From Prevotella sp. (GTDB taxonomy: Bacteria > Bacteroidota > Bacteroidia > Bacteroidales > Bacteroidaceae): DNA of 64,000 nucleotides. Below are positions 1-64,000 of the stretch, piece by piece; position 1 is the first letter of the stretch, and the number at the start of each line of letters is the position of its first letter. The notes below the pieces were generated by a model. That model saw nothing but the letters and a program-made list of their open reading frames with translations, was not told where the DNA came from and did no database searches. A program made the translations under genes and the position numbers. The stretch lies in the NCBI GenBank assembly GCA_022769285.1, contig JALEKD010000025.1, positions 1-64,000 on the forward strand, written 5' to 3'.

Positions 1-459
1 TCCCTAAGGATACTATGATTACTTGCTATGAACCACACAGGATTGATATAATCACACCTGGAGCATCTACCGTTGCTAAGTTCAAGACTATAATGACTTT
101 GAATTTGCGAGATTCCAAGCTGTCTCAAACAAAGCGTCAAGTAAACGCCTTTATATATATTGTGCCCCTTCCCACCGATTACTTTCCTGCAAGCGGTTCG
201 GCGTGGATTGTGAGGCTAAGAGCGCACTGGCTGCAGGCCGTCAGCACCATAGCGTACAGACCTAAGCCAGCTACAAGTGCCAAAGTTACAAAGAAATATC
301 AAATATAAAAAGAAAAAAACTGAAAATGTTTAACACTGCTTGCCATATTGCCTCGGAGAAAATTGCAGCGACCACCTTTGGCCTTCTAATGACCGTCTCC
401 ACGTTTATGGAAACCGTCATTTCGTGCCCAAAGGCCCGCTCTACATTCCTATAAGCCAC
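1..459. other. Left-edge region without a convincing gene
   Basis: I see no supportable coding region here. The 97-aa plus-strand ORF resembles no family I know and has no promoter-like element in front. On the minus strand a -7-like TAACTTTG lies at 281-288, and an open stretch reading LVAGLGLYAMVLTACSQC looks faintly like a lipoprotein signal, but it has no upstream ATG and ends after about 35 codons. The right part of the region contains a 21-nt repeat array, listed separately. Confidence 0.5.
371..455. repeat. Tandem array of four 21-22-nt units (family A)
   Basis: Four consecutive degenerate units begin ACCACCTTTGGCC, ACCGTCTCCACG, ACCGTCATTTCG and CCCGCTCTACAT, spaced 21, 21 and 22 nt apart. 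The first unit (CTTTGGCCTTCTAATGA) is clearly related to the array near 35.85 kb (CTTTAGCCTTCTAAAGA). The array lies just beyond the terminator-like stem after the ABC ATPase gene. The individual units are too diverged to be obvious without comparing the loci. Confidence 0.6.
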
Positions 460-492
460 AAGGCCCTGAGACGCGGATGGTCTCAGGGCCTT
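460..492 (-). terminator. Perfect 13-bp stem-loop after the ABC ATPase gene
   Basis: AAGGCCCTGAGAC and GTCTCAGGGCCTT form a perfect 13-bp stem with a 7-nt loop, about 24 nt past the stop codon of the minus-strand ABC ATPase gene. No U-tract follows on the minus strand, so it may act as a 3' end stabiliser or processing site rather than a classical intrinsic terminator. Confidence 0.6.
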
Positions 493-515
493 GTATAAGG
501 GTTATACGTAGTCTG

Positions 516-1220
516 TCACTCGTTCACTTCAAAATAGCTGTCCAATTCTTGCTCGGCACTACCCTCATGGTTGGGCAAATCTTTAACAACACGCCCATGC
601 TCCAGCAGGACAATACGAGTAGAGATGTCGATGGTGTGCTGGAGATTATGACTACTCACAAGGACAGTTGCCTGGTTTTGCTGGGCATAGTCGACCAAGA
701 GTTTCTTGAGCAATATCTGACTTGAGGGGTCAAGAAAGTTGAACGGTTCATCAAGGATAACATACTGGGGATGGCTCAGCAAGGCCGAAACGATACCCAC
801 TTTCTGCTTATTGCCCGCAGAAAAATCGCGGATATACTTTTTCTGACCCATAACCTCGCCCGCCATGAAGCGCTCGAAGAACGACAGGCGCTCAGCAATA
901 ACTTCCTTAGTAAGGCCGTTTACCTTGCCGACAAACTCGAAATACTCCTCGGGCGTAAGGAAGTCTATTAGAAAGCCCTCGTCAATATAGGCTCCTACCA
1001 ACTGTTTCCAGTCCTCGCTGGCAGCCGGATTTATACCATTAATGGTTATCTCCCCAGAGTCAGCGCTAAGCAGGTCAAGCATAAGGCGGAACAGGGTTGT
1101 CTTGCCAGCCCCGTTGTTGCCAACAAGTCCAAGGATATCCCCATCGTTAATAGTTAACTCGGGAATATCTACGGCTGTCTTGTCGCCAAACTTCTTCAGT
1201 AAGTTACTGACAGTTATCAT
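516..1220 (-). CDS. ABC transporter ATP-binding protein
   Basis: A 234-aa soluble nucleotide-binding subunit that would power an ABC-2 type exporter at the inner membrane. Visible motifs are Walker A GNNGAGKT near residue 35, signature FSAGNKQ, Walker B YVILDEPFNFLDP and the switch histidine in VLVSSHNLQ. The track ORF starts 20 codons further upstream, inside the secA stop region; MITVSNLLKKFGD is the typical family start and lies two bases past the secA stop codon, so the gene is probably cotranscribed with secA. No permease gene is adjacent (downstream is the stem-loop and gene-free sequence), so the partner is encoded elsewhere. The substrate cannot be told. Confidence 0.93.
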   Translation of the reverse strand: MITVSNLLKKFGDKTAVDIPELTINDGDILGLVGNNGAGKTTLFRLMLDLLSADSGEITINGINPAASEDWKQLVGAYIDEGFLIDFLTPEEYFEFVGKVNGLTKEVIAERLSFFERFMAGEVMGQKKYIRDFSAGNKQKVGIVSALLSHPQYVILDEPFNFLDPSSQILLKKLLVDYAQQNQATVLVSSHNLQHTIDISTRIVLLEHGRVVKDLPNHEGSAEQELDSYFEVNE

Positions 1221-1222
1221 CT

Positions 1223-4200
1223 TTATCGGATATTTCGGCCGTGACAGTTCTTGAACTTCTTGCCAGAACCGCATGGGCATGGGTCATTAGGACGGGGCAT
1301 GCGCTGGGCAACATACGGAGTATGGTTGACCTGGTCGGCACCCTCGCGTGTATCGTGCTGAGCAGCAGCCTGCTGAGCCTCATCCTCCAGGTTCTCTTTC
1401 TGCTCATTATAGCGCTGAGAGCGAGCCTCAGGGGCAGCCTCCTGAACACCTTGTTCTATCTCGGGTATCTGACCGCGCATGAGGATAGAAGCGATACGGG
1501 TGTTCATGTCATCGATCATAGAGTCCCAGAGCTTGGCACTCTCCAGCTTGAAGATAAGAAGCGGATCCTTCTGCTCATACGAAGCGTTCTGGACGCTGTG
1601 ACGAAGGTCGTCGAGCTGACGGAGGTTCTCCTTCCAGTCATCATCAATGATGCGAAGCACTACCGACTTCTCGAACTGCTTTACCACATCCTTGCCCTCG
1701 CTCTCGTAAGCGTCCTTCAGGTTGCAGGGGATGTAGAACAGCTGACGGCCATCGGTAATGGGCACATTGATACGCTCTATGCGGTCGCCCTGAGCCTCGT
1801 AGACCTGCTTGATAACAGGGTAGGCAACACTCTGAATACGGTCGGTCTTACGTTTGAACGCGGCCATTGCTTCCTGGAACGCGCGCTCAGCTAAGTCATC
1901 GGGCTTGCCAGAGAGAAATTCCTCCTCACTAAACGGGCACTCCATGGCGAGGACTTTGAGGAACTCTTCCTTGCACCCGGTATAATCATTACGCTGTACA
2001 ATGGTAACGCAGCGGTCCCAGATGACATTGGCTATATCCATACCGATACGCTCGCCCATAAGGGCATGGCGGCGCTTCTCATAAATCACGGTACGCTGTT
2101 TGTTCATCACATCGTCGTATTCGAGCAGATGCTTACGGATACCGAAGTTGTTCTCCTCGACCTTCTTCTGAGCACGCTCGATGGCACGCGACATGATAGG
2201 AGCCTCGATACGCTCGCCATCTTCAAACTTCAGACGGTCCATGACCTTGGCGATACGCTCAGCAGCAAACAGACGCATCAGCTTATCTTCCAACGAAACA
2301 TAGAAGACCGACGAACCGGGGTCGCCCTGACGGCCGGCACGACCACGAAGCTGGCGGTCTACACGACGGCTCTCGTGGCGCTCGGTACCGATGATGGCCA
2401 AGCCACCAGCAGCCTTCACCTCGGGCGACAACTTGATATCGGTACCACGACCAGCCATGTTGGTGGCGATGGTCACCGCGCCCAGGCCATTCACGCTCTG
2501 GCCTGCCTTGGCCACAATGTGGGCCTCGCGCAAGTGGTTCTTGGCATTGAGCACCTCGTGAGGTATCTTGCGCATGGTAAGCATCTTACTGAGCAACTCC
2601 GAGATTTCTACCGAAGTTGTACCCACCAGACAGGGGCGTCCTGCATTACGCATAGCCTCAATCTCCTGGATAACCGCACGATATTTCTCACGGTTGGTCT
2701 TATACAGACGGTCATCCATATCGATACGGGCCACAGGTTTGTTGGTAGGTATCTCGACCACGTCCAACTTGTAAATGTCCCAGAACTCGCCAGCCTCAGT
2801 CGAAGCCGTACCTGTCATACCCGACAGCTTATGATACATACGGAAGTAGTTCTGCAAGGTAATGGTGGCGAATGTCTGAGTGGCAGCCTCAACATGAACG
2901 TGCTCCTTGGCCTCTACAGCCTGATGCAGCCCATCGCTCCAGCGACGTCCCTCCATGATGCGGCCCGTCTGCTCATCTACAATCTTAACTTCGCCATTGA
3001 TAACGACATACTCGTCATCCTTATTAAACATGGTGTAAGCCTTCAAGAGCTGCTGTAGCGTATGAACGCGCTCACTCTGCACGCCATAGTGAGCCATCAG
3101 TTCGTCTTTCTTATCTACCCGTTCCTGGTCTGTCAGTTCCTTGTCACTCTCCAGGGCCGACAGCTCCGAGGCTATATCGGGCAGCACGAACAACTGGTCA
3201 TCGTGAACCTGCTGGGCCAACCATGCGGTTCCCTTGTCTGTCAGGTCGGCGCTATTCAGCTTCTCGTCCACCACAAAGTACAGCGGGGCTATAGCCTCGG
3301 GCATACGACGATTGTTGTTCTCCATATAGGTCTCCTCCGTGCGCTGCAGCCCAGACTTAATGCCGTCTTCTGACAGGTACTTGATAAGTGCCTTGTTCTT
3401 AGGAAGGGCTTTGTAAGAACGGAAGAGCGAGAGAAAGCCCTCCGTGCGAAGTTCCTGAGCCTTCTTAGCGTCCGGCTCATTCTGCGCAGCCGTTATTTTC
3501 TGTCGGGCCTCGGCCAGCAGCTCGGTAGCCTGCTTGCGCTGAACCTCATAGAGTCGCTCTACCAATGGCTGGTACTGCTCGAACATCTGGTCGTCTCCCT
3601 TGGGCGTAGGACCTGATATAATCAGAGGTGTACGGGCATCGTCTATCAATACCGAGTCGACCTCGTCGACTATCGCGTAGTTATGGCTGCGCTGAACCAG
3701 GTCTGCGGGAGATATGGCCATATTGTCGCGCAGATAGTCGAAACCAAACTCATTGTTGGTTCCAAAGGTTATATCTGCCTGATAAGCCTTGCGACGAGCC
3801 TCAGAGTTGGGCTGATGCTTATCGATACAGTCTACACTCAAGCCGTTGAACATATAGAGTGGGCCCATCCACTCAGAGTCACGCTTGGCCAGATAGTCGT
3901 TCACTGTCACCATGTGTACACCGTTACCGGTAAGTGCGTTAAGAAAAACAGGCAACGTGGCCACCAGGGTCTTACCCTCACCAGTTGCCATCTCGGCTAT
4001 CTTACCCTGGTGAAGAGCAATACCACCAAACAACTGTACATCGTAGTGTACCATGTCCCACTTTATCTTATTGCCACCGGCTGTCCACTCATTATGGTAT
4101 ATCGCCTTGTCGCCATCGATGGTGATAAAGTCATTGGCAGGGTTGGCGGCAAGTTCGCGGTCAAAGTCGTTGGCCGTAACCACAGTCTCCTCATTCTCAG

Positions 4201-4564
4201 CGAAACGGCGGGCGGTGTCTTTCACGATACTGAAAGCTACCGGCATCACCTCGTTCAGTGCCTTCTCATACTTTTCGAGCGCATCCTTTTCCAGGCTGTC
4301 TATCTTGTTGAATATCTTCTCACGCTCGTCTATCGGGGTGTTCTCGATGGTAGCTTTCAGATTGGCTATTTCTTCTTTCTCTGCCTTAGCAGAGTCCTGT
4401 ACATATTTCTGGATTTCCTTGGTTTTAGCACGCAGCTCATCATTGCTTAGAGCCTTGATGGCTGGATATGCCTCTTTTACCTTTTCAACTAAAGGTTGTA
4501 TCAGCTTCATGTCACGGGTTGACTTATCGCCAAAGAGTGACTTGAGTAATTTATTGAAGTTCAT
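1223..4564 (-). CDS. secA: Preprotein translocase ATPase SecA
   Basis: SecA drives proteins through the SecYEG channel by ATP hydrolysis. The 1113-aa product has Walker [15 protein letters not shown], the DEVDSVLID helicase box, the preprotein cross-linking region, the second RecA-like domain ([20 protein letters not shown]) and the C-terminal zinc motif [13 protein letters not shown] that binds SecB and lipids. It is over 200 residues longer than E. coli SecA, mainly because of a Lys/Glu-rich insertion after [12 protein letters not shown]. That insertion is normal for Bacteroidota. The start [12 protein letters not shown] is the usual one. A -7 element TAACTTTG lies 38 bp upstream. The gene lies between the phosphatase-fold gene upstream and the ABC ATPase gene downstream. 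Confidence 0.98.
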
Positions 4565-4601
4565 TGTTTATATATTTTTTATTTTTCCCATTATCAGAAT
4601 G

Positions 4602-4609
4602 CAAAGTTA
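4602..4609 (-). promoter_or_regulatory. -7 element of the secA promoter
   Basis: TAACTTTG followed by C on the minus strand matches the Bacteroidetes -7 consensus TAnnTTTG, 38 bp before the secA ATG. No TTTG lies at the ideal distance upstream, only a weak ATTG 14 nt away, so the -33 box is not assigned. Confidence 0.5.
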
Positions 4610-4827
4610 CGAATATTTTTCCACAATTTCGCACGATGCCGTTGTAATTAATTCGCTCAATGGAAGTTAGCCCATTCATACCGCCATCGACATTACCGGC
4701 AGAAACACTATCACCACGTCGCCCACGAGGGCTTGCGGCAACACCGCAGCCACTCCGAACGACGAGGCCGAGCTCATGGGTACGCTCCCACTATCTGCCC
4801 GACGACCAGAAACGGTTATCGGACTTA

Positions 4828-6231
4828 TCAGAACAGCGGTTCGGCCTTGCAAGCATTAGGGGCGCGGATACGGATAGCCTTGGCTATGGTAGGGGCTATA
4901 CGCTCTACGGTTACCGGCGAGTTAATATGTTCTGCCTTGGCGCCTGCGCCATAGAAAATAATAGGAAAGGGGACAAACGAAGAGCGGCTGGTGTACTTCT
5001 CCTGATTGTCTTCATTATATAATTGCCATCCCGAAGCCACCTCGACGATGATGTCGCCACTCACGGCAGGGTGGTGGCCGTTGCGGAGTTTGCGGACATC
5101 GGCATTGCCACTCAGCAGGCGGTCGGTAGTGTACACATCGCGGACACCTGAGTTCTGGATTAAGAACTCCTGGCAACGCCCCAGCACCTCGCTCAGGCTG
5201 AGCCGTTTCTGCTCAATCAACTTGTGATTAAGGTAGATCTCGTTATGAAAACAGGTCTCCACATATTTACCCTGCCCGTACACAGCACCTAAATAAATAT
5301 TGAGGAGGTTGGCCGTACGGTTAATATAGAAGGTACCAGTGGGTATCCGATATTTGGAATAGTCTACGTTCTCCTCATCCGTGTACCCCGTACTGGTTAC
5401 CATAAAGAGCACGTTCTGCTTGCCCACCAGCTTTTCGATATTCCCTATCAGACTGGCCAGCAGGGCATCCAACTTGGTGTACACGCCCTCCATGTCCGTC
5501 TGCCAGTTGGTGGCATTACGGCCTTTGGCAGAAAGTGTTACGGCCAGATAGTCTGTGTAGGCGTCGCGCCCCAAAGCATTCTCGGTAACACAAGCCTCGG
5601 CAGCATGGGCCACAGCCAGATTCTTGGTGCGGTCATCGGTCGCCCGCTGCGAATATACGGCATTGTAGGCTTCCAGCCATTTCCTGACCTTAGCCGGATA
5701 GTAGTCCGTGGTGGTCAGCGTACCCTTTTTATCATCTATCCATACGGCACCATCGGCCGCATGGCCTGCCGACAGCACGGCCGCATCGCGGGCCGGTGCC
5801 AAGGCATATACCAAGGAAGAGCCATTGGTGGCTACCTTCAGCTCATCGCCTATGGTCGATGTGGAGAGCCGCCCTGGCGATGTACTGTACTTTGCGTCGT
5901 CTACGCAGAACACTGGTCGTAGCGAACTGCGGTCCAGCCACTGTGTGCCGACGATGTTATTATAGTAAGGTGTAGTACCGGTGCTTACAGAGGCCACTGC
6001 CGAAGCCCTGTCTATCGGGGCAAAATCATAGCTTGCCGCCTCGTAGACCCTGCCTTCTGAAAGCAATTTCTTAAAACCGTTCTGCCCATATAGCGGAGAG
6101 AACGCCTCGATATAGTCTGTGCGCAACTGGTCGATGGTGATATTCACCACAAGCTTAGGAGCGGGTTGTAGCGACTGGCCATAACCCGATGCTGTCATTG
6201 CGAGCAGTATCGCCGTAAAACATCTATTCAT
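4828..6231 (-). CDS. Degenerate alkaline-phosphatase-superfamily protein (PafA-like fold), probably exported
   Basis: A 467-aa protein with an N-terminal signal peptide (MNRCFTAILLAMTASGYGQ) and the overall order of the PafA/nucleotide pyrophosphatase fold: the first strand with a metal-ligand-like Asp (ITIDQLRTDYIEAF), the AGHAADGAVWIDD segment, and the HHPAVSGDIIVEV segment near the C-terminus. Several catalytic sites look lost. The Thr/Ser nucleophile region reads PIDRASAVASVSTG; the usual SSTDxxGH ligand motif reads LSAKGRNATNW; the usual ADHG motif reads VTSTGYTDEE; and the late His ligands are absent (YTSRSSFVPFP). I infer a pseudo-enzyme with a binding or scaffolding role. Its start overlaps the stop of the lnb-like gene (ATGA), so the two are translationally coupled, and secA follows. 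Confidence 0.8.
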   Translation of the reverse strand: MNRCFTAILLAMTASGYGQSLQPAPKLVVNITIDQLRTDYIEAFSPLYGQNGFKKLLSEGRVYEAASYDFAPIDRASAVASVSTGTTPYYNNIVGTQWLDRSSLRPVFCVDDAKYSTSPGRLSTSTIGDELKVATNGSSLVYALAPARDAAVLSAGHAADGAVWIDDKKGTLTTTDYYPAKVRKWLEAYNAVYSQRATDDRTKNLAVAHAAEACVTENALGRDAYTDYLAVTLSAKGRNATNWQTDMEGVYTKLDALLASLIGNIEKLVGKQNVLFMVTSTGYTDEENVDYSKYRIPTGTFYINRTANLLNIYLGAVYGQGKYVETCFHNEIYLNHKLIEQKRLSLSEVLGRCQEFLIQNSGVRDVYTTDRLLSGNADVRKLRNGHHPAVSGDIIVEVASGWQLYNEDNQEKYTSRSSFVPFPIIFYGAGAKAEHINSPVTVERIAPTIAKAIRIRAPNACKAEPLF

Positions 6232-7436
6232 ATCACTCTTTTTCGTTTACACCAGTGATGTAGCACCATCAACCTTAACAGCAAAGATAATGCCACAATA
6301 TATATCGAGCAATCATAATGCTGCCAAATACCCAAGAAAAGCGACAATCCTAACAGGGTCTGTAACACATACAGTCCCTTGCCCCATTTGTGTTTCCGCA
6401 GATTGCGCAGAGCGGACCACAGGACTATCAGCGACCACGGGCAGAGGCAAAATATCTGAAAATTAAGACTTACCGTTGGATGTTGCGAGAATATCATCAG
6501 CACCAGGATTAATCCGGCTACCCCATCAGCCAACAGCCACAATCCGTCAAACACCCAGTATATCTTATGCGTATAATATTCTGCCAACGACACCACCAGC
6601 ACTACTGCCAGCAACAGCAGCGAGCACCCCAAGGGTGTCAGTCCGCAGCCACCGTCGGACACCGCAGCCCCCGGCTGATAGAGCATCTCGCTCCGCGAAA
6701 CCAGGGGTACCAGTCGACCCGTTGGGAGAATGATTTTCGCCCCGGCGAAACTCTTGCGCAGGCTGTCTGGCAGAAACTGCCTGTCACGGGTGGTCACTTC
6801 GCGGTCGGCCTTAACGCCCAACAGCAGATCGTTGCCCAAGCGGCACCAGGGCGAGTTCTCATTCCACTCGTGTATCATGCTCCGGTAAGTTATACCGGCA
6901 TTACTCGGCGCCGGAAACTCCACCTTATTATATATATGGTCTATTATCAAGTCGCGGGCCTTGGTCGTACAGTTGTTATAGAAGAAGTTATACCGGTAGG
7001 TGCGGTTCTCCTCCCTGTAGTTGTCCTGCAGGGCGGTACGGATGGCAAGCCTGTCCGCTGCCGAGAGGTTCAGCGTCTGCTGATAGACCCATCTCCCTTC
7101 TGCCTCATACTCTGCCATAAAGTCCCTGAAGGGTATGATACCCATCTTGTAATCAGTGATACCGAAGACGAAACGTAATATAAAAAAACGCTGACGAAAG
7201 GAGAACATGCCGTAGTTGACCACCCAATCCTCGCCCGTACGGCGGTCGTTGTAGCGCAGGGCCGTATGGCCATAAAGCGAATAGACCTCGTGGCCGGGGC
7301 CACAGGTAAGCAGACTTATTTCCACCGAGTCAACCTCCGGAATACTCACCCCCTCTTCCGCCTTGACCGACGCACATGTTAAAGACAGTAAAATAGCCCA
7401 AAGTGATACTCTAAAAAGTATATTAAAATGTTTCAC
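6228..7436 (-). CDS. lnb: Lnb-type (DUF4105) lipoprotein N-acyltransferase-like membrane protein
   Basis: A 402-aa protein with a signal peptide, a periplasmic DUF4105 domain (about residues 30-230) and a C-terminal block of several hydrophobic helices (from about residue 265). DUF4105 is now called the Lnb N-terminal periplasmic domain, after the Bacteroides enzyme that N-acylates lipoproteins in place of Lnt. The candidate catalytic residues are visible: His in SLYGHTALRYND and Cys in FFYNNCTTKARD. Enzyme activity is inferred from the family; Bacteroidota can carry more than one DUF4105 paralogue, so the symbol is tentative. It is the first gene of a minus-strand group with the phosphatase-fold gene and secA, and is divergent from the outer-membrane protein gene. 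Confidence 0.82.
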   Translation of the reverse strand: MKHFNILFRVSLWAILLSLTCASVKAEEGVSIPEVDSVEISLLTCGPGHEVYSLYGHTALRYNDRRTGEDWVVNYGMFSFRQRFFILRFVFGITDYKMGIIPFRDFMAEYEAEGRWVYQQTLNLSAADRLAIRTALQDNYREENRTYRYNFFYNNCTTKARDLIIDHIYNKVEFPAPSNAGITYRSMIHEWNENSPWCRLGNDLLLGVKADREVTTRDRQFLPDSLRKSFAGAKIILPTGRLVPLVSRSEMLYQPGAAVSDGGCGLTPLGCSLLLLAVVLVVSLAEYYTHKIYWVFDGLWLLADGVAGLILVLMIFSQHPTVSLNFQIFCLCPWSLIVLWSALRNLRKHKWGKGLYVLQTLLGLSLFLGIWQHYDCSIYIVALSLLLRLMVLHHWCKRKRVI

Positions 7437-7526
7437 GATGCAAAAATAGTTTGTTTTTTTGGATTTTTCGTTCTGTCGTTTCGTTTTTTTTCAATAATTT
7501 TGCATGCTATATAGATTATCATTATA

Positions 7527-8822
7527 ATGAAAAGAGCACTTTTGAGCGTTGCCCTCTTTGTTTGGGCAACTATAAGCATAATGGCACAGAGTGGAACCAA
7601 CTCTCCCTACAGCCAGTTTGGCTTAGGCTTACTTGCCGATCAGTCAAGCGGTTTCAGCCGCGGCATGAACGGTCTGGGTATAGGTTTCCGCGAGCACAAC
7701 CAGGTTAACTACCTCAACCCTGCCTCTTACTCGGCCATTGACTCCCTTTCTTTCATTTTTGATACTGGTTTGTCTGGGCAGATTACAAACTTCAACGAGA
7801 ACGGCCAGAAGCGCAATGCCAATAATGCCGACCTCGACTATGTGATAGCTGGTTTCCGCGCTTTCCGCCATTTCGGCATCGGCTTCGGTCTGCTGCCCTT
7901 TACCACTGTAGGCTACAACTACGGTACCACCTCTTACGTCGGCAACACTCAGACTACCCTGTCTTCCAACACCTATTCAGGTAGCGGAGGTGTGCATCAG
8001 GCGTTCATCGGAGCTGGCTGGGAGCCTTTCAGGGGGCTGTCCATCGGTGCCAACTTCTCTTACCTTTGGGGCGACTACAGCCGCAGCCTGGTCAATAGTT
8101 ATAGCGACAGCTATGCCAATACCATTTCGCGTTACTATTCAGCCGATATACGCAGCTACAAACTGGACTTTGGCATCCAGGGAACCCTGCCACTTAGCAA
8201 GAAAGACCTACTGACGGTCGCTGTAACCTACAGCCCCGGCCATAAATTAAATGCCGACCCTGAGTGTCTGGTCATCAAGACCAACTCGCAGGAAAGCAAG
8301 CCCGACACACTCCCCCCCTTGCGTATAGCCAATGGCCTGGCTATCCCCGACATGTTTGGCTATAGCCTTACCTATAACCACAACAACCAGTGGAAGGTGG
8401 GTGTAGACTATACTTTACAGAAATGGGCGTCGGTAGACTTTCCCGAGTTCTCGTCTGTCGACGGCGAGCCCCAGTTTACCCTGCAGCGCGTGCTCAAAGA
8501 CCGTCACAAGATTACCTTAGGTGGCGAATACTGCCGCGAGGAGGCAGGGCGTAGTTTCTTCCGCCGGCTCAAGTACCGTGCCGGTGTTTCGTATGCCACC
8601 CCCTATGTTACTGTCAACGGCCAGGATGGCCCCAAGGAGATCAGTGCCAGCATGGGCTTCGGCATCCCCATCGTTAATGCCTATAACAACCGCTCATACC
8701 TCAACATCAGCGGACAGTGGGTACGTTCTTCGGCCCCTGGCTTTATCAAGGAGAATATTTTCCGCATCAATATCGGCCTGGTATTCAACGAGCGCTGGTT
8801 TGCTAAGTGGAAAGTAGATTAA
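7527..8822 (+). CDS. Outer-membrane beta-barrel protein (uncharacterised)
   Basis: A 431-aa product with a clear signal peptide (MKRALLSVALFVWATISIMAQ) followed by TNSPYSQFGLGLL, a start seen in many Bacteroidota outer-membrane proteins. The rest alternates aromatic and glycine-rich strands (LDYVIAGFRAFRHFGIGFGLLP, SIGANFSYLWGDYS, YKLDFGIQGTLPL) and ends in strand-like INIGLVFNERWFAKWK, which fits a FadL-like or related barrel. A -7-like TAATTTTG lies at 7495-7502. The next gene, lptC, begins inside its last codons, which ties it to outer-membrane assembly. The substrate or function is unknown. Confidence 0.8.
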   Translation: MKRALLSVALFVWATISIMAQSGTNSPYSQFGLGLLADQSSGFSRGMNGLGIGFREHNQVNYLNPASYSAIDSLSFIFDTGLSGQITNFNENGQKRNANNADLDYVIAGFRAFRHFGIGFGLLPFTTVGYNYGTTSYVGNTQTTLSSNTYSGSGGVHQAFIGAGWEPFRGLSIGANFSYLWGDYSRSLVNSYSDSYANTISRYYSADIRSYKLDFGIQGTLPLSKKDLLTVAVTYSPGHKLNADPECLVIKTNSQESKPDTLPPLRIANGLAIPDMFGYSLTYNHNNQWKVGVDYTLQKWASVDFPEFSSVDGEPQFTLQRVLKDRHKITLGGEYCREEAGRSFFRRLKYRAGVSYATPYVTVNGQDGPKEISASMGFGIPIVNAYNNRSYLNISGQWVRSSAPGFIKENIFRINIGLVFNERWFAKWKVD

Positions 8823-9496
8823 CCCAGGCTACATCACTATCGGTTTTGAGACACGCTGTCCTTATCTCCATACTTGCAGTCGTCCTTATCTCTTCCTGTC
8901 AAGAGCAGCAAGAGCACACTGCGCCAGCCATCAATCCCCGCGATTCCGTCGCGATGATGGTTTCGTATGGTGTCAACACCCTTATCTCTGACTCGGGTGT
9001 CATCAAGTACCGCATTGTCACCGAGCGGTGGGAAATCAACCAGAACCGGCATCCTTCCCGCTGGATTTTTGACAAGGCCCTCTTCTTGGAGCAGTTTGAC
9101 GAGAAGTTCCACGTACAGTCCTACATCCAGTGCGACACCGCCTACTACTTTGACGAGAGCCGCGTATGGGAACTACGTGGCCGTGTACGCATACTCACCA
9201 AGGACGGCCTGCGCTTTTCAAGCGAGCAACTCTTCTGGGATGAGAATAAGCACGAGCTGTACTCCCATGTATTCTCCAAACTCATTACCCCTGAGCGCGA
9301 AATCCAGGGCAGCTACTTCCGTAGCGATGAGAAGATGACCAAGTACTTCATTTCTAACAGCAAGGGTTCCTTTGAGAAAGGCGACTTCGGCAGCGACGAC
9401 GACACTCTGCGCACCGCACCCGACACCGTCAAGAGCCAGCTGCGCCCGGCGCCCATGCCTCAGCCCCGTAACACCTCAATACCTCTTACGCATTAG
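8807..9496 (+). CDS. lptC: LPS export protein LptC (predicted lipoprotein)
   Basis: LptC links the LptBFG transporter in the inner membrane to the LptA bridge that carries lipopolysaccharide outward. The 229-aa product has a signal sequence ending in a lipobox-like LISSC, then the LptC core with repeated beta-strands (QCDTAYYFDESRVWELRGRV, LFWDENKHELYS, IQGSYFRSDEKMTKY). There is no ATG; the track start is a GTG overlapping the upstream gene by 16 nt, and a TTG at 8846 would leave a standard signal peptide (LRHAVLISILAVVLISSC). Coupling to the barrel gene upstream and a 2-nt gap to the next gene indicate an operon. Confidence 0.88.
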   Translation: MESRLTQATSLSVLRHAVLISILAVVLISSCQEQQEHTAPAINPRDSVAMMVSYGVNTLISDSGVIKYRIVTERWEINQNRHPSRWIFDKALFLEQFDEKFHVQSYIQCDTAYYFDESRVWELRGRVRILTKDGLRFSSEQLFWDENKHELYSHVFSKLITPEREIQGSYFRSDEKMTKYFISNSKGSFEKGDFGSDDDTLRTAPDTVKSQLRPAPMPQPRNTSIPLTH

Positions 9497-9498
9497 TT

Positions 9499-10770
9499 AT
9501 GGAAACTACTATAGACATACCCCTGCTCATCAGTATTCTCATTTCCATGGTTTTCTCGGCATTTTTCTCCGGCATGGAGATAGCCTTTGTGTCCAGCAAC
9601 CGCATGCGGGCCGAGATGGACCGGGAGAAAAACGCTTTCGCCCAGCGACTGCTCTCCGTATTCTACAGTCACCCCAATGGCTTTGTCAGCACTATGCTGG
9701 TAGGCAACAACATCGTGCTGGTCATCTACGGCATACTCTTTGCCCAGTTTTTTGACAAGACCCTCTTTGCCACTTGGGAACCGGGGGCCAAGGTCATAGC
9801 CGACACCCTGCTATCCACGCTGGTGGTACTCTTCACGGGCGAGTTTCTGCCCAAGACGCTGTTCAAGAACAATGCCAACAAACTGCTCACCCTGTTCGCG
9901 CCCATTGCCTACATTTTCTATATTGTGCTGTGGCCCATCAGCAAGTTCTCTACCTTTCTGTCCAAATGCCTGCTACGCATAGTGGGTATCCGCATGGAAA
10001 AGGAGGACGACGATGAGGGATTTTCCAAGATAGACCTCGACTACCTGGTACACTCCAGCATAGACAATGCCAAGGACAACAAGGACATTGACGATGAGGT
10101 GAAGATTTTCCAGAACGCGCTCGAGTTCTCTGATATCCGCGTGCGCGACTGCATGGTGCCCCGTACTGAGATTAACGCCGTGAGCATCAACTGCAGTATC
10201 GAGGAGCTGCAGCAGAAGTTCATCGAGAGCGGCAACTCTAAGATTATCGTGTACCGCGACGACATAGACCACATCGTGGGCTACATCCACTCGCTTGAGA
10301 TATTCCGCAACGCTGCCCAGTGGAAGGAGCACATCTACTCCATTCCCTTTGTGCCCGAGAGTATGGCCGCCCAGAAACTTATGCGTACCTTCCTCCAGGA
10401 GAAAAAATCGCTCGGCGTGGTTATCGACGAGTTTGGCGGCACCAGCGGCATCGTGTCACTCGAAGACATCGTCGAGGAGATTTTCGGCGACATCGAGGAC
10501 GAGCACGACAGCTCCAAGTATGTCGCTAAAAAGCTGGACAATGGTGAGTATCTGCTGTCGGCCCGCTTAGAGATAGACAAAGTCAATGAGCTGTTTGACC
10601 TCCATCTGCCAGAGAGCGACGACTATATGACCATCAGTGGCCTCATCCTGCATTATTACGAGAGCTTCCCAAAACTCAACGAAGTTATCAAAATAGGCAA
10701 CTTTGAGTTCAAGATAATCAAAAACACCACCAGCAAAATCATCCTTGTACAACTAAAAGTTAACGGCTGA
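9499..10770 (+). CDS. CNNM/CBS-domain membrane protein (HlyC/CorC family)
   Basis: A 423-aa integral membrane protein of the hemolysin-C/CorC family, thought to act in Mg2+ or Co2+ transport. It has an N-terminal CNNM domain with hydrophobic helices (LLISILISMVFSAFFSGMEI and others to about residue 160), a linker with MVPRTEI, paired CBS domains (IIVYRDDIDHIVGYIH; LGVVIDEFGGTSGIVSLEDI) and a C-terminal CorC/HlyC domain. Gliding-associated GldE belongs to this family, but orthology cannot be decided here. It lies 2 nt after lptC and upstream of the periplasmic chaperone gene, so it is part of the envelope group. Confidence 0.9.
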   Translation: METTIDIPLLISILISMVFSAFFSGMEIAFVSSNRMRAEMDREKNAFAQRLLSVFYSHPNGFVSTMLVGNNIVLVIYGILFAQFFDKTLFATWEPGAKVIADTLLSTLVVLFTGEFLPKTLFKNNANKLLTLFAPIAYIFYIVLWPISKFSTFLSKCLLRIVGIRMEKEDDDEGFSKIDLDYLVHSSIDNAKDNKDIDDEVKIFQNALEFSDIRVRDCMVPRTEINAVSINCSIEELQQKFIESGNSKIIVYRDDIDHIVGYIHSLEIFRNAAQWKEHIYSIPFVPESMAAQKLMRTFLQEKKSLGVVIDEFGGTSGIVSLEDIVEEIFGDIEDEHDSSKYVAKKLDNGEYLLSARLEIDKVNELFDLHLPESDDYMTISGLILHYYESFPKLNEVIKIGNFEFKIIKNTTSKIILVQLKVNG

Positions 10771-10875
10771 CAGCAAATTTCCTCCGAAAAATTCCGTTAA
10801 TTGATATTTTTGTACTATTTTTGTACGCATTTACGTCAAACAGGCAAAAAACAAATACAAATAAAATTACAAATA

Positions 10876-13017
10876 ATGGCAGCATTAGGAAAAATCAGAA
10901 GCAAAGGCGTTCTGCTTATCATCATCATAGCAGTGGGCCTTTTTGCGTTCATCGCCGAGGAGGCGGTTCGTTCGTGCGAGTCTACTAAGAACGAACAGCG
11001 CCAGCAAGTCGGCGAAGTGTTAGGTGAGAAAATCAGTGTTCAGGACTTCCAGAAACTCGTTGACGAGTACTCCGAGGTTATCAAGATGCAGCAGGGTGCT
11101 GACAATCTGAACGAGGAGCAGCTCAACCAGGTCAAGGACATGGTCTGGAACAGCTATGTACAGAGCAAGATGATAGAGTCCGAGGCCGAGAAACTGGGTC
11201 TGAAGGTTACCGACAGCGAGCTCCAGAACATTCTCAAGCAGGGCACCAACCCTCTGCTCATGCAGACCCCGTTTATCAACCAGCAGACTGGCCGCTTCGA
11301 TGTTAACCAGCTGCAGAAGTTCCTCGCCGAGTACAAGACCCAGCAGGGTGCCAACCCTCAGATGGCCCAGCAGTACCAGGCTCTCTACAAGTACTGGAAC
11401 TTTATCGAGAAGACGCTCCGCCAGCAGACCCTCGCCCAGAAGTACCAGAGCCTGCTCGCCCACTGCCTGCTCTCTAACCCCATCGAGGCCAAGGCTTCGT
11501 TCAAGGAGGAGAACGAGGAGGCACAGATACAGCTGGCCGCCCTGCCCTACTCGTCTATCGACGATAGCAAGGTACAGATATCCAACTCGGATCTGAAGGC
11601 TAAGTACAACGAGCTCAAGCCCCGCTTCGAGCAGTTTGTTGAGAGCCGCGACATCAAGTACGTTGACGTAGAGGTAACGCCCTCTGCTGCCGACCGTGCC
11701 GCCATCCAGAAAGAGTTTGCCGGTTACACCAAGAGCCTCAGCGAGGCTGCCGACCCCACCGAGGTGGTACGCAAGAGCGCATCGCTCGTGCCCTACCTGG
11801 GCCTGCCTGTAACCAAGGCCGCCCTGCCTGCCGACATCGCCACACGCATCGACTCTATGGGCGTAGGCCAGACTTACGGTCCTGTAGCCAACGTCCAGGA
11901 CAATACGCTCAACCTTATCAAGTTAGTAGCCAAAACCCAGATGCCCGACTCGGTACAGTACCGCCAGATACAGGTAGCTGCCGAGACTCCTCAGGCCGCC
12001 CAGGCCACCGCCGACTCTATCTATAAGGCTTTGGCTGCCGGTGCCGACTTCGAGGTTTTGGCCAAGAAGTACAACCAGACCGGCGACAAGATGTGGATTA
12101 CCTCTGCACAGTACCAGTCGGCTCCCTCGATGGACAATGATACCAAGAACTTCGTAAATAGCCTCAACACTATGGCCGTCAACGAGACTAAGGTACTCAA
12201 CTTTACCCAGGGAAGCGTAGTACTCCAGGTAGTAGACCGCAAGGCTATGGTTACCAAGTACACCGCAGCCGTCATCAAGAAGAATATCGAGTTCTCTAAG
12301 GACACTTACGGTGCCGCTTATAACAAGTTCAGCTCATTCGTAAGCGCCAACAACACCGAGGACCTCATCGTTAAGAACGCTGCCAAGAACGGTTATCGCG
12401 TAAGCGAGGCCAGCGACATCACCACCGCACAGCACTACCTGGCCGGCATCCACAGCACCCGCGAGGCCATGAAGTGGCTCTTCGAGGCTAAGGAGAAAGA
12501 GGTTTCGCCCATGTATGAGTGCGGCGACAACAACCATCTGTTGGTCGTTATCCTGGACAAGATACACGCTAAGGGTTACCGTGGCCTCGATGACAGCCAG
12601 GTACGCGACATGGTTAAGGCCGAGGTACTCAAGGACAAAAAGGCAGAGATGCTGATAGCCAAGGTTAAGGGTGCCAAGTCTGTCAAGGACGCTCAGGCCA
12701 AGGGTGCCAATGTGTCTACCATCAACCAGATTACCTTCGCCGCTCCTGTATTCGTTCCGGCTACTGGTGCCAGCGAGCCTGCTCTCAGCGGTGCCGTTGC
12801 TGCCACAGCCAAGGGTCAGTTCAGCAAGAACCCCGTTAAGGGCAATGCCGGTGTCTACGTATTCAGCGTTACCAACAAGACCATGCGTCCTGGCAAGTAC
12901 GATGCCAAGACACAGGAAGCCAAGCTCCGCCAGCGCGTCATGCAGTATGCCGGCAATTTCATGAACGAGCTGTATGCTAACGCTAAGGTTGTTGACAACC
13001 GATACCTGTTCTTCTAA
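10876..13017 (+). CDS. Peptidylprolyl isomerase/chaperone of the SurA-PpiD type
   Basis: A 713-aa protein anchored by one N-terminal helix (GVLLIIIIAVGLFAFIAEEA) with the bulk in the periplasm, as in PpiD. A SurA-like chaperone region follows (VQDFQKLVDEY to about residue 210). A parvulin-like PpiC domain lies in the middle (QYRQIQVAAETPQAAQ, GADFEVLAKKYNQTG) and a second helical/PPIase-like part near the C-terminus. The track ORF begins 25 codons earlier, but MAALGKIRSKG is the standard family start. Codon use is regular and biased, suggesting good expression. A strong terminator follows. It probably helps fold outer-membrane and secreted proteins. Confidence 0.92.
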   Translation: MAALGKIRSKGVLLIIIIAVGLFAFIAEEAVRSCESTKNEQRQQVGEVLGEKISVQDFQKLVDEYSEVIKMQQGADNLNEEQLNQVKDMVWNSYVQSKMIESEAEKLGLKVTDSELQNILKQGTNPLLMQTPFINQQTGRFDVNQLQKFLAEYKTQQGANPQMAQQYQALYKYWNFIEKTLRQQTLAQKYQSLLAHCLLSNPIEAKASFKEENEEAQIQLAALPYSSIDDSKVQISNSDLKAKYNELKPRFEQFVESRDIKYVDVEVTPSAADRAAIQKEFAGYTKSLSEAADPTEVVRKSASLVPYLGLPVTKAALPADIATRIDSMGVGQTYGPVANVQDNTLNLIKLVAKTQMPDSVQYRQIQVAAETPQAAQATADSIYKALAAGADFEVLAKKYNQTGDKMWITSAQYQSAPSMDNDTKNFVNSLNTMAVNETKVLNFTQGSVVLQVVDRKAMVTKYTAAVIKKNIEFSKDTYGAAYNKFSSFVSANNTEDLIVKNAAKNGYRVSEASDITTAQHYLAGIHSTREAMKWLFEAKEKEVSPMYECGDNNHLLVVILDKIHAKGYRGLDDSQVRDMVKAEVLKDKKAEMLIAKVKGAKSVKDAQAKGANVSTINQITFAAPVFVPATGASEPALSGAVAATAKGQFSKNPVKGNAGVYVFSVTNKTMRPGKYDAKTQEAKLRQRVMQYAGNFMNELYANAKVVDNRYLFF

Positions 13018-13050
13018 ACATAGAAGCAACTCCATTCATCCCACATATCC

Positions 13051-13086
13051 ATCCCGGTGCCCAACCAAGGCACCGGGATTTTTTAT
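13051..13086 (+). terminator. Intrinsic terminator after the PPIase gene
   Basis: ATCCCGGTGCC pairs with GGCACCGGGAT (11 bp, 7-nt loop) and is followed by a run of T residues, a classical intrinsic terminator that closes the envelope operon. Confidence 0.9.
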
Positions 13087-13177
13087 TAAGTATCAGCAAC
13101 TGATACCAAGAGAGCCGCCACGGCGCGCAACACGCGTCCTGCGACAGCCTGAAATATGAGCATGGCAACCATTGCCA

Positions 13178-13381
13178 CTATTGTACCACCATGATAGTCG
13201 CCACGAAGTTAATGACCGCTGTTGCTACGCCAATGACGACCTCTACGATGCTAATGAGGGCTCCCAGCAGAAAGGTCAGGGCAGGGAAAAAGGGGCAGAG
13301 ACAGAGGATGGGATGGCAGAGGGACGCAGGAGATGGCGTAGAGCCAATCAAGGGCCTTTGTGGGCTGCTTCTCATCCCCAT
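13178..13381 (-). CDS. Possible small membrane protein (doubtful)
   Basis: This minus-strand ORF of 67 codons ends in a strongly hydrophobic stretch, ALISIVEVVIGVATAVINF, that would make a transmembrane helix, preceded by a second Cys/Pro-rich hydrophobic stretch. It lies opposite the feoB promoter region in a 484-bp gap. I see no clear ribosome-binding site or -7 element, and the N-terminal third looks random, so if real the start is probably internal. No family is recognised. The rest of the gap holds the PPIase terminator, a small GTATCAG/CTGATAC hairpin and the feoB promoter. Confidence 0.25.
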   Translation of the reverse strand: MGMRSSPQRPLIGSTPSPASLCHPILCLCPFFPALTFLLGALISIVEVVIGVATAVINFVATIMVVQ

Positions 13382-13436
13382 TTATAGGTATTTTGCGCAC
13401 GCATGGCATGGATTAGCAAAATACTGGGGCTTGGGC

Positions 13437-13467
13437 TTTGCGCTTTGTGCAGTTTACGCTAACTTTG
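13437..13467 (+). promoter_or_regulatory. feoB promoter
   Basis: TTTG, a 19-nt spacer and TAACTTTG match the Bacteroidetes housekeeping promoter. The predicted transcription start is about 28 bp before the feoB ATG. No convincing Fur or other operator palindrome was identified. Confidence 0.8.
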
Positions 13468-13501
13468 CAGTCGAATAATCATAAGGAAAGACAAGTAATT
13501 C

Positions 13502-15922
13502 ATGAAGCTATCAGAACTAAAGACTGGCAAAAAGGGCGTTATCGTCAAGGTGATGGGCCATGGCGGCTTTCGCAAGCGTATCGTCGAGATGGGATTTATC
13601 AAGGGCAAGAAAGTGGAGGTACTGCTCAACGCGCCCCTGCACGACCCTGTAAAATACCGCATCATGGGCTACGAGGTGTCGCTGCGCCACAGCGAGGCCG
13701 ACATGATCGAGGTGGTTACCCCAGACGAGGTGGCCAAGGCCGAGCAGACCCAGCTGCGCCCCGATGAAACCGAGGCCAATACCCAAGACGCCTGCCCTGA
13801 TACCACCACAGACCTGCAGCTCGAGAATGAAGCCATCCGCAAGAGCCACGACATAAGCGTGGCATTAGTGGGCAACCCCAACTGTGGCAAGACATCACTC
13901 TTCAACTTTGCCTCGGGTGCCCACGAGCGCGTAGGCAACTACAGCGGTGTGACCGTCGACGCCAAGGAGGGCATAGCCCAGTTCGAGGGTTACACTTTCC
14001 ACCTGGTAGACCTGCCGGGCACCTACTCGCTCTCGGCCTATTCGCCCGAGGAGCTCTATGTGCGCCGGCAGATTATAGACAAGACACCCGATGTAATCAT
14101 CAACGTCATCGATGCGAGCAACCTGGAGCGCAACCTGTACCTGACGACCCAACTTATAGACATGCACGTGCGTATGGTGTGCGCCCTCAACATGTTTGAC
14201 GAGACCGAAGCCCGCGGCGACCAGGTAGACTGCGACCACCTGGGCCGGCTCTTTGGAGTGCCGATGATACCCACCGTGTTTACCACCGGTAGGGGCGTAG
14301 ACCAGCTCTTCCGCACTATCATAAATATGTATGAGGGCAACGAGGGCGACGACCCTCACTACCGCCACATACACATCAACCATGGACACGAGATAGAGCA
14401 TGGCATCGAGGAGATACAGGAGCACCTGAAGAAGGCCCCCAACCTGCGCCAGCGCTACTCGACACGATACCTGGCCATCAAACTGTTAGAGAACGATAAG
14501 GACGCAGAGCAATATATACGTACACTGCCCGATGCCGACGAGATACTGCGCCACCGCGACGAGGCTGCGGCCCGCGTCAAGGAAGAGACGGGCGACGACA
14601 GCGAGACGGCCATCATGGATGCCAAGTACGGGTTTATCAACGGTGCGCTGCAGGAGGCGGGCTACATGCCGGGACACAAGAAAGACACCTACCAGGTGAC
14701 CCACGTGATAGATAGCATCATCACCAACCGCTTTGTGGGTTTCCCTATCTTCATCCTACTGCTCTTCGTGATGTTCTGCGCCACCTTCCTGTTGGGACAG
14801 GTGCCCATGGACTGGATAGATAGCGGCATAGGCTGGCTGGGGCAGATGGTGGGCCAGCACATGCCCGAGGGCCCGCTCAAGGACATGCTGGCCGACGGCG
14901 TGATAGGCGGCGTGGGGGCCGTCATCGTGTTCCTGCCACAGATACTGATACTCTACTTCTTCATATCCTATATGGAGGACAGCGGCTACATGGCGCGCGC
15001 TGCCTTTATCATGGATCGTCTGATGCACAAGATGGGGCTGCACGGCAAGTCGTTCATACCCCTCATCATGGGCTTTGGCTGCAATGTGCCTGCCGTGATG
15101 GCCACGCGTACCATCGAGAGCCGTCGTAGCCGTCTGGTTACCATGCTCATCCTGCCCATGATGAGCTGCTCGGCCCGTCTGCCTATTTATATTATGATTA
15201 CGGGCACCTTCTTCGCCGTGCGCTACCAGTCGCTCGTCATGCTGTCGCTCTACCTCATAGGCATAGCCATGTCGGTGGTGGCCAGCCGGATACTCTGCCG
15301 CTTCGTAGTCAAGGGCGAGGACACGCCCTTCGTGATGGAGCTTCCGCCATACCGCTTCCCCACGTGGAAGGCCATAGGCCGCCATACCTGGGAGAAGGGC
15401 AAGCAGTACCTGCGCAAGATGGGCGGCATCATCTTAGTGGCCTCTATCGTGGTTTGGGCACTGGGCTACTTCCCCCACAACGATCAGCTCACCGAGCAAC
15501 AACAGCAGGAGCAGAGCTACATAGGGCGCATCGGTAAGACCATAGAGCCTGTGTTTATGCCGCAGGGCTTCAACTGGAAACTGGACATGGGCTTAGTGGC
15601 CGGCGTGGGTGCCAAGGAGATAGTGGCCTCGACCTTAGGCGTACTCTATGCCAACAGCGAGGATATGGCCGACGACAGCGACGGCAACGCACATAAGTAC
15701 CAGGTGCAACACCAGCTGATGAGCGCCGACGGGGTAACCCCGCTCTCGGCCTACTGCTTCCTGCTCTTCGTACTACTCTACTTCCCCTGCATAGCCACCA
15801 TAGCCGCCATCAAGTCCGAGACGGGCTCGTGGCGCTGGGCGCTGTTCGCGGCGGGCTACACCACGGTGGTGGCCTGGTGCGTGTCGGCCGCGGTGTACCA
15901 GATAGGGTTGCTCATAGGATAA
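13502..15922 (+). CDS. feoB: Ferrous iron transporter, FeoA-FeoB fusion
   Basis: An 806-aa inner-membrane Fe2+ importer. Residues 1-80 are a FeoA/SH3-like domain (MKLSELKTGKKGVIVKV, RIVEMGFIKGKKVEV). A charged linker follows, then the G-protein domain with G1 GNPNCGKTSLFN, G2 NYSGVTVDAKEG, G3 DLPGTYSLSAY and G4-like NMFDE, a helical GDI region, and two gate regions with polytopic helices (ILLLFVMFCATFLLG, FIMDRLMHKMGLHGKSFIPLIMGFGCNVP). The fused FeoA is common in Bacteroidota. It has its own promoter and leads a group with sdaA and a FeoB-associated small protein. Confidence 0.97.
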   Translation: MKLSELKTGKKGVIVKVMGHGGFRKRIVEMGFIKGKKVEVLLNAPLHDPVKYRIMGYEVSLRHSEADMIEVVTPDEVAKAEQTQLRPDETEANTQDACPDTTTDLQLENEAIRKSHDISVALVGNPNCGKTSLFNFASGAHERVGNYSGVTVDAKEGIAQFEGYTFHLVDLPGTYSLSAYSPEELYVRRQIIDKTPDVIINVIDASNLERNLYLTTQLIDMHVRMVCALNMFDETEARGDQVDCDHLGRLFGVPMIPTVFTTGRGVDQLFRTIINMYEGNEGDDPHYRHIHINHGHEIEHGIEEIQEHLKKAPNLRQRYSTRYLAIKLLENDKDAEQYIRTLPDADEILRHRDEAAARVKEETGDDSETAIMDAKYGFINGALQEAGYMPGHKKDTYQVTHVIDSIITNRFVGFPIFILLLFVMFCATFLLGQVPMDWIDSGIGWLGQMVGQHMPEGPLKDMLADGVIGGVGAVIVFLPQILILYFFISYMEDSGYMARAAFIMDRLMHKMGLHGKSFIPLIMGFGCNVPAVMATRTIESRRSRLVTMLILPMMSCSARLPIYIMITGTFFAVRYQSLVMLSLYLIGIAMSVVASRILCRFVVKGEDTPFVMELPPYRFPTWKAIGRHTWEKGKQYLRKMGGIILVASIVVWALGYFPHNDQLTEQQQQEQSYIGRIGKTIEPVFMPQGFNWKLDMGLVAGVGAKEIVASTLGVLYANSEDMADDSDGNAHKYQVQHQLMSADGVTPLSAYCFLLFVLLYFPCIATIAAIKSETGSWRWALFAAGYTTVVAWCVSAAVYQIGLLIG

Positions 15923-15944
15923 ACTCTCTAACAATACAAAACTC

Positions 15945-17135
15945 ATGAAATCGCTCAAAGAACTATATAAGATAGGTAAAGGCCCCTCGTCGAGCCATAC
16001 CATGGGGCCGCAGCGCGCGGCGCAGATATATGCCAAGCGCCATGCCGACGCCCACCTCTTCGACGTTACCCTCTACGGCAGTCTGGCTGCCACGGGCAAG
16101 GGCCACATGACCGACATAGCCATCGATGAGGTGCTGAGCCCCATCGCGCCCGTCAACATACACTGGGAGCCCAAGATATTCCTGCCCTACCACCCCAATG
16201 GCATGAAGTTCTGTGCCGATGGGCACGATGAGTGGGTGGTGTACAGCGTGGGCGGCGGTGCCCTGTCTGAGGGCAAGTCCGATGACATGTTTGACACGCC
16301 CGAAGTGTACGAGATAGGCACCCTCACTGAGATACAGAACTGGTGCGAGCAGCACGGCCGCTCGTACTGGGAGTATGTCGAACTGTGCGAGGGCAAGGAC
16401 ATCTGGCCCTACCTCCAGAAAGTGTGGCAGACTATGCAGGAGTGTGTGGAACGCGGTCTGAACCACGAGGGCGTACTGCCCGGCCCGCTCAACCTGCCCC
16501 GTAAGGCGGCCACCTACTATGTCAAGGCCACGGGCTACAAGCAGTCGCTGCAGACGCGGGGCCTGGTCTACGCCTATGCCTTGGCGGCCAGCGAGGAAAA
16601 CGCCTCTGGCGGCACCATCGTGACGGCTCCCACCTGCGGGGCATGTGGCGTGGTGCCGGCGGTGCTCTACCACCTGTCGCACGGGCACCAGTTCTCCGAC
16701 AGCCGCATCCTGCACGCCCTGGCCACGGCGGGTCTCATAGGCAACCTGGTCAAGCAGAATGCCTCCATCTCGGGTGCCGACGTGGGCTGTCAGGGCGAGG
16801 TGGGCGTGGCCTGCGCCATGGCCAGCGCTGCGGCTTGTCAACTCTTCGGCGGCAGCCCCGCCCAGATAGAGTATGCAGCTGAGATGGGACTGGAGCATCA
16901 CCTCGGCATGACCTGCGACCCTGTATGCGGACTGGTACAGATACCCTGTATAGAGCGCAACGCCTTTGCCGCCACCCGTTCGCTCGATGCCAACCTCTAC
17001 TCGGCTTTCTCTGACGGCAAGCACCGTGTGAGCTTCGACCGCGTGGTACAGGTAATGAAGCAGACGGGCCACGACCTTCCCTCGCTCTACAAGGAGACCA
17101 GTGCAGGCGGTCTGGCCAAGACCTTTAACCCCTAA
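15945..17135 (+). CDS. sdaA: L-serine ammonia-lyase (iron-sulfur L-serine dehydratase)
   Basis: This enzyme deaminates L-serine to pyruvate and ammonia using a labile [4Fe-4S] cluster. The 396-aa single chain carries the family start GPSSSHTMGPQ, the glycine-rich TAPTCGACGVVPAVL, GCQGEVGVACAMASAAA and CDPVCGLVQIPCIERNA, which supply the cluster cysteines. Alpha and beta parts are fused in one polypeptide. It starts 23 nt after feoB and is followed 15 nt later by the FeoB-associated gene. An oxygen-sensitive Fe-S enzyme is thus embedded between two iron-uptake genes, which suggests coregulation by iron or anaerobiosis (inference). Confidence 0.95.
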   Translation: MKSLKELYKIGKGPSSSHTMGPQRAAQIYAKRHADAHLFDVTLYGSLAATGKGHMTDIAIDEVLSPIAPVNIHWEPKIFLPYHPNGMKFCADGHDEWVVYSVGGGALSEGKSDDMFDTPEVYEIGTLTEIQNWCEQHGRSYWEYVELCEGKDIWPYLQKVWQTMQECVERGLNHEGVLPGPLNLPRKAATYYVKATGYKQSLQTRGLVYAYALAASEENASGGTIVTAPTCGACGVVPAVLYHLSHGHQFSDSRILHALATAGLIGNLVKQNASISGADVGCQGEVGVACAMASAAACQLFGGSPAQIEYAAEMGLEHHLGMTCDPVCGLVQIPCIERNAFAATRSLDANLYSAFSDGKHRVSFDRVVQVMKQTGHDLPSLYKETSAGGLAKTFNP

Positions 17136-17149
17136 CAGTCCCACTCGCC

Positions 17150-17305
17150 ATGTCTATACAGCACCTGATACTCTATCTGATACTGGCGGGCTGTGCCGTG
17201 TACATAGCCCGCAGGCTCTACCTACTGCTGAAGTGTGGGCGCACGGGGTGCGAGGACTGTGCTTTTTATGCCAAATGCAAGCGGCAGCGAAAAAAACATC
17301 CCTAA
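17150..17305 (+). CDS. FeoB-associated Cys-rich membrane protein (51 aa)
   Basis: Not in the ORF track. The sequence MSIQHLILYLILAGCAVYIA forms one N-terminal transmembrane helix, followed by a short basic cytoplasmic tail with a CxxxxCxxC cysteine cluster (KCGRTGCEDCAFYAKC) and a Lys/Arg end. Size, topology and cysteine spacing fit the FeoB-associated Cys-rich family (a FeoC-like partner with possible metal or redox sensing). It follows sdaA by 15 nt, so feoAB-sdaA-this gene form one unit. The tRNA-Cys promoter begins immediately after its stop codon. Confidence 0.85.
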   Translation: MSIQHLILYLILAGCAVYIARRLYLLLKCGRTGCEDCAFYAKCKRQRKKHP

Positions 17306-17308
17306 AAA

Positions 17309-17340
17309 TTTGCGCATCACGATTATTTGCACTACCTTTG
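17309..17340 (+). promoter_or_regulatory. tRNA-Cys promoter
   Basis: TTTG, a 20-nt spacer and TACCTTTG match the Bacteroidetes consensus. The -7 box ends 17 bp before the mature tRNA 5' end. Confidence 0.8.
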
Positions 17341-17357
17341 CACACACAATTGTAAAG

Positions 17358-17428
17358 GGTACCTTGGCCGAGCGGTTAGGTAACGGTCTGCAAAACCGTG
17401 TAGAGCAGTTCGACTCTGCTAGGTACCT
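17358..17428 (+). tRNA. tRNA-Cys (GCA)
   Basis: A full cloverleaf is visible. The acceptor stem is GGTACCT/AGGTACC and the D-arm lies in GCCGAGCGGTTAGGTAA. The anticodon stem ACGGT/ACCGT encloses the loop CTGCAAA with anticodon GCA, and the T-arm is AGCAG-TTCGACT-CTGCT. The discriminator is U, as expected for tRNA-Cys. CCA is not encoded. Confidence 0.97.
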
Positions 17429-17433
17429 CTTAT

Positions 17434-17467
17434 AAAGGATGCAAGGCCACAGCACTGCATCCTTTTT
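17434..17467 (+). terminator. Terminator after tRNA-Cys
   Basis: AAAGGATGCA pairs with TGCATCCTTT (10 bp) across a 12-nt loop and ends in a T-run. Confidence 0.85.
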
Positions 17468-17595
17468 ATATATCCCCCATACCCCTGGCCGACTGGCATA
17501 GGCCCAAAGTTGGTACTGAGCGATAGCGTGGCCATACTCTGCTACCGTGGGCGAGCCTCCACCAGACACTGCCTGCAACATTTCATATCTTTTTC

Positions 17596-17627
17596 TTTGG
17601 CAAATTCAACTATTTACGTTAACTTTG
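17596..17627 (+). promoter_or_regulatory. Promoter of the T9SS-targeted protein gene
   Basis: TTTG, a 20-nt spacer and TAACTTTG form a near-perfect Bacteroidetes promoter, giving a leader of about 80 nt before the ATG at 17714. This supports that ATG, rather than the upstream TTG of the track ORF, as the intended start. Confidence 0.8.
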
Positions 17628-17713
17628 TACCTATAGATCATCATAGCCCGTATTTGTAAGTATCAGGTATAAGCAATAACTATTGACAATATTAACCAAC
17701 AACATTAGTATAT

Positions 17714-19197
17714 ATGAAAAGAACTTACATCTCTATGGCCACGGCCATTCTCTTGGGGGGGTACAAGCCCACGCCCAGCACTTTGTTACAACCGTTGAGC
17801 AGGCAAACGCCTTAGTTGCATCACCGGCACGCATAGTCCAGGCCGCACCTGGCAGTATATGGCGCCACAAGACAGGTGTACACTATACCACCAAGGACAA
17901 CGGTGCCACCTGGACAAAAATCGGCGACATCGCTTTCAGCTACGACACTAAGGGCAATCTGCTCAGCCAAAAGGAAACCAATGCCGTATCTGGCGGCAGC
18001 GACCTTACGGAATACACGTACGATGCCCAGGGGCACAACACCTCTTCCAAATGGACTATCAACGACACGCCCCATTCTTACAACGAATACTTCTATGACG
18101 ACCCTATACTGAAAGACCTGTGCATGGGTGGCCTCAGTTACAGCTATGATGAAGCCACGAAGAAATGGATTAACCCGAAGGAAAAAAACAGGCTGTCCTT
18201 CACGCGCAACAGCCAGAACAATATCACAGAGGTTAACAAGAAAGATATCGTCTATGACGGAACCATACACATAGACAAATTGTATAACACGTACGACAAA
18301 TCGGGTACTAAGTTAACCAACATGGTGACCACCAGCTACTCGAGCAGCAACGGAGAAACACGATACGACAAAAAGGCTTTCGACCTGGTATGGTACAAAA
18401 CCAATGGTCAGGTGTACGACTTCAACAAAGTATGCTGTCTCTCTCTGGAATTAGAAGAAGACATTGACAACCTGCTGAAAAGCGGCAATATATATATTCT
18501 CACCTCGGATGGTACTGGAGTGAGCAATATATACACGCTCAAAAACACCTATGACGGCAAAGGCGGATACGTACGCGAGACGGAAAGCCACTTTAAGGTT
18601 TTAGAACGTACCAAAAAGACCGTCAGCGATGATGGTACCGAACACTATATATACGAAAGCTACGAAGATTACAACAGCGACGGCACATACAGCAGCAATG
18701 AGATAATCGAGAAGCGTGAGACCGTAATCAAAACTATCAACGGAAAACGTTTACAGGAATGGTTTATGAGCTATAATTACAACAAGGATGGTACCGAGAA
18801 ATCGCGCTACAAGCTCACATCTACCCACGACGAGCATGGCAACAACACCATCTATGAAGCTTTCTGGTCGTTCGACCAGGGAAAGACCTGGGTCATAGCC
18901 AGACTGGGCGAGCGCTACACCTACGAGTACGACGAGGCCACAGGCGAAATGCTGAGCGCCCTAACTGAGCGCTACAACACTGAGACACAACAAAACGAGA
19001 AGCGCTCAAAGTATGTGTACAGCCAGATAGAGGATGTGGCTACGGCCATAGATCAGCCCTCGGCCGACAACGGCGAAGCTCCCACCGCCGTGTACAACCT
19101 GCAGGGCGTGTACATGGGTGCCACCACCGACCAGTTGCCGACTGGCATCTACCTGGTAAAGCAAGGTGGCACGACCCACAAGGTTCTCAAGCGATAA
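17714..19197 (+). CDS. Secreted protein with T9SS sorting domain, frameshifted at a G7 tract in the signal peptide
   Basis: Reading from the ATG gives MKRTYISMATAILLGG and then leaves frame, ending about 17 codons later. The long frame resumes at once as GVQAHAQHFVTT, so MKRTYISMATAILLG(G)VQAHAQ is plainly the intended signal peptide. The break is exactly at seven G residues (17755-17761); five or eight would restore the frame. The track ORF avoids the problem only by starting at an upstream TTG with no signal peptide. The mature part, about 470 aa, has repeated YxYDxxGN-type motifs (FSYDTKGNLLSQ, YTYDAQGHNTSS, YEYDEATGEMLS) and a type A sorting domain (YNLQGVYMGATTDQLPTGIYLVKQ). It may be phase variable, a fresh pseudogene or a sequencing error. 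It has its own promoter and a shared terminator. Function unknown. Confidence 0.75.
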
Positions 19198-19240
19198 GAC
19201 AGCTGCAACCAGACCACCGTAAGCAATACCTATAACTCAA

Positions 19241-19276
19241 GCGCCCGGCCATTCTCATTACAGAATGGCCGGGCGC
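19241..19276. terminator. Bidirectional terminator between converging genes
   Basis: GCGCCCGGCCATTCT and AGAATGGCCGGGCGC form a perfect 15-bp stem with a 6-nt loop, midway between the ends of the T9SS protein gene and the GH3 gene. Confidence 0.85.
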
Positions 19277-19301
19277 AGTGTGTATATACGTCGGTAATCA
19301 A

Positions 19302-21635
19302 TTATATCTTGGTAGGGGCTGCCTTGACAATAGGCTTACGCAGACTGACAGTAGCAGTAGTGCGTATATCCTCGACCGAGGCGCCCACTGACAGGGTGTA
19401 TTGCCCAGCATCGGTAACCCACGCCATACGACTCTCGTCGAACGAGGCCAAGTCGGTCACGGGGAACGACATGCTCACCACCTGGGTCTCGCCAGGCTGC
19501 AACAGACGGGTCTTGGCAAAGGTCTTGAGCTCACGGGCGGGCTTGTCGAGCTTGCCCTTGGGAGCTGTGGTATAGAGCTGCACAGCCTCCTTGCCAGCCA
19601 CGCGGCCTGTATTGGTGATGGGCACCGACACCAGGCAACGCCCCTTGACGATGCGGGCCGTGGCCTGGCCGTAACCGAAGGTAGTATAAGAGAGACCATA
19701 GCCGAAGGGATAAGCGACAGCCTTCTGCTGAGTGTTGAAGTAGCGATAGCCCACATAGATGCCCTCGGCATAGTTAGTATAACCTAAGTTCTTCTTAGCC
19801 AGAGCCACCGAGTCGGGGCGAAGCAGTTCGTCCCAGTTGAACTTGTAGTGCAGGGGGAAATTATCTGCCGACGGATAGTCCTGGTACTTGTTAGCAAAGG
19901 TTACAGGCAACTTGCCCGAGGGGCACACACGGCCGGTGAGCACATCGGCCACGGCATTGCCGCCCTCTTGGCCGGGCTGCCAGGCCAGCACGATGGCGTC
20001 GACCTTGTCGCGCCAAGGCGCAACATCAATCACACCACCCACATTAAGAACTACAATGACGGGCTTCTTCTGAGCATGGAAAGCCTGGCTTACATTGTCT
20101 ATCAGGGTGAGCTCGGCAGACGTAAGGAGATAGTCGCCCTCGCGGTAATCACGGTCTTCGGCCTCGCCCGAGTTACGGGCTATGGTGATAATGGCCTTAG
20201 AGCAGTCCTTGGCACGGTAGCCTATGAAGGTGGGGTTGATATTGGCCTCCTGGGGTTCGCGCATACCGAAGAACCAGTTTCTAAAGGTAGGCGTATTGGA
20301 CTCTTTAAGCAGTAGGTCCTCGTTGGCCATATACTGGGTGTAATACTGGTCCAGCAGGGTGTCTACCTGTATCTTGTCGTTATAGAGTCCCTGCACCAGG
20401 TTGACGGTGTAGGGCTTGTAGACATCGGCCGCACCGCGCCCGTTGGCATAGAACTTATACGAACCGACACCGAAGAGGGCCACACGGTCGTCGCTGCTCA
20501 GAGGCAGAGGTAGGGCCGACTGGCCCTGAACGCCGGTGGCAATGAAATGGGCCGGAAGTGCGTTCTTGAGCAGTACGACTCCCTCAGAGGCAGCCTCGCG
20601 CGACAGCTGGGCATGGCCCTTGAGGTCGGGCTGATAGTCGCCCACATGGTGGCGGAAGTGAGGGGTGCGCATGATGTAACGCAGCACACGGGCCACATTG
20701 GTATTGACATCGGTCATGGACAGCTTACCACTCTTCACGTTGTCCAGTATCTCCTGAACCTGCTGCGGTGTGCCGCCCATGAGCAGGTCGTTGCCAGCAT
20801 GTACCTGCACGGGAGTGTTACGCGACTCTACCCAGTCGGTCATCACAATGCCTTTAAAGTGCCACTCGCCCCGCAGCAGGTCTGTAAGCAGCGGCCGGCT
20901 AAACTGGGTGTGCAGTCCGTTGATGCGGTTGTAGGACGACATGACCGCCCAGGGGTGCCCCTCGCGTATGGCCACCTCGAAACCGCGCAGATAGATTTCG
21001 CGCAGGGTGCGCTGGGTCATGCGCGAATCGTTAAACATACGCATGGTCTGCTGGTTGTTGGCGGTGAAGTGCTTGATGGTGGCCCCCACGCCACGCGACT
21101 GCACCCCCTGGGTGGCGGCAGCTGCCATATAGCCCGAGAGCATAGGGTCCTCGGAGTAGTACTCGAAGTTGCGCCCGTTAAGGGGGTTGCGGTGTATGTT
21201 GAGACTGGGGGCCAGCAGGATGTCGCCATCGTAGGCCAGCAGCTCGTCGCCCATGGCCTGCCCTACCTTACGCACCAGGTCGGTGTTCCAGGTAGCGGCC
21301 TGCATGGTCGCAATGGGAAATCCGGTGGCATAGTATGCCTTGCCATCGCCCCGGATAAGCGTGTCCATACGTACGCCAGTGGCGCCATCCATCATAATGG
21401 TATGCGGAACGCCCAGACGGGGTATGGCATAGGTAAGTCCGGCTCCGTTGGCTATAATGTCCAGCCCCTCCTTGGACTTGACGCCCACTAACAGGTGGGC
21501 TTTCTCATCTAACGTCATGGCTCTGACGACCTGACTGACAGAGGACTTACCCAACTTGGGCAACGATTTCTGCGCCATGACTGGCAATGCACACGGCAGT
21601 GCCAGCAGCAGTAATAGTTTTTTGGTTAATTTCAT
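19302..21635 (-). CDS. Glycoside hydrolase family 3 (beta-glucosidase-like), exported
   Basis: A 777-aa periplasmic or surface exo-glycosidase, probably a beta-glucosidase or beta-xylosidase. The signal peptide is MKLTKKLLLLLALPCALPVMAQ. The GH3 N-terminal barrel follows, with the substrate-binding GATIKHFTANN and the nucleophile Asp in GIVMTDWVES (about residue 270). Next come the C-terminal alpha/beta domain (EGVVLLKNALP, AWQPGQEGGNAVADVLTG) and a fibronectin-III-like end (GKEAVQLYTTAP to VSVGASVEDIR). All expected domains are complete. No SusC/SusD or regulator is adjacent, so it is not in an obvious polysaccharide-utilisation locus. The exact substrate cannot be read from sequence. Confidence 0.95.
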   Translation of the reverse strand: MKLTKKLLLLLALPCALPVMAQKSLPKLGKSSVSQVVRAMTLDEKAHLLVGVKSKEGLDIIANGAGLTYAIPRLGVPHTIMMDGATGVRMDTLIRGDGKAYYATGFPIATMQAATWNTDLVRKVGQAMGDELLAYDGDILLAPSLNIHRNPLNGRNFEYYSEDPMLSGYMAAAATQGVQSRGVGATIKHFTANNQQTMRMFNDSRMTQRTLREIYLRGFEVAIREGHPWAVMSSYNRINGLHTQFSRPLLTDLLRGEWHFKGIVMTDWVESRNTPVQVHAGNDLLMGGTPQQVQEILDNVKSGKLSMTDVNTNVARVLRYIMRTPHFRHHVGDYQPDLKGHAQLSREAASEGVVLLKNALPAHFIATGVQGQSALPLPLSSDDRVALFGVGSYKFYANGRGAADVYKPYTVNLVQGLYNDKIQVDTLLDQYYTQYMANEDLLLKESNTPTFRNWFFGMREPQEANINPTFIGYRAKDCSKAIITIARNSGEAEDRDYREGDYLLTSAELTLIDNVSQAFHAQKKPVIVVLNVGGVIDVAPWRDKVDAIVLAWQPGQEGGNAVADVLTGRVCPSGKLPVTFANKYQDYPSADNFPLHYKFNWDELLRPDSVALAKKNLGYTNYAEGIYVGYRYFNTQQKAVAYPFGYGLSYTTFGYGQATARIVKGRCLVSVPITNTGRVAGKEAVQLYTTAPKGKLDKPARELKTFAKTRLLQPGETQVVSMSFPVTDLASFDESRMAWVTDAGQYTLSVGASVEDIRTTATVSLRKPIVKAAPTKI

Positions 21636-21740
21636 GATAATATGGTTCTACTATGTTTGTTTCCTATTAAGTTGTCATTCCTAAGCCAGGCATAGCTGCG
21701 GGACTTGGAGGCACCACGCCGGCCCGATGTCTATGGGCTT

Positions 21741-21759
21741 ACGCGCGCGCATATATATA
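21741..21759. repeat. Alternating purine-pyrimidine tract (CG)n(TA)n
   Basis: The 19-nt sequence ACGCGCGCGCATATATATA alternates purine and pyrimidine throughout. It lies between the lpxB stop and the GH3 start, about 110-120 bp upstream of the GH3 ATG. A similar 24-nt tract occurs near 35.7 kb. Such sequence is prone to Z-DNA or cruciform formation. Confidence 0.7.
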
Positions 21760-21797
21760 ATAAGGTGCAGCGACAGCCATCGCCTGGCGGTGACCCG

Positions 21798-22997
21798 TTA
21801 GGGCCGGGAACCGCCAGAGCCCGCTCCTGCTCCCGAAGCACCCGCGCGCAGCAGCTGGCAGATGATACGGGCCGCGTTCTCGGGAGCCACCGCGTCGCCC
21901 AGCCGCCTGGCCACCTCGGCATACCCAGCCAGCATGGGTGCGCGGCCGGTTCCACCCGGCAAGATGCGCTCCAGCCAAGTGCCGATGTCGGTCTGCGTAA
22001 ACCGGTCGGCCATCAGTTCGGGCACCACCTCGGCATCGGCTATCAGGTTGACCAGCGATATATACCTCACCTTGATGATGTGGTTAAAGGCAAACCTTAT
22101 GAGCCGCGGGACGGGGGTACGGTAGCACACCGCCTGGGGCACGCCGAAGAGCGCGGTCTCCAGGGTAGCGGTACCGCTGGTAACCAGCGCCGCCACGCTA
22201 TGGGTAAGCAGGGCATAGGTCTCGTTGCGCACCAGGGTCACCGCGTGGCCCGCCGTAAAGGGGGCATAGTAAGCATCGTCGATAGACGGGGCACCGGCCA
22301 GCACCATCTGGTAACGGCCTGTCCATCCCCGCCGGGCCAGCAGTTGCTCGGTGGCCGCGAGCATAGCGGGCAGATTGTCCTTGATTTCCTGTCGACGGCT
22401 GCCCGCCAAGAGGGCTATAATGGGACGGTCGTCAATCCCGTGCCGACTGCCATAATCGGCCCTTGTCTCGTGGTACGAGGCCCTGAACGAGCGCACCTCG
22501 TCGGCCGTGGGGTTGCCCACATAATGTATGGGATAGTGGTGACGCTGCTCGTAGAAGGGCACTTCAAAAGGCAGGATGGAGAACATCTCGCTGACATCAC
22601 GGCGAATACGGCGGATGCGCCACTCTTTCCACGCCCATATCTTAGGAGAGATATAGTAGTAGACAGGGATATGCGTGTGGGCATGTACATAGCGGGCTAT
22701 GTCGAGGTTGAAGCCCGGATAGTCGACCAGGATAACCACGTCGGGGGCCCAGGTACTGATGTCGCGCTTACACATAGCCATATTGCAGAAGATGGTACGC
22801 AGGTGCATCAGTACAGGCACAAAGCCCATGTAAGCCAGCTCGCGGTAGTGGCGCACCCGGGTGCCGCCCACGGCCGACATGAGGTCGCCCCCGAAGAACC
22901 TGAAACTGGCCTGGGGGTCGTGCTGCTGCAGGGCCCGCATCAGATGGCTGGCATGGAGGTCGCCACTGGCCTCCCCTACGATGAGATAGTATTTCAT
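21798..22997 (-). CDS. lpxB: Lipid-A-disaccharide synthase
   Basis: LpxB joins UDP-diacylglucosamine and lipid X to form the lipid A disaccharide on the inner face of the inner membrane. The 399-aa product begins MKYYLIVGEASGDLHASHLM, with GEASGDLH the family hallmark, and keeps FFGGDLMSAVGG, VILVDYPGFNLDIA, YYISPKIWAWKEWRIRRI, LLAGSRRQEI and the SGTATLETALFGVP donor-binding loop. The C-terminus ends in a low-complexity Gly/Ala/Ser tail (AGASGAGAGSGG) that looks non-essential. The start overlaps the surE stop by ATGA, so the pair is translationally coupled. Confidence 0.97.
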   Translation of the reverse strand: MKYYLIVGEASGDLHASHLMRALQQHDPQASFRFFGGDLMSAVGGTRVRHYRELAYMGFVPVLMHLRTIFCNMAMCKRDISTWAPDVVILVDYPGFNLDIARYVHAHTHIPVYYYISPKIWAWKEWRIRRIRRDVSEMFSILPFEVPFYEQRHHYPIHYVGNPTADEVRSFRASYHETRADYGSRHGIDDRPIIALLAGSRRQEIKDNLPAMLAATEQLLARRGWTGRYQMVLAGAPSIDDAYYAPFTAGHAVTLVRNETYALLTHSVAALVTSGTATLETALFGVPQAVCYRTPVPRLIRFAFNHIIKVRYISLVNLIADAEVVPELMADRFTQTDIGTWLERILPGGTGRAPMLAGYAEVARRLGDAVAPENAARIICQLLRAGASGAGAGSGGSRP

Positions 22998-23761
22998 AAG
23001 TTCCAGTTGTTCAGCGTATCTATCATCGCATAAGCGGTCACGTCAATAGTGGTGGGCGTAATGGCCACATAGCCATGGTTAATGGCCCACTGGTCGGTAT
23101 CGGGCGCATCGGGTTCGTCGTTGCGGTATTCGCCTACCATCCAGTAGTAGTCGTAGCCGCGGGGATGGCGCTCCTGCACCACCTCGTTAACCCACTGGCC
23201 ACGGGTCATGCGGCAGGCGCGGATGCCCTCGAACTGCTTACGGTTGGGGAAATTGACGTTCAGGCACACGCCATCGGGGAGCCCGTCGGTCAGCACGCGC
23301 TGAACCACCCGGCGCACATAGTGGCGCAGATGCTCCTGGCTGGCCTCGGTATCGTAGTCGCAGTTAGAGAACGCCACCGAGGGGATGCCTTTCAGACAGC
23401 CTTCGATGGCCACACCCATGGTGCCTGAGTAATGACAGTTAACGGTAGAGTTGTCGCCGTGGTTGATGCCCCCTAAGACCAGGTCGGGCACCCGGCCGCC
23501 ACAGAGCCTGCTCACGGCCAGTTTGATGCAGTCGACCGGAGTACCCGAGCACGACCACACCACCACGTCGCCTATGTTGTGCCGACGGCGGAGCCTCAGG
23601 GGGTCTTCGGCCGAAAACGCGCGTGAGAACCCTGACCGTGCTGACTCGGGGGCGCATACCACCACCTCGCCCATGTCGCGCACCATATCTACCAGGGCCC
23701 TTATGCCAACAGCCTGATAGCCATCGTCGTTAGAAATCAGTATCAAAGGCTTTCTATTCAT
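22994..23761 (-). CDS. surE: 5'/3'-nucleotidase SurE
   Basis: SurE is a metal-dependent phosphatase acting on nucleoside monophosphates in the cytoplasm. Its signature residues are clear: ISNDDG at the N-terminus, ESARSGFSRAFSA, SGTPVDCIKLA and GGINHGDNSTVNCHYSGTMGVA. The track ORF starts 30 codons early. Three ATG codons lie in a row (23767, 23764, 23761); I use the last, giving MNRKPLILISNDDG and 255 aa, but either of the others is possible. It is coupled to lpxB and divergent from parA. A -7-like TACTTTTG lies on the minus strand at 23851-23858. Confidence 0.94.
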   Translation of the reverse strand: MNRKPLILISNDDGYQAVGIRALVDMVRDMGEVVVCAPESARSGFSRAFSAEDPLRLRRRHNIGDVVVWSCSGTPVDCIKLAVSRLCGGRVPDLVLGGINHGDNSTVNCHYSGTMGVAIEGCLKGIPSVAFSNCDYDTEASQEHLRHYVRRVVQRVLTDGLPDGVCLNVNFPNRKQFEGIRACRMTRGQWVNEVVQERHPRGYDYYWMVGEYRNDEPDAPDTDQWAINHGYVAITPTTIDVTAYAMIDTLNNWNL

Positions 23762-23900
23762 CATCATTACAGTTCTAATGGTACTCTCCAGAGGCACCGG
23801 AGCCGTCGCGAGCGAGCCCGCGGCCACCAGCTTACCCCCACTTTTGGTCACAAAAGTACGAAAAAACCTTTAAGATGACGACTTTATCACATAAAATATG

Positions 23901-23908
23901 TAACTTTG
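23901..23908 (+). promoter_or_regulatory. -7 element before parA
   Basis: TAACTTTG followed by CA, 32 bp before the parA ATG, fits the -7 consensus. No good -33 box is found at 19-20 nt, so the assignment is partial. Confidence 0.45.
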
Positions 23909-23940
23909 CAATCTAAATAATTCTTAGAAAGACTTATAAA

Positions 23941-24705
23941 ATGGGGAAAATAATCGCTATGGCCAACCAGAAAGGTGGTGTGGGCAAAACCACTACTACC
24001 ATCAATCTGGCTGCCTCGTTGGCAACATTAGAGAAAACTGTACTGGTGGTAGATGCTGATCCGCAGGCCAACGCGTCAAGCGGCCTGGGCGTAGACATCA
24101 AGGAGGTGGAGTGCTCGCTGTACGAGTGTATCATAGACCATGCCGATGTGCGCGACGCCATATACACTACCGACATAGAAGGCCTCGACATCATTCCCAG
24201 CCATATAGACCTGGTGGGCGCAGAGGTCGAGATGCTCAACCTGAAGAACAGGGAGAAGGTAATGAAGGAATTGCTGGCGCCCATGAGGGCCGAGTACGAC
24301 TACATACTGATAGACTGCGCACCCTCGCTGGGCCTTATCACCGTCAACTCGCTCACGGCGGCCGACTCAGTCATCATCCCGGTACAATGTGAGTACTTCG
24401 CACTTGAGGGAATAAGCAAGCTGCTCAACACCATCAAGATTATCAAGAGCAAGTTGAACCCGAAACTGGAAATAGAGGGCTTCTTGCTCACCATGTACGA
24501 CAGCCGCCTACGCCTGGCCAACCAGATTTACGACGAGGTGAAGCGCCACTTCCAGGAGCTGGTCTTCAAGACCGTCATACAGCGCAATGTCAAGCTGAGC
24601 GAAAGCCCCAGCCACGGACTGCCCGTCATCCTGTACGACGCCGACTCGGCCGGAGCCAAGAACCATCTCAGCTTAGCTAAGGAAATCATCGAAAAAAACA
24701 AGTAA
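23941..24705 (+). CDS. parA: Chromosome-partitioning ATPase ParA (Soj)
   Basis: A 254-aa deviant Walker ATPase that segregates the chromosome origin with Par[21 protein letters not shown] carries the deviant Walker A at the very N-terminus, as in chromosomal Soj proteins (no N-terminal HTH). [17 protein letters not shown] and [18 protein letters not shown] are the A' and B motifs. It is followed 6 nt later by parB. No full parS palindrome was seen in the window. Confidence 0.97.
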
Positions 24706-24711
24706 GCCATC

Positions 24712-25617
24712 ATGCCTCCACACAAGAAATTCAATATATCCAACAAGGGTAACGCGCTGGGACGCGGACTGGACGCCCTCATCTCTACCGATACCGTCAA
24801 GACCAGCGGATCGTCTACTATCAACGAGATAGCTATAGACCAGATTGAGGCAAACCCCAACCAGCCGCGGCACGAGTTCGACCAGGAAGCCCTGGAGGAA
24901 TTGGCGGTCAGCATACGCGAGCTGGGCATCATACAGCCCATCACCCTGCGCCAGGTGGCCGACAACCGCTATCAGATTATAGCCGGCGAGCGTCGCTGGC
25001 GTGCCTCGCAGTTGGCCGGGCTCACCTCTATACCTGCCTACATACGCACGGTAAACGACGAGAACATCATGGAGCTGGCCCTGGTAGAGAATCTGCAGCG
25101 CCAGGACCTCAATGCCATCGAAATAGCCCTGGCCTACGAGCACCTGTTAGAGGAGAGCGGCATGACACAGGAACGTATCAGCGAGCGGGTAGGCAAGAGC
25201 CGCACCGCCATAACCAACTACCTGCGGCTGCTCAAGTTGCCGGCTCAGGTGCAGATGGCCTTACAGAAGAAGGTACTCGACATGGGTCACGCGCGGGCTC
25301 TGCTCTCGCTCGAAAGTCCCTCGCAGCAGATTAAGCTGTTCAAGGACATCATCAAGAATAACTACTCGGTACGCAAGGTCGAGGAGCTGGTCAAGCGGAT
25401 AAAGAATGAAGAATTAGGCGACAAGGATCAGAAGATAGTGGCCAACCCACAGCTCACCGAGAAGATGGGTACGCTGACCCGACAGCTCTCCACTGTATTT
25501 GCGACCAAGGTACAGATGACCTGCTCGGCCAAGGGCAAGGGCAAGATAAGCATACCATTTGCCAACGAGGCCGAACTGGAGCGCATCATACTCTTAATAG
25601 ACAAACTGAAAGGCTGA
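24712..25617 (+). CDS. parB: Chromosome-partitioning protein ParB (Spo0J/Noc family)
   Basis: ParB is a CTP-dependent DNA clamp that loads at parS. The 301-aa protein starts with the typical ALGRGLDALIS segment, then the ParB N-terminal domain (IEANPNQPRHEF, LGIIQPITLR, IAGERRWRASQLAGL with the CTP-binding GERRWR). The helix-turn-helix parS reader follows (MTQERISERVGKSRTAITNYLRLLKLP), then a C-terminal dimerisation region. It lies 6 nt after parA and 6 nt before the DUF5683 gene. Confidence 0.97.
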   Translation: MPPHKKFNISNKGNALGRGLDALISTDTVKTSGSSTINEIAIDQIEANPNQPRHEFDQEALEELAVSIRELGIIQPITLRQVADNRYQIIAGERRWRASQLAGLTSIPAYIRTVNDENIMELALVENLQRQDLNAIEIALAYEHLLEESGMTQERISERVGKSRTAITNYLRLLKLPAQVQMALQKKVLDMGHARALLSLESPSQQIKLFKDIIKNNYSVRKVEELVKRIKNEELGDKDQKIVANPQLTEKMGTLTRQLSTVFATKVQMTCSAKGKGKISIPFANEAELERIILLIDKLKG

Positions 25618-25623
25618 CGCACA

Positions 25624-26367
25624 GTGAAGATTATCCATAAGTTAGGTGTGGCTCTCATGGTAGCCGTCCTGTGGGCGGTTTTGCCTGCATTGGCTTACGC
25701 GCAGCATGCCGATACCACTAAGGTGGTAAGTCGGCACACAGTGGCCAAGGACACCGTGAAGTCTACAGACACCCTGACAGCCATACGACTGGATACGCTG
25801 AAGGCCAAGAGCACCGACACGCTGAAGGTGAAGTCCAAGCGCGACTGGGCCACCTGGCGGCCCGAGGCCAAGCGTGCCCTGTGGCTCGCCCTGGTGCTGC
25901 CAGGTGCTGGCCAGATATACAACAGGAAGTACTGGAAACTGCCCATCGTGTACGGTGGCTTTGTAGGCTGTGCCTACGCCCTGCGATGGAACAACATGAT
26001 GTACAAGGACTATGCCCAGGCTTATATGGACCTGATGGACGACGACCCCAATACTCAGAGCTACAACCAGTTCCTCTATTTAGGCAGCAAGATAGACGAC
26101 AGCAACCGCGAATACTATCAGCGTCTGTTCAAGAACCGCAAGGACCGCTACCGCAAGTGGCGCGACATGAGCGTATTCGCCATGGTAGGCGTGTACTTGC
26201 TGTCGGTAGTAGATGCCTACGTGGACGCGTCGCTCTCCGAGTTTGACATTTCCAAGGATCTGAGCCTCAAGGTGTCGCCCTCGGTCATCAAGAACCAGCA
26301 GGAGTGGGCCTCGGCCAGCCCGCTGAGTTCCTCGGCCATCGGCCTGCAGTGCTGCCTGACGTTCTAA
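25624..26367 (+). CDS. DUF5683 membrane/envelope protein
   Basis: A 247-aa protein of unknown function starting at GTG. It has a signal peptide (LMVAVLWAVLPALAYAQ), then a repetitive Thr/Asp/Lys-rich linker with three near-copies of a KSTDTL-like motif. The conserved core is PEAKRALWLALVLPGAGQIYNRKYWKLPIVYGGF, with two hydrophobic segments and a Tyr/Asp-rich region (YKDYAQAYMDLMDDDP). The LPGAGQIYNRKYWK motif identifies DUF5683. It lies between parB and the lytic transglycosylase gene, as I recall being common in this phylum, suggesting a link between segregation and envelope work (inference). Confidence 0.88.
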   Translation: MKIIHKLGVALMVAVLWAVLPALAYAQHADTTKVVSRHTVAKDTVKSTDTLTAIRLDTLKAKSTDTLKVKSKRDWATWRPEAKRALWLALVLPGAGQIYNRKYWKLPIVYGGFVGCAYALRWNNMMYKDYAQAYMDLMDDDPNTQSYNQFLYLGSKIDDSNREYYQRLFKNRKDRYRKWRDMSVFAMVGVYLLSVVDAYVDASLSEFDISKDLSLKVSPSVIKNQQEWASASPLSSSAIGLQCCLTF

Positions 26368-26443
26368 GCCCCCTCCACAAGTGAAATTATTATTTTAAGC
26401 AACATATTTAATTAGAGTCTGCACGAAAAGACCTACCATAGTA

Positions 26444-27760
26444 ATGAAGAAAATATATACGATAATCGCCCTACTGATACTGAGTGCCACGGCCACCCTC
26501 CGGGCACAGAACAACGAAACCGAAATAACCGTTACAGACAACAAGGGCAAACAGGAAGTTATCGATCTGCCAGAAGGCATGCTGTCAGAAGTGGACAGCC
26601 TGCTGTACCTATACAACTCGAAGACGTATATGAAGCCGGCATCCGACTGCAACATGCCCGATGTGAACCCAGTATATACTAAGGAGGAGTACATTAGTCG
26701 GCTGAAGCGCATCCCGTCAGTTATTGAGATGCCCTATAACGACATTGTCCAGAAGTTCATTGACCGCTACAGCAACCGCCTGCGCCGCTCCGTAAGCTAC
26801 ATGCTTGGTGCGCAGAACTTCTACATGCCTATCTTTGAGCAGGCGCTCGAAACTTACGGGCTTCCCCTGGAGCTGAAGTATCTGCCAGTCATCGAGTCGG
26901 CGCTCAACCCCAAGGCGGTGTCACGGGTAGGCGCCACGGGACTGTGGCAGTTCATGCTCAAGACTGGCAAGAACTACGGACTGGAAATCAACTCGCTCGT
27001 AGATGAGCGCCGCGACCCCATCAAGGCATCGTATGCGGCAGCCCGGTACCTGAGCGACCTCTACAAGATATTCGGCGACTGGAACCTGGTCATCGCGGCT
27101 TACAACGCGGGGCCCGACAAGATTAACAAGGCCATCCACCGGTCCAAGGGAAAAAACGACTACTGGGAGATATACCCTTACCTGCCCAAGGAGACCCGCG
27201 GCTACGTGCCAGCGTTTATCGCGGCTAACTACATAATGAACTACTACTGCGACCACAACATCTGCCCGATGGAGACCGACCTGCCGGTAAAGACCGACAC
27301 TGTCATGGTGACCCGCGACATACACTTTGAGCAGATAGCTAAGGTGCTGGACATAGACATAGCCCAGATTCAGGAGCTAAACCCGCAGTATAGGCGCAAC
27401 ATCATCAACGGCAGCTCGCAGCCGTCGACCCTGAAACTACCCTCGACCCTCATCACCAACTTTATAGATAAGGAAGACTCCATCTATGCCTACAATACCG
27501 ACGAGCTGCTTACTAAGCGCACCGAGGTAAAGGTCAACGAGGACACACCGGTCTACACCAAGTCGACCAAGAGCCGCTCTAAGAGCAAGTCTAAGTCCAG
27601 GAGCCGCAAGAAGAGAGGCCGCAAGAACGTAACGGTACGCAACGGCGACACCCTCTCCGAGATAGCCGAGCGCAATCACACCACCGTGGCGCGCCTGAAG
27701 AAGCTCAACAAGATTAGCGGCAGCAATATCCGCGCCGGCAAGAAGATTAGGGTCAAGTAA
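26444..27760 (+). CDS. Membrane-bound lytic murein transglycosylase D-like protein with LysM
   Basis: A 438-aa exported enzyme that cleaves peptidoglycan glycan strands. It has a signal peptide (MKKIYTIIALLILSATATLRAQ), an SLT domain with the catalytic Glu in LPVIESALNPKAVSRVGATGLWQF (about residue 148) and AAYNAGPDKINKAIHR. A very basic Lys/Ser/Arg linker (SKSKSKSRSRKKRGRK) follows, then one C-terminal LysM domain (VRNGDTLSEIAERNHTTVARL). It belongs to the parAB run and is followed closely by the (p)ppGpp enzyme gene. Confidence 0.95.
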   Translation: MKKIYTIIALLILSATATLRAQNNETEITVTDNKGKQEVIDLPEGMLSEVDSLLYLYNSKTYMKPASDCNMPDVNPVYTKEEYISRLKRIPSVIEMPYNDIVQKFIDRYSNRLRRSVSYMLGAQNFYMPIFEQALETYGLPLELKYLPVIESALNPKAVSRVGATGLWQFMLKTGKNYGLEINSLVDERRDPIKASYAAARYLSDLYKIFGDWNLVIAAYNAGPDKINKAIHRSKGKNDYWEIYPYLPKETRGYVPAFIAANYIMNYYCDHNICPMETDLPVKTDTVMVTRDIHFEQIAKVLDIDIAQIQELNPQYRRNIINGSSQPSTLKLPSTLITNFIDKEDSIYAYNTDELLTKRTEVKVNEDTPVYTKSTKSRSKSKSKSRSRKKRGRKNVTVRNGDTLSEIAERNHTTVARLKKLNKISGSNIRAGKKIRVK

Positions 27761-27792
27761 CAATTCACCTGTTTCACATAAAGGGTACCATC

Positions 27793-30063
27793 ATGGACAC
27801 GCAGCAACCTAAAACCAAGGAAGAGTTGGAAGAGAAAATGGTAGATGATGCCTTTCAGCATCTGAAGGAAACCTATCTGGCCTCCAGGCACCGCAAGAAG
27901 ATAGACATCATTAACAAGGCTTTCAACTTTGCCCGCCAGGCACACAAGGGAGTAAAGAGGCTGTCTGGCGAGCCTTACATTCTGCACCCCATAGCCGTGG
28001 CCCAGATAGCCTGCGAGGAGATGGGCTTAGGGTCTACCAGCATCAGCGCGGCCCTGCTGCACGATGTGGTCGAGGACACCGACTATACCATCGAGGACAT
28101 CGAGAATATCTTCGGCCCGAAGATAGCCCAGATAGTAGACGGCCTCACCAAGATAAGCGGAGGCATCTTTGGCGAGCACGCGTCGGCCCAGGCCGAGAAT
28201 TTCAAGAAGTTGCTGCTCACCATGAGCGACGATATACGCGTCATACTCATCAAGATATGCGACCGGCTGCACAATATGCGCACCCTGGCATCACAGCCGG
28301 CCAACAAGCAGTACAAGATAGCCGGCGAGACACTCTATATCTACGCCCCGCTGGCCAACAGGCTGGGGCTCTACAAGATTAAGACCGAGCTGGAGAACCT
28401 GAGCTTCAAGTTTGAACACCCTGAAGAATACGCCAGCATCACTAACAAGCTGAACTTTACCAAGGAGCAGCGCGACAAACTCTTTGAGGACTTCACGGCA
28501 CCCATCCGCCAGTCGCTCGATGCCGCCGGGGTAAAGTACAAGATTATCGCACGTGTAAAGAGCCCCTACTCCATCTGGAACAAGATGCAGACCAAGCACG
28601 TAACCTTTGATGAGATATACGACATACTCGCCGTGCGCATCATCTTCACCCCCAAGGTGCGCGAGGAGGAGATTAACGAGTGCTTCAACATCTACGTGGC
28701 CATCAGCAAGATTTACAAGTCGCACCCCGACCGTCTGCGCGACTGGCTCAACCATCCCAAGGCCAACGGTTACCAGGCTCTGCACGTCACGTTGATGAGT
28801 AAACAGGGCCGGTGGATAGAAATACAGATACGGTCGGACCGTATGGACGAAATAGCAGAGCAAGGGTTTGCCGCGCACTGGAAGTATAAGGAGGGGGGAG
28901 ATATCCAGGAGGACGAGGGCGAACTGAATAACTGGCTGCGAACCATCAAGGAGATACTGGACGACCCGCAGCCCGATGCCATGGACTTCCTGGATGCTAT
29001 CAAACTCAACCTCTTTGCCTCGGAGATATTCGTCTTCACGCCCAAGGGCGAAATCAAGACCATGCCGGCTGGCTGTACGGCTCTCGACTTTGCCTTCCAG
29101 ATACACACGTTCTTAGGTAGCCACTGCATAGGGGCCAAGGTAAACCACAAGTTGGTTCCGCTGAGCCACAAGCTACAGAGTGGCGACCAGGTAGAAATTC
29201 TGGCTTCCAAGGCGCAGCACGTTCAGCCCTCGTGGATTAACTTTGTATCTACCGCCAAGGCCAAGGGAAAGATACAGGCCATCCTGCGCCGCGAGAACAG
29301 GGAGATACAGAAGCGGGGAGAAACCATTCTGAACGAGTGGATGCAGAAGAACGATCTGGCACCTACCACCTCGAATCTGGACAAGCTCTGCGAGTATCAC
29401 GACATGTCCAAGCATGAGGACCTGTTTCTCTCCATCGGTGAGCGAACCATCATCCTGGGCGAGAAGGACCTGGCCAAGCTCAACGAGAAAGACAAAAAGA
29501 GCGGCGTCACCACGGGCTGGAAGAAGTATGTGCCCTTCCTGAACCTGAATAAGGACAAAAAGAGCGAGCCTATAACTCCCGCCGAGCCGTTTACGGTCAA
29601 GGAGGGTTTCAACAAGAAGAAACCGTGCATCATCAACGAGGAGTATATCAGCAAGTACGTGTTCCGCCACTGCTGTCACCCCATCCCCGGCGACGACATC
29701 TTAGGCTACATAGATAATAAGAACCATATCGAGATACATAAGCGCAACTGTCCGGTGGCCAGCAAGCTCAAGACCAGCTTTGGCAACCGCATACTCGATG
29801 CTAAGTGGGATATGCACCGCCTGTTGTTCTTCGACGCTACGATAGAGATTAAGGGCATAGACCGCAAGGGTATGATACTCGATGTGGCGAGGGTCATCAC
29901 CGATGAGTTAGACATCAACATCCACAAGGTGACCGTCACGGCCGACAAGGGCATATTCGACGGCACCATAGAGCTTCGCGTACACGACCGAAGTGACGTC
30001 AAGCTGATTATGGAGAAGTTGAAGAAAGCTGAGGGACTGCAGGAAGTGATGCGCATCAACTAA
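27793..30063 (+). CDS. rsh: Bifunctional (p)ppGpp synthetase/hydrolase (RelA/SpoT homologue)
   Basis: A 756-aa stringent-response enzyme. An N-terminal HD hydrolase domain is intact (YILHPIAVAQ, ALLHDVVEDTDYT, KICDRLHNMRT), so degradation of (p)ppGpp is predicted. The synthetase domain has RVKSPYSIWNKM, FDEIYDILAVRI and GYQALHVTLM. These are followed by TGS (EIFVFTPKGEIKTMPAG), a zinc-finger-like helical region (FRHCCHPIPGDDILG) and a C-terminal ACT domain (EIKGIDRKGMILDVARVI). It is the last gene of the parAB run. Which activity dominates cannot be read from the sequence. Confidence 0.96.
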   Translation: MDTQQPKTKEELEEKMVDDAFQHLKETYLASRHRKKIDIINKAFNFARQAHKGVKRLSGEPYILHPIAVAQIACEEMGLGSTSISAALLHDVVEDTDYTIEDIENIFGPKIAQIVDGLTKISGGIFGEHASAQAENFKKLLLTMSDDIRVILIKICDRLHNMRTLASQPANKQYKIAGETLYIYAPLANRLGLYKIKTELENLSFKFEHPEEYASITNKLNFTKEQRDKLFEDFTAPIRQSLDAAGVKYKIIARVKSPYSIWNKMQTKHVTFDEIYDILAVRIIFTPKVREEEINECFNIYVAISKIYKSHPDRLRDWLNHPKANGYQALHVTLMSKQGRWIEIQIRSDRMDEIAEQGFAAHWKYKEGGDIQEDEGELNNWLRTIKEILDDPQPDAMDFLDAIKLNLFASEIFVFTPKGEIKTMPAGCTALDFAFQIHTFLGSHCIGAKVNHKLVPLSHKLQSGDQVEILASKAQHVQPSWINFVSTAKAKGKIQAILRRENREIQKRGETILNEWMQKNDLAPTTSNLDKLCEYHDMSKHEDLFLSIGERTIILGEKDLAKLNEKDKKSGVTTGWKKYVPFLNLNKDKKSEPITPAEPFTVKEGFNKKKPCIINEEYISKYVFRHCCHPIPGDDILGYIDNKNHIEIHKRNCPVASKLKTSFGNRILDAKWDMHRLLFFDATIEIKGIDRKGMILDVARVITDELDINIHKVTVTADKGIFDGTIELRVHDRSDVKLIMEKLKKAEGLQEVMRIN

Positions 30064-30176
30064 CGCCAGTTTACATCCTGCCGTTGCTTCTGCCGCCCCT
30101 ACCGTCCCCTCAGCCAAACCCATCATCGGCCCTGCCGGGCGAGCCTCTCCCCACCACCCCACTGCCATTCCGGGCT

Positions 30177-30262
30177 ACATTCTAAGACTTGGGATATACG
30201 TTTACGCTTTTCGGACGTACATCCTAAGGCTTCGGATGCACATCTCCAAGTTCTAAAGATGC
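30177..30262. repeat. Tandem array of four 21-nt units (family B)
   Basis: Units start ACATTCTAAGACTTGGGAT, ACGTTTACGCTTTTCGGAC, ACATCCTAAGGCTTCGGATG and ACATCTCCAAGTTCTAAAG, spaced exactly 21 nt (the last unit is 23 nt). Each is a weak dyad, CATCC...GGATG. The array lies in the 465-bp convergent gap between the rsh and merR genes. The remainder of that gap shows no gene. A matching array is at 58991-59074. Confidence 0.65.
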
Positions 30263-30528
30263 TCGCCCATCGTTCCTGGAAAAATAAAGGCCAGTTAGGA
30301 GAAGTGCTGAGGATGATGTGGCGCGAGCCCAGATAGTTGCTCCTCATAGCGGGATGGTTTCGGGTAGCACTGCCCTCATGCTGAGCACCCTACTATCCAC
30401 AAACCAAGTCAGTCTGATAAACGGCAAAACCGTGACGACGGCCCTGTATGCCGATGTCACGGTTCGTGTATTTATAGGAGATGCTTCCGCCAGCCCCGCC
30501 TATGTCCAGAATGTACGCGCAGCCCCTG

Positions 30529-30876
30529 CTATACTATCCCCGATAGGTGACGCTTCAGCTCCTGTAACTGACTGCGCACGGAGAGGAGCGTTTCGAGCAC
30601 CTCACTGCTCTTGTCCACACCCTTGCGGTTCTCTACCAGCATCTTACGGGCGGCAGCCAACTTGAAGCCACGCACCTTGACCAGGCTGTAGATGGTTTTG
30701 AGCAACTCCAAGTCCTCGGCCGTGTACTGGCGCACCTTGTTGAGCGCCTGCGTCTTCGGTCTGAGCTGCGGGAACTCTTTCTCCCAGTAGCGCAGAGTAC
30801 TCTCGTTAACGCCCAGCAACTGAGCTACCTCCTTGATGGAGTAGTAGAGCTTGAGCTCCTTGTCCTTTGTAAGCAT
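30529..30876 (-). CDS. MerR-family transcriptional regulator
   Basis: A 115-aa DNA-binding protein. The winged helix-turn-helix is plain ([30 protein letters not shown], then [32 protein letters not shown]) and is followed by a coiled coil ([21 protein letters not shown]). There are no cysteines or other ligand-binding domain at the C-terminus, so the effector is unknown. It is divergent from alaS, and the two promoters overlap face to face, so regulation of itself or of alaS is conceivable (inference). Confidence 0.92.
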
Positions 30877-30901
30877 TTATTTGCACCTTTTTATACAATT
30901 A

Positions 30902-30937
30902 CTTGCAAAAATACGCATTTCTTGGTATCTTTGCAAG
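30902..30937. promoter_or_regulatory. Overlapping divergent promoters of merR and alaS
   Basis: Rightward: CTTG, a 20-nt spacer and TATCTTTG lead to alaS. Leftward: CTTG, a 20-nt spacer and TATTTTTG lead to merR. Each -33 box overlaps the other promoter's -7 region, so the whole site is an inverted repeat, CTTGCAAA-N20-TTTGCAAG. Confidence 0.65.
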
Positions 30938-30987
30938 AGTTTTTGGAAAAAGATGGAATTATAAAGCAGATTAAAGCAAAAACAAAT

Positions 30988-33609
30988 ATGATGACAGCAA
31001 ATGAAATCCGTGACTCGTACAAAAAATTCTTCGAGTCTAAAGGACACGTTATCGTCCCTTCGGCCCCAATGGTTATCAAGGACGATCCCACGCTGATGTT
31101 TACAAATGCAGGTATGAACCAGTGGAAGGACATCATACTGGGTACCAAGGACCCCGAGCCTCGCCGCCGCACCGACTCACAGAAATGTCTGCGCGTGAGC
31201 GGCAAGCACAACGACCTGGAGGAGGTGGGCCACGACACTTACCACCACACCATGTTTGAAATGCTCGGCAACTGGAGTTTTGGCGACTACTTCAAGCAGG
31301 GAGCTATCGACTACGCCTGGGAATACCTCGTCGACGTGCTGCATCTTGACCCCAAGGATCTGTATGTTACTGTTTTCGAGGGCTCGCCCGAAGAGAATAT
31401 TCCCCGCGATAACGAGGCCGCTGGCTACTGGGCCAAGCACCTGCCTGCCGACCACATCATTAACGGCAACAAGCACGACAACTTCTGGGAGATGGGCGAC
31501 ACGGGGCCCTGTGGCCCCTGCTCTGAGATACACGTTGACTCACGCCCCGAGAATGAGCGCGGCAACGTGCCCGGACGCGACTTGGTCAACAAGGATGATC
31601 CTCAGGTCATCGAGATTTGGAACATCGTGTTCATGCAGTTCAACCGCAAGGCCGACGGCAGCCTCGAGCCGCTGTCCATGAACGTTATCGATACCGGTAT
31701 GGGCTTCGAGCGCCTGGTGCGCATGCTCCAGGGCAAGCACTCTAACTACGATACCGACATCTTCCAGCCGCTTATCCATGAGGAGGAGCGCCTTACCGGA
31801 CTGAAATACGGGGTCAGCGAAGACACCGATGTGGCCATGCGCGTGGTGGCCGACCACCTGCGGGCCGTAGCGTTCTCCATCGCTGATGGTCAGCTGCCCT
31901 CTAACGCCAAGGCTGGTTACGTTATCCGTCGTATCCTGCGTCGCGCCATCCGCTACGCATACACCTTCCTCGGCCAGAAGGAGGCTTTCATCTACAAACT
32001 TCTCCCCGTGCTCATCCAGGAGATGGGCGAGGCTTACCCTGAGCTCCCCGCACAGCGCGAACTCATCGGCCGCGTTATGAAAGAGGAGGAAGACTCGTTC
32101 CTACGTACCCTTGAGAAGGGCATCAACATGCTCCAGACGGCTATGGACCATCTCAAGGCCGAGGGCAAGACCCAGCTTGACGGTGTTCAGGCTTTCCGCC
32201 TGTTTGACACTTACGGTTTCCCACTCGACCTTACTGAACTTATCTGCCGCGAGCATGGCTTCACGGTCGATGAGCAGCAGTTTGACGCTGAGATGCAGAA
32301 GCAGAAGGACCGCGCCCGCAACGCCGCCTCGGTTGAGAACGGCGACTGGATAGAAGTGGCCGAGGGCAACCAGCAGTTTGTGGGCTACGACTACACTGAG
32401 TACGAGTGCCACATCCTGCGTTATCGCAAGGTTACCCAGAAGAAGAACTCGTTCTACGAACTGGTGCTCGACTACACGCCATTCTATGGCGAGATGGGCG
32501 GCCAGGTAGGCGATACGGGTGTACTGGTCAACGGCGACGAGACCATAGAGGTCATAGACACCAAGCGCGAGAACAACCAGTCGATACACATCGTCAAGCA
32601 ACTGCCCAAGGATATCAAGGCGCAGTTTATGGCTTGCGTGGATGTTGACAAGCGCGAGGCCAGCGCAGCCAACCATACCGCTACACACCTGCTGGACTAC
32701 GCACTCAAGCAGGTACTTGGCGACCATATAGAGCAGAAGGGCTCGTATGTGAGTGCCGACACCCTGCGCTTCGACTTCTCTCACTTCCAGAAAGTTACCG
32801 ATGACCAGCTGCGCCAGGTAGAGCGTCTGGTCAACGACATGATACGCCAGGACTTACCTCTCGACGAGCATCGCGACACGCCGTTAGAGGAGGCTAAGAA
32901 GTTAGGTGCCATCGCCCTGTTCGGCGAGAAGTACGGCGACAAAGTGCGCGTGGTTCGCTTCGGCCCGTCGTGCGAGTTCTGCGGTGGTATTCACGCCAAG
33001 AGCACCGGCCACATCGGCATGTTCAAGATTATCAGCGAGAGTTCGGTAGCTGCCGGCATCCGCCGTATCGAGGCCCTTACCGGCAAGACTTGCGAAGAGA
33101 CTTTCTACGCCTTAGAGGACGCCATGCGCGAGATTAAGGGCCTGTTCAACAACGCCAAAGACCTGCAGGGTGTCATCGCCAAGTACATCGAGGAGCACGA
33201 TGCTATGAAGAAAGACATCGAGCGCTTCCGTGCGCAGGCCGTAGACCGCATGGCCAAGACGCTGGTAGATAAGGCGTTCGATGTAAACGGTATTCGCGTG
33301 GTCAAGGCCATCGTTCCCTTTGAGCCGGCATCGGCCAAGGACTTGGTATTCAAGATACGCGAGGCGCTGCCCACCAACTTGCTCTGTGTCATTGGTTCTA
33401 CGGCTCACGACAAGCCCCTGCTCTCAGTTATGCTGAGCGATGACATGGTAAGCGACCATGGTCTCAACGCGGGCAAGATGATACGCGAGGCTGCCAAACT
33501 CATTCAGGGTGGTGGCGGCGGTCAGCCCCACTATGCCCAGGCTGGCGGCAAGAATATTGACGGTCTCAGCGCCGCTGTCGACAAGGTGGTCGAGCTGGCC
33601 AACCTCTAA
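30988..33609 (+). CDS. alaS: Alanyl-tRNA synthetase
   Basis: An 873-aa class II synthetase that charges tRNA-Ala. The catalytic core starts at [19 protein letters not shown] and includes [25 protein letters not shown] and [13 protein letters not shown]. The editing domain has the zinc-binding [11 protein letters not shown] and [16 protein letters not shown]. The C-Ala dimerisation domain ends in [19 protein letters not shown]. The track ORF includes 22 extra codons reading through the promoter; translation starts at one of two adjacent ATGs, 30988 or 30991. Confidence 0.98.
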
Positions 33610-33637
33610 ACACTACATTCCTTTAGAACTCTATACC

Positions 33638-33671
33638 AAAAGTGGCAGCCATCGCGGTTGCCACTTTTTTT
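33638..33671 (+). terminator. alaS terminator
   Basis: AAAAGTGGCA pairs with TGCCACTTTT and is followed by more T residues, a strong intrinsic terminator 29 nt past the alaS stop. Confidence 0.9.
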
Positions 33672-33801
33672 GTTACCCTAATCAAAAAGAGGAGCCCCCA
33701 CAGGCTGCCGGCACACTGCCACAACCCATTGAGGCTCCCTCTTACAGGCCTGTTATCGGTTAAGAATGTAAATATCCTCTTTAGCCAATTCGAGTAAGCG
33801 C

Positions 33802-34008
33802 TTAATCGCTCCAGAGGCCTCCATTGCCATCTGTCAAACGCTCTATGTTTTCCTCAGAATAATCCTCTTCGTCTGCCATACGCATTGACGAATTTGCAAG
33901 AACTGCCTGCGACTGAACCTTGACGATTACTGTTTCTGGTTTAAGATAGCCAGCACTGACCAGCATGAAGACAAAACAGGCAAACTGAAGAAGATAAAGT
34001 GTGTCCAT
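33802..34008 (-). CDS. Small exported or membrane-anchored acidic peptide (68 aa)
   Basis: From the ATG at 34008 the product begins MDTLYLLQFACFVFMLVSAGYLK, a hydrophobic signal or anchor sequence. It continues with KPETVIVKVQSQAVLANSSM and a highly acidic tail (ADEEDYSEENIERLTDGNGG). The track ORF starts 23 codons earlier, but that part looks untranslated and contains a -7-like TATATTTG on the minus strand (34055-34062), which supports the shorter form. The layout (signal, short spacer, acidic end) resembles small secreted peptides of Bacteroidota such as the NVEALA group, but no clear motif match is seen. It is isolated between alaS and the helicase gene. Confidence 0.55.
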   Translation of the reverse strand: MDTLYLLQFACFVFMLVSAGYLKPETVIVKVQSQAVLANSSMRMADEEDYSEENIERLTDGNGGLWSD

Positions 34009-34136
34009 GTTATTACTGTATATATCAAGTGAACTATTATGAGTTTTCTGACTGCAAATATAGAAAAATCTGCCCATACGGCCATGTCATCTGCCCATTA
34101 ATATTCAGGGGACACCCATCGCCCCAGGGAGCGAGA

Positions 34137-35579
34137 CTATCCGCCCGGCTCTATCTGGCTCTTAGGCCAGTTGACAAGGTACAGGCGCTCAGTGGCGCGG
34201 GTAAAGGCAGTGTAGAGCCAGTGGATATAATCGGGCGTAAGCATATCGTCGGTCATGTAGCCCTGGTCTACATACACATGGGCCCACTGGCCACCCTGCG
34301 CCTTGTGGCAAGTAACGGCGTAGGCGAACTTAACCTGGAGCGCGTTATAATAAGTATCGGCACGCAGGGCCTTCATACGGTCGGCCTTGCGTGGCAGGTC
34401 GGCATAGTCGGCCATTACGCCCTCGTAGAGCTGGTCGGCCTGCTCGCGGGTGAGTGCCGGGGTCTCGGTAAGCAGGCTGTCGAGCACTAAGGTGGCCTGA
34501 AACTCGTAGTCGCCATAATCAGGAAAACAGAGCCACACGTCGGCAAAGCGCAGCCCGTAAAACTCGCGCTGGCGGCGCACCTTGATAACCCGGCAGCGGT
34601 CGCCATTGGCGATAAAGGCGAAAGGGGGCGCATCGGCCGAGCCATTGGGAGTGGGCGGCAGATAGTGGTTCTTGACCACCATGAGCATGTCGCCCGTGGC
34701 CAGGTCGTCCTCGCGGTCCAGTATCATGGCGCGTATGCCTAAGTTGTACACCTTGGCCCGCTTGTTGGACCTCGTAATCACCATAGTGTCGTCTATACCC
34801 ACGGCATGGTAGCTGGCGGCCAGTGCGTCGACCAGCTCGTTGCCCGGCACCACGCATATATCGGCAAAGCCGGCCAACCGTATGCGGGGCAACTGGGTGG
34901 CGGCATCGTGGGTTATCATGGCCCTTATCACGGTGGCGTTATAGAGTATGCCGCTCAGCGCCGCCTGGCGCACCACCTCGGCCAGGTCGGCCCGGTACAC
35001 CCTCAGGGCGTAGCCCTCTAACACCATGGCGCTCAGGGCAGGCGACTCTTCCTCGCCCACGGGCGGTAGCTGGGCGCTGTCGCCTATCAGCATCAACCGG
35101 CAGTTGCGTCCGCCATATACATAGGTTATCAGGTCGTCTAACAGGCAACCAGTACCGAAACTGCTGTCGCCCCCGGCACCGTTGGCTATCATCGAGGCTT
35201 CGTCTACTACGAAGAGTGTATCTGTATGTAGGTTGTCGTTCAGGTTGAACACCCCTCCCCCACTCACCACGGCCCGCTCGCGGTATATCTTGCGGTGAAT
35301 GGTGTAAGCTGCCATACCGCTATAGAGCGACAGCACCTTGGCGGCGCGTCCCGTAGGGGCCAACAGCACCATACGCTGGCCCAACCGGGTCAGGGTGCGT
35401 ACCAGCGCTGCCATGAGCGATGTCTTGCCAGTTCCGGCCGAGCCACGCAGTATCATCGCCACCCGTGTTTCGCGGTCGGCGAGGAAGTGGCCAAACTGGT
35501 GCAAAGCCCTATGCTGGTCTGCCGTAGGCTCGAAGCCCAGCTGCTGTTGTACTTGGCGTACAAATTCATCAATGCTCAT
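34137..35579 (-). CDS. RecD-like superfamily 1 DNA helicase
   Basis: A 480-aa AAA/UvrD-C type helicase. Motif I is MILRGSAGTGKTSLMAALVR (about residue 45), followed by LLAPTGRAAKVL (Ia), LFVVDEASMI (II), LMLIGDSAQLPPV (III), a UvrD-like C-terminal part with AYAVTCHKAQGGQW (V) and LYTAFTRATERLYLV (VI). This is the short RecD2-type core; the long N-terminal region of true RecD2 is missing, and no RecB or RecC is nearby. The track ORF begins 19 codons early; MSIDEFVRQ is the natural start. A role in replication or repair is inferred. Confidence 0.9.
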   Translation of the reverse strand: MSIDEFVRQVQQQLGFEPTADQHRALHQFGHFLADRETRVAMILRGSAGTGKTSLMAALVRTLTRLGQRMVLLAPTGRAAKVLSLYSGMAAYTIHRKIYRERAVVSGGGVFNLNDNLHTDTLFVVDEASMIANGAGGDSSFGTGCLLDDLITYVYGGRNCRLMLIGDSAQLPPVGEEESPALSAMVLEGYALRVYRADLAEVVRQAALSGILYNATVIRAMITHDAATQLPRIRLAGFADICVVPGNELVDALAASYHAVGIDDTMVITRSNKRAKVYNLGIRAMILDREDDLATGDMLMVVKNHYLPPTPNGSADAPPFAFIANGDRCRVIKVRRQREFYGLRFADVWLCFPDYGDYEFQATLVLDSLLTETPALTREQADQLYEGVMADYADLPRKADRMKALRADTYYNALQVKFAYAVTCHKAQGGQWAHVYVDQGYMTDDMLTPDYIHWLYTAFTRATERLYLVNWPKSQIEPGG

Positions 35580-35705
35580 TATCCTCGGGGTCTGTGACAA
35601 CAGCGCAAAAGTAAGCATATTTTTCCTAATCGCCACCGATACTCCTCACAAAGTTGCCCCCATCGGCCTGTTTTATCGCTCCGCCGTCGCCCACTGTCAG
35701 CCCTT

Positions 35706-35729
35706 CGCGCGCACACGCGTATATATATA
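35706..35729. repeat. Alternating purine-pyrimidine tract (CG/CA)n(TA)n
   Basis: A 24-nt uninterrupted alternating run starting CGCGCGCACACGCG and ending in TATATATATA. It lies about 130-150 bp upstream of the helicase ATG, a position comparable to the similar tract upstream of the GH3 gene. Confidence 0.7.
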
Positions 35730-35760
35730 AAAGGTAAAAAGCGAAATGGCACTTTGAAAG

Positions 35761-36027
35761 GTAAAAAGTAAAGGAGTAAAAAGATAAAAAAACACTGCTG
35801 AAGACTGCCACTATCGTACCAATGGCTGTCGCAAGAAATAAAAGAACGGCCTTTAGCCTTCTAAAGACGGTTCCCAGCTTTCTAAAGACGGCTCCGGGAA
35901 ACATAAAGGTCAGTCTCCACGCTTTTAAGGATATATCCGACTACACCTGAGTGGCTCTCTGCCCCTCTACTTTTTACCTATTTACCTTTCGCAGCACTTT
36001 TTACCGTTTTACTCCTTTACTTTTTAC
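35761..36027. repeat. Long-spaced inverted repeat of heptad-like sequence
   Basis: GTAAAAAGTAAAGGAGTAAAA (35761-35781) recurs as its exact reverse complement at 36007-36027, 225 bp away. Further G(T/A)AAAAAG-type heptads flank both copies. The family A 21-nt array lies between the arms. The helicase and etfB are transcribed away from this 609-bp gap, which otherwise shows no gene. Confidence 0.65.
35845..35932. repeat. Tandem array of four 21-22-nt units (family A)
   Basis: Units align on ACGGC/ACGGT/ACGGC/TCAGT at 21, 21 and about 22 nt. The first contains the hairpin CTTTAG-CCTT-CTAAAG. The sequence is homologous to the arrays at 371-455 and, inverted, at 47706-47817. Confidence 0.65.
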
Positions 36028-36111
36028 TTTTCAAATCAGCCTCCATTCATTGCACAATCATCGCCATTTGTGCACAGACAGCAACGGTCTGTGCAAATTT
36101 AATTACGATAA

Positions 36112-36143
36112 TTTGGTCAACCTGTAAAATATTAGTAATTTTG
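36112..36143 (+). promoter_or_regulatory. etfBA promoter
   Basis: TTTG, a 20-nt spacer and TAATTTTG match the Bacteroidetes consensus, with the -7 box ending 45 bp before the etfB ATG. Confidence 0.75.
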
Positions 36144-36188
36144 CGACCGTAATTTATATCGAAATCAATATAATTTTAAATATTTCTT

Positions 36189-37058
36189 ATGAGTTTGAAA
36201 ATCGTTGTACTTGCAAAGCAGGTACCAGACACAAGAAATGTGGGCAAAGACGCGATGACCGCCGAGGGCACCGTTAACCGTGCCGCGCTGCCCGCTATCT
36301 TCAACCCCGAAGACTTGAACGCTCTTGAGCAGGCCCTCCGCCTGAAAGAGCAGAACCCCGGCAGCACAGTAGGCGTGCTCACCATGGGCCCTCCCCGTGC
36401 TGGCGAGATAATCCGTCAGGGACTTTACCGCGGTGCTGATACCGGATGGCTGCTTACCGACCGTCTCTTTGCAGGTGCCGACACGCTGGCCACATCGTAC
36501 GCATTGGCTACGGGCATCAAGAAAATAGGCGATGTAGACATCGTGATAGGCGGCCGACAGGCCATCGACGGCGATACGGCCCAGGTGGGTCCTCAGGTGG
36601 CTCAGAAGTTGGGTCTGAACCAGGTAACTTACGCCGAGGAGATACTCAAGGTAGAGAATGGCAAGGCCACCATACGCCGCCACATCGACGGAGGCGTAGA
36701 GACCGTAGAGGCACCGCTGCCTGTAGTGGTAACGGTTAACGGTAGCGCCGCCCCCTGCCGTCCCTGCAACGCCAAGCTGGTCATGAAGTACAAGTATGCC
36801 ACCTGCCCCATGGAGCGCAAGGGAGATGAGCCCTGGGCTGCCCTCTATGAGGAGCGCCCGTACCTGACGCTGAACCAGTGGACCGTGGCTGACGTAGACG
36901 GAGACCCTCAGCAGTGTGGACTGGCCGGCTCGCCGACCAAGGTGAAGGCCGTAAAGAACATAGTGTTCCAGGCTAAGGAGAGCAAGACCCTTACGGCAAG
37001 CGACGCCGATGTAGAGGGCCTGGTAAAGGAATTGTTAGACGAAAAGATTATTGGTTAA
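36189..37058 (+). CDS. etfB: Electron transfer flavoprotein subunit beta
   Basis: The 289-aa FixA/EtfB subunit binds AMP or a second flavin and passes electrons from acyl-CoA dehydrogenases. MSLKIVVLAKQVPDTRNVG, FNPEDLNALEQALRLKEQ, LTMGPPRAGEIIRQGLYRGAD and GGRQAIDGDTAQVGPQVAQKLG are characteristic. etfA follows 5 nt later and a matching dehydrogenase lies further downstream, so the set forms a complete acyl-CoA oxidation (or, reversed, enoyl-CoA reduction) electron-transfer module. Confidence 0.97.
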   Translation: MSLKIVVLAKQVPDTRNVGKDAMTAEGTVNRAALPAIFNPEDLNALEQALRLKEQNPGSTVGVLTMGPPRAGEIIRQGLYRGADTGWLLTDRLFAGADTLATSYALATGIKKIGDVDIVIGGRQAIDGDTAQVGPQVAQKLGLNQVTYAEEILKVENGKATIRRHIDGGVETVEAPLPVVVTVNGSAAPCRPCNAKLVMKYKYATCPMERKGDEPWAALYEERPYLTLNQWTVADVDGDPQQCGLAGSPTKVKAVKNIVFQAKESKTLTASDADVEGLVKELLDEKIIG

Positions 37059-37063
37059 TAGAT

Positions 37064-38086
37064 ATGAACAACGTATTTGTATATTGTGAAATCGAAGGCA
37101 CCCAGGTTGCCGAGGTTTCTCAGGAATTGCTAACTAAGGGCCGCAAGCTGGCCAACGAGTTGGGGGTAGATCTCAACGCTATCGTGGCTGGCACCGGCAT
37201 CAAGGGCAAGGTAGAAGAGCAAATCTTGCCTTACGGCGTAGATAAGTTGTTCGTATTCGATGCCGACGGCCTATTCCCCTACACATCGGCCCCGCACACC
37301 GACATACTGGTTAACCTGTTCAAGGAGGAGAAGCCGCAGATAGCACTCATGGGCGCCACCGTAATAGGCCGCGACCTGGGTCCCCGGGTATCTTCATCGC
37401 TTACATCGGGCCTCACGGCCGACTGTACGCAGCTGGAGATAGGCGACTACGATGACAAGAAGAGCGGCAAGCACTACGACCACCTGCTCTACCAGATACG
37501 CCCCGCCTTTGGCGGCAACATCGTGGCCACCATCGTCAACCCCGACCACCGTCCACAGATGGCCACCGTACGCTCTGGCGTCATGCAGAAGGCTCTCTAC
37601 GACGGCAAGGCCAAGGGCGAGGTGATTTATCCAGAGGTTAGCAAGTACGTGTCGGCCGAAGCGTTCGTTGTCAAGGTTCTTGACCGTCATGTCGAGGCTG
37701 CCAAGCACAACCTGAAGGGTGCTCCTATCGTTGTGGCCGGTGGTTACGGCGTGGGCAGCAAGGAGGGCTTCGACCAGCTCTTCCAGTTGGCCAAGGAGCT
37801 CCATGGTGAGGTTGGCGCCAGTCGCGCCGCTGTCGACGCAGGCTGGGTAGACCACGACCGCCAGATTGGCCAGACCGGTGTTACCGTTCATCCTAAGGTG
37901 TACATCGCCTGCGGTATCTCAGGCCAGATACAGCACATCGCCGGTATGCAGGACTCGGGCATCATCATCTCTGTGAACAGCGACCCCGACGCTCCTATCA
38001 ACAAGATAGCCGACTACGTTATCGTTGGTACCGTCGAAGAGGTAGTGCCCAAGCTCATCAAGTATTACAAACAGAATTCTAAGTAA
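37064..38086 (+). CDS. etfA: Electron transfer flavoprotein subunit alpha
   Basis: The 340-aa FixB/EtfA subunit holds FAD in its C-terminal domain: GGYGVGSKEGFDQLFQLA, GASRAAVDAGWVDHDRQIGQTG, YIACGISGQIQHIAGMQDS and NSDPDAPINKIADYVIVG are the FAD-binding signatures. The N-terminal half is the less conserved domain. The stop codon lies 4 nt before the first GC-rich repeat of the DUF559 cassette, which separates this gene from its presumed partner, the acyl-CoA dehydrogenase. Confidence 0.97.
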   Translation: MNNVFVYCEIEGTQVAEVSQELLTKGRKLANELGVDLNAIVAGTGIKGKVEEQILPYGVDKLFVFDADGLFPYTSAPHTDILVNLFKEEKPQIALMGATVIGRDLGPRVSSSLTSGLTADCTQLEIGDYDDKKSGKHYDHLLYQIRPAFGGNIVATIVNPDHRPQMATVRSGVMQKALYDGKAKGEVIYPEVSKYVSAEAFVVKVLDRHVEAAKHNLKGAPIVVAGGYGVGSKEGFDQLFQLAKELHGEVGASRAAVDAGWVDHDRQIGQTGVTVHPKVYIACGISGQIQHIAGMQDSGIIISVNSDPDAPINKIADYVIVGTVEEVVPKLIKYYKQNSK

Positions 38087-38090
38087 TAGA

Positions 38091-38125
38091 AGCCCCACCC
38101 CAACCCTCCCCCAAAGGGAGGGAGT
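38091..38125 (-). repeat. GC-rich palindromic repeat, left inverted copy
   Basis: AGCCCCACCCCAACCCTCCC followed by CCAAAGGGAGGGAGT is the reverse complement, with few mismatches, of the copy right after the DUF559 gene. Its core forms a CCCTCCC/GGGAGGG hairpin. Confidence 0.8.
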
Positions 38126-38208
38126 GCTTACACTGTACGGGGTACTGCTGACAAAAGACGGAACGGCCACACCCTAAATATGGGACGGCTTCGCCCGACC
38201 GCTACACA

Positions 38209-38541
38209 TTGCTAAAGCCATTTGCAGGGGAGAACCGCAGAAAGATGACACCCAGTGAATCATTACTTTGGGAGTATCTACGAAATCATCTGAGTGGCTT
38301 CCACTTCCGAAGGCAGCACATCATAGGGGATTACATCGTCGATTTCGTTTGTCCGAGCGGCCAACTATTCGTTGAAATAGACGGAGGCTACCACTCGGAA
38401 CCACGACAGGCTGCAGAAGACGCCCTGCGCACCGAACGGCTCACCAACATGGGCTACCGGGTAACAAGGTTTACCAATGAGCAGGTAACAAACAGCATCA
38501 AAGAGGTAATAACTATTATAAAAAACAACATTAAACAATAA
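38209..38541 (+). CDS. DUF559 (Vsr/PD-(D/E)xK-like) endonuclease-domain protein
   Basis: A 110-aa protein of the DUF559 family. The motif order is MTPSESLLWEYLRNHLSGFHFRRQHIIGDYIVDFVC, then LFVEIDGGYHSE and NMGYRVTRFTNEQV. Asp in IVDF and the ExD in VEIDG are the candidate metal ligands of the PD-(D/E)xK core shared with very-short-patch repair nucleases. The only start that keeps the usual FAGENRRKMT N-terminus is TTG at 38209; ATG at 38245 would shorten it by 12 residues. The last coding stretch is AT-rich, unlike its neighbours. It is framed by inverted GC-rich repeats. Its biological role is unknown. Confidence 0.85.
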   Translation: MLKPFAGENRRKMTPSESLLWEYLRNHLSGFHFRRQHIIGDYIVDFVCPSGQLFVEIDGGYHSEPRQAAEDALRTERLTNMGYRVTRFTNEQVTNSIKEVITIIKNNIKQ

Positions 38542-38560
38542 ACAAAAACAATCCTCACCG

Positions 38561-38595
38561 ACTCCCTCCCCTTGGGGGAGGGCCGGGGTGGGGTC
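38561..38595 (+). repeat. GC-rich palindromic repeat, second copy
   Basis: ACTCCCTCCCCTTGGGGGAG followed by GGCCGGGGTGGGGTC lies 19 nt after the DUF559 stop. It forms a CCCTCCCC/GGGGGAGGG hairpin and pairs as an inverted repeat with the copy after etfA. Confidence 0.8.
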
Positions 38596-38617
38596 TAACA
38601 AAAATCCCCCAACCTAC

Positions 38618-38650
38618 TTCCTCCCTTTGTGGAGGACTGGGAAGGGGCTA
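38618..38650 (+). repeat. GC-rich palindromic repeat, third (diverged) copy
   Basis: CTTCCTCCCTTTGTGGAGGA followed by CTGGGAAGGGG keeps the hairpin shape with compensating changes. Together with the preceding AAAATCCCCCAAC it is a direct repeat of about 49 nt with the fourth copy. Confidence 0.7.
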
Positions 38651-38667
38651 AAAAAAGTCCCCAACTT

Positions 38668-38704
38668 GCTCCCTCCCCTTGGGGGAGGGCCGGGGAGGGG
38701 CTCC
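38668..38704 (+). repeat. GC-rich palindromic repeat, fourth copy, abutting a start codon
   Basis: TGCTCCCTCCCCTTGGGGGA followed by GGGCCGGGGAGGGGCTCC ends 6 nt before the acyl-CoA dehydrogenase ATG, so it forms the immediate 5' leader of that gene. Confidence 0.8.
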
Positions 38705-38710
38705 AAAATT

Positions 38711-40432
38711 ATGGCAAACTATTATACAGACCATCCAGAGATAGCGTTCCACCTGAACCATCCTCTGATGAAGCGCATCGTCGACCTCAAGGAGCGCGAC
38801 TATGCCGACAAGGACAAATTTGCTGACGCCCCCGTAAACTTCGAGGACGCCATAGAGAACTATAAGCGCATCCTGGACATCACCGGAGATGTGGCTGCCA
38901 ACATCATTGAACCCAACTCGGAGGCCGTGGACCTCGAAGGCCCACACCTGGAGGACGGCCGCATGATATACGCCAGCAAGACATTCGAAAACCTGGACGC
39001 TACACGTAAGGCAGGGCTCTGGGGCATCTCCATGCCCCGTCGCTACAACGGCCTGAACATCCCCAACGTGGTGTTCTCTATGCTCTCTGAGGTTATCTCG
39101 GCTGCCGATGCTGGCTTCCAGAACGTATGGAGCCTGCAGAGCTGTATCGACACCCTCTATGAGTTTGGTTCAGAGGAGCAGCGACAGAAGTATATCCCCC
39201 GCATCGCCGCTGGCGAGACCATGTCGATGGACTTGACCGAACCCGATGCCGGCTCTGACCTGCAGCGCGTAATGCTCAAGGCCACACAGGATGCCGATGG
39301 TACCTGGCGGCTTAACGGCGTGAAGCGCTTCATTACCAATGGCGACTCAGACATACACTTGGTACTGGCCCGCTCGGAAGAGGGAACCAAGGATGGCCGC
39401 GGCCTGTCTATGTTTATCTACGACAAGCGCGACGGGGGCGTCACGGTACGTCACATAGAGAACAAGTTAGGCATACACGGTTCTCCTACCTGCGAGCTGG
39501 TGTACAAGAACGCCAAGGCCGAACTCTGCGGTAACACCCGCATGGGCCTTATCAAGTACGTGATGGCTCTGATGAACGGCGCCCGTCTCGGCATCGCCGC
39601 CCAGTCGGTGGGTGTAGAGCAGGAAGCCTACAATGAGGGCTTAGCGTATGCCAAGGAGCGTGCCCAGTTTGGCCAGAAGATAGTACACTTCCCCGCTGTG
39701 TACGACATGCTTTCTCGCATGAAGGCCAAGCTCGATGCCGGCCGCTCTCTGCTCTATCAGACAGCCCGCTACGTAGACATCTACAAGTCTCTCGAGGACA
39801 TCGCCCGCGACCGCAAGCTCTCCGCCGAGGAGCGCGCTGAGATGAAGAAGTACACTCGCCTCGCCGATGCATTTACTCCTATCTCCAAGGGTATGAACTC
39901 TGAGTACGCCAACCAGAATGCTTACGACGCCATCAGTATTCACGGTGGTTCGGGCTTTATCATGGAGTACAAGAGTCAGCGCCTGTTCCGCGACGCCCGT
40001 ATCTTCTCTATCTACGAGGGTACTACACAGCTCCAGGTGGTAGCTGCTGTACGCTACATCACCAACGGCACCTACCTCGCCATTATGAAGGAGATGCTCG
40101 AGGCTGAAGTAAGCGACGACTTGAAAGGCCTGCGTGACCGCGTGGCTAAGATGGTCGAGCAGTACGAGGCTGCGGTCAACTACGTCAAGGAAGCACAGAA
40201 CCAGGAAGTTCACGACTTCCTCGCACGTCGCCTCTATGACATGACAGCCGAGATTATCATGTCCCTGCTCATTATCGATGACGCCACACGCGCCCCCGAG
40301 CTCTTCCAGAAGAGCGCTAACGTCTACGTGCGTATGGCTGAGGAAGACGTGCTGGGCAAAGCAGCCTACGTACAGAACTTCAAGGCCGACGACCTGGCCG
40401 ATTTCCGTGCCGTAGAGCCTGCTGAGGCTTAA
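38711..40432 (+). CDS. Acyl-CoA dehydrogenase (long, 573-aa type)
   Basis: An FAD enzyme that oxidises acyl-CoA (or runs in reverse) and exchanges electrons with EtfAB. Motifs include MDLTEPDAGSDLQ, the FAD-binding middle domain and FRDARIFSIYEGTTQLQ, whose Glu is the likely catalytic base. A C-terminal helical extension of about 130 residues (DLKGLRDRVAKMVEQYEAAVNY onward) makes it longer than the usual 380 aa. The track ORF starts 41 codons earlier inside the GC-rich repeats, giving a nonsense Pro/Gly-rich N-terminus. MANYYTDHPEIAFHLNH is the real start. It probably belongs to the etfBA transcription unit, now split by the DUF559 cassette. Confidence 0.95.
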   Translation: MANYYTDHPEIAFHLNHPLMKRIVDLKERDYADKDKFADAPVNFEDAIENYKRILDITGDVAANIIEPNSEAVDLEGPHLEDGRMIYASKTFENLDATRKAGLWGISMPRRYNGLNIPNVVFSMLSEVISAADAGFQNVWSLQSCIDTLYEFGSEEQRQKYIPRIAAGETMSMDLTEPDAGSDLQRVMLKATQDADGTWRLNGVKRFITNGDSDIHLVLARSEEGTKDGRGLSMFIYDKRDGGVTVRHIENKLGIHGSPTCELVYKNAKAELCGNTRMGLIKYVMALMNGARLGIAAQSVGVEQEAYNEGLAYAKERAQFGQKIVHFPAVYDMLSRMKAKLDAGRSLLYQTARYVDIYKSLEDIARDRKLSAEERAEMKKYTRLADAFTPISKGMNSEYANQNAYDAISIHGGSGFIMEYKSQRLFRDARIFSIYEGTTQLQVVAAVRYITNGTYLAIMKEMLEAEVSDDLKGLRDRVAKMVEQYEAAVNYVKEAQNQEVHDFLARRLYDMTAEIIMSLLIIDDATRAPELFQKSANVYVRMAEEDVLGKAAYVQNFKADDLADFRAVEPAEA

Positions 40433-40458
40433 TAAGCCTACTATACATTATTATATAT

Positions 40459-40493
40459 AAGGGCGCAACTCTCATTAGGGTTGCGCCCTTTTA
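40459..40493 (+). terminator. Terminator after the acyl-CoA dehydrogenase gene
   Basis: AAGGGCGCAAC pairs with GTTGCGCCCTT (11 bp, 10-nt loop) followed by T residues. Confidence 0.9.
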
Positions 40494-40548
40494 CATTTTT
40501 ATAGTAATATTTATCGCCGTGGCACCGCCCAGTCTCAAAAAAAATTTC

Positions 40549-40556
40549 TAAATTTG
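40549..40556 (+). promoter_or_regulatory. -7-like element before dnaG
   Basis: TAAATTTG followed by CA, about 50 bp before the dnaG start, fits the -7 consensus. No TTTG is found at the expected distance upstream. Confidence 0.4.
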
Positions 40557-40606
40557 CAACTATACTTACAGGGGCCATCAGGGCCCTACCGGGGATGGCA
40601 AGTACA

Positions 40607-42586
40607 ATGATAGACAGAGCTACAGTAGAAAAAATAAAGGACGCCGCCAACATCGTGGACGTGGTGTCCGAGTTTGTGTCGCTTCGCAAACGGGGCGCCA
40701 ACTACACTGGCCTCTGCCCGTTCCACAACGAGAAGACTCCCTCGTTCTTCGTGTCGCCTGCCCGCGGCACCTGTCATTGCTTCGGCTGTGGCAAGGGGGG
40801 CAACGCTGTCACCTTCATCATGGAACACGAGCAGATGACCTATCCCGAGGCTCTGCGCTGGCTGGCTAACAAGTACCACATCGAGATACAGGAGCGCGAG
40901 CTTACCGACGAGGAACGCCGTGAGCAGAGCGAGCGCGAGTCGATGTTTATCATCAACGAGTGGGCCGCCAAGTACTTCGAGCAGCAGCTCCAGACTGAGG
41001 GCGAGGGCACCACTTACGGTCTGCCATACTTCCGCAGCCGTGGTTTTCGTGACGACATCATCGCCAAGTTTCGCCTAGGCTACGACCTGCAGTCGCGCTT
41101 TGCCCTGCCCGACGCTGCCAAGGCTCAGGGCTATCAGCCCGAGTTCCTCCTCAAGACAGGCATCTGCTACCAAAACGACCGGGGCGAACTAATAGACCGC
41201 TACGCTGGTCGCGTGGTTTTCCCCTGGATTGGCCTCAGTGGCAAAGTGGTGGGCTTCACCGCCCGCGTACTCGACTCGCGCACCAAAGGGGTCAACATGA
41301 AGTACGTCAACTCTCCCGACTCAGACATCTATCACAAGGCCCACGAACTCTACGGCATCTACCAGGCCAAGAAAGCCATTGTAAAGAACGACCGAGTGTA
41401 TCTGGTAGAAGGACAGGCCGACGTTATCTCCATGCACCAGGCCGGCATCGAGAACGTGGTAGCTGGCTCAGGTACCGCGCTCAGCTTCCCGCAGATACAC
41501 ATGCTCCACAGGCTCACAGCCAATATCACCCTCATCTACGACGACGACGCGGCTGGTCTGCATGCTGCCCTAAAAGGCACCGACATGCTTCTGTCTGAGG
41601 GAATGAACCTCAAGGTACTGCTGCTGCCCGACGGCGACGATCCAGACAGTTTCGCCAGGAAGCACACGGCCGACGAGCTGCGTCAGTACATAGACGCCAA
41701 CGAGACAGACTTCATCCAGTTTAAGACCGAACTGCTCCTGAAGAACGAGACCGACCCCGTGAAGCGCACGGCGGCCATCAACTCTATCATCAAGAGTATC
41801 TCGCTGGTAACCAACCATATCTTGCGCGATACGTATGTACAGACCTGTGTACAGCGGATAGGCGTGGCCGAGTCTACGCTTATCAATACGATGAACAACT
41901 TTATCCGCGAGGCCAAGGAGAGCAAGGCCGCTGAGGCCCGACGTACCGAGGAGGCACCGCCCATGGTGACCGGCACAGCCACGCAGCCCTCTATCGGGCA
42001 GCCAGTATCGGCCCAGGAGAAAGTGGAGCGCTTGCTGGCGCAGATGATCATCCGCAAAGGTGCCCGGAGGGTGTTCCGTCAGGTGGAGACCGAGGACGGG
42101 GGCACGGTAGACCTCACCGTGGCCCAATACATATACTACGACTTGCAGGCCGACAGCCTGCAGTTTAGCAACCCACTCTACCGCCGCATCTTAGACGAAG
42201 CCGTGGCCCATGCCGATGACTCCGACTTTAACAGCGAAAGCTACTTCATACACCATGAGGACATCGAGATAGGGCGCGTGGCTGCCGACCTGTGTGTAGA
42301 CCGCCTGCAGCTGATGCGCAACGATGAGCCTGACCCCCAGGATGCCTATATCGATGACAGAGAACGGCAGAAGGAAGAAGAGGAGCAACTGCGCAACCAG
42401 ACGCTGCACCTGGTGCTCGACTTCCGCATGGACTATGTGGAGCGGCGGCTCAAGGCCCTAAGCACCGAGATAGCCGCGGCCACCTCGGAGCCGGCCCGCA
42501 TGAACGAACTGATAAAAGAATACACCCAGCTGCAGACCGTTCGCAACGACTATGCCCGCAGGCTGGGCACCAACATAGTTGTCTGA
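40607..42586 (+). CDS. dnaG: DNA primase
   Basis: DnaG lays down RNA primers at the replication fork. The 659-aa form starting MIDRATVEKIKDAANIVDVV has the N-terminal CHC2 zinc-binding domain (CPFHNEKTPSFFV, CHCFGCGKGG). The catalytic core has a TOPRIM fold, where VYLVEGQADVISMHQAG carries the Glu and LIYDDDAAGL the metal-binding Asp residues. A C-terminal DnaB-helicase-binding region follows. An ATG four codons earlier (40595) is also possible. It lies 9 nt upstream of the TPR-protein gene. Confidence 0.96.
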   Translation: MIDRATVEKIKDAANIVDVVSEFVSLRKRGANYTGLCPFHNEKTPSFFVSPARGTCHCFGCGKGGNAVTFIMEHEQMTYPEALRWLANKYHIEIQERELTDEERREQSERESMFIINEWAAKYFEQQLQTEGEGTTYGLPYFRSRGFRDDIIAKFRLGYDLQSRFALPDAAKAQGYQPEFLLKTGICYQNDRGELIDRYAGRVVFPWIGLSGKVVGFTARVLDSRTKGVNMKYVNSPDSDIYHKAHELYGIYQAKKAIVKNDRVYLVEGQADVISMHQAGIENVVAGSGTALSFPQIHMLHRLTANITLIYDDDAAGLHAALKGTDMLLSEGMNLKVLLLPDGDDPDSFARKHTADELRQYIDANETDFIQFKTELLLKNETDPVKRTAAINSIIKSISLVTNHILRDTYVQTCVQRIGVAESTLINTMNNFIREAKESKAAEARRTEEAPPMVTGTATQPSIGQPVSAQEKVERLLAQMIIRKGARRVFRQVETEDGGTVDLTVAQYIYYDLQADSLQFSNPLYRRILDEAVAHADDSDFNSESYFIHHEDIEIGRVAADLCVDRLQLMRNDEPDPQDAYIDDRERQKEEEEQLRNQTLHLVLDFRMDYVERRLKALSTEIAAATSEPARMNELIKEYTQLQTVRNDYARRLGTNIVV

Positions 42587-42595
42587 CACGCTGCC

Positions 42596-44314
42596 ATGAA
42601 AGAAATACTTGTCTCTGTACTTTTCATCACCATGCTGGGCTACATGCTGTACTGGCTTGTTATGAACCTGCTGCGCCGCATGAACAGCAAGTGGCTGTCG
42701 ACCTTCCGCCCAGACCACGTGACCCTCGGCACCAACCGCGCCGCCGTGAGCGCCGCCCTAAAGCAGCTGTCGTGCCAACCCGAGTGGTCCGAGAGCGACG
42801 AGAAGACCATCTGCCGGTACGAATACCAGAACGGCTACTTCTCCATAACCCTTGCCCCAGACACCATGTACATCCAACTGATGTACGCCTACATCTTTAC
42901 CGCTCCCCTGGCCAACATTGAGTTGCTGCGGTCGGTCTGCAACCGCTGCCTGCTTACTGGCACACCCATCAAGACCACCTACACCATAGACGACGACAAG
43001 CCCAAGGTACACGTGCATACCATAGCCTCGCTCCTGGTAAACCGCTACAACGCCAAGGAGGTTCTGACCGAGTGCATGCGCGACATGTTCAGGCTGCAGC
43101 GTACCGTGATGAGCGAGTTCGAGGACAATGAGAAGAAGATGACGGCTGCGCCAGGCCGGGATGTGGAGAAGGCTAACGCCGAGTGGCACAATGAGCTGGC
43201 CCTCATCAACGAGCTACACATGGCCAACCACCCGGCAGGACTGCCCACCCACGAGCAGGCCGGGGCAGCCATGGCTACCGTGGGGCAGATGGCTGCCAAT
43301 GCGCTAAGCATAACCGGATTTGCACCCCAGACCATGGTGGTTAGTACCGAGGATGGTACCACCAGCACCCTGACCGTGCCTGAAGCCATAGCAACCTACA
43401 CCTTGGGCCAACTGCTCATCGCCAATGGGCGGTTTGTACGCTCGTGGGCCATGGCCGACATCAGCTACAGCAGCGCCGACCGCCCGGACACCCTGCAACA
43501 CCTCATCCTGCACCTGTCAGCCGAGGATGCCACCACCGCCGTACTCTACTACCGTGTAACGTGTACCCTGGTGCCGCTGCCCGACCATTTCGGACCAGCC
43601 GGACTGGTGAGCAGTGAGCCCCGCGCTCTCTCCATCGTCATAGGTCACGACCTTAAACCCACCAAACAGCAGGTAGACCAATTTCGCTACCAGTGGAAAG
43701 AGGCCCGCGACAAGGCCCACACCCCCAACGACCCTAAACTCACCCCCACCCAGCGCCTGCTGGCCCTGTGTGCCGACCGTGGCCTGGCCTGGGCCGTCTA
43801 CTACGGCCACCGCCTCTACCTGGGGCACCGCTTCTACGAGGCCCTACCCTTCCTGAGCGCCGCCTACGAGCGCTATGCACCCCGTTTCGACCAACTTTCA
43901 CACAGCGAGCAACACAGCTACTACGAGCTGAGTTACCTCGTGGGCAGTTGCTACTACCACATGGGCCAGCTCACCCAGGCTTACTACTACCTGCTGCATA
44001 CCCTGCCCTTTAACAACATTATCTACGCCGAGCAATTTGTCAACTGCCTGGTGGGCCTGCGCGACAGCGAAGCCCTGCGCTATATAAACGATGGCATGGA
44101 CAGCGTAACACGCGACGGTGCCCTGGAAGAGCAAGACCACAACCAGCAAGCGTTCTACTACTTTCTGCAACGCCGCAAGGCCGACCTGCTCCTGGCCCTC
44201 CACCGTCGCGATGAGGCCACCCAGCTGCTCCAGCAGATGCTCGACAACACCCCTAACAGCGACTACGCCATATACCAGCTGGCCCAGTTGCAGAAAGACG
44301 CTCCCCAACCATGA
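42596..44314 (+). CDS. Membrane-anchored tetratricopeptide-like protein, function unknown
   Basis: A 572-aa protein with one N-terminal transmembrane helix (ILVSVLFITMLGYMLYWLVMN). Residues 40-370 show no family I recognise; they include a part with strand-like ICRYEYQNGYFSITLAPDTM and an Ala/Thr-rich middle. The C-terminal 190 residues look like TPR units (YGHRLYLGHRFYEALPFLSAAYERY, YYELSYLVGSCYYHMGQLTQAYYYLLHTL, ADLLLALHRRDEATQLLQQML). It is coupled to cls by a 4-nt ATGA overlap and follows dnaG by 9 nt. A scaffold role at the membrane is possible but unproven. Confidence 0.8.
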   Translation: MKEILVSVLFITMLGYMLYWLVMNLLRRMNSKWLSTFRPDHVTLGTNRAAVSAALKQLSCQPEWSESDEKTICRYEYQNGYFSITLAPDTMYIQLMYAYIFTAPLANIELLRSVCNRCLLTGTPIKTTYTIDDDKPKVHVHTIASLLVNRYNAKEVLTECMRDMFRLQRTVMSEFEDNEKKMTAAPGRDVEKANAEWHNELALINELHMANHPAGLPTHEQAGAAMATVGQMAANALSITGFAPQTMVVSTEDGTTSTLTVPEAIATYTLGQLLIANGRFVRSWAMADISYSSADRPDTLQHLILHLSAEDATTAVLYYRVTCTLVPLPDHFGPAGLVSSEPRALSIVIGHDLKPTKQQVDQFRYQWKEARDKAHTPNDPKLTPTQRLLALCADRGLAWAVYYGHRLYLGHRFYEALPFLSAAYERYAPRFDQLSHSEQHSYYELSYLVGSCYYHMGQLTQAYYYLLHTLPFNNIIYAEQFVNCLVGLRDSEALRYINDGMDSVTRDGALEEQDHNQQAFYYFLQRRKADLLLALHRRDEATQLLQQMLDNTPNSDYAIYQLAQLQKDAPQP

Positions 44315-45732
44315 TATACCTCTACTGGATAATCCTCCTACTCTACGCCGCCGTCATCGTGTTTGCCCTGGTACGCGTGCTGATGGACAACCGCCAGCCC
44401 GCCAAGACTCTGGCGTGGATACTGGTGCTCTCGTTTATCCCAGTGATAGGCGTGGTGTTCTATTTCTTCTTCGGGCAAGACACGCGAAGGGAACGTATGA
44501 TCAGCGAGCGTAGCTTGCAGCAGCTCACGAAGCGCAGTATGCTCGAGTTTGCCGAGCAGAGCGGACTCGCGCTGCCCACGGCACACGAGCGGGTCATCCG
44601 CATGTTTGCCAACCAGAACTGGGCGCTGCCATTCAAGGACAACCACGTAGAAATACTTACCGATGGCTATCAGTTTGTACTCTCCCTGCTCCAGGCCATA
44701 GGCAGCGCGCAGGCCCACATACACATGGTGTCGTACATCATCGTAGACGATGCGCTGGGCAACCTGGTGGCCGATGCGCTCATAGACAAGGCGCGCCAGG
44801 GAGTAGAGGTCAGACTGATATATGACGACGTGGGATGCTGGAATGTAAGCAACAGGTTCTTCGAGCGTATGCGCGACGCCGGGATAGACGTTCAGTCGTT
44901 TATGCCGGTACGCTTTCCGGCCTTCACGAGTAAGGTTAACTACCGAAACCACCGCAAGCTGTGCGTAATAGACGGCAGGGTGGGCTTCATAGGGGGCATG
45001 AACATCGCCCTGAGGTACGTGAAGGGAACCGCGAGGCACGCCTGGCGCGATACGCACCTCAGGGTCGAAGGCGGAGTGGTCTACGCCATACAGCGAGCTT
45101 TCCTGATAGACTGGTACTTCGTAGACCGCACGCTCATCACCAACCGCAAGTACTACCCCATGCTCGACACCATGCCTAATGACTGCATAGCCCAGGTGGT
45201 AACCAGCAGCCCCATCATGCCGTGGCCCGATATTATGCAGGGGTACGTGCGCATACTGCTCGAAGCCCGCCACTATGTGTACATAGAGACCCCCTACTTC
45301 ATGCCCACCGACCCGGTGCTCTTCGCCATGTGTACGGCGGCCCAGGCAGGCGTCGACGTGCGCCTGATGGTGCCCGCCCACTCTGACGCCAAACTGCCCG
45401 AGTGGGCCACGCGCTCCTTTGTCGGCCAGGTGGTGGCTGCCGGAGTCAAAGTGTACCTCTACCAGGCCGGGTTCAATCACTCCAAACTGTTAGTGACCGA
45501 CGACAGCCTGTGTACCTGTGGCTCCACGAATGTAGATTTCCGTAGTTTTGAGAACAACTTCGAGTCCAACATATTTTTCTATGACTCGCAGATGGCTCTC
45601 CGTATGAAACAAGTTTTTAATGACGACCTCGCCCACTGCCAGTTGCTCACCAGCGAGTCGGCCTTTATGCACCGCGGTTTCGGCCAGCGTCTGTGGGAGA
45701 GCATTATCCGTCTGTTCTCGCCACTGATGTAG
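44311..45732 (+). CDS. cls: Cardiolipin synthase (phospholipase D type)
   Basis: It makes cardiolipin from two phosphatidylglycerol molecules, or a related transfer. The 473-aa protein has two N-terminal transmembrane helices (YWIILLLYAAVIVFALV; ILVLSFIPVIGVVFYFFFG) with the usual DNRQPAKTLAW between them. Two PLD HxK(x)4D motifs follow: NHRKLCVIDGRVGFIGGMN and NHSKLLVTDDSLCTCGSTN. Other conserved parts are MVSYIIVDDALG and ETPYFMPTDPVL. It overlaps the TPR gene and converges with rsmD. Confidence 0.96.
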   Translation: MIYLYWIILLLYAAVIVFALVRVLMDNRQPAKTLAWILVLSFIPVIGVVFYFFFGQDTRRERMISERSLQQLTKRSMLEFAEQSGLALPTAHERVIRMFANQNWALPFKDNHVEILTDGYQFVLSLLQAIGSAQAHIHMVSYIIVDDALGNLVADALIDKARQGVEVRLIYDDVGCWNVSNRFFERMRDAGIDVQSFMPVRFPAFTSKVNYRNHRKLCVIDGRVGFIGGMNIALRYVKGTARHAWRDTHLRVEGGVVYAIQRAFLIDWYFVDRTLITNRKYYPMLDTMPNDCIAQVVTSSPIMPWPDIMQGYVRILLEARHYVYIETPYFMPTDPVLFAMCTAAQAGVDVRLMVPAHSDAKLPEWATRSFVGQVVAAGVKVYLYQAGFNHSKLLVTDDSLCTCGSTNVDFRSFENNFESNIFFYDSQMALRMKQVFNDDLAHCQLLTSESAFMHRGFGQRLWESIIRLFSPLM

Positions 45733-45746
45733 CCCCAGCACCGCGG

Positions 45747-46277
45747 TTAGCGGAAGATAGAGAAGTTGACACTGCCATAGGCCCGGTGATCCACAAAGCG
45801 GGGATGGCCCGAGAAGTCGTAGCCCTTGCCGTGCTCGAGCACCAGCACGCCATCGGGCTTCAGCAGACCGCCATCGAGTACCAGGGCGGGTATCTGAGCC
45901 AACTGCTCCAGCGCATAGGGCGGGTCGGCGAAGATAAAGTCGAACTGCTGGCGGCAGCTCTTGACAAACCTGAACACATCGCCCCTGATGAGTACATCGG
46001 CGTGGGTTCCCAGCTTCTGCATGCACTGCCTTATAAAGGCGGCGTGGTCGCGGTCGGCCTCTACGCTTACCACCTGAGCGCAGCCGCGCGACAGCAGCTC
46101 AAGCGAGATACTGCCTGTGCCGGCAAAAAGATCCAGGGCCGTAGCCCCGTCCAGGTCTATGTACCCATTGAGTACATTAAAAATATTCTCCTTGGCAAAG
46201 TCGGTCGTGGGCCTTGCCTTGAACGAGCGGGGAATGTCAAAGTGACGTCCCTTGTAGATACCTGTTATAATTCTCAT
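45747..46277 (-). CDS. rsmD: 16S rRNA (guanine966-N2)-methyltransferase RsmD
   Basis: A 176-aa SAM-dependent methyltransferase acting on the small ribosomal subunit. It starts MRIITGIYKGRHFDIP and contains RPTTDFAKENIFNVL, the SAM-binding LDLFAGTGSISLELLSRG and the catalytic DPPY in FDFIFADPPYAL. The track ORF extends 33 codons into the upstream gene; the true start overlaps the stop of the DUF3822 gene by ATGA, indicating translational coupling. Confidence 0.95.
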   Translation of the reverse strand: MRIITGIYKGRHFDIPRSFKARPTTDFAKENIFNVLNGYIDLDGATALDLFAGTGSISLELLSRGCAQVVSVEADRDHAAFIRQCMQKLGTHADVLIRGDVFRFVKSCRQQFDFIFADPPYALEQLAQIPALVLDGGLLKPDGVLVLEHGKGYDFSGHPRFVDHRAYGSVNFSIFR

Positions 46278-47095
46278 CGTCCTTTCAGAAATAGAGTTAC
46301 CATATCCAGCGCCATCCCTTTGATTTCGGTGATGGGCGCACGGTTGAACTCGGCCGCGGGGTTCACTGTGTAACACTTGCGTAGGTAACGCCTGAGCAGG
46401 CCCACCAGTTCATCGCGCTCGGGCAGGTTGCCAGCCAGGTACAGTTCGTCGCGGTCGGCATCGAGCTGCAGCTGGCGCCACACGTAGAGTATGAAGTACA
46501 CGCAGTCGTTGACATGGTTTACGTCGAAGGCGTTGCAGTAGCGGAAACGGTTCTTGTCAAAAGCGAACACGCTGACGCGCTCGTCATGGAAGTAGGCATA
46601 CAGCCTGTGACAGGTGTCAGAGAAACTGCGGCGGTGCAGATAGCTCCACACGGGCTGCTCTACCGGCATGTAGCGCACGTCGGCATAACGGTCGTCTATC
46701 ACCTGGCGCAGGTCGCGGTTCACCCCGAAGAGGGCCACGCTGTTCAGCGTGGGCACCACACTGCTCATCACCACATTGGTGGCCGGCGTTACCAGCGTGT
46801 AGCGGTAGAAGGCATCGGCCGTGGCCTCATCGTACTCCTCGATGGGCACCAGCAGCGTAGGCGCGTCGATGAGCACCTGGGCCCGGGCACACTCGCGACC
46901 GAGCAGGGCCGACGAGCGGAGCGCCTCGCGCAGGTTGGCTGCCGTAGAGATGCCACTCTTGGCGGTATAGGGTTCAAAGGCCACCCCCTTGACGGCCAGG
47001 CTGTCGGCCATGGCAAAGGCCATCGAGTGGTTACTTATACGGAGCGTCATCCGTGGCTGTCTTGCGGTGTCATTCCCAGTTTCCTGCATTGTCAT
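46274..47095 (-). CDS. DUF3822 family protein
   Basis: A 273-aa protein of the DUF3822 family, which I recall as Bacteroidota-specific and having an actin/HSP70-like (ASKHA) fold. Recognisable parts are TLRISNHSMAFAMAD at the N-terminus, NVVMSSVVPTLNSVALFGVNRDL, SFSDTCHRLYAYFHDERVSVFAFDK and DELYLAGNLPERDELVGLLRRYL. No enzyme residues can be named. Conserved coupling with rsmD and the upstream pseudopilin-like gene (26-nt overlap) suggests a shared function, which is unknown. Confidence 0.85.
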   Translation of the reverse strand: MTMQETGNDTARQPRMTLRISNHSMAFAMADSLAVKGVAFEPYTAKSGISTAANLREALRSSALLGRECARAQVLIDAPTLLVPIEEYDEATADAFYRYTLVTPATNVVMSSVVPTLNSVALFGVNRDLRQVIDDRYADVRYMPVEQPVWSYLHRRSFSDTCHRLYAYFHDERVSVFAFDKNRFRYCNAFDVNHVNDCVYFILYVWRQLQLDADRDELYLAGNLPERDELVGLLRRYLRKCYTVNPAAEFNRAPITEIKGMALDMVTLFLKGR

Positions 47096-47552
47096 TGGCT
47101 GTCGTTAAGTCTCCTATTTTCAGTCCGGCATACTGTCCGGCCTCCTCGGCCTGCCGGGTCATATTGTCTATCTCCGTAGCATCCATCCCGCGCAGATAGT
47201 CGGCATACGCGGCGCCACACTCCATGAGCGGCACGTTGCGCCCCGACTTTCCGGCCATCACGGTGGTACTCAGCTCGAACCGCTTGCCCCCTGCGTAGGG
47301 TATATACTGCACCGAGTCGGCCATGTAGCCGCCTGCCATCAACGTATGTAGGTCTGCGGCATAGCTGCCCTTGGCTCGCAGATAGGCGGCCTGGGCCTGG
47401 CGTATCAGCTGGAGCCGCTCCTTGACCACGGCTTCGCGCTGCTGCCGCTGTCGGGCAAACCGCAGCGGGGCGCTCACACTGGCCCAGCAGAGCACGAGCA
47501 ACAACAGCACACAGGCTGACAGCAATCCATTGGTACGAAGGGATGGTTTCAT
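47070..47552 (-). CDS. Small membrane-anchored protein, pseudopilin-like pattern
   Basis: A 160-aa product with one N-terminal helix (GLLSACVLLLLVLCWASVSA) followed by an amphipathic helix and RLQLIRQAQAAYLRAKGSYAADLHTLMAGGYM. The last pattern (IRQAQ-A-Y--KGSY--DL--L) recalls the region after the helix of type II secretion pseudopilins, but no prepilin peptidase site is visible. The rest is strand-like and ends in an acidic tail. It overlaps the DUF3822 start by 26 nt and appears to head that operon. Function unknown. Confidence 0.7.
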   Translation of the reverse strand: MKPSLRTNGLLSACVLLLLVLCWASVSAPLRFARQRQQREAVVKERLQLIRQAQAAYLRAKGSYAADLHTLMAGGYMADSVQYIPYAGGKRFELSTTVMAGKSGRNVPLMECGAAYADYLRGMDATEIDNMTRQAEEAGQYAGLKIGDLTTANDNAGNWE

Positions 47553-47705
47553 ATCATTATAATAATGTATGCAAAGTTAGCAAAAAACGCCGAAACGCCA
47601 TCTCGTTTTAGGGGTAAAATAAATGTTATCACGGGGTGAATAGTAAAAAGGGAGAAAAGCGAAAAGGGGGAAAGCACCGGGGCGACGGCCACTGGGGTGA
47701 TGACA

Positions 47706-47817
47706 GAAACGGTCATTAAAAACCACGGAGACCAGTCTTTTAGATGTAGGAAGCCGTCTTTAGTGAGCTAAAGGCCGTCTTTAGAACCATAAAGGTCGGT
47801 CTTTAGAAAATCCGTGA
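47706..47817. repeat. Tandem array of five 21-23-nt units (family A, inverted)
   Basis: The marks CGGTC, CAGTC, CCGTC, CCGTC and CGGTC recur at 23, 21, 21 and 22 nt. The best units are CCGTCTTTAGTGAGCTAAAG and CCGTCTTTAGAACCATAAAG, each a CTTTAG-N4-CTAAAG-like hairpin. The reverse complement (GCCTTTAGCTCACTAAAGAC) aligns with the array at 35845. Confidence 0.7.
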
Positions 47818-48165
47818 TTACCTCGGACAAGCCAACAACTAATTTTGGATGGCTCAGAGATGTCCCTGTGAAATGGGAGAGGCTCCCGCAATCAACGCGG
47901 GGCTCACACGCGGTTTCCATGAACCACGGCGCGCGGGGCAGAAGGTTCTGTCGTCGGCATGACGGGCCCCGAAGTCAATGAGCGTGCTCAGATGGCCGAG
48001 GTGCAGCCTATCTTCTACAAAGATTGTATTAATCTGTAGAAACTCCGCTGTACTTAGGGTACACATTACTGTCCTTATTAGCCATATAGCACGTACATTA
48101 GGACATAAAGGATACTTTCAGAGCACAGCGGATGTCGGTTCAGACCAGAAAAAGTAGTTACTTTG

Positions 48166-48377
48166 CAGCAGAAATCAAATGTCCCAAACCTGGTGTTAGG
48201 TATGAGCAACCGGGTGGCCACCGTCATAGCGGTGACGGCACGCTCCCGGACGGGCTGCGCAGGAAGCAGCCCACTTTAGGAAGGTGTCTCAGGATTTAGC
48301 ATTGCATCATCCTGACATAATAGGACTATAGCTCGAATTTCCCGTATCGGCTTGCGAAAGTGGATACGGGCTTTTTG
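48166..48377 (+). ncRNA. Candidate structured small RNA
   Basis: A plus-strand stretch with no ORF contains a run of hairpins: CCGTCA-TAGCGG-TGACGG, GGGCTGC-GCAGGAA-GCAGCCC and TCAGGAT-N13-ATCCTGA. It ends in a strong intrinsic terminator that no upstream protein gene needs. A -7-like TTACTTTGC lies just before it (48158-48166), though the -33 box is poor. It does not carry the conserved motifs of tmRNA, RNase P RNA or SRP RNA that I know. The 5' end is a guess. Confidence 0.4.
48341..48376 (+). terminator. Plus-strand intrinsic terminator of the candidate RNA
   Basis: CCCGTATC and GATACGGG form an 8-bp stem; an inner CTT-GCGA-AAG mini-hairpin has a GNRA loop. A T5 run follows on the plus strand only, so the transcript reads left to right although the flanking protein genes are on the minus strand. 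Confidence 0.8.
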
Positions 48378-48491
48378 TTGTGCCCACAGCCACAGGCCAA
48401 GCCACCAGAATCATCGGCCCAACACAAATCCCCGCTGACGGGCCTGATGCCTGCCAGCAGGGATGTAGAGGCAGTGGCTATAGGCGCTCCT

Positions 48492-48872
48492 TTAGAGGCG
48501 GGCCGCCCACAGACCATGCAGGTTGCAGTACTCGCGGGCACCCACCACCGGCTCGGCGGTCATAAACACGGCCACAGGCTCGGCTGTAGGCTCCAGGTAG
48601 CGGCGCATAATGCCATGGACAGTTATCAGTTCTATCCACTGGATGTAGTGTGCGGGCGTCATGGGGTGCAGGGTGCTGCCCACCGTTACCCGGTAGCCGC
48701 CCTGGATGGGCTCTATCACCGGCACGTGCTTCTCCGTGGCGGCATCGGTGGTGTTGGCTTCCACCAGTTGCATGGGCTGACCGCAGCAGGTCAGCGTTCC
48801 GCCACCGGCATTGACCACTTCGACCATATTGCCACACACGGCGCAACGGTACACTTGCTTAGTCTCTGTCAT
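48492..48872 (-). CDS. dfx: Desulfoferrodoxin (2Fe superoxide reductase)
   Basis: It reduces superoxide to peroxide in the cytoplasm of anaerobes without making oxygen. The 126-aa protein has the rubredoxin-like centre I (YRCAVCGNMVEV, LTCCGQPM) and the catalytic centre II ligands: Glu/His in EKHVPVIE, His in LHPM and AHYIQWIEL, and Cys/His in EYCNLHGLWAA. All expected iron ligands are present. It has an unusually clear Shine-Dalgarno (AGGAG, 6 nt before the ATG) for this phylum. It stands alone between the candidate RNA and sprA. Confidence 0.97.
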   Translation of the reverse strand: MTETKQVYRCAVCGNMVEVVNAGGGTLTCCGQPMQLVEANTTDAATEKHVPVIEPIQGGYRVTVGSTLHPMTPAHYIQWIELITVHGIMRRYLEPTAEPVAVFMTAEPVVGAREYCNLHGLWAARL

Positions 48873-48996
48873 AGTTGCTCCTTTCTTTTAGAATGATTGT
48901 CGGGGCTAATATAGTGTAAGTTAGCGACATAGCCACCATGACGGCAGCAAATTTAAGGATTATTATCATTTGAGCCGCGGCCATGGGGGCCACGCC

Positions 48997-51900
48997 CTAC
49001 CGGGTCAGACTGAACTTAATACTCAGTCCGAAGTCGCGCGTGGTGGTGGGGTAACTGTTGCTGGCCAACAGGGGTGTGTTAGTCTGCCTGTCGTAGTAGA
49101 AACTGAGGGTGAGCAGCCTCGACAAGGTATAGTCGGCCATCAGGCTGAGCTTAAACGCGGTGTTGCCGCTGCTGGCAAAACTGCTAACCGAGGCTATGTC
49201 GCGGCTAATGCTGGCCTGGCGGCGATAGCTTAGGTCGAGTCGCAGGTTCAGGTCATTATTAGTGCCGCCGCGGGCCGTAGTGGTGGTGGCCGCGGTGGTG
49301 TCGGTCTTCTTGCGGCCCCTCACCTTGCGCATATTGCGTGGCCCCAACAGTTTAAAGTTATTGATACGGTAGCCCATGCCTATTACCCAGTCGTGGCTCG
49401 AAGCCTCGTTGAGCTGTACGCTGGTCATGCTCAGGTTGAGAACCCTCGTGGTGCGATACTCGAACTTGGCGGTAAGATTATTGTCAAACGTCATGTCCAC
49501 GCCCAGCAACGGTGAGAATGCCTCGTTGATACTTACGCTCGACACGTTGTACATACTGCTGGGCGAAGGCAGCCCCGTAGTGGCATCGGTTACAAATCCC
49601 ACCCCATTCATAAACTCCTGGAACGTACTGTAGGTACTATAGGAGCCCACGGCGTACACGCTGCGGTAGGCGTGGTTGATGTTGAAGCTCTTGAATACAT
49701 CGCGGAACCAGGGAAGCTTGGCCAGACCGCTATAGCGCATCGTCCAGTTGGGCAGGATACGCGCCAGCGATGGGAAGATGTCCAGGCCGCCGCCCATGCT
49801 GGTGTACGAGGCTAAGAAAGCAGGCACCATGACATCGGCGCTGTACTTGTTGACGCTCCCGTTGGCTGGGTCAAAGGGCTTGCCGGCCAGGGCGCTGCCC
49901 GCGGGGTACACGGCACCGGCATAGCGGGCCTCGACACGATCGCGGAAGCCGTCGAGCGAGCGGCAAAAGCGGTCAAATACAGACGAGCGGAAGCCGTTGT
50001 CCGCGCTGCCCATAGCCCCGAAGGCGCTCTTGAGCGACAGGGTGGTCATGGTGAATGTACCACTCTGCGTGGTGGGGCTTCCGGCATACATATACTGTAT
50101 GCTCTTTGAGCGGTTCTCCGTCCGGCTGGCCGTCAGGTCTATCTTCAGATTGCGTATAGGCTCCAGTGTCATGCGTATCTGTAGATCCGAGGTCAGGCTG
50201 GTAGTAGCCGGGGTGGCCACGGAGTCGTTCATAAGTAGCCAGCCATTGTCGCGGGCACGGTCTATGTAGCTGTCGTCTATCAGGCCAAAGGCAAAATCGA
50301 GGCCGGGAGAGAGCAGGCCGTCGCCGCGCTTCTGCCCGAAGGCGTTGCCCACCATCGGCATAAATCCTGGAAGCGACAGGGCGTACTGGTTGCGGTAACT
50401 TACACTCACATTGCGTACCATCATAAGTACCCGGGCCACACTCTGGGCCGTCTTGTACCACGTCTTCTCCTCCAGTGGTTCCTTGGGGGTTACCGTGACC
50501 TTAATCTTGACCGCCGAATCCACGTGGTTGAGTATTCTGATTTGATTGTCGTTCACCCGCTTATACTCTAACTTAAAGGGACGGCCCTCCTTGGTCTTGG
50601 CCGTTACCACTATGCGGCGGGTGCGCTTGCTGTGAGTCAGGCTAATGGTGGTGTCGGGCATCAGGGTCACCTCGCGCTCATAACTGCGGCGGTTCAGGGG
50701 CAGGCTCTTTTTCTGTAGCTCGGCGGCAGCGTCCTTAGTGTTGGCCGCCTTCTTCGCCTCGGCGCGCGCCTTGACCTTGGCGGCCCGCTCGCGGTCTATC
50801 TCGGCATTGCTCTTCTCCTTGCGGAACCTATCGTTGGTCTTGCGGAGGAAGGGGATATGGTTGTAGAGCCTCTCCATATTCCAGGTGGAGCTAATGTTTA
50901 GGTCGCGGTTGCTCACGATGCTGTTGCCAAGCGAGGTACCGTCGTCCAGCGACGTGCCGCGGGCCCAGTTGTACGTAGCAGTATAGTTGGCGTTGGCATT
51001 GAGCCAGTCGAAGATGGGGATGAGGTTCAGGGGCACCTGGTACGACACCGAGAACGACTGACTGTAGTCCAGGGGCGTGCCCATGTGCCTCAGGCTGGTC
51101 CTGACAGAGTCCTTCCAGGCCGCATAGGCATCTGGGTAACGCTCCTTGTTAACCGGGGCGTATGGCTCTTCGACCTCGGCGTGCGTGGCGCTTTGGAAAT
51201 TCATGTGCAAGTTACGCGTTAGGTCCCAGCGAAGGGTCAGCTCGCGGTTCCAGAGGAACTGTGAGCTAAAGGTGAGGGGCAGCTGACTTCCACCGAGGTC
51301 TTCCATATCGCGCTCTTGCAGCTCGTAGTAGTTGCGGGTCATCTCCGTGCTGAAGCCCACGTTCTGTGGAAGCCAGTTGAGGCCAAACCGCTTCAAGATG
51401 TCGGCCCACTTGGATCTGGTCTTCATCTTGCGGAACGGCTCCCAAGCCTTGAAGACCGGCGTCCACGTATATGTGAGCGCCCCGCGCCAGTTGTCTTCTC
51501 TCTCGTACACCGTTGTCTCGCCACTGGTCTGCTTGTGCGAGTGGCTGTAGGTCAATGAGAAGTTGGCAGGGTCGTATGGCATCGGGTGACGCTTGTTCTG
51601 TATTCCCACGCGTACATTGGAGAGCGAGAAGTTGGTATTGGTGGTCCGGGTGACGGCTATGCTGTTGATAGAGTCGCGCTCGTGGTCGGAGCCGACGGCC
51701 TCCAGCGCATCCTTGAGCCTCATGTCGGTGTCCAGGGGGTTGTACTTGGGCGTGGTGGTCTCCTTGGATACTGAGTAGTAAAGCGGGGCACTCACCTTGG
51801 CCTTGTCTGGGAAGAACTTGCCTAACTCCAGACTCGTGGTGACGCTATAGGTCTTGTAGTCATCGGTCGACCGCTGGCTCACGCCCTCCTCTAAGCCACC

Positions 51901-54900
51901 AAAGCCCTCTGTGAGGTAGCGGCCCTGTACATTGACAGTTCCGAAGTCGGCCAGCTGTACGTTCAGGTTACCCTGTGCGGCCCAGCCGCCGCTGTTGTTG
52001 TACTCCTTGAGGCGCAGCTCGTTAACCCATACCTCCGCTGACTTGACTGAGCCTGCCTTGTTGCGCACACCTATCATCATGGTCTTCACCTCGCCCAGCG
52101 TGGGGTTACCCACGATGCTCACACGATTAGCCGGATGCTCAGAGTCGTAAGCCGAGAACTCCCGGGCATACGAGGCGGTACCCTGTGCCTTGGCCAGGTT
52201 ACGCTCCTTCTTGATACGGGTAAACACGGAGAGCGGTATGTCCATCATGTTGGCGCTGGGCCATACCTTCTCGCAGTCAGCGAGCGAATACTTGTCGTAC
52301 ACGCCGGCTGCGGTAAGTTTCAAGGGTATCTCGTACTCGTAGTAGTTGGTCTTGTAGTCGCTACCCAACCTTACGAATACAGCCATCTGGTCATCGGCGA
52401 GCGCCGTGGTGTTCTGCTCCATCGCATTGGCATGCACGAACATCTGCAAACGGCGATACTGACGCAGGTCAAGGGTCGTATTCTTGTAAACGGCCTTGGA
52501 CTCGTTGGTGCCGAGGTCGGTTACCACCATGTTGAGGGCCTGCTCATTGGCCTCGACCAACTGGGGCTGTGTGGGGTCCTGCGCCCTGGTTATGCCAGGA
52601 GGCAGCACGTAGTTGACGGGGGCCTTGTCGTTGTTCTCCTCTATATTAATAGAGCTCACTGTCATCTTGCCAGAAGCCGAAGCCGTCGCGTCGAGTAGCT
52701 GGTTGTACATTCGCCACTCGCCCTTGACCAGGTCCAGGCTGCCGAAGCGCATTACGATGGGGTGGGTAAACCCGGTGAGGAACATGCGCATGAACCGCAT
52801 GCTGGTAAAGTCGGATATGTTGCCTACACGGCGCTCGTAGTCTTCCAACGGGATGCGGAACTGGTACCAGGTGACCTTAGCAGAAGTGCCGTTGCGCAAC
52901 GGGGCCGTGGCATCACGGCGGTCTACGATGTAGTTGTGGCCCACCACCATGTCCTGGGGGCGGATGGAAATATGATACTGGTAGTATTTCTCGTACTCAT
53001 TGAGGGTGTAGTCCTGGTTGATGTCCTCAACATCAGGGGTAGTCTTATACGAGGTATCGTAACTCTCAGTACGGCTGTCAGAGTCGGGCGAGTTGCCCTG
53101 CGGGTTGTTGATACGCTTATAGCGATCCAGGATAGAAGTCTTGGCACGGTCGTAGTCCGAGCCGCGGAAGTAGTGGTAATCGTCGTTGGCCGGGTCGTTG
53201 AGGATAGAGTCATAGACCTCGGGGCTGACCTTGCCCTGGGCGGCACGGAGGAACTCTTGGTACGACTCAAACTGGCGTTCTTCCTCATCGCGCAGTCCGT
53301 TGAAGCCCACATCCTGGAGGGCACGACTGCCCGAAGTAGTGGCAAAGGCGTAGGTGACGTTACCCTGGGTGGGAACCTTACCCCACTGGGTGGTGGCATA
53401 GCTCTGGGAGCCGTCGACGGGCATGCCACTCTCGTAGAACTTCTTGCCATCGCGCAGTACGTCCTCGCTCACCTCGCCCAGGTTGATGTAGAAGTCGCCG
53501 CCGTACTCATTGGCATCGGCCTGCTGGTTGGTATAGATGAATGGATCCATGAGCCAGAACTCCACGTACTCGATGTTGGCCGTCTCGAAGTCATTGGTGT
53601 TGAGTTTACGCATCATGCCGCCCCACTTGGTCTGAGGGCTATTGAGCGTACCATCGCGGTTCAGGTCGGGGTTAAAGTTGTACGGGCCGCGCTCACGGGG
53701 ATAGTAGGCCAGGTTCAGGATAGGCAGCGTGGAGATAGCTCCGTTGTAGCTGCTCTGGTCGCGGTTAGGATAGAGCTCGCTTACCAGTACCTCGCGCACG
53801 TAGTGGTTAGAAAGCTGTTCGAGGTCGCTCTTGATATGACCAGGAGTAAGCGAACTGCTACGGCGGGTAAAGAGCGGGTCGATGTTATACCAGGCCAGGA
53901 GAGAGCGGTCGTAACCACTCTTCAGGGTCGTCTTGTCGTTATAGTTGGCCATGGTAGACGGCACGCTGGATATTATCCACGCCGAGGGTGTCGATACATC
54001 TATCTTGCTGGTCGTATTTTCAAAGTCGTCCAGGTATGAGGCGTTATCTTGCGTCCCGTGGCTCTGGCCGGCTATCAGCTGTGCAAACTCGGCATTGAAT
54101 GAAATCTGCGAAGGCTGCGTTACGTGCAGGAAAGGTATCTTGTTGAGTACATTGGTAAGCCACTGGCTCTCCTTCTTCCAGTTTAGATTTATACCCCACA
54201 GCGTATTGTTCAGCGGCTCGGCTCCCATGTTCACCTTGGTGGTCAGGGCTTGCTCAGAGAGATGCTGCAGCGTACCGCTGAGCTGAAATTCCTTGCTAAA
54301 GTCGTACTCCCAGTTCATGCCGAACATCGTCTTGCGCTGCTGAGCGTAGTCTGAGTTGCTCTCGAGCGACACGTTGACTTGGGTGCCTGCATCTATGAGA
54401 CTCTGGTTAAGCAGTGTCACCTCGCCGGCACTGTAGTCGACCGTGTAGTCCGTACCCTCGACCAGGGTGACACCTCCGGCCGTTACCACGACCGACCCCT
54501 GGGGCACATTGTAGGCTCCGAGCGAGATAACGCCGGCCGCGCTACCCTTGAACTGGCCCGTCAGGATATACTTGTTCTTCTCGGCTATCTGCCTGGCCAC
54601 CGTGCGGGTCGAGTCGTACAGCTCGGTAAAGGCATAGTGGCTCGCGCGGTCGGGGGCCACGCCCTTGGACACCAAGTAAGAGAACATGTACGAACCGAAA
54701 GGCTCTACGCAGGGAAAGAACACCCGACCATTGCTCACGGTATAGCCCTCTACGTAGTCAAAGTAGCCATTAGGGTTGGGCTTATTGTTGTTGTCCAGAC
54801 GGTCGGCGCCCAAGGCACGGATGAGGGGAGTACTCTTAACCTGCGTTTCAGGTATATAATTAAGGTACACGCCTGCTGTGTCGCTCTGGAACTTGACATC

Positions 54901-56571
54901 CAGCCTGAATTTCTCTTTCTCTACGCTTGAGGCGAGACTATACACGTTCTTCATCATCAAGTCCCAGTTGCCCTGAGTGGGGTTGTTGCTCGTATTCTTC
55001 AACGCCTTGACGAAGAGAGCCTTGGTTACATCTGTAACGTCGGCCGCAAACTCGCCCACCTGGTACGTTACACCGCCATAGGTGTACTCGTAGGCCACCG
55101 CCAGCACCTGGTCGCTCTGCAGGGTGGTACGCAGCGACACATAGCCCAAGGCTGAGTTGAGGGTGTACTCCGACGGACTCAGCAAGCGGGCACTCTCGAG
55201 CTTCTCGTAGTCGGTTCCGCCCACCAAGCCAGCCCCGTCGAGTGTAGAGGTGGTGGCATCGATGTTGCGTGCATCGGCATAGGCGGTGGTGATGGTCTGG
55301 TACTCGCTGTTGGCCGTGTTGGAGGGCACCGCCTGGCCCGTTACGCCCCACATGGGGTTAGATACCTTCTTATTCTCGCCCAGGTCGGTCAGCGCCACGA
55401 TGTTGCGGGTATTGGTGGCGGTTCCGGTCTTGTTGGTCACCCATACCTCGACGCGATTGATGGTAACGCCGGTGGTCATGTTAGGCAGGGTGCGCATGGC
55501 GGCATCGTACTTGCTCCTAAAGTACTGCGACAGGAAGAAGTGCATGTTCTCCTCGTAGTTGGCCACATTGATTTCAAACGGGGTGAGCTGCACGCCGCCC
55601 TTAGACGACACACTGGTAGTGGTACTCTTCTTCTGCGAGGCTACCAGTTGCAGTTTCAGGCGGCCAAACTGCAAGTCCGTGCGCAGTCCGAACAGCGAAC
55701 TGGCGCCCTTTACTAACGATGAGTTAGACGGGAACGACACATTACCGGCCTCGAGCAACTTAACTATCTCGTCCTCCTTGCCATCGTACTTGAGCTTGAG
55801 GTTCTGGGTATCGAAATCGAATGTAGCGTCGGTGTTGTAGTTAAGGTTCATGTTGACCTTGTCACCTACTTTACCATTAACATTAAGGTTAATCTTCTCG
55901 TCGAAGTCAAGGGTGGTGGTCTTGCGGTTGCGGATAGGCAGACTGGGGTTATCGATATTCTTGAGGGTAGCGCCAAACTTGAGCTCAGCACTACCCTGGG
56001 TCTTGATGCGTACACCACCGGGGCCAAAGATTTTCTCGGCCGGGCCGAGGTCGAAGTGCATGTCCGAGAAGTCGAACTTCTCCTTGCCCTTGGCCTGGTA
56101 AATCTCGTCGTTCTTACTCCGGTAGAAGCGGCTACGTGCCTGGCGCTCACTCCAGCGTCTGTACTCGTCGGGGGTCATAATGATAGGCGCCTCGAGCCAC
56201 ACACTGCCGATGCGGGTGCCAACGAGGTAACGGTCCAGTGTATCATTGTACACCACTTCCTGCTTCAGGTTGTCGGGGCGATGCAGGTCGGCCACGGGCT
56301 GACCGTAATCGTCGAGCGTAAGGGCTGTAGTACGCTGTATTTTCCAACGGGGGTGAAGCAGCGAGTCGGGTATGGTGTCCTCTTCTATCAGGATGGGCTG
56401 CGCCTTGACGGCCACCCGACGTACCGTGTCGGCCGGAACCGCCGTGGCAGCCTTGTGCACGGGCTTGCGGGCCTGAAGAATAGACACAGAGGCTGCGTAT
56501 CCGAGGGTAGAAACCATCGGCAACAGTATCAGAGCGGTACGTAGCCAGCGTCTAATCTTCGTGCGGAGCAT
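48997..56571 (-). CDS. sprA: T9SS outer-membrane translocon protein SprA (Sov)
   Basis: SprA is the very large beta-barrel that forms the type IX secretion channel in the outer membrane. At 2524 aa the length fits the family. An N-terminal hydrophobic segment (ALILLPMVSTLGYAASVS) serves for export. Typical motifs include FGPGGVRIKTQGSAELKFGA, LNMNLNYNTDATFDFDTQNLKLKYDGKEDEIV, GNVSFPSNSSLVKGASSLFGL and SRLLTLSFYYDRQTNTPL near the end. Many aromatic, strand-forming segments run throughout. No frameshift is seen. ruvA lies 4 nt upstream in the same direction. T9SS partners such as PorK-N are not in the window. Confidence 0.97.
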   Translation of the reverse strand: MLRTKIRRWLRTALILLPMVSTLGYAASVSILQARKPVHKAATAVPADTVRRVAVKAQPILIEEDTIPDSLLHPRWKIQRTTALTLDDYGQPVADLHRPDNLKQEVVYNDTLDRYLVGTRIGSVWLEAPIIMTPDEYRRWSERQARSRFYRSKNDEIYQAKGKEKFDFSDMHFDLGPAEKIFGPGGVRIKTQGSAELKFGATLKNIDNPSLPIRNRKTTTLDFDEKINLNVNGKVGDKVNMNLNYNTDATFDFDTQNLKLKYDGKEDEIVKLLEAGNVSFPSNSSLVKGASSLFGLRTDLQFGRLKLQLVASQKKSTTTSVSSKGGVQLTPFEINVANYEENMHFFLSQYFRSKYDAAMRTLPNMTTGVTINRVEVWVTNKTGTATNTRNIVALTDLGENKKVSNPMWGVTGQAVPSNTANSEYQTITTAYADARNIDATTSTLDGAGLVGGTDYEKLESARLLSPSEYTLNSALGYVSLRTTLQSDQVLAVAYEYTYGGVTYQVGEFAADVTDVTKALFVKALKNTSNNPTQGNWDLMMKNVYSLASSVEKEKFRLDVKFQSDTAGVYLNYIPETQVKSTPLIRALGADRLDNNNKPNPNGYFDYVEGYTVSNGRVFFPCVEPFGSYMFSYLVSKGVAPDRASHYAFTELYDSTRTVARQIAEKNKYILTGQFKGSAAGVISLGAYNVPQGSVVVTAGGVTLVEGTDYTVDYSAGEVTLLNQSLIDAGTQVNVSLESNSDYAQQRKTMFGMNWEYDFSKEFQLSGTLQHLSEQALTTKVNMGAEPLNNTLWGINLNWKKESQWLTNVLNKIPFLHVTQPSQISFNAEFAQLIAGQSHGTQDNASYLDDFENTTSKIDVSTPSAWIISSVPSTMANYNDKTTLKSGYDRSLLAWYNIDPLFTRRSSSLTPGHIKSDLEQLSNHYVREVLVSELYPNRDQSSYNGAISTLPILNLAYYPRERGPYNFNPDLNRDGTLNSPQTKWGGMMRKLNTNDFETANIEYVEFWLMDPFIYTNQQADANEYGGDFYINLGEVSEDVLRDGKKFYESGMPVDGSQSYATTQWGKVPTQGNVTYAFATTSGSRALQDVGFNGLRDEEERQFESYQEFLRAAQGKVSPEVYDSILNDPANDDYHYFRGSDYDRAKTSILDRYKRINNPQGNSPDSDSRTESYDTSYKTTPDVEDINQDYTLNEYEKYYQYHISIRPQDMVVGHNYIVDRRDATAPLRNGTSAKVTWYQFRIPLEDYERRVGNISDFTSMRFMRMFLTGFTHPIVMRFGSLDLVKGEWRMYNQLLDATASASGKMTVSSINIEENNDKAPVNYVLPPGITRAQDPTQPQLVEANEQALNMVVTDLGTNESKAVYKNTTLDLRQYRRLQMFVHANAMEQNTTALADDQMAVFVRLGSDYKTNYYEYEIPLKLTAAGVYDKYSLADCEKVWPSANMMDIPLSVFTRIKKERNLAKAQGTASYAREFSAYDSEHPANRVSIVGNPTLGEVKTMMIGVRNKAGSVKSAEVWVNELRLKEYNNSGGWAAQGNLNVQLADFGTVNVQGRYLTEGFGGLEEGVSQRSTDDYKTYSVTTSLELGKFFPDKAKVSAPLYYSVSKETTTPKYNPLDTDMRLKDALEAVGSDHERDSINSIAVTRTTNTNFSLSNVRVGIQNKRHPMPYDPANFSLTYSHSHKQTSGETTVYEREDNWRGALTYTWTPVFKAWEPFRKMKTRSKWADILKRFGLNWLPQNVGFSTEMTRNYYELQERDMEDLGGSQLPLTFSSQFLWNRELTLRWDLTRNLHMNFQSATHAEVEEPYAPVNKERYPDAYAAWKDSVRTSLRHMGTPLDYSQSFSVSYQVPLNLIPIFDWLNANANYTATYNWARGTSLDDGTSLGNSIVSNRDLNISSTWNMERLYNHIPFLRKTNDRFRKEKSNAEIDRERAAKVKARAEAKKAANTKDAAAELQKKSLPLNRRSYEREVTLMPDTTISLTHSKRTRRIVVTAKTKEGRPFKLEYKRVNDNQIRILNHVDSAVKIKVTVTPKEPLEEKTWYKTAQSVARVLMMVRNVSVSYRNQYALSLPGFMPMVGNAFGQKRGDGLLSPGLDFAFGLIDDSYIDRARDNGWLLMNDSVATPATTSLTSDLQIRMTLEPIRNLKIDLTASRTENRSKSIQYMYAGSPTTQSGTFTMTTLSLKSAFGAMGSADNGFRSSVFDRFCRSLDGFRDRVEARYAGAVYPAGSALAGKPFDPANGSVNKYSADVMVPAFLASYTSMGGGLDIFPSLARILPNWTMRYSGLAKLPWFRDVFKSFNINHAYRSVYAVGSYSTYSTFQEFMNGVGFVTDATTGLPSPSSMYNVSSVSINEAFSPLLGVDMTFDNNLTAKFEYRTTRVLNLSMTSVQLNEASSHDWVIGMGYRINNFKLLGPRNMRKVRGRKKTDTTAATTTTARGGTNNDLNLRLDLSYRRQASISRDIASVSSFASSGNTAFKLSLMADYTLSRLLTLSFYYDRQTNTPLLASNSYPTTTRDFGLSIKFSLTR

Positions 56572-56575
56572 AGAG

Positions 56576-57190
56576 TTACTTTATCTGTTTCAGGGCCAGT
56601 TTGACCACCTGCTCAACGGGCAGCGAGGGCTGTTCCTGCATGATGGCGGTAACCACCTTGGCCGACGGGGCGGGGGCAAAGCCCAGCATGGTAAGGGCGC
56701 TCACTGCCTCGTCCTTGATGGCGGTGTCTACCGTGGGACCGCTGGCCACCGTGGCATGCAGCTCGTCGGCTATGCCCAGGGCCACGATACGGTCCCTGAG
56801 ATCCACGATGATGCGCTGGGCCGTCTTGAGCCCTATTCCCTTAACACTCTTGAGCATGCGCTCGTCGCCTGTGGCTATCACGTTGCACAACTCGGCCGGG
56901 GTGATGGCCGAGAGTATCATCCGGGCTGTATTGGAGCCCACGCCCGACACCGTAACCAGCAACCGGTAGAGCTCGCGCTCCTGGCGCGAAGCAAAACCAT
57001 AAAGTGTGTAGGCGTCGTCGCGCCCTCCGGTAACCAGGTTCTCGTGTACGTAGAGTTTCACGGCATCCTTGCCCTGTATGGCGGTGTACGTGTTGAGCGA
57101 TATGTTGAGCGCGTAGCCTACCCCGGCTGCCTCTACCACGGCCACCGTGGGCGTAAGCTCGGCCAGGGTGCCCTTGATATATTCTATCAT
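56576..57190 (-). CDS. ruvA: Holliday junction branch migration protein RuvA
   Basis: RuvA binds four-way junctions and loads the RuvB motor. The 204-aa protein has the N-terminal OB fold (MIEYIKGTLAELTPTVAVVEAAGVGYAL), tandem helix-hairpin-helix motifs (LLVTVSGVGSNTARMIL; LKSVKGIGLKTAQRIIVDLRD) and the C-terminal RuvB-binding domain (DEAVSALTMLGFAPAPSAKVV). The track ORF starts 48 codons early; MIEYIKG is the family start. It leads sprA by 4 nt and is divergent from ddh. Confidence 0.97.
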   Translation of the reverse strand: MIEYIKGTLAELTPTVAVVEAAGVGYALNISLNTYTAIQGKDAVKLYVHENLVTGGRDDAYTLYGFASRQERELYRLLVTVSGVGSNTARMILSAITPAELCNVIATGDERMLKSVKGIGLKTAQRIIVDLRDRIVALGIADELHATVASGPTVDTAIKDEAVSALTMLGFAPAPSAKVVTAIMQEQPSLPVEQVVKLALKQIK

Positions 57191-57356
57191 AGTCGTTGCA
57201 TACTTATAGTATATTATTAACGCAAAAGATGCCACAATATTGTATAAACTGGCCAAAGTTTCGCACGCCACAGCCACAGATACCCATTTCGAGGTATTCT
57301 TTCTGTCTTTTTGCAAATTTAACGCCATTTTCACTGCCTATTTCATAGAAATAGCG

Positions 57357-57364
57357 TAATTTTG
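57357..57364 (+). promoter_or_regulatory. -7 element before ddh
   Basis: TAATTTTG followed by C, 31 bp before the ddh ATG, fits the -7 consensus. The -33 region is poor. A minus-strand TAAATTTG at 57314-57321 may serve ruvA. Confidence 0.5.
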
Positions 57365-57395
57365 CCGACAAATAAAGACTATCAATACTAAAATT

Positions 57396-58295
57396 ATGAA
57401 AAAGATTAGAGCCGCCGTAGTAGGCTACGGCAACATAGGTCACTACACAGTACAGGCACTTGAGGCCTCCAAGGATTTTGAGATAGCCGGCATTGTTCGC
57501 CGACAGGGCAACAAGGACTGCCCGATAGAACTTACACCCTACGAGGTGGTCGATGACATCGCCAAGCTCAAGGATGTAGACGTGGCCATACTGGCTACAC
57601 CCACACGGTCGTGCCCTGAGTACGCAGCCAAGATTGTAGCCTTAGGCATCAACACCGTTGACAGTTTCGACATACACACCAGCATCCTGGAGTACCGCCG
57701 CCAGCAGACAGAGAATTGCCTCAAGGCCGGCAAGGTAAGCGTTATCTCGGCAGGATGGGATCCGGGCAGCGACTCGGTGGTACGTGTACTCATAGAGAGC
57801 CTGGCCCCAAAGGGACTAAGCTACACTAACTTCGGCCCGGGCATGAGCATGGGTCACTCGGTATGCGTACGCAGCAAGGAGGGCGTCAAGAACGCTCTGT
57901 CGGTAACTATTCCACTGGGCGAGGGCATACACCGCCGCATGGTGTACGTAGAGCTGGAAGAGGGAGCCACCTTAGAACAGGTAACGGCCGAGATTAAGGC
58001 CGACCCGTACTTCGCCAACGACGAGACGCACGTCTTTGCCGTAGCATCGGTAGACGATGTACGCGACATGGGCCACGGCGTAAACTTAGTACGCAAGGGT
58101 GTGAGTGGCAAGACCCCTAACCAGCGCTTCGAGTTCAACATGAGCATCAACAACCCGGCCCTTACCGCCCAGGTGCTGGTCAATGTGGCCCGCGCGTCCA
58201 TGCGCCTGCAGCCCGGATGCTACACCATGCCCGAGATACCCGTCATTGACATGCTGCCTGGCAGCCGCGAGGACATCATAGGTCACTTGGTATAA
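57396..58295 (+). CDS. ddh: meso-Diaminopimelate D-dehydrogenase
   Basis: An NADP-dependent enzyme giving a one-step route to meso-diaminopimelate for lysine and peptidoglycan synthesis, bypassing the acylated steps. The 299-aa protein has the Rossmann start IRAAVVGYGNIGHYTVQALEA and AILATPTRSCPEYAAKI, then VISAGWDPGSDSVVRVL, TNFGPGMSMGHSVCVRS and the C-terminal AVARASMRLQPG-like NVARASMRLQPGCYTMPEIP. All of these are characteristic of Ddh. It is followed 56 nt later by the FMN-binding gene. Confidence 0.96.
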   Translation: MKKIRAAVVGYGNIGHYTVQALEASKDFEIAGIVRRQGNKDCPIELTPYEVVDDIAKLKDVDVAILATPTRSCPEYAAKIVALGINTVDSFDIHTSILEYRRQQTENCLKAGKVSVISAGWDPGSDSVVRVLIESLAPKGLSYTNFGPGMSMGHSVCVRSKEGVKNALSVTIPLGEGIHRRMVYVELEEGATLEQVTAEIKADPYFANDETHVFAVASVDDVRDMGHGVNLVRKGVSGKTPNQRFEFNMSINNPALTAQVLVNVARASMRLQPGCYTMPEIPVIDMLPGSREDIIGHLV

Positions 58296-58351
58296 GCCGG
58301 CGGGTAACATAAAATAGATAAGAAAGGTAAAAGATTATAGGATAAACCATT

Positions 58352-58756
58352 ATGATAAACCGTAAAACATCCCTCATGCTCGCCTCTACGGTAGCTGCTG
58401 TAGCCGTGGCCCTGCTCATCAGCGCACGGCCGGCCGGCAACATCATCACGCGCAGTGGCAAGACCACCATCGTGAACACCACCCAACTGGGAAGCAGCGT
58501 ACGGGGCTTCAAGGGCAACACGCCCGTGCTGATATACATCAACAAGAATAAAGTGACCAAGGTTGAGGCGCTGCCCAACCAAGAGACGCCGCGGTTCTTT
58601 GCCCGCACCAAGGCCCTGTTGGCCCGCTTCGAGGGCATGACCGTAAGCAAGGCCGCCAAGGCAAACGTGGACGGGGTGACAGGAGCCACCTTCTCGTCCA
58701 AGGCGCTGAAGAAGAACGTAAAGCTCGGCTTGGAATACTACCAACAGCACAAGTAA
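58352..58756 (+). CDS. FMN-binding domain protein, exported
   Basis: A 134-aa protein with an N-terminal signal or anchor (SLMLASTVAAVAVALLISA) and an FMN-binding domain of the RnfG/NqrC type. GVTGATFSSKALKKNV holds the (S/T)GAT-x-(S/T) site to which ApbE attaches FMN through a phosphoester bond. No lipobox or haem motif is present. It probably carries electrons in the periplasm. No ApbE, Rnf or Nqr genes are adjacent, so its electron partner cannot be named. A strong terminator follows. Confidence 0.88.
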   Translation: MINRKTSLMLASTVAAVAVALLISARPAGNIITRSGKTTIVNTTQLGSSVRGFKGNTPVLIYINKNKVTKVEALPNQETPRFFARTKALLARFEGMTVSKAAKANVDGVTGATFSSKALKKNVKLGLEYYQQHK

Positions 58757-58781
58757 TTTTTTTTCAGTAGTTTTTAGTTTT

Positions 58782-58819
58782 AAGGGTGTGGTCAGGACTA
58801 TTCCTGTCACACCCTTTTT
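58782..58819 (+). terminator. Terminator after the FMN-binding gene
   Basis: AAGGGTGTG pairs with CACACCCTT, with an inner CAGGA/TCCTG stem, followed by a T-run. Confidence 0.88.
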
Positions 58820-58990
58820 CTGTATAGGCGGCCATCGCCTGCCAGCCCGAATGAGCCACGGGGTGGCGGAGAGCACCCTATCCATCTCCCCTAACAATAG
58901 TTTCAACAGGGATTGCCCCTGCCAAAGGTCAGGGGACCTTACCCTCTTATCCGCCTACCCTTTTGGGTAGCACAGAGCGCCCCACAGACT

Positions 58991-59074
58991 TCATCCGAAG
59001 ACTTGGGACGGACATTCTAAACCATGGGATGCTCATCCATAGACTCCGAATGTACATCTCAAATCTTAGGATGG
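58991..59074. repeat. Tandem array of four 21-nt units (family B)
   Basis: Units begin TCATCCGAAGACTTGGGACG, ACATTCTAAACCATGGGATG, TCATCCATAGACTCCGAATG and ACATCTCAAATCTTAGGATG, spaced exactly 21 nt with no spacers. They share ACATTCTAA...GGGAT with the array at 30177. The array lies in a 512-bp gap between converging genes. Confidence 0.7.
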
Positions 59075-59178
59075 AGCCGGGGATGGGCCGGCGCTTATCC
59101 CCGATCCGCCATGGAGAGACGAGGCACGCTCTCGGTACCATCGGCACGCTGCGCCCGCCCATGGGATGCCAACAGCAA

Positions 59179-59234
59179 GCGCCCTGTAAGCACCTGGCCG
59201 ATGACGAGCATCGGCACAGGTCCCTACAGGGCGC
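59179..59234 (-). terminator. Large hairpin after the 1075-aa protein gene
   Basis: GCGCCCTGTA pairs with TACAGGGCGC (10 bp), with inner CCTG/CAGG and CCGATG/CATCGG stems and a 5-nt loop. It begins 35 nt past the stop codon of the minus-strand gene and likely ends or protects its mRNA. No U-tract is seen on the minus strand. Confidence 0.65.
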
Positions 59235-59268
59235 GTTCAGAATAGTATAGCCGTCGGCTGTCAGCTAT

Positions 59269-62200
59269 TTAGCGGATAACTACCGTACGGGCGCTGTTGC
59301 CATTGCGTACCACATAGACACCGGCGGCCAGCGCGGTGCAGTGCAGCGAGCCGTGGCCCTGGGCCACTACCTGTCCGGCGGTGGTACATACCTGTATCAG
59401 GGCGTTGGTGACGTTGGTAACGGTAACACTTTGACCGTCAATGCTGATGGCACCATCGGTCAGAGGCACACTGATGCCCACAGTGCTGGCCTCTACTTTC
59501 ACATTGTCTACATAGATATAGTTGATGTCCTTGACACACTCGCCCACGAAACCTACACGCAGCGTGCGGACATTCTCCAGACCGCTGAGGGCAACGGTGT
59601 GGTTGGCCCAGGCCGTGCTCTCGGCCACATCGGCTACATGCCGCCATGAGCCGTTGTCGGTGCTCACCTCTACGGCCAACTTCATGTTGCCCGTAGGCAT
59701 GATGCTGCTGAACGAGAGGGTAAGCGACTTGGCCCCAGCCGTAGCTATCTTAGGCGACTGCAGTCGGGCCTTATTGCCGACGGCATAGCCGACGAAGTCA
59801 GCGTACCCGCCGTCGCTCTCTACGTCTGCGTCAGCGCGGGGCTCCCACTTGCCGTTGTAGCTCTTGCCTGCCAGCGTGGCCGTAGTCCACAGCGTGGTGG
59901 TATAGGCGGCTCCGTCAAACTTCTCCTCGAAAGGCACAGCGTAGGACTTACCCACCAGGATGGTATCCGACGTGGTGGCCTTGGCAGCCTTGCCCACGGC
60001 ATTGTGGGCCAGTACGGTAAAGTAGGCTATGGCCTGCGTGCCGGTAATGTCTATATCGTTTACGGTAACCTGGGTGGCCTGTACATCCTTGGCCACGGTG
60101 ATACCCTGGTGGTTCTTCACGTCATAGAGGGTAGAGGCCACGTCTACGTAGCCGCCGTTGGCTCCGGTAGCTTCGGTGGCTGTCCAGGTCACCACGGCGG
60201 TGCCGTCGCCATTGTCAGTAACATGTACCTCAGCCGGCGAGAGGGGCGCGTCGGGCCCCACATAGGCTGTGGCCTCAGCGGCTTCGCCCTCGCCCTCGGC
60301 ATTGGACACCACTACCGAGTAGGTGTACTTTCCTGCGGCGGTCAGGGACTGATCGGCCACACTCACCTGGGTACCGGGAGCCACCTGGGCAGCCGTGGCC
60401 ACCTGGGTGGTACCGCGCTTAACGGTGTAAGTTACCGTGCCTGCCAGCGACTTACCGGCGGCGTTCAGGGTAGGTGTAGTAAAGGCGATGGTGGCCCCTA
60501 AGGCTCCCTTGTCGGCCGGCTTTACACTGAGGTCGGCCACTGGGGCGGGCACCAGCACGCTCTGGCCGGCGCTCACGGCCAGGTTGTCCAGATAGAGGTT
60601 ACCCTTGTTCTTCTCACTCACGGCATGGAAACCTATGTAGTACACGCCGTCGGCCTCGGGCATTATCTCGATGGTCTCCTGGGCGGGATTGCGCGAGGTA
60701 GCGGTGTACTCCTTGACCTCCTTCAGGGTGGTGGTCATGGCCGCAGCCGTAGCAGCCTGGCCCATACGTACCTCCATGCGCTCAGCGCTACGCGCGCTGA
60801 GCACCCAGGTAGTGTAGGTGAGTTTATACGACTTACCGGCCTGCAACTTGAGCGGTGGCAGGATGAACCAGTCGTCGGCATCGTTCTTCATATTGTAGCG
60901 ATAACGGGCGTTGCCGCCACTGATGGCCCACACGGAACCGTCGCCGTTGGCATCGACGATGGTAAACAGGCCGGCAGTAGCTGTGTTAGAAAAGTTATCG
61001 GCAAAGGGCGGAACCATGGTCGAGCCTATATTAATGGCATTAGAGGCTGTGGCTGTGCTCTTGTGGGTGCCGTTGACAGCCACCACCTTATAGGAATAAG
61101 AGCCGAGTTCCTCGCTGTCAAAGTCTTCGGCAAAGGTGGTAGCCTGGGTGGTGGCTACCTTGCCATCGGGTACGCGGGTAACCTCGTAAGTAAGCGCCGA
61201 GGCATCTATGTAGCCTCCGTTGATGCCCTTGGCAGGCGCAGTCCAGGTAATGGTATTGGTGGTACCCGTGCGGGTAAACTTGACATTGGTAACGGCCTCG
61301 GGAGTGTCGTAGCCCACGTACTGGGTGGTGTCAACGACGGGACTCTTGCCCACGGCGTTGGTCAGGGTTACGGCTATGGTGTACGTGCCGTCTTTGGGCA
61401 GGGTTACGGGGGCCGACACGGTGGCTCCGGCCTTGGCCGTGCCGCTGGCCACGGTCTGGCCGTTGGCTGTCACGCCGTAGGTAACATCGCCGCTGAGCGT
61501 GGCACCGCTATAGGTATCGGTGGGGACGGCAAAGCTGACGGTGCCCGTAAGCGCGCCACCGGCAAAGGCCACGCGGAGTTTCTCGGCAGGCGAGGGTACG
61601 CCGTCGGCAAACTCATGGGGCACGTAGGCACATACCACCTGGTCGCCATTGGGCAGGGCACCCACCTTGGTGGCGGCTCCTGTGATCAGGCTGACGGTAT
61701 AGAGATTGGCGGCCGCGTCTTGCTCGTTGGCAAACCAGTAGAACACGCCCGTGGCAGCATCAATGGTGGCTGCCTGGAAGTAAGCACCGGGACGCACGCC
61801 CGTGTCGCCTATCTTAGTCAGCTTTCCGGTGGTTTTATCTACACTTACCAGCGTGCCGCCATTGTTGGCGGTGCCTGTGGCAGCCGTCGAGGCGGTTATA
61901 CCGTAGAGCCGTCCGTCGGCCGTGCAGGCCAGCACACGCAGGGGAGCATCGAGGGGAGCTACCACGGTCTTGGTCATTCCCTCTAAGTCCCACGTGGCAA
62001 GCACATAGCTCAGTGCCTTGGTCGTAGTGTCGTAATGGAAGCTGCAGCAGTACACCGTGCCGGTCGTGGGGTCGGTGGCCACCGACATGGCGGCATTGTT
62101 GTAAGCCTTGTCTGTATCGTAGCCCACGCTCGTGCGGCTCAGCTGCTTGTTGGCAGCCAGGTCGTATTTGTAGTAGGTGGCCCATGACACGTAGCCGTAC

Positions 62201-62496
62201 TCTACGGCATAGTCATAGTAATACAGCACATTGTCCTTGACCACCGAACCGCCGCTGGCGCTGATACGGGGGATGGACACCACCTGCTTGCGGCTTACGG
62301 GAGCCGTGGCTGTGTAGTCGTACACACCAAAATTGTTGACATCCTTGGCATTGTCGTAAGTCATCAGTCCTCGTAGGCGTAGATTCTTCTGCGAGGCCGA
62401 CTTGGCAGGGGTCTGGGCGTAAGCCACAGCCGCCCCCAACACGGTCAACGAGACTACAGACATTAGCAACGCCATCGCGCGTAATGTTTTTCTCAT
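59269..62496 (-). CDS. Large secreted multidomain protein with fibronectin III, choice-of-anchor J and T9SS-type sorting domains
   Basis: A 1075-aa protein with a signal peptide (LLMSVVSLTVLGAAVAYAQ). The first 300 residues look like a propeller-type repeat region (VATDPTTGTVYCCSFHYDT, LACTADGRLYGITAS, ATIDAATGVFYWFANEQ). Fibronectin III-like domains follow (TPEAVTNVKFTRTGTTNTITW; PAEVHVTDNGDGTAVVTW). Two jelly-roll choice-of-anchor J domains come next (PPFADNFSNTATAGLF...YIGFHAVSEKNKGNLYLDNL; VPFEEKFDGAAYTTTLW...YIYVDNVKVEAS). The end, LIQVCTTAGQVVAQGHGSLHC...GVYVVRNG, is a type A sorting domain for T9SS. It is likely a surface protein or protease-like adhesin, but no catalytic domain is seen. 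Ala/Thr-rich composition. Confidence 0.85.
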   Translation of the reverse strand: MRKTLRAMALLMSVVSLTVLGAAVAYAQTPAKSASQKNLRLRGLMTYDNAKDVNNFGVYDYTATAPVSRKQVVSIPRISASGGSVVKDNVLYYYDYAVEYGYVSWATYYKYDLAANKQLSRTSVGYDTDKAYNNAAMSVATDPTTGTVYCCSFHYDTTTKALSYVLATWDLEGMTKTVVAPLDAPLRVLACTADGRLYGITASTAATGTANNGGTLVSVDKTTGKLTKIGDTGVRPGAYFQAATIDAATGVFYWFANEQDAAANLYTVSLITGAATKVGALPNGDQVVCAYVPHEFADGVPSPAEKLRVAFAGGALTGTVSFAVPTDTYSGATLSGDVTYGVTANGQTVASGTAKAGATVSAPVTLPKDGTYTIAVTLTNAVGKSPVVDTTQYVGYDTPEAVTNVKFTRTGTTNTITWTAPAKGINGGYIDASALTYEVTRVPDGKVATTQATTFAEDFDSEELGSYSYKVVAVNGTHKSTATASNAINIGSTMVPPFADNFSNTATAGLFTIVDANGDGSVWAISGGNARYRYNMKNDADDWFILPPLKLQAGKSYKLTYTTWVLSARSAERMEVRMGQAATAAAMTTTLKEVKEYTATSRNPAQETIEIMPEADGVYYIGFHAVSEKNKGNLYLDNLAVSAGQSVLVPAPVADLSVKPADKGALGATIAFTTPTLNAAGKSLAGTVTYTVKRGTTQVATAAQVAPGTQVSVADQSLTAAGKYTYSVVVSNAEGEGEAAEATAYVGPDAPLSPAEVHVTDNGDGTAVVTWTATEATGANGGYVDVASTLYDVKNHQGITVAKDVQATQVTVNDIDITGTQAIAYFTVLAHNAVGKAAKATTSDTILVGKSYAVPFEEKFDGAAYTTTLWTTATLAGKSYNGKWEPRADADVESDGGYADFVGYAVGNKARLQSPKIATAGAKSLTLSFSSIMPTGNMKLAVEVSTDNGSWRHVADVAESTAWANHTVALSGLENVRTLRVGFVGECVKDINYIYVDNVKVEASTVGISVPLTDGAISIDGQSVTVTNVTNALIQVCTTAGQVVAQGHGSLHCTALAAGVYVVRNGNSARTVVIR

Positions 62497-62551
62497 AATT
62501 AATTATTTAAATGTTTGTGTTAGAAATGTTATCTTGCATCAAATATACTTG

Positions 62552-62583
62552 CAAAAGTAACACTAATTATAGAAATGGGCAAG
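62552..62583 (-). promoter_or_regulatory. Promoter of the 1075-aa protein gene
   Basis: On the minus strand CTTG, a 20-nt spacer and TACTTTTG match the Bacteroidetes promoter (CTTG in place of TTTG), about 55 bp before the ATG. A second -7-like TATATTTG lies at 62539-62546. Confidence 0.65.
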
Positions 62584-62694
62584 AAAACCGAGCAGAATGT
62601 TACCCGCAGCCACCTCAACAATAACGCAGGCAGCCCCGCCATACCTGCTGACAGGCACGACGGGGCTGCGATAGGGGCCGGGATGGCGACGGGA

Positions 62695-64000
62695 CTACTC
62701 GTCCTCGGCAAAGAGGGGATCTTCGGGCATCACCATGACGGGCTTCTGTTCGGCCTCGCGGACGAGGGCCTCGGGTACGTACTCCTTGTTGACCACCAGG
62801 CGGAACATGTACTCATTGAACCAGCGGTTGGTCATAATGAAGCAACCCGCGAACCCATTGTCGGGGCCCCAGCTGTTCTCTACCTTCCACTTGATGGGGT
62901 TGCCCTGGGCATCGAGGTCTACGGCCGTAAGGGTCATGGCATGGGTGGAGCCACTGTCGAACGTTTCGATGCGCTGAGCCTTGTTCATGCCAAAGGTGGT
63001 ACCGAAGAGCGTACCATAGTCAAAGTTTTCGGTATCCAGATAGCCCCGCTTACGGTCCAGCTGCTTACCTACATCGTAACTGGAGTACATCTTGTGGCCG
63101 CCCTTGATGCTGGCAATGGCCAGGCGGGCTATCTCGTCCATGGGCAGGTTAAGGTATTTCCAGTTGTGACCATCGTAGGTGTGGCGGTCGTACTCTACCT
63201 CGTAGGTCTTGTGGTAAGGACGGCGCGGGTCGTTCATCACCATGATAAAGGTGCCGTTGAGCTTGCCGCCCACGGTAGCCTCGTAGAACGACTTGGGGGT
63301 GTACTTCTTAGCCGGAGCCACGGCCTTACCGTTCTTGTCGGTAAAGGCGTAGGTAAACTCCTGCACGGGCTCGCCGATGGTAAGCGCCAAGATGTGGTAG
63401 ATGGTGCCAAGCATCTCTACCTTACGGGCGCGGATGGCCTGGGGCTTCTTGCCGGCTGCCACCATGGCCCGCAATTCCAGGCCATACTCGCGCAGCTTAG
63501 AGGAGACCACCCTGGCCATACGGCTGGTATTGTCTGACGAGTAGGTCTCGGGCATTACCGACATGGGAACCAGTCCGTACTTCTCTGCCAAGTCTGCCAC
63601 ACCACAGAAAGTGCCACCATCGCTGATGGGATGCTGGAAGAAAAATCGCACGCGGGTATCGTCCATGGGCTTGCGGGCACAGTCTATCACACCCTGGAGC
63701 ATCAGATTGGCTTTTTCCAGCTGATCGTAGAAGAACAGGTACGCCTGCGAGTACTCTACCCGCAGTGTATCGGCATGGAGCTTGGCAAAGTTGGCACGCA
63801 GGACATTGAGACCCGAGAACATCCAACAGCGGCCAGAACTCTTCTGGTTATGGATGCTCTGGCGGGGAGTCTCGTTACTGAAGTAGGTGTCTACCTGGCG
63901 GGTAGAGGCGTAGGTCTTGGCCAGGTCGTCGATAGAGTTGGCGGCGATGGCGTTGGCCAAGGCCTTGTCAGAGGCCGCCGTGGGCTGCGCCTTGCGGATA
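62695..64000 (-). CDS. C1 family aminopeptidase (PepC/bleomycin hydrolase type), 5' end cut by window edge
   Basis: A papain-fold cysteine peptidase. The catalytic Cys is in SSGRCWMFSGLNVLR, the His in DSGSTHAMTLTAVD and the Asn in KVENSWGPDNGF. The track starts at a TTG, but the same frame stays open to the window edge (reading IRKAQPTAASDKALANAIAAN), so the true start and any signal peptide lie beyond 64000. About 434 residues are visible; the family is usually 440-480. The C-terminus (EDPLFAEDE) lacks the usual self-trimming end of cytosolic bleomycin hydrolases. It precedes the 1075-aa gene by 198 bp but is probably transcribed separately. Confidence 0.92.
   Translation of the reverse strand, partial: IRKAQPTAASDKALANAIAANSIDDLAKTYASTRQVDTYFSNETPRQSIHNQKSSGRCWMFSGLNVLRANFAKLHADTLRVEYSQAYLFFYDQLEKANLMLQGVIDCARKPMDDTRVRFFFQHPISDGGTFCGVADLAEKYGLVPMSVMPETYSSDNTSRMARVVSSKLREYGLELRAMVAAGKKPQAIRARKVEMLGTIYHILALTIGEPVQEFTYAFTDKNGKAVAPAKKYTPKSFYEATVGGKLNGTFIMVMNDPRRPYHKTYEVEYDRHTYDGHNWKYLNLPMDEIARLAIASIKGGHKMYSSYDVGKQLDRKRGYLDTENFDYGTLFGTTFGMNKAQRIETFDSGSTHAMTLTAVDLDAQGNPIKWKVENSWGPDNGFAGCFIMTNRWFNEYMFRLVVNKEYVPEALVREAEQKPVMVMPEDPLFAEDE

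Follow-up and report, generated by a model that had tools for sequence, protein, structure and literature searches.

What are the two short tandem arrays that lie between converging genes on this Prevotella contig, and what might read them? Within the 64,000-nt stretch of DNA analysed here (the window), inspection of the sequence bears out the original prediction that four adjacent units with a 21-nt step occur at 58991-59074 and again at 30177-30262. These locations held, the ends did not: the complete elements, B2 and B1, are slightly longer, each spanning 92 bp with four dyads in exact 21-bp steps (Table 1), and they carry terminal inverted repeats at their ends (GGCTCCGTCCGAAG / CTTCGGACGGAGCC) that had been overlooked. 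B1 is flanked by a RelA/SpoT-type gene (27793-30063) and a MerR-type regulator gene (30529-30876), B2 by the gene for an FMN-binding protein (58352-58756) and that for a large protein with weak fn3-like matches (59269-62496).

Table 1. Family-B elements in the window and their parts (window positions)
Feature	Position	Strand	Remarks
Family-B element B2	58987..59078	.	four 15-bp dyads, 21-bp steps, terminal inverted repeat
B2 left terminal end	58987-58992		degenerate, GACTTC
B2 dyad 1	58994..59008	.	TCCGAAGACTTGGGA; register from family alignment
B2 dyad 2	59015..59029	.	TTCTAAACCATGGGA; register from family alignment
B2 dyad 3	59036..59050	.	TCCATAGACTCCGAA; register from family alignment
B2 dyad 4	59057..59071	.	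TCTCAAATCTTAGGA; register from family alignment
B2 right terminal inverted-repeat end	59073..59078	.	GGAGCC
Family-B element B1	30173..30264	.	four dyads, 21-bp steps; right terminal end degenerate
B1 dyad cores	30180-30194, 30201-30215, 30222-30236, 30243-30257		

Both arrays belong to a large family. With the window array 58981-59080 as the sole query, BLAST returned 17 other loci in the source genome (2.32 Mb, 52 contigs, 84.6% complete; best E = 1.8e-11), and a sequence-only model trained on 19 copies—18 of the final set plus the second window array, for which the model's E-values are not independent—brought family B to 41 elements in 2.3 Mb. All 41 measure 92 bp, with zero indels despite a mean pairwise identity of about 57%, and each consists of exactly four 15-bp dyads (skeleton T.C..A...T..G.A) at a 21-bp step, closed by the ends GGCTCC/GGAGCC. 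A pattern of four such skeletons, allowing up to three mismatches, matched 28 times in this genome versus 0 times for the reversed control pattern. The expectation that a genome scan would uncover further four-unit copies in 21-bp phase thus came true, while the convergent-gene setting, correct for both window arrays, did not generalise: the elements are intergenic, with flanking genes in tandem (21), convergent (10) or divergent (8) orientation and two elements at contig ends, and these mixed orientations rule out a terminator for convergent genes. Nor are the arrays coding repeats; as had been claimed, they make no coding sense, with stops in all six frames and even the best frame interrupted in 12 of the 41. 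An inward promoter motif lies within 60 bp of only 2/41 arrays, which rules out a general promoter operator and sets the dispersed copies apart from ordinary operators. Alongside family B, a second dispersed quasi-palindromic family with a 21-bp lag, family A (CTAAAGACGGCTCC, ends AGACCGACCTTTA/TAAAGGTCGGTCT), occurs in the window at 35840-35925 and 47727-47812 and at about 40 loci of the source genome.

Which protein could such arrays serve? One of the two promoter-adjoining copies belongs to a gene whose product recurs as an array neighbour: 209-226 aa long, it combines a Pfam HU-HIG domain (PF18291) with a C-terminal region. Five array-linked proteins, including that of the source genome, score 50.2-71.0 bits against the HU-HIG cut-off of 26.2, and 43-67 bits, below the cut-off of 68.6, against TIGR01201 (HU_rel). 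Winged-helix similarity in the C-terminal region is weak, one of the five giving an HTH_24 match (E 0.014) that falls short of the cut-off, and the C-terminal helices are predicted at pLDDT 83-92 within an overall modest model (pLDDT 75.9, pTM 0.39), for which a fold search returned 4fmr (E 9.9e-5) followed by HU/IHF chains with weaker E-values. By domain score the protein is a member of HU-HIG, with an HU domain fused to a predicted winged-helix region, and we refer to it as HU-wHTH. HU/IHF clades were reportedly surveyed in 2017. The source genome holds a single HU-wHTH gene, located outside the window (C46:4274-4903), and the protein was present in 35 of 150 genus genomes searched as well as in cultured isolates such as Prevotella ruminicola KHT3; a Bacteroides finegoldii example is WP_022275387.1. 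No homologue was found in phage records, no HU-wHTH gene lay beside family A in the 20 loci examined, and our search for binding or expression data on these proteins returned none.

In the source genome, the family-B model confirms an array between a TATCTTTG promoter motif and the HU-wHTH start codon, a copy that ranks among the more diverged members of the family (66% to the consensus versus a median of 75%). The same arrangement recurs widely. In a first collection, of whole genomes, 29 of the first 30 HU-wHTH genes passed a lag-21 identity of 0.5 within 350 bp upstream; the thirtieth is the source genome's own, with the array just described. Among named genomes, at a lag-21 identity cut-off of 0.55, an array lay no more than 350 bp upstream in 74/77 HU-wHTH loci and in 0/71 control regions (700-1050 bp upstream), counts that are not fully independent in that many loci are interrelated and species are partly common to both collections. 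The three loci below the cut-off still show arrays by inspection, one with a 22-bp step. Median identity was 0.71 at lag 21 versus 0.37-0.44 at the other lags from 16 to 26. These loci come mostly from Prevotella and Prevotellaceae in ruminant gut metagenomes, and the contig scan for HU-wHTH relied on a narrow alignment favouring one protein clade. A TANNTTTG promoter motif precedes the array by 10-60 bp in 65 of the 77 named loci; in a divergent protein clade (G135, G065, G095) the order is reversed, with the array upstream of the promoter motif. A lag-23 repeat outscores lag 21 in three genomes (G015, G110, G153), in all of which the four-unit array is plain; there, array and HU-wHTH gene have a distinct 23-bp direct repeat (ACAGCTGTTCATTCGGAACG-like) between them (L170, L171, L172).

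Are the dyads read as double-stranded DNA, or do they fold as RNA? In family B, base preferences are symmetric around every dyad centre, and each half varies independently of the other: bases able to pair stand at positions 1 and 13 in 101/160 units versus 104 expected. No Watson-Crick covariation across the dyad or a whole-element hairpin appeared in 40 copies, and no long-hairpin pairing exceeded expectation. Two pairs of near-centre positions are correlated, 4:10 and 6:8, of which 6:8 would be unable to pair in a hairpin. Symmetric preferences without covariation are more readily explained if the dyads are recognised as duplex DNA than if a single strand folds. An Rfam search of the window matched only a tRNA and none of the arrays; a structured RNA was rejected on this ground and for lack of covariation. 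Still, could the arrays act as RNA, either as a four-hairpin leader or as one long hairpin, to control the HU gene or stabilise transcripts? The array mostly sits between promoter motif and start codon, where it would be transcribed, and many single copies can be folded into long imperfect hairpins. Against this stand the missing covariation, the position of the array upstream of the promoter motif in the divergent clade and the lack of promoter motifs adjoining dispersed copies; we consider such a role very improbable. The original prediction had offered two ideas here, and they fared differently. That each unit might fold as RNA is not supported: bases facing each other across the dyad are paired no more often than expected, and one protein clade has the array upstream of the promoter motif. 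That one protein per unit would sit on one face of the DNA agrees well with the symmetric preferences, the invariant 21-bp step, the absence of indels and the repeated presence of a DNA-binding protein's gene beside the arrays.

Turning to other genomes, a search among relatives gave matches in two, alike in layout but different in letters, and a skeleton-only pattern matched in 34 of 299 genus genomes; skeleton matches in G186, G001, G148, G008, G167 and G145 were discarded as coding or longer repeat tracts. Different species carry four-unit arrays of different sequence, for example TTCAAAGCTTTTGAA, TACCCAACTTGGGTA and TACGCAAGTTGCGTA. Of the 24 HU-wHTH Prevotella genomes searched, 23 contain dispersed full-length copies that match HU-upstream arrays, G102 for instance 13 or more and G146 20 or more; the query joined 17 HU-upstream arrays rather than every genome's own, and these counts are therefore lower bounds. 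Outside the genus, 4/5 genomes searched held such dispersed full-length matching copies, G503 about 30 or more closely similar ones. Four-unit arrays with a 21- or 22-bp step also stand upstream of homologues outside the genus, in other families too (G058, G409, G503, G463, G435, G403), and of homologues in records labelled as plasmids from Parabacteroides distasonis, Bacteroides finegoldii and Phocaeicola massiliensis; a few more distant homologues show no clear upstream array. Two array sites are orthologous between G102 and G103, and an empty-site comparison at one locus found the orthologous site to be array-bearing as well. Some arrays of these two genomes (flanks L254, L255, L258, L261, L264, L266, L269) are embedded in longer shared mosaic repeats, which include GTGATAGAAGTGATAGAAG tracts followed by alternating GCGCGC stretches.

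Such dispersal raises the question of mobility. The arrays could be short palindromic, MITE-like cassettes moved in trans by some transposase; the HU-wHTH gene would then simply have acquired one, or the protein would be a host factor or silencer of the mobile element. Family B does combine terminal inverted repeats, non-coding sequence and multiple copies, all of them MITE criteria, and to these are added the intergenic placement, the whole-unit duplication of dispersed copies (86-90% identical to the query in G503) and the longer flanks that arrays share in G015, G102 and G103. Several observations pull the other way: flanking direct repeats show no excess among the 41 copies of the source genome, leaving no sign of a target-site duplication there; no catalytic protein is linked to the arrays; and the two orthologous G102/G103 sites have kept theirs. 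About 96% of HU-wHTH genes carry a promoter-proximal array, in many sequence versions, which is unlike random insertion, and the zero indels at about 57% mean pairwise identity in the source genome also count against mobility. We therefore regard mobility as the primary explanation as possible but rather unlikely.

Do arrays and HU-wHTH proteins vary together? Distinct dyad cores were found in 70/76 named-locus arrays, and all 76 share a T (position 0) and an A (position 14); about a third of the arrays may have a fifth unit at a lax cut-off. Array distance tracks protein distance (Mantel r = 0.39 with the HU half, at p = 3e-4, and 0.34 with the winged-helix half). The distances of the two halves also correlate strongly with each other (0.84), and in a partial Mantel test significance survives for the HU half alone (r = 0.20, p = 3e-4). 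Specificity set by the winged helix alone is accordingly not supported. Paralogues within one genome usually have clearly different arrays, and three G106 paralogues, whose winged-helix regions are 90-94% identical to a sister's, have different dyads. These correlations lean towards the HU half as the part that would read the dyad core. Might another protein bind the arrays instead, with the HU-wHTH genes merely one conserved target of that regulator? Binding by HU-wHTH is something we infer, and the few array-bearing genomes in which no HU-wHTH gene was detected (G176, 94% complete, and the drafts G268 and G096) would suit this alternative. It accounts poorly for paralogous HU-wHTH genes that differ in their arrays, for array similarity that follows HU protein similarity and for dispersed copies that match the local HU-upstream array, and we judge it improbable.

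Together, we think it likely that the arrays are composite, phased four-dyad docking sites whose reader, a homodimeric HU-HIG/winged-helix protein, is a product of the genome that carries them. The copy at the promoter hints at autoregulation, with the protein probably limiting its own synthesis there, and the other 40 copies would present the same site, occupied by the same protein, across intergenic DNA. Spaced two helical turns apart, four dimers could all sit on the same side of the helix, bending the DNA or wrapping it to form a local nucleoprotein node. The cassettes would duplicate as whole units, and the site sequence may drift together with the protein, giving an orthogonal pair per lineage or paralogue. 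The dispersed copies are less likely to be operators than to form chromosomal nodes or a titration pool, or to be passengers that spread as MITE-like cassettes. In its broadest form, the proposal casts the HU-wHTH proteins of Bacteroidales as diversifying, sequence-specific nucleoid proteins with private cassettes that serve as autoregulatory switches and as tens of nodes per genome, several orthogonal pairs sharing one cell; to this we give an even chance.

How does this compare with known systems? REP/BIME elements with their RAYT proteins are species-specific palindromic intergenic repeats, present in tens of copies, one of which lies beside the gene for the cognate protein. The layout is alike—intergenic palindromic repeats with a copy beside the partner gene—but RAYT is a Y1 transposase, whereas the partner here is HU-wHTH, the unit number is fixed, the phase is fixed at 21/22 bp, and the array usually lies directly at the promoter. 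MatP-matS, ParB-parS and Noc-NBS each pair a dedicated protein with dispersed palindromic chromosomal sites that shape the chromosome. The present arrays resemble them in this pairing, putative as the binding is, and differ in being four-dyad arrays of lineage-specific sequence, where the sites of those systems occur singly, are short and keep their sequence from one species to another. In plasmid iterons, direct repeats of about 21-22 bp place bound proteins on one DNA face; here, by contrast, the copies are dispersed over the chromosome without a tie to an origin, the units are dyads and the partner is not a Rep protein. The BrickBuilt MITE of Porphyromonas gingivalis, likewise intergenic, in a Bacteroidales genome and built of tandem units of similar size, has a 23-nt unit (AGAYCATARTATCCTCTCRTRTG), a variable unit number and a long leader and tail (PMC4596501); the different unit sequence, the 21-bp step and the four units found here rule out a relationship. 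For HU-HIG and HU_rel, the libraries searched attach no DNA site to either family. Likewise, we found no description of these arrays or of HU-HIG DNA targets in the open literature, which is weak evidence as most subscription journals lay outside its scope. The protein family is already known by name. Cassettes of one kind in front of HU-type genes across the Bacteroidales, with a sequence proper to each lineage, point to a so far undescribed class of bacterial proteins that would mark the chromosome with docking sites of their own.

HU-type proteins are usually regarded as nearly non-specific packers of DNA. HU fusions with private, fast-changing arrays of fixed geometry would, if real, constitute a new kind of system, regulatory or chromosome-organising, in one of the major groups of gut bacteria, and the arrays give the HU-HIG family a candidate DNA target. 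Protein–array pairs of differing specificity form a natural data set for a recognition code and might yield orthogonal DNA-binding tools; their occurrence in cultured isolates makes the link testable at once. Elsewhere in the window, a G-rich 53-bp tandem repeat (38557-38702, 2.7 copies) overlaps the region where a predicted ORF of 614 aa starts.
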